Position numbers and translations under genes: made by a program. Below, piece after piece: positions 1 to 15,921 of a stretch of 15,921 nucleotides of DNA. The notes under the pieces were generated by a model. The model saw only the letters and a list, made by a program, of their open reading frames with translations. It made no database searches and had not been told where the DNA came from. Position 1 is the first letter of the stretch, and every line of letters starts with the position of its first letter. Location of the stretch: positions 1 to 15,921 of the forward strand of contig CAMWKY010000017.1 of assembly GCA_947174965.1 (NCBI GenBank), read 5' to 3'. Source of the DNA: an uncultured Ruminococcus sp. (GTDB lineage: Bacteria > Bacillota > Clostridia > Oscillospirales > Ruminococcaceae).

Positions 1-4
1 ATAC

Positions 5-13
5 TGATATAAC
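5..13 (+). promoter_or_regulatory. possible extended -10 promoter element of the MATE gene
   Basis: TGATATAAC reads as an extended -10 (TGn followed by TATAAC, five of six matches to TATAAT). A start point about 7 nt downstream would give a leader of about 30 nt before the MATE start. The -35 region lies outside the window, so the call rests on one element only. Confidence 0.3.
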
Positions 14-50
14 ATATACAAAATAGGAATAAAGGAGAAAAAATGATAAA

Positions 51-1382
51 ATGAATATACAGCTTTCAGACCACTTTACATATCATAAACTACTGCGTTT
101 CACTCTGCCGTCTATCATGATGATGATATTTACTTCAATTTACGGTGTGGTTGACGGTTTTTTTGTATCAAATTTTGTCGGCAAAACACCTTTCGCAGCT
201 GTAAATTTTATAATGCCTTTTCTGATGATACTTGGTTCTCTCGGCTCTATGTTCGGAACTGGCGGAAGTGCGTTGATTTCAATGAAAATGGGAATGGGAA
301 AGAAACAGGAAGCTAATGAGATTTTTTCATTGCTGATATACACATCTTTGATATTTGGAATATTTCTTTCCATTTTTGGAATAATATTTGTCCGTCCTGT
401 TGCATCTTTGCTTGGAGCAGAAGGAAAAATGCTTGATAATTGTGTGCTTTATGCAAGGATAATATTGATTGCACTTCCGTTTTTTATTCTGCAATACGGA
501 TTTCAGAGTTTCTTTGTTACAGCAGAAAAACCAAAGCTTGGACTTGCTGTAACAATAGCTTCGGGTATAACAAATATGATTCTTGATGCTCTGCTGATTG
601 CCGTGTTCAGATTCGGATTAGTCGGAGCTGCTGCGGCTACAGCAATAAGTCAGCTGGTAGGCGGTCTTATTCCACTGATTTATTTTGCACGAAAAAATAG
701 TTCACTGCTTCGTCTCGGCAAAACAGGATTTAACATAAAAGCACTGCTCCGAACTTTCACAAATGGTTCATCTGAACTTATGTCAAATCTTTCTTTGTCA
801 TTAATAAGTATATTTTACAATTCACAGCTTATGAAATATGCAGGGGAAAACGGTGTTTCGGCATACGGGGTGCTTATGTATGTCAATATGATATTTCTTG
901 CCACATTTATCGGATATTCTGTAGGAACTGCTCCTGTCATAAGCTATCATTATGGCGCAGGTAATACCGACGAACTCAAAGGACTGCTTAAAAAGAGTAT
1001 TCATATTATCAGTTGTTTTGCTGTCTGTATGCTTATCGCCGGCGAACTGCTTGCATATCCTTTAGCAAAACTGTTTGTTGGATATGACAATGAACTTGTA
1101 GAACTTACTCTTGGAGCATTCAGAGTATTTTCATTTTCATTTCTGTTTGCAGGTTTTGCGATTTTTGGTTCATCATTTTTCACAGCACTCAATGACGGTC
1201 TTACCTCTGCCCTGATTTCATTTTTCAGAACATTTGTTTTTCAGGCTCTTGCACTTATTTTTCTGCCAATGATATTTGGTATAAATGGAATCTGGTTTTC
1301 AATTGTGGTTGCAGAAATAATTGCTGTTGTATTGACCGCTGTATTTATAGTCAGAAAACGTAATGTATACCAATATTATTAA
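51..1382 (+). CDS. MATE-family multidrug/Na+ (or H+) antiporter, MepA-like
   Basis: Predicted 443-residue inner-membrane exporter of the MATE family, which expels cationic drugs or metabolites in exchange for Na+ or H+. The protein is almost entirely hydrophobic, with about twelve likely membrane segments and a polar middle linker near residues 215-235, matching the two-bundle MATE layout and the usual 440-460 length. Family-like features are the N-terminal LPSIMMMIFTSIYGVVDGFF stretch, a GTGGSALISMKMG segment near residue 70 and GAAAATAISQLVGGLIPL near residue 195, all resembling MepA-type proteins. The start at 51 lies 13 nt from an AAAGGAG site (31-37). That site is better spaced for an ATG at 43, which opens a three-codon reading frame ending inside the MATE start codon. 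The substrate cannot be read from sequence. The gene is monocistronic here and ends before the ATPase promoter. Confidence 0.9.
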   Translation: MNIQLSDHFTYHKLLRFTLPSIMMMIFTSIYGVVDGFFVSNFVGKTPFAAVNFIMPFLMILGSLGSMFGTGGSALISMKMGMGKKQEANEIFSLLIYTSLIFGIFLSIFGIIFVRPVASLLGAEGKMLDNCVLYARIILIALPFFILQYGFQSFFVTAEKPKLGLAVTIASGITNMILDALLIAVFRFGLVGAAAATAISQLVGGLIPLIYFARKNSSLLRLGKTGFNIKALLRTFTNGSSELMSNLSLSLISIFYNSQLMKYAGENGVSAYGVLMYVNMIFLATFIGYSVGTAPVISYHYGAGNTDELKGLLKKSIHIISCFAVCMLIAGELLAYPLAKLFVGYDNELVELTLGAFRVFSFSFLFAGFAIFGSSFFTALNDGLTSALISFFRTFVFQALALIFLPMIFGINGIWFSIVVAEIIAVVLTAVFIVRKRNVYQYY

Positions 1383-1383
1383 T

Positions 1384-1428
1384 AAAAATAATTTTCGATA
1401 AAAAAACCAGACAAATTATTTTTTTATC
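1384..1428 (+). terminator. AT-rich nested inverted repeats, weak terminator and/or UP-element region
   Basis: Two perfect inverted repeats overlap just after the MATE stop codon. An 11-bp pair has arms 1384-1394 and 1413-1423. A 10-bp pair has arms 1397-1406 and 1419-1428 and includes a run of seven T. They cannot form together. The stems are almost pure A/T, so this is at best a weak rho-independent terminator for the MATE gene. The same A/T tracts lie directly upstream of a consensus -35 box, where they could act as an UP element. Confidence 0.4.
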
Positions 1429-1430
1429 TA

Positions 1431-1459
1431 TTGACATATTTGTGAAGATGTGTTATAAT
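1431..1459 (+). promoter_or_regulatory. consensus sigma-A promoter of the V-ATPase operon
   Basis: A perfect -35 box TTGACA (1431-1436) is separated by exactly 17 nt from a perfect -10 box TATAAT (1454-1459). TG one base before the -10 (1451-1452) makes it an extended -10. An A/T-rich stretch lies immediately upstream. The expected start point is near 1466. This is the strongest promoter in the window and the only obvious one for the nine ATPase genes, so constitutively strong initiation is inferred. Confidence 0.9.
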
Positions 1460-1466
1460 ATTATTT

Positions 1467-1553
1467 AACGGAATAGAATTTCAAAGGGGAGCTGTCTGTA
1501 GGAAGGTAGCTCCCTTTGCGTATATTCGTTCCGAATTGATGATAAAAGGGGGG
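1467..1553 (+). promoter_or_regulatory. structured 5' leader with hairpin and alternative pairing to the ribosome binding site
   Basis: The leader contains a 10-bp hairpin with one bulged G: AAAGGGGAGCT (1483-1493) pairs with AGCTCCCTTT (1508-1517) across a 14-nt loop. An outer 5-bp stem, CGGAA (1469-1473) with TTCCG (1529-1533), can close around it. The pyrimidine strand CTCCCTTT (1510-1517) is also complementary over 8 bp, with one G-U pair, to 1545-1552 of the AAAAGGGGGG ribosome binding site. The two pairings exclude each other. No uridine tract follows the hairpin closely enough to make it a normal terminator. A ligand or protein is not identifiable from sequence; I did not recognise a known riboswitch class. 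Confidence 0.5.
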
Positions 1554-1559
1554 ATTGGC

Positions 1560-1871
1560 ATGGCATCTGAAGCAGTTAAAAAGATACTTTCGGCTGAATC
1601 TGAAGCAGACAGGCTTAATGCTGAAGCACGAAAAAAAGCGGAGGAGATTATAAATTCAGCTGAACAGCAGGCAGTTGTTGACATACAGAAAAAACTTGCG
1701 GAAGCTAAAGCAGAAGCTGAAAAAATCAGAAAGTCAAATAATTCGAGGATTGCAGAGTATACCGAAAATGCAGAAAAAGAGTATGCAGGGATTCTTGAAA
1801 ATATACGCATGGATTCCGAAAAAAATGCAGATAAGGCTGTAGATGCAGTTATAAGCAGTTTTTTCAGCTGA
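1560..1871 (+). CDS. ntpF: V-type ATPase subunit G/H (peripheral stalk, NtpF-like)
   Basis: A 103-residue, highly charged, alanine- and glutamate-rich protein with heptad-like spacing along nearly its whole length. It contains no hydrophobic segment, as expected of the small coiled-coil stalk subunit (subunit G/H, AhaH/NtpF) that pairs with subunit E to hold the catalytic head against the membrane part. Similarity of low-complexity coiled coils is weak evidence by itself, but its position as first gene before subunit I is exactly that of ntpF in Enterococcus hirae. The ATG at 1560 is chosen because it lies 6 nt after the GGGGGG site (1548-1553). The in-frame TTG at 1536 and ATG at 1539 precede that site and sit in the leader structure. 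Confidence 0.85.
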   Translation: MASEAVKKILSAESEADRLNAEARKKAEEIINSAEQQAVVDIQKKLAEAKAEAEKIRKSNNSRIAEYTENAEKEYAGILENIRMDSEKNADKAVDAVISSFFS

Positions 1872-1908
1872 TGTAAAAGAGCTTTGAAAAAGGAGTGTGA
1901 TAAAATTT

Positions 1909-4352
<2,444 letters not shown>

Positions 4353-4365
4353 CGGAGGTGTGAAA

Positions 4366-4953
4366 ATGGCAGGACTTGAAAATATCCTGAACATAATATC
4401 CTCACAGCAGAAACAGACTGAAAATGCTGTAATTTCGTCTGCTGAAAAAAAAGCAGAGACTATTATAGCTGACGGAAATGAAAAAGCTGTAAAGGAATAT
4501 GATGAATATCTAAAAAAAGCTGAAATCCAGCTTGCACTTAATTATAACAATGCTTTATCATCAGTTGATGCACAGATGAAAAGAAAAGCTCTTGCATATA
4601 AAGTAAAGTGTATTGACGAAATCATTGAAAAAACTGTCAATAAGCTTAATAATCTTCCTGATGATGAATATTTTGATATACTCGAAAAACTTGTTTTACG
4701 CAGAGCAGATTCTGAAAATGGTGTGCTGTATCTGAATAAAAAGGACTATTCAAGAATTACCGAAAAATTCAGAAAAATCGTGCAGAAACTTGATATAACA
4801 ATTTCTGACGAATATGCAGACATTGAAAACGGCTTTATTTTAAGCTATGGACTTATTTCTGAAAACTGCTGTTTCCGTGCAATAATTGAGGCAGAACGTG
4901 AAAGTATAAGAGATACAGTTGCAAGAGAATTATTCGGGCAGGTGAAAAAATGA
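4366..4953 (+). CDS. ntpE: V-type ATPase subunit E (peripheral stalk)
   Basis: A 195-residue peripheral-stalk subunit. The N-terminal half (about 1-90) is a long charged helix suited to coiled-coil pairing with subunit G/H. The C-terminal half is a compact mixed domain including ENGFILSYG (about 153-161) and IEAERESIRDTVARELF near the end, typical of the E-subunit head that binds the A/B hexamer. The ATG at 4366 is chosen because it follows GGAGG (4354-4358) by 7 nt and lies 13 nt after the ntpK stop. In-frame starts further upstream lie inside ntpK. The last 4 nt overlap the start of ntpC. Divergence is high, as is normal for this family, and the call is secured by gene order. Confidence 0.93.
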   Translation: MAGLENILNIISSQQKQTENAVISSAEKKAETIIADGNEKAVKEYDEYLKKAEIQLALNYNNALSSVDAQMKRKALAYKVKCIDEIIEKTVNKLNNLPDDEYFDILEKLVLRRADSENGVLYLNKKDYSRITEKFRKIVQKLDITISDEYADIENGFILSYGLISENCCFRAIIEAERESIRDTVARELFGQVKK

Positions 4954-5888
4954 GTACGATTAAATATGCAAATGCAGTTGCGGCTGTAAAGGCTATGGAA
5001 AATACTCTCCTCACAAGAAATGATATGGAGCAATTTATCAATGCAACAAGCAAGGCTGAAATAAATTCGCTAATATCAGCAAAAAAGGGCGGCGAATCAA
5101 TATCATCTGAAAATGTATGGGAAATGATTCATGAATACGCTCCCGACAGCAAGGAACTTGAAATTCTGCTTTATAAAAATGATTTTCATAATCTCAAAGC
5201 AGTTTTAAAGTCCATAATTTCGGGCAGAAGTCCAGAGCAGTACTATATCCGCCCGACTAATCTTGACCTGATTCACCTTTTTGAGAATATTTCAGCAAAG
5301 GATTATGACAGTCTTCCCGAATTTATCAGAGATACGGCGGGGCAGGCATATAGACTTATTGTTGATACGTCCGACGGACAGCTTACCGACTCTTTTATAG
5401 ACTCTGCAACGCTGAAAGCAATGCAGAAAAGTGCATCAGAGTTCGGCAGTGAGTTCATGAAAAAGTATGCCAATCTCATAACTGTATGTTGCGACATAAA
5501 AACGGCTTACAGACTTAGCAAAATGAAAAAGCAGAAAAATTTTCTTGAGACAGCAATCTGCGGAAGTTCCGAACTTGACAAGGATTCACTGATAAGAGAA
5601 ACCCTGAACGGTACGGAAAGCCTTATGAATTTTCTTGAAAGCTCGTCATATGGTGAAGCAGTGCGACTTCTCAATGAATCACCTGCGCAGTTTGAGAAAT
5701 GGTGTGATGATGTCATAATGGAACTTGCTGAAACGGCAAGAATGAAGTCATTTGGTACTGAACCTCTGATAGCTTACTATATTGCATCTGAAGCAGAGGA
5801 AAAAAATATGCGTATTATCATGGTGTGCCGTGAATTTGGTGCAGACAAGGAAACAATTACAGAAAGAATGAGGAAACTTTATGTCTGA
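4950..5888 (+). CDS. ntpC: V-type ATPase subunit C/d (central stalk to rotor ring connector)
   Basis: A 312-residue subunit of the C/AC39 (d) family, which caps the K ring and couples it to the central D/F shaft. The opening KYANAVAAVKAMENTLLT resembles the family pattern in which a short N-terminal stretch begins helical repeats. The rest is predominantly helical and soluble, with a family-like NDFHNLKAVLKS segment near residues 77-88. The C-terminal region (about 270-312), with EAEEKNMRIIMVCR, is a recognised signature of this family. Start ATG 4950 overlaps the ntpE stop (ATGA), and the preceding site is weak (GGGCAGGTG), so translation is probably coupled to ntpE. The end overlaps the next start by 8 nt. 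Confidence 0.94.
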   Translation: MSTIKYANAVAAVKAMENTLLTRNDMEQFINATSKAEINSLISAKKGGESISSENVWEMIHEYAPDSKELEILLYKNDFHNLKAVLKSIISGRSPEQYYIRPTNLDLIHLFENISAKDYDSLPEFIRDTAGQAYRLIVDTSDGQLTDSFIDSATLKAMQKSASEFGSEFMKKYANLITVCCDIKTAYRLSKMKKQKNFLETAICGSSELDKDSLIRETLNGTESLMNFLESSSYGEAVRLLNESPAQFEKWCDDVIMELAETARMKSFGTEPLIAYYIASEAEEKNMRIIMVCREFGADKETITERMRKLYV

Positions 5889-6201
5889 ATTATTGAAAAC
5901 CGCTGTAATCGGTGATTCTGCGAGTGTTTCGGGATTTTCTGCTCTTGGACTTTCAGTATTCCGTGAAACAGAAGCGGACAAGGTTGCAAAGCTGATAAAC
6001 AGACTTGCATCAAGTGGTTTCGGGGTGATTTATATAACCGAACCCGTTGCAGTACTTGTCAGCGATACGATAAAAAAGTACAGAAGTCAGAAACTTCCGT
6101 CAATCGTGCTTATACCAGCAATTGAGGGCAATACGGGTGAGGGCATGAAGGGAGTTCATGAAACTGTTGAAAAAGCAGTCGGCTCTGATATATTGAGTTA
6201 A
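5881..6201 (+). CDS. ntpG: V-type ATPase subunit F (central stalk; NtpG)
   Basis: A 106-residue small soluble Rossmann-like subunit that binds subunit D in the rotating shaft. Matching features are the opening KTAVIGDSASVSGFSALGLSV, where an aspartate and glycines follow the first strand, FGVIYITEPVAVLV in the middle, and the basic-then-hydrophobic LPSIVLIPAIEG near residue 77. Length is typical (about 100-105). In E. hirae nomenclature this is ntpG, while archaeal and general nomenclature calls it subunit F, so the symbol should not be confused with the G/H stalk subunit. The start lies 8 nt inside ntpC and AGGAAA just upstream is a weak site, again suggesting translational coupling. Confidence 0.93.
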   Translation: MSELLKTAVIGDSASVSGFSALGLSVFRETEADKVAKLINRLASSGFGVIYITEPVAVLVSDTIKKYRSQKLPSIVLIPAIEGNTGEGMKGVHETVEKAVGSDILS

Positions 6202-6233
6202 TTAAATACTCTTAAATGAAAGGAGATACTAAT

Positions 6234-8000
6234 TTGAGCAGTATTGGAAAAATAGTAAAAATTTCAGGACCTCTTGTTGTTGCAGAGGGAATGAGAGATT
6301 CAAATATGTTTGATGTTGTCCGTGTAAGCAAGAAGCGACTTATCGGAGAGATTATCGAAATGCACGGCGACAGGGCATCTATACAGGTATATGAGGAAAC
6401 AGCAGGTCTTGGAACAGGTGAGGAAGTTGAATCAACAGGCGAGCCAATGAGTGCTGAACTTGGTCCGGGACTTATCGGAAGTATATATGACGGCATACAA
6501 CGTCCGCTTGATGCTATCCGTAAGGTATGCGGAAACAATCTTGCAAGAGGTGTTGAAGTAACATCTCTTAACCGTGACAGAAAATGGGCATTTACTCCAA
6601 CAGTAAAAATCGGTGATGAAGTTGAGGGCGGTGACATTATAGGAACTGTCCCCGAAACTGATATTGTTCTGCATAAAATCATGATACCAAACGGAATAAA
6701 AGGCAAAGTGAAGTCAATAAAAGAGGGTGAATTTTCAGTTGACGAGACTGTCTGCGTTCTTGAAACTGAAAAAGGCGACAAGGAAATAAATCTGATGCAG
6801 AAATGGGCGGTACGTCGTGGCAGACCGTATAAAAAGAAACTTTCTCCAGATATGCCGCTTGTAACAGGTCAGAGAGTTGTTGACTGTCTTTTTCCGATTG
6901 CAAAGGGTGGTGTTGCCGCAATTCCAGGACCTTTCGGAAGCGGAAAGACTGTCACTCAGCATCAGCTTGCAAAATGGGCGGAAGCAGATATTATCGTATA
7001 TATCGGCTGTGGCGAACGTGGAAACGAAATGACGGACGTTCTTAACGAATTTCCCGAACTTATTGACCCGAAAACAGGAAAATCACTCATGGAACGTACA
7101 GTTCTCATTGCAAATACATCTGATATGCCAGTTGCCGCACGTGAAGCATCAGTATATACAGGTATCACAATTGCTGAATATTATCGAGATATGGGATATT
7201 CCGTTGCACTTATGGCAGACTCAACTTCACGCTGGGCAGAGGCTTTGCGTGAGATGTCGGGTCGTCTTGAGGAAATGCCTGGTGATGAGGGCTATCCCGC
7301 ATATCTTGGAAGTCGTCTGGCTCAATTCTATGAACGTGCAGGACGTGTAATTTCAACAGGAACAGAGGGCAGAGAGGGTGCTTTGTCGGTTATAGGTGCG
7401 GTTTCGCCTCCCGGTGGTGATATATCTGAACCAGTTTCACAAGCAACTCTGCGTATTGTTAAAGTTTTCTGGGGACTTGATGCAAACCTCGCTTATCAGC
7501 GTCACTTTCCTGCTATAAACTGGCTTACAAGCTATTCACTTTATGTTGATTCGCTTGCCGACTGGTATAACAACAATGTCTCTGTGGACTGGATTAAACT
7601 CCGTGCAAGATTTATGTCTATTCTCAATGATGAAGCAGAACTCAAAGAAATTGTCAAGCTTATCGGTATGGACGCACTTTCAGCAAGCGACCATCTTAAA
7701 ATGGAGACTGCACGCTCAATCCGTGAAGATTTTCTGCATCAGCTTGCTTTTCATGAAATTGATACCTATACAAGTCTTAAAAAACAGCTTTACATGATGA
7801 AACTTATTCTGAATTTTCATGATGAAGCAGAATCAGCAGTTGCAAAGGGTGCGGACGTTGAGCAGATTGCAGAACTTGCTGTCCGTGAAAAAATCGGACG
7901 TTTCAAATATATCAAAGAGGAAGATACAGATGCAGAGTTTAATCATCTTTCAACTGAAATTTCTGCTGAAATTGATAAATGCAAGGAGGTTGTCGAGTAA
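6234..8000 (+). CDS. ntpA: V-type ATPase catalytic subunit A
   Basis: A 588-residue catalytic subunit that hydrolyses ATP in the A3B3 head. The Walker A loop GPFGSGKT occupies residues 232-239 with Lys238 and Thr239. GERGNEM follows with the catalytic glutamate at 261. These numbers are identical to the E. hirae enzyme. The N-terminal barrel begins [16 protein letters not shown], and the non-homologous insert typical of A subunits lies before the nucleotide domain. [20 protein letters not shown] is the conserved Walker B region. Start: an ATG at 6216 is in frame but overlaps the AAAGGAG site (6219-6225). The TTG at 6234, 8 nt downstream of that site, gives the family N-terminus and is preferred. 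The TAA stop overlaps the ntpB ATG by one base. Confidence 0.98.
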
Positions 8001-9376
8001 TGCCGAAAGAATACAGAACTATTGAAGAAGCCGCAGGTCCTTTGCTTCTTGTAAAAGGAGTTGAAAACTGCACATATGGAGAACTTGCTGATATTCGCCT
8101 GAAAAACGGTGAAAAAAGAAGATGCAGAGTACTTGAAATAAACGGAAATAATGCGCTTGTACAGCTTTTTGAAAATTCCGCAGGAATAAATTTACAGGAC
8201 AGTGCAGTAGTATTTACAGGTCACCAGATGGAACTTGGCGTATCAGAGGATATGCTCGGCAGAGTTTTTGACGGTATGGGCAACCCTATTGACGACGGCT
8301 GTGAGATTATACCCGAAATGCGTATGGACGTAAACGGACTGCCTATGAATCCTGTTGCAAGAAAATATCCGCAGGAATTTATACAAACTGGTGTTTCAGC
8401 AATCGACGGACTTAATACGCTTGTAAGAGGTCAGAAACTCCCGATTTTTTCAGCAAGCGGACTTCCTCATGCACAGCTTGCCGCTCAAATTGCAAGACAA
8501 GCACGTGTTCTTGGTGATAACGAACAGTTCGCCGTTGTATTTGCCGCTATGGGCATCACATTTGAGGAATCAGAATACTTTATAAAAAGTTTCAGGGAAA
8601 CAGGCGCACTTGACAGAACGGTACTATTTATAAATCTTGCAAATGATTCAGCTATAGAACGTCTTGCAACTCCGAAAATGGCACTTACAGCCGCTGAATA
8701 TCTTGCATTTGAAAAGGGTATGCACGTACTTGTTATATTGACCGACATCACAAACTATGCTGATGCTCTGCGTGAAGTTTCAGCCGCAAGAAAAGAAGTT
8801 CCCGGAAGACGTGGCTATCCCGGATATATGTATACCGACCTTGCATCACTCTATGAACGTGCAGGCAGACAGGACAACAAGGACGGCAGTATAACAATGA
8901 TACCGATTTTAACCATGCCCGAAGATGACAAGACACACCCTATTCCCGACCTTACTGGATATATTACAGAGGGACAAATTATTCTCTCACGTGAACTTTA
9001 CAGAAAAGGCATCAATCCGCCTGTTGACGTTTTACCGTCACTTTCACGTCTCAAAGATAAAGGTATTGGCAAGGGAAAGACACGTGCAGACCATTCCGAC
9101 ACAATGAATCAGCTTTTCTCCGCTTATGCACGTGGCAAAGATGCAAAGGAGCTTATGGTTGTACTTGGTGAAGCCGCACTTACTCCGACAGACTTACTTT
9201 ATGCAAAATTTGCTGATGAATTTGAAAAGCGTTACGTTTCACAAGGTTTTGAGAATAACAGAAGTATTGAGGAAACTTTGTCAATCGGCTGGGAACTTCT
9301 TAAACTGCTCCCACGCAGTGAATTAAGACGTATCAGAGAGGAATACCTTGCACAATATTATGATGAGCAGAATTGA
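8000..9376 (+). CDS. ntpB: V-type ATPase non-catalytic subunit B
   Basis: A 458-residue regulatory/nucleotide-interface subunit of the head. It is homologous to subunit A but lacks a Walker A loop; that place reads SASGLPH at residues 151-157, characteristic of B subunits. The arginine finger that completes the catalytic site is in SLSRL, with Arg350, the same number as in E. hirae. [19 protein letters not shown] and [20 protein letters not shown] are diagnostic stretches. The start ATG at 8000 follows AAGGAGG (7983-7989) by 10 nt. An upstream in-frame ATG at 7979 precedes that site and is rejected. Overlap with ntpA is TAATG. Confidence 0.98.
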
Positions 9377-9387
9377 GGTGAGTTTTT

Positions 9388-10038
9388 TTGGCAAGACTTA
9401 ATGTAAATCCGACAAGAATGGAGTTAAGCAGTCTCAAAAAAAAGCTTGCTTCCGCACAAAGAGGTCACAAACTTCTCAAAGACAAAAGGGACGAACTTAT
9501 GCGACAGTTTATGAATCTTATCAGGGAAAACAAGCAGTTACGAATTGAAGTTGAGGAAGGAATTGCAGAAGCAAATAAATATATGGCAGTTGCAGGCTCG
9601 GTAATGCAGAGGGAAGTACTCGAAACAGCATTAATGATTCCAAAACAGGAAGTTGAACTGGAAGTATCAGAAAAAAACGTCATGAGCGTGTATATTCCCG
9701 TGTTCAATCCGAAATACAGAACAGGTGATGCGGACGATATTTATTCATATGGTACAGCATTTACTTCTGTTGACCTTGATGGTGCTGTAAGTGCATTGAG
9801 TGATATTTTCCCGAAAATGATAAGACTTGCTGAAATAGAAAAGGCTTGTCAGCTTCTGGCAGATGAGATAGAAAAAACACGTCGCCGTGTAAATGCACTT
9901 GAACACATAATGATACCCGACTATCATGAAACAATAAAATATATCACTATGAAATTATCTGAAAATGAGAGAAGTACAACAACATCTCTCATGAAAGTAA
10001 AAGATATGGTGCTTAAACAAAGTCACAATTTCAGCTGA
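9388..10038 (+). CDS. ntpD: V-type ATPase subunit D (central rotor shaft)
   Basis: A 216-residue subunit forming the long antiparallel coiled-coil axle that turns inside the A3B3 head. The N-terminal segment RLNVNPTRMELSSLKKKL is a family signature, followed by RGHKLLKDKRDELMRQF. The C-terminal helix includes TRRRVNALEHIMIPDYH near residues 168-184, also a strong D-subunit mark. Start codon is TTG at 9388, preceded by a GAGGTGAG site (9375-9382) and a T-run. No in-frame ATG lies close enough to the family N-terminus. This is the second TTG start in the operon after ntpA. The stop is followed by a hairpin terminator, so no ntpH- or ntpJ-like gene follows. Confidence 0.97.
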   Translation: MARLNVNPTRMELSSLKKKLASAQRGHKLLKDKRDELMRQFMNLIRENKQLRIEVEEGIAEANKYMAVAGSVMQREVLETALMIPKQEVELEVSEKNVMSVYIPVFNPKYRTGDADDIYSYGTAFTSVDLDGAVSALSDIFPKMIRLAEIEKACQLLADEIEKTRRRVNALEHIMIPDYHETIKYITMKLSENERSTTTSLMKVKDMVLKQSHNFS

Positions 10039-10052
10039 TATTGCAGAAAAAG

Positions 10053-10081
10053 TCCACCGTCTTCATGAAAAAGACGGTGGA
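10053..10081. terminator. bidirectional rho-independent terminator between converging operons
   Basis: A perfect 11-bp stem, TCCACCGTCTT (10053-10063) with AAGACGGTGGA (10071-10081), closes a 7-nt loop. On the + strand it is followed by TTTATTTTTATTT. On the - strand the stem is followed by CTTTTTC. It lies 14 nt after the ntpD stop and 7 nt beyond the stop of the - strand acyl ligase gene, so it can end both transcripts. Confidence 0.92.
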
Positions 10082-10088
10082 TTTATTT

Positions 10089-11636
10089 TTATTTGATTAA
10101 TTCGCCGATTATGTCCTGTTTACGTTTTATTTTCTTTGAAGTTGTCTTATTGAACTCAACATCACGTATGCGCATACGTCTTATAGCTTTCGGGGTGGAA
10201 ACTGTTTTATTGACTTCTGAAACATGATTTGTAAAAAGCTCCTTTATCTTGTCAATGCCGTTTTCTGCAAGAAATTCCTGATTAGGATAAATTTCTGCTG
10301 TAATCTGTCCGTCCTCTGCGTATACAAGAACTTCTGAAAGCCAGTCAAGACCCGAAAACTTGTTTTCAAGTTCTTCCGGAGAAACATTTTCGCCGTTGCT
10401 TAAAATAATGAGATTCTTTTTTCTGCCGGTGATATAGAGATGATTTGTGTTGTCAACATAACCTAAATCACCTGTTCTAAGCCAGCCGTCTTCTGTAAGT
10501 GATTCTGCCGTAGCTTCAGGATTTTTATAATATCCTGCCATTACAGACGGACTTTTTGCCCATATTTCACCATCAACAATTTTAACCTGACAGCCGTTAA
10601 CAATCGTGCCGACGCTCTCCATATTTGTATCATCAAGATGAGCTGTTGATATTCTTGGTGAACATTCTGTCATGCCGTAACCTTGTGCTATTGGTATGTT
10701 GAAACTGCGGTAAGCTTCGGAAAGTGTGGGATTGAGATATGCACCACCGCTGTAAATTCCTCTGAGACGACCGCCGAATGTTGCAGTTGCAACGGCATTT
10801 ATATCTGCTTCGGGGTGAGCATCTGTAAAAGCCTTGATTTTTCTGTATATTGTTTCTGCAATCATAGGGACAAGAAGTATAATTGTAGGCTGGAAAAGCT
10901 TGAGATTCTGCGCTATGTGCATCATGGAATCATTTACGCATACCTGTGTGCCGTATCTGAGAGAAAGAAGTATATCGCAGGTAAAGCAGTATACATGATG
11001 AATAGGGAGAACAGACAGAAGCACATCACTTTCATCACTTTCATTATCCTGACACATTGTATTGTCGATAAAATTGCTGTGGAGAAGCATAACACCCTTG
11101 CTCAATCCCGTTGTACCTGATGTGAAAAGGATAGCTGCCAGACTATCAGGAGAAATTGGTGTCCACTCCATAGGCTCGTATGATTCAAGCACCTTTGCAA
11201 GACTTGTTTCGCCCTCAACTTCCTGCAATGATACAAAAGTCTTTACCATAGGGCAGTTTTTGCGGACAGCATCAAGCATTGGTACAAACTTCTTGTCAAA
11301 AAAGAATACTTCTGAATCAGAACGGCGGAGGTGGTCACATAAATCGTCCTCTTTCATCTGTGCATCAAGCGGTACAATGACATTTCCACTGCACGCCGTA
11401 CCGAAATATGCAGTAAGATATGCACTGCTTGTTGCACCGATTAATGAAGCATGAACTTTTTTTCCCTGTGTTTCTGCGAGAAACCTTCCTACACGCTTAC
11501 TGTTTTCGCAAAGCTGTCTGAATGACGTTTCAACAATGTTCTTTCCGATTTTTTCTTTGAGGAAAGTTTTATCTCCGTAACATTCTGCGGATTCTGCAAT
11601 TAAATCCTGCAATGTTTTTACTTTTGACTTATCCAT
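10089..11636 (-). CDS. AMP-forming acyl ligase (acyl-ACP/acyl-CoA synthetase-like adenylation enzyme)
   Basis: A 515-residue stand-alone adenylate-forming enzyme (ANL superfamily) that should activate a carboxylic acid with ATP and transfer it to a thiol. Core motifs occur in order: LFTSGTTGLSKGVM (170-183), YGMTE (320-324), TGDLGY (388-393), GRKKNLIILSNGENVSPEELE (404-424), and a C-terminal TSKKIKR with Lys502 in the place of the catalytic lysine. The PIHHVYCF stretch (211-218) resembles the PxxH motif of acyl-CoA and acyl-ACP synthetases more than the aspartate-bearing pocket of amino-acid-activating A domains, so a fatty or other non-amino acid is the likelier substrate (inference). It has no fused carrier domain. 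The gene lies 11 nt after an acyl carrier protein gene, the probable thiol acceptor. TAAGGAG precedes the start. Confidence 0.9.
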   Translation of the reverse strand: MDKSKVKTLQDLIAESAECYGDKTFLKEKIGKNIVETSFRQLCENSKRVGRFLAETQGKKVHASLIGATSSAYLTAYFGTACSGNVIVPLDAQMKEDDLCDHLRRSDSEVFFFDKKFVPMLDAVRKNCPMVKTFVSLQEVEGETSLAKVLESYEPMEWTPISPDSLAAILFTSGTTGLSKGVMLLHSNFIDNTMCQDNESDESDVLLSVLPIHHVYCFTCDILLSLRYGTQVCVNDSMMHIAQNLKLFQPTIILLVPMIAETIYRKIKAFTDAHPEADINAVATATFGGRLRGIYSGGAYLNPTLSEAYRSFNIPIAQGYGMTECSPRISTAHLDDTNMESVGTIVNGCQVKIVDGEIWAKSPSVMAGYYKNPEATAESLTEDGWLRTGDLGYVDNTNHLYITGRKKNLIILSNGENVSPEELENKFSGLDWLSEVLVYAEDGQITAEIYPNQEFLAENGIDKIKELFTNHVSEVNKTVSTPKAIRRMRIRDVEFNKTTSKKIKRKQDIIGELIK

Positions 11637-11647
11637 AAAAATACTCC

Positions 11648-11872
11648 TTATTTAAGACTTTCAATATACTTGATTGCTTCACCTACAGTTGTGATTTTGA
11701 GTACATCTTCTTCCTCAACTGTAATTTCAAAAGTCTCCTCAACTTCTCCGAGAAAACTCATGAAGTCGTATGAGTTGAAGCCTAAATCTTCAATGAAACG
11801 TGAGTTTTCTGTAACTGCGCTTTCCTCAACATCAACATAATTTACAATGATTTCTTTAATCTGCTCAAACAT
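11648..11872 (-). CDS. stand-alone acyl/peptidyl carrier protein
   Basis: A 74-residue acidic four-helix carrier protein. The phosphopantetheine site reads DLGFNSYDFMSFL with Ser34 as the attachment serine. The usual DSL is replaced by NSY, which is uncommon for housekeeping AcpP and fits a dedicated carrier. Length and charge are normal for the family. It is the only carrier in the cluster and sits between the condensation-domain gene (31-nt gap) and the acyl ligase (11-nt gap), so it probably accepts the ligase product and presents it for condensation. AAAGGAG lies 8 nt before the ATG. No phosphopantetheinyl transferase is encoded in the window, so one from elsewhere must activate it. Confidence 0.93.
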   Translation of the reverse strand: MFEQIKEIIVNYVDVEESAVTENSRFIEDLGFNSYDFMSFLGEVEETFEITVEEEDVLKITTVGEAIKYIESLK

Positions 11873-11903
11873 AGTAAAATCTCCTTTATATATTATTGTT
11901 TGC

Positions 11904-13310
11904 TTATATCATATCAAGAATTTCGCCAATTGTGCGGTTGCTGTTCTCAATTCCTCTGAATATTACACGGCAGAGGTAGTAATAGAAATATTCCATTTCA
12001 TAATCAGTTACAGCGGCTTTCTGATACTCAAAGTTAAAGTTAAGTCCACCGTCTTCTACACGGTGCATAACTGTAAGATAAAGTGGCTGTGCGGCAACAC
12101 CGTTCGTATACCAGAAGCTCTTATACGGAATATCAGGAATATCATCTGATGTCTGCTTCATTGACATTGGCTGATAGGTAAGACTAAGACTTTCATAAGT
12201 CTTGCCCTGAGTATTCCAATGATTAGCCGACATCATCATCTGTGCGACTGAATCATAATTGGCATGACGGAAAATAGCGTTCTGCTTTTCCTGATACATT
12301 TTAAGACCGTCCATAAAAGTCATATCGGGACTCATGATTGTACGAATCGGGAAAAAGTGTATTCTTGTACCGCCTGAACGCTTTTCAAGAAGTGTGCCAC
12401 GTCTTGCAACGCAGGTTCTGACAGAAACATCTTTTTCATTATCGTTGAACTTCGAAAGAACTGTCCTCAATCCCATAAGGAGCAGGCACACAACAGGAAC
12501 ATGATTTTCCTCGCAGAATTTCAGCAAACGGTCGGACGGTTCTTTTTCAAGCTGAAAAACAGATATTGAAGCACGGGTATCTGTCTTTTTGTTGCTTGCG
12601 GCTCTTAAATTCGGGTTATTTTCCTCACGTCTTTGAGTAATCAGCTTGCCCATACCGTTAAAATCAGTATACATAGGCTCACTTTCTGTTGTTATATCTT
12701 TCCAGAACTTCTCATCTTTCTGACGTGCCGGAGAATTTGCCTCATATGCAAGGTCTTTTTCAAGGCACTTGATATATGACTGCATAGGCTTCGGATATTC
12801 AGTGCCGTAACGTTTGTTGCAGTAAATCTGGAGAACATCAGAATAAAAAGTGATGATAGAACTTGAATCCATTGTCATATGGTCAACTTTGCTGTATATA
12901 CCGTTATAGCCGTCGGGGAGTTTAATCATTTTAATGAGATTCATGGGTGAGTTGAATCTCTCAAAAGGTACAGCAGTCCATTTACGCATTTCATTATGTG
13001 CATCTTCTTCATTCCAGTTTGAAAAATCGACAAGTTCAATATCTCTGTCATCAAATGGCACAAGATACTGTAAAACATCACCGTTTTCCTCCTGATAGAA
13101 ACGGAGACGCATTGAATCAAGACGATTATATGCCTCCTTTATAGCACTTTTAAGAAGATTGAAGTCCGTATCCTGCTGAATATACAAGCCAGTTCCTATA
13201 TTAAGAAGCTGATGAAACGGACAGGAAAGTCTTGAAAAATTGTGAATACGCTGTGCGGCTGTAAGCGGATAAGCTTCAACCTTAACGCTGTTGATGATTA
13301 ATTCTTTCAT
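11904..13310 (-). CDS. free-standing NRPS condensation-domain protein
   Basis: A 468-residue protein of the condensation (C) domain / CoA-dependent acyltransferase fold, with no fused adenylation or carrier domain. The N-terminal PLTAAQRIH (15-23) matches core motif C1. The active-site motif HHxxxDG is present as DHMTMDS at residues 143-149: the second, catalytic histidine (His144) and the structural aspartate (Asp148) are kept, while the first His is Asp and the Gly is Ser. GGTRIHFFPIRTIM (313-326) fits the C5 strand, and VAAQPLYLTV near 405-414 matches the later conserved strand. Full two-lobe length (about 450) is present. It most likely joins the carrier-bound acyl group to an amine or alcohol. 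The second substrate is unknown. AAAGGAG lies 8 nt before the ATG. Confidence 0.85.
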   Translation of the reverse strand: MKELIINSVKVEAYPLTAAQRIHNFSRLSCPFHQLLNIGTGLYIQQDTDFNLLKSAIKEAYNRLDSMRLRFYQEENGDVLQYLVPFDDRDIELVDFSNWNEEDAHNEMRKWTAVPFERFNSPMNLIKMIKLPDGYNGIYSKVDHMTMDSSSIITFYSDVLQIYCNKRYGTEYPKPMQSYIKCLEKDLAYEANSPARQKDEKFWKDITTESEPMYTDFNGMGKLITQRREENNPNLRAASNKKTDTRASISVFQLEKEPSDRLLKFCEENHVPVVCLLLMGLRTVLSKFNDNEKDVSVRTCVARRGTLLEKRSGGTRIHFFPIRTIMSPDMTFMDGLKMYQEKQNAIFRHANYDSVAQMMMSANHWNTQGKTYESLSLTYQPMSMKQTSDDIPDIPYKSFWYTNGVAAQPLYLTVMHRVEDGGLNFNFEYQKAAVTDYEMEYFYYYLCRVIFRGIENSNRTIGEILDMI

Positions 13311-13330
13311 GATTAAAACTCCTTTATTTT

Positions 13331-14287
13331 TCAGACAGTTTCGGGAATCCAGTTATTTATAAACTCAATTTCCTTGCTTTCATATTGCTCTGTATTTTCA
13401 TATGCACTTGCACCATGACCCGCATTTTCCACAACAAGTATATCTTTCGGTGCAATGCAGGCATCATAATTTTCATATACCATTCTTGTTGGTACAAAAT
13501 TATCTAATTCTCCGTGAATGAACAGGACAGGACGGTCATTTGTTTTCATAGCCGTGATTGTTGAATAGTCATCAAAGCCATATCCTGCTTTTTTTCTGCA
13601 CATCATTGAATTTATCTTCATAACAGGAAATTCAGGTATATGATAGTCACGTTTCAGAATATGTGCAAAAACATCATGCGGAGAAGTAAATGCGCAGTCG
13701 CTTATGATGCATTTTACATTCTCTGGAAATTCGGGAAGTCCAGATGCCATAAGAACTGTTGTTCCACCCATTGATGTTCCGTGCAGAAGTATTCTTACAT
13801 CTTCACCGAAACGCTTGATAACATAGTTAATCCATGAAATGCAGTCGAATCTGTCAAGAATACCAAAACCGATATAATCGCCCTCACTGTCTCCATGCGC
13901 TCTGTGGTCGGGCATAAGGCAGTCAAAACCTTGTCTGTGGAAAAAATATGCGTGAGAAGACGAATCAAGACCCTTGCTTGTGTAGCCGTGTTCTATAATT
14001 GCAACTCTGCCGGTCGGCTTTTCAGCAGGAAGATACCATGCGTGAAGTCTGATACCGTCACGTGCTGTAATATATATTTCCTCAAGATTTTGAGAGCGTA
14101 CCCACTCGCCACGTGGAGTAAGAGTTTTTTTGTATTCCTCCCACTTTGCCATATCTGCCATTTCGTTGAGATCAACTTTTACACCGTCCTGACGTGGTAT
14201 TACCTTATTAAAAAGGGTATATGCGGCATATACCGAAACAGCTCCTGCAACAGTAACAGTTCCGAGTACAGCATTTAACAATTTCAT
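13331..14287 (-). CDS. membrane-anchored alpha/beta hydrolase
   Basis: A 318-residue serine hydrolase with an N-terminal hydrophobic anchor (about residues 3-25), so the catalytic domain probably lies outside the membrane. The oxyanion-side EHGYTS (99-104), nucleophile elbow GTSMGG (Ser172), acid in GELDNFVP (Asp262) and histidine in NAGHGAS (His291) make a full triad. It resembles the YqkD/COG1073 group of esterase-like proteins. As first gene of the operon, 20 nt before the condensation-domain gene, it could release, cleave or export-process the product, or detoxify a related ester; none of these can be chosen from sequence. The ATG at 14287 is preferred. A TTG at 14329 would start inside the operator with a very short leader and no ribosome binding site. 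Confidence 0.85.
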   Translation of the reverse strand: MKLLNAVLGTVTVAGAVSVYAAYTLFNKVIPRQDGVKVDLNEMADMAKWEEYKKTLTPRGEWVRSQNLEEIYITARDGIRLHAWYLPAEKPTGRVAIIEHGYTSKGLDSSSHAYFFHRQGFDCLMPDHRAHGDSEGDYIGFGILDRFDCISWINYVIKRFGEDVRILLHGTSMGGTTVLMASGLPEFPENVKCIISDCAFTSPHDVFAHILKRDYHIPEFPVMKINSMMCRKKAGYGFDDYSTITAMKTNDRPVLFIHGELDNFVPTRMVYENYDACIAPKDILVVENAGHGASAYENTEQYESKEIEFINNWIPETV

Positions 14288-14310
14288 TTGATAAAAGCAC
14301 CAGCTTTCTG

Positions 14311-14333
14311 AAATTTGACTGTCGGTCAAATTT
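14311..14333. promoter_or_regulatory. TetR-type operator 1 (downstream of the - strand start point)
   Basis: A perfect 9-bp inverted repeat, AAATTTGAC and GTCAAATTT, is separated by 5 nt. The core TTGACnGnCnGTCAA is shared with a second site centred exactly 45 bp away. It lies just downstream of the predicted - strand start point, in the hydrolase leader, where a bound repressor would block elongation or initiation. The divergently encoded TetR protein is the obvious ligand. Confidence 0.8.
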
Positions 14334-14345
14334 CTGTTTTTTTAT

Positions 14346-14374
14346 ATTCTATCACGGATTTGACCGCCGGTCAA
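14346..14374 (-). promoter_or_regulatory. sigma-A promoter of the hydrolase/condensation/ACP/ligase operon
   Basis: Read on the - strand, a -35 box TTGACC (14374-14369) is followed after exactly 17 nt by a -10 box TAGAAT (14351-14346). Each matches consensus at five of six bases. The start point is expected near 14339, giving a leader of about 50 nt. The -35 box is one arm of operator 2. Confidence 0.8.
14360..14374. promoter_or_regulatory. TetR-type operator 2 (over the -35 box)
   Basis: TTGACCG-C-CGGTCAA is a perfect 7-bp inverted repeat around one central base. It shares the TTGACnGnCnGTCAA core with operator 1. It covers the -35 box of the - strand promoter, so repressor binding should exclude RNA polymerase. 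It lies about 20 bp upstream of the tetR -35 region, so an effect on tetR itself is less certain. Confidence 0.8.
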
Positions 14375-14393
14375 GTGTTTTTCAAAAAAAATA

Positions 14394-14422
14394 TTGCATT
14401 TTTCAAAAGTTTGTGATATAAT
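14394..14422 (+). promoter_or_regulatory. promoter of the tetR gene
   Basis: A perfect -10 box TATAAT (14417-14422) preceded by TGA makes an extended -10. The -35 position 17 nt upstream reads TTGCAT (14394-14399), a poor match that an extended -10 can tolerate. The start point is expected near 14429, with AAGGAGG (14438-14444) 10 nt before the start codon. Confidence 0.7.
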
Positions 14423-14454
14423 TAAAAAAAATCCATGAAGGAGGATAATATTAT

Positions 14455-15066
14455 ATGAAAATTGATAAGAGAGAGCAGATACTTGAATCGGCGCAGGAAC
14501 TTATGTGCCAGATTCCTGACAAGGATATTTCCGTAAATCTTATTGCCCAGAAGGCAGGAATTGCAAAAGGCGGAGTTTACTATTATTTCAAGAGCAAGGA
14601 CGAAATACTTGACGCTGTAATCGAAAAATGCTATAAAAATGCGATACATGAATTTTTCAGGGGTCTTGACTATGAGGGAACGTCATTGCAGAAGATAAAG
14701 TTGTTGTTTCAGTCAATAATAAAAAGTGAGTTCAGCAACAATGAAAAAAACCTTATTTTAAGTTTGCACCTAAGCGAAAATATACAGCTTCACAACAAAA
14801 TGAAAATGATTGCCGTTCAGGAAATTTCACCCATTCTAACGGCACTGCTTCAGCAAGGTTGCGCAGAGGGAAGTATACAAACGGAATATCCGAAAGAAAG
14901 CGCAGAAATGATTGTTGCAGTTATCACATTTTTTCTTGATACCAGTCTTTTTCCGTCCGACAGTATTTCAACATATCACAAATTGAAAATATTTGCTCAT
15001 GTTCTTGAAACAAGTCTTCATGCTGTTCCCGGAAGTTTCAACTTTCTTTTTGAGCCGATTCCGTGA
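14455..15066 (+). CDS. TetR/AcrR-family transcriptional repressor
   Basis: A 203-residue one-component regulator. The N-terminal domain (about 1-55) shows the TetR helix-turn-helix: KREQILESAQELM, then ISVNLIAQKAGIAKGGVYYYFKSKDEIL, with the typical YYYF and KDEIL positions. The C-terminal region is helical and variable, as expected of a ligand and dimerisation domain. It contains EISPILTALLQQG near residues 122-134. The gene is divergent from the hydrolase operon, and two matching palindromes lie between them, so it is very likely the operon repressor, released by an unknown small molecule, perhaps an acyl compound. There is no evidence linking it to the MATE pump, which lies 13 kb away. Confidence 0.93.
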   Translation: MKIDKREQILESAQELMCQIPDKDISVNLIAQKAGIAKGGVYYYFKSKDEILDAVIEKCYKNAIHEFFRGLDYEGTSLQKIKLLFQSIIKSEFSNNEKNLILSLHLSENIQLHNKMKMIAVQEISPILTALLQQGCAEGSIQTEYPKESAEMIVAVITFFLDTSLFPSDSISTYHKLKIFAHVLETSLHAVPGSFNFLFEPIP

Positions 15067-15086
15067 AAAACAGTAACAAAGTTCCG

Positions 15087-15120
15087 TTATACAGCATATA
15101 CTGTAAATAATGCTGAATAA
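15087..15120 (+). other. overlapping palindromes after tetR: weak terminator or operator
   Basis: An 11-bp inverted repeat with one mismatch has arms TTATACAGCAT (15087-15097) and ATGCTGAATAA (15110-15120). A second one inside it, TACAGCATATACTGTA (15090-15105), is palindromic at 14 of 16 positions. A TTTTT run follows at 15127-15131. The stem is AT-rich and the T-run is 6 nt away, so terminator function is doubtful, and a protein-binding site for the next gene is equally possible. Confidence 0.35.
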
Positions 15121-15134
15121 AGGGGCTTTTTGTT

Positions 15135-15473
15135 ATGGACGGAATTATTATCACTGTTGCTGTTGTTCTTGGTGTTATAGCTTTTATTGAAATTATATCG
15201 CTGTTTTTCACGATACCGCTTGAAAATTCTCCGCCATATGTTACAGTTCTACCTGTTTTTTCGGAGGACGAACAGTTTCAGCAGAGACTTGAATATATCA
15301 TGCAGAAAAGCTGTGGCAGAATCAATATAATTATTGTGGATTATTCTGCAAATCCGCTTCAAAAGGAGCTTTGCAGGCAGTTTACAGAGGATAATCCTGA
15401 TGCTGTTTTTATTTCCAGCAATGAACTTGAAAAATATTTTGCTGAAACATTTGCAATTTCCGAAAAAATATAG
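15135..15473 (+). CDS. small single-pass membrane protein of unknown function
   Basis: A 112-residue protein that I do not recognise. Residues 4-27 form one strongly hydrophobic segment, with few charges before it, giving an anchored protein with a soluble C-terminal part. That part alternates strand-like and helix-like stretches: YVTVLPVF, EQFQQRLEYIMQ, INIIIVDYS, QKELCRQFTED, AVFIS and ELEKYFAETF, which suggests a small beta-alpha-beta (Rossmann-like) fold. No catalytic motif is visible. AAAGGGG (15119-15125) precedes the ATG with 9-nt spacing. It lies 68 nt after tetR and 40 nt before the recD2 start, and the recD2 promoter overlaps its end, so the two can be transcribed separately. Confidence 0.7.
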   Translation: MDGIIITVAVVLGVIAFIEIISLFFTIPLENSPPYVTVLPVFSEDEQFQQRLEYIMQKSCGRINIIIVDYSANPLQKELCRQFTEDNPDAVFISSNELEKYFAETFAISEKI

Positions 15474-15479
15474 TATAAT
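15451..15479 (+). promoter_or_regulatory. promoter of the recD2-like gene
   Basis: A -35 box TTGCAA (15451-15456, four of six matches) and a perfect -10 TATAAT (15474-15479) are separated by 17 nt. The -35 lies inside the end of the upstream gene and the -10 starts right after its stop codon. The expected start point is near 15486, about 28 nt before the ATG. Confidence 0.7.
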
Positions 15480-15513
15480 GATATATGCAGTGAAAAATAA
15501 AAGAGGTGGAATT

Positions 15514-15921
15514 ATGAGCAATGAAGATTTGCGAATTGAAGGCACAGTTGAAAAAGTTATATTTTTTAACGAAAATAACGGCTATACTGTTATAAAACTT
15601 GAAACAGACGACGGACTATTTTCTGTTGTCGGAAATCTTGGCAAGATTGATGAGGGCGAAAGCCTTATTCTTGACGGAAAATTTGTTGTCAATCAGAAAT
15701 ATGGTATGCAGTTTGTAGCTCAATATTGTGAGAGAAAACTTCCTGATACATCTGTAAATATCGAAAAATTTCTTGCATCTGGAGCAATACAAAGTATAAC
15801 AAAATCAATTGCAAAGAAGATTATAAATGCTTTTGGTGATGATACACTGAATATCATGGAGAAAACACCTGAAAGACTTACAGAAATAAAAGGAATCTCA
15901 CAGAAAAGGTGTGATATGATA
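15514..15921 (+). CDS. recD2: RecD2-like SF1B DNA helicase, N-terminal part (runs off the window)
   Basis: The first 136 codons of a gene with no stop before the window end. The N-terminus LRIEGTVEKVIFFNENNGYT is the typical opening of RecD2 (RecD-like helicase without RecBC). An OB-like region follows (about 6-72), with VVGNLGKIDEGESLILDGKF and KYGMQFVAQ. Then SGAIQSITKSIAKKIINAFG and LTEIKGISQKRC (about 86-132) match the helix-hairpin-helix region that precedes the helicase core. RecD2 proteins unwind DNA 5' to 3' in repair and replication stress. The Walker motifs lie beyond the window. GAGGTGG (15503-15509) is the ribosome binding site, and the full protein should be about 720-750 residues. 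Confidence 0.92.
   Translation, partial: MSNEDLRIEGTVEKVIFFNENNGYTVIKLETDDGLFSVVGNLGKIDEGESLILDGKFVVNQKYGMQFVAQYCERKLPDTSVNIEKFLASGAIQSITKSIAKKIINAFGDDTLNIMEKTPERLTEIKGISQKRCDMI

Follow-up and report, generated by a model that had tools for sequence, protein, structure and literature searches.

The DNA window examined here, a stretch of 15,921 nucleotides that makes up an entire contig (C17) of a Ruminococcus genome (2.33 Mb in 371 contigs, 83% complete), very probably carries a fatty-acid-amide (FAA) synthetase operon of the kind found in gut Clostridia, the product of which would with high probability be an N-acyl amide. The assignment follows from the 40% identity between its stand-alone condensation protein and OaaC, from a fully supported clade that unites the two, and from a common DHxxxDS motif. 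Beyond the described FAA core, the locus features a membrane-anchored hydrolase gene placed before that of the condensation protein and a promoter whose -35 box overlaps a TetR operator, an overlap that recurs in relatives. On this reading, a large Ruminococcus/Oscillospiraceae branch belongs to FAA-type chemistry, to which it adds a conserved hydrolase and a clear-cut switch.

Organization of the Locus

Four minus-strand genes, separated by gaps of 20, 31, and 11 nt, encode the hydrolase, the condensation protein, the carrier protein, and the ligase, with a TetR-family gene diverging from them:

10050..10084, scored on both strands: terminator-like hairpin, between the converging upstream genes and the operon
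10089..11636, minus strand: acyl ligase (stand-alone adenylating enzyme, A); Pfam AMP-binding, 1.1e-60
11648..11872, minus strand: acyl carrier protein (ACP), 74 aa; PP-binding, 1.1e-10; predicted phosphopantetheine Ser34
11904..13310, minus strand: stand-alone condensation protein (C; putative amide synthase), 468 aa, motif DHMTMDS; Condensation, 4.9e-39
13331..14287, minus strand (listed ORF 13331-14329): membrane-anchored alpha/beta hydrolase (HYD); Abhydrolase_1, 7.1e-14
14455..15066, plus strand: TetR-family regulator; Pfam TetR_N, 2.3e-10

This architecture of four tightly spaced genes, a TetR gene facing away from them, and a matched pair of operators had been outlined in the initial annotation and is confirmed throughout by open reading frames, Pfam matches, and gap lengths; its view of the ligase as an enzyme of the acyl-CoA/acyl-ACP synthetase type is likewise supported. 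For the hydrolase, the ATG at 14287, giving a protein of 318 aa, is the likelier start; the TTG of the listed frame (14329) was rejected, as it falls within the proximal operator.

Read by eye, the remainder of the window features a MATE-like transporter gene (51-1382, plus strand) and an A/V-type ATPase-like operon (1536-10038, plus strand), on which the FAA-type operon converges. At the other end, the 5' part of a RecD2-type helicase gene (15514-15921, plus strand; TIGR01448) is truncated by the contig end, and the 112-aa ORF ahead of it (15135-15473) has no Pfam match and only sub-threshold NCBIfam matches. A near-identical locus is present in a Ruminococcus sp. MAG (L024), the C protein of which is 99% identical to that of the window.

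Conservation of the Four-Gene Unit

A pattern scan of a contig collection returned 200 confirmed relatives, the best 80 of which were retained; the record titles of these 80 name Ruminococcus, Ruminiclostridium, Oscillospiraceae, or Clostridia, with one Alistipes, and several relatives come, by the same titles, from the guts of deer, sheep, and goats. Among the best 80 of the 200, the hydrolase-C-ACP-ligase order and orientation are preserved in all 73 loci that have the four genes, an arrangement far from chance, and the earlier supposition that these neighbors are conserved together in related genomes is thus borne out. Within the same set, the hydrolase lies directly before C in 77/77 close relatives whose contig reaches that far, the other three being uninformative on this point, with C starting at contig base 1, 2, or 104. 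The ligase is found downstream of C in 76/80; L061, L083, and L085 are truncated by contig ends, and in L086 (6543-13540) the hydrolase and C are present, with ACP and ligase absent from the 7 kb downstream. The flanks of the window, by comparison, recur in at most 2/80 loci (L024 shares RecD2, the 112-aa ORF, and the ATPase subunit with the window, and L025 the first two), and therefore the operon block stands on its own.

Across the class, the C protein occurs in 21 of 391 genomes, the window's own included. In the 20 more distant loci, the hydrolase is present in 11 (L122, L123, L127-L135) and was not found in nine (L124-L126, L136-L141), among which L124 has fewer than 700 bases upstream and L126 ends inside C; ACP and ligase were also not seen within the 3.7 kb of L141. 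Two loci of the window's genus, L020 and L021, likewise returned no hydrolase, the former with fewer than 700 bases upstream. At L135, the hydrolase is immediately preceded by an SCP2 lipid-transfer gene (9437-9928, minus strand), from which a TetR relative at 9967-10614 diverges.

The Condensation Protein and OaaC

Over residues 13-467, the C protein matches PDB entry 12kh with 399.6 bits (E 1.5e-118), the next PDB sequence following at E 6.7e-05, and the two proteins are 40% identical across 461 columns. The entry is assigned to OaaC of Coprococcus eutactus in the data statement of PMC13142362, a preprint; OaaC is a 40%-identical homologue of the window's C protein, not an orthologue. The preprint credits discovery of the oleoyl-aminovaleric-acid (OAA) pathway to Chang et al. 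2021 and describes three free-standing proteins, OaaA (the ligase), OaaACP, and OaaC, the last being a stand-alone condensation domain that joins an ACP-bound fatty acid and aminovaleric acid into an amide (PMC13142362). OaaC, together with its ligase and ACP, formed amides in vitro with a free amine, and its homodimer is described as concealing the carrier-protein site. FAA clusters at large are characterized in the same text by separate A, ACP, and C proteins and a (D/H)HxxxDS-type motif, whose last position is taken by Ser in 42% and by Ala in 36% of 127 FAA domains, and starter C domains are given as the nearest clade (PMC13142362).

The window displays four of the features that mark such clusters: a free-standing ligase gene by the C gene, a separate ACP with its serine, a C protein of the OaaC clade, and a (D/H)HxxxDS-type motif. 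A further mark of the FAA kind is that acyl-ACP, not acyl-CoA, is the donor for its amides with small free amines. The motif (D/N)HxxxDS is present in all of the best 80 of 200 relatives, with DHMTMDS matched in 71, N-initial forms in three, and the six missed by the motif pattern showing DHMTMDS (five) or DHMTADS (one) in the printed stretch.

The relationship is further defined by a C-domain tree of 60 rows, comprising the window, 20 of the 80 contig-collection loci, 21 other loci, OaaC, and 17 controls hand-chosen from 46 PF00668 matches in related genomes, with L133 omitted. A clade of 42 rows with 100/100 support contains the window, OaaC, and 40 others, and none of the 17 control C domains, which include no verified starter domains and for which "NRPS" is a loose label. 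Six of these 17 are without H-H-x-x-x-D at the searched place (two of the six having a chance pattern only), NRPS_L172 has NHxxxDG, and L147 and L160 lie in frames of under 500 aa; NRPS_L172 and n_L141 form long branches of unsure placement. The window's genome, at 83% completeness, holds no second PF00668 match. To our knowledge, no activity has been assigned to the subclade of the window's C protein.

These comparisons revise the initial annotation in several respects. Its proposal of an inducible pathway that activates an acid, loads it on a carrier, and condenses it into an N-acyl small molecule is supported. A described system with such content, which the annotation was unable to name, is found in the FAA clusters of gut Clostridia, whose ligase/ACP/C core is the same. 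Homologous clusters with an assigned product do exist for the OaaC relative, but not for the exact subclade of the window. As for the product, the N-acyl option is retained, whereas the O-acyl and surface-polymer options appear much less likely, since OaaC, whose motif is of this type, forms its amides from a free amine in the work described in PMC13142362.

Carrier Protein and Its Activation

Adenylation motifs are kept across 71 aligned ligases and the carrier Ser34 across 78/78 aligned ACPs, the window being included in both sets. Homologues of phosphopantetheinyl transferase are found in 10 of the 106 loci scanned, in which at least three places are counted twice (L014/L047, L016/L052, L018/L090). 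In nine of the ten the gene is cluster-adjacent (L032, L038, L042, L087, L122, L123, L127, L129, L132) and in L046 it lies several kb off; in L127 it sits between the ACP and ligase genes. All four homologues checked were confirmed by Pfam:

L127, 3930-4493, minus strand: phosphopantetheinyl transferase gene
L038, 5349-6011: phosphopantetheinyl transferase gene
L042, 5372-6001: phosphopantetheinyl transferase gene
L129, 5188-5865, minus strand: phosphopantetheinyl transferase gene

Such genes beside FAA-type clusters support a phosphopantetheine-carried acyl group; the window's genome has one transferase gene, away from the operon. A group II decarboxylase (PF00282), which might serve as a local amine source, gave a single match of 25.1 bits against a cut-off of 27 in this 83%-complete genome.

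A Predicted TetR Switch at the Operon Promoter

The intergenic region between the hydrolase and TetR genes contains the following predicted elements:

14315..14329: proximal TetR operator (predicted), TTGACTGTCGGTCAA, 15 bp, beyond the predicted transcription start
14346..14374, minus strand: operon promoter (promoter scan), -35 TTGACC (14374-14369), 17-nt spacer, -10 TAGAAT (14351-14346), TG before the -10
14360..14374: distal TetR operator (predicted), TTGACCGCCGGTCAA, 15 bp, overlapping the -35 box
14394..14422, plus strand: possible tetR promoter, TTGCAT - 17 nt - TATAAT, found by eye and below the scanner threshold

The left half of the distal operator doubles as the -35 box; the proximal operator begins 45 bp on, which, given a start near 14339, would place it some 10-25 nt into the transcript. 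The operon promoter is one of five top-scoring sites (10 of 12) and the only one among them to carry TG ahead of the -10, in a scan of the region that produced 27 promoter-like sites vs. 16.8 (sd 4.1) in shuffles.

This geometry recurs in relatives. Where a TetR neighbor is present, an operator is found upstream of the hydrolase in 38/38 loci, and two or more in 34, with chance occurrence at about 0.04 per shuffled stretch (the shuffles preserving base composition only). TetR-less loci with more than 1 kb upstream of the hydrolase have an operator in 9/27 and none in 18/27, and the switch is not universal among relatives; the nearest upstream genes of these 27 fall into 24 clusters. Fisher's test of 38/38 vs. 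9/27 gives p 9e-10, a value that ignores relatedness, uses nine hand-counted loci, and includes among the 27 a locus with a TetR remnant (L034). Of 57 operator-bearing sequences, 31, with the window among them, have a -35 box that begins precisely where an operator does (about 0.1-0.2 expected, by a rough estimate), and all but one of the 31 (30) have another operator 40-45 bp further along. Among 36 pairs of operators, TTGACC (30) and TTGACT (six) account for the left half of the distal member, whereas in the left half of the proximal member TCGACC occurs 19 times and TTGACC seven times, the window having TTGACC in both; the double duty of the distal half as -35 box would explain the difference. 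In L034, two operator-like sites lie beside an ORF (5033-5821, minus strand) that opens with a sequence similar to the last part of the TetR protein (profile E 1.2e-8), which suggests a disrupted or misassembled regulator gene. L088, for its part, has five operator-like sites, not two, in the 400 bases upstream of the hydrolase.

By profile, the regulator best matches 3b81 (5e-27); it also matches 3whb (2.3e-14), annotated as "Fatty acid metabolism regulator protein," and, with scores similar to that of 3whb, 1vi0 and 5gp9, both FadR proteins. The presence of a fatty-acid metabolism regulator (3whb) among these matches makes an acyl ligand plausible.

Conservation and History of the Hydrolase

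After removal of two fragments (L067, L080) from 89 collected sequences, S172, D262, and H291 are conserved in 87/87 aligned hydrolases, and on the basis of motif we read them as the catalytic triad. The N-terminal hydrophobic stretch is present, with more Lys/Arg after than before it in 77/87, fewer in seven, and equal numbers in three; by the positive-inside rule, this excess predicts a cytoplasmic catalytic domain. By profile, most solved relatives are esterases, including 5g59 (1.9e-24) and cinnamoyl and chlorogenic acid esterases, with monoacylglycerol lipase a weak match and gamma lactamase the weakest among the matches listed; the NCBIfam N-acyl-homoserine lactonase model scores a weak 41.6 bits (cut-off 400).

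Trees of C and hydrolase from 85 loci have 45/82 splits in common, vs. at most three in 200 label permutations, and the corresponding distances correlate at 0.91, vs. at most 0.31 in 500 permutations. Such agreement fits co-inheritance, and shared species descent could give the same. Within the 42-row clade, hydrolase-bearing loci form a grade within which OaaC branches together with the four loci nearest to it (L136-L139, 52-56% identical to OaaC), none of which yielded a hydrolase match; surrounding support is 95/95 for a 36-row group and 97/94 for a 13-row group that includes eight hydrolase-bearing loci. Hydrolase presence costs two changes on this tree, and a gain plus a loss is as costly as two gains. 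We favor one gain followed by loss in the OaaC lineage, because the hydrolases on either side of the OaaC branch are homologous (39-44% identical to the window's) and occupy the same place before C. Within the main text of PMC13142362, the words "hydrolase," "TetR," and "Ruminococcus" do not occur, and no description of a hydrolase-bearing FAA cluster was recognized in the titles and abstract openings covered.

Proposed Pathway and Alternative Readings

Given the gene content, motifs, clade, operator/promoter geometry, and conservation laid out above, we infer activation, loading, amide formation, and repression by homology. The ligase would adenylate a fatty acid and charge the ACP with it at the phosphopantetheine arm, and the C protein would then pass the acyl group to the nitrogen of a small amine that diffuses freely. 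Bound to both operators, at the -35 box and early in the transcript, a TetR protein resembling FadR would keep the operon off until a ligand, at a guess acyl-CoA, fatty acid, or product, frees it and turns the operon on. For the membrane-tethered hydrolase, the leading guess is action on cytoplasmic acyl esters or thioesters, by which it would either free fatty acid or clear misloaded ACP.

Three alternative readings keep this core and differ in the role of the hydrolase. A possible though uncertain role is release of the fatty acid substrate from membrane or imported acyl esters, as suggested by its membrane anchor and by solved relatives that are mainly esterases, with monoacylglycerol lipase weakly among them, although hydrolase relatives span many substrates. 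Doubtful, in our view, is an editing function, in which an enzyme of the type II thioesterase kind strips wrong acyl groups from the ACP of such a core: its fixed place before C, its co-inheritance with C, the Ser-Asp-His residues in 87/87 sequences, and the predicted cytoplasmic catalytic domain all argue for it, but the solved relatives are mainly esterases, the protein is anchored whereas known type II thioesterases are soluble, and no hydrolase turned up in L136-L139, the closest loci to OaaC, whose ACP has the same misloading problem. That the enzyme breaks down the FAA product or a related amide, for turnover or self-protection, seems unlikely; it shares an operon with the synthase, serine hydrolases can cleave amides, and both gamma lactamase (the weakest profile match listed) and N-acyl-homoserine lactonase (41.6 bits vs. 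400) appear among its weak matches, yet synthase and hydrolase co-made from one promoter would run a futile cycle.

A more radical departure, in which the FAA-like core yields O-acyl esters, or attaches acyl groups to a glycolipid or surface polymer at the membrane, and the hydrolase remodels the product, is highly improbable. Condensation-fold enzymes are able to form esters and the hydrolase does carry an N-terminal hydrophobic anchor, but the window's C protein shares both clade and DHxxxDS-type motif with the amide-forming OaaC, and the flanks vary, with the window's neighbors in at most 2/80 loci and 24 upstream clusters in the 27 TetR-less ones.

Returning to the FAA synthetase operon that we prefer, a broader proposal can be entertained with considerable doubt: the hydrolase may be an ancestral fourth enzyme of a large gut-FAA branch, lost in the structurally solved branch, that couples synthesis to membrane lipid turnover, and under a fatty-acid-responsive FadR-like repressor such operons might convert host or dietary lipid into amide signals on demand. 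Products of a fatty acid and a small amine can mimic human signaling lipids. Gut-bacterial FAAs are described as acting on human G-protein-coupled receptors in PMC13142362, and the conserved hydrolase and switch make the inputs and the induction of such FAA pathways testable.

Comparison with Known Systems

Canonical NRPS condensation domains have the Condensation fold (PF00668) in common with the window's C protein; however, they carry HHxxxDG within multidomain proteins, whereas the window encodes a 468-aa stand-alone protein with DHMTMDS, and a canonical NRPS identity was rejected on motif, single-domain size, and tree position. FadR-type regulators of fatty-acid metabolism, which bind acyl-CoA and control fatty-acid genes, resemble the TetR protein by profile (3whb), while its best match, 3b81, is an uncharacterized regulator and the NCBIfam FadR model scores 46.3 bits, below the cut-off of 200. 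The OAA pathway is the closest counterpart, with a free-standing ligase, ACP, and C protein, a common C-domain clade, a DHxxxDS motif, and an origin in gut Clostridia. It differs in that, as described in PMC13142362, it consists of three proteins; it was reconstituted without a hydrolase, so that the enzyme's part in the window's pathway is a putative one. In the window, a hydrolase and a TetR/operator switch are added to the common core.
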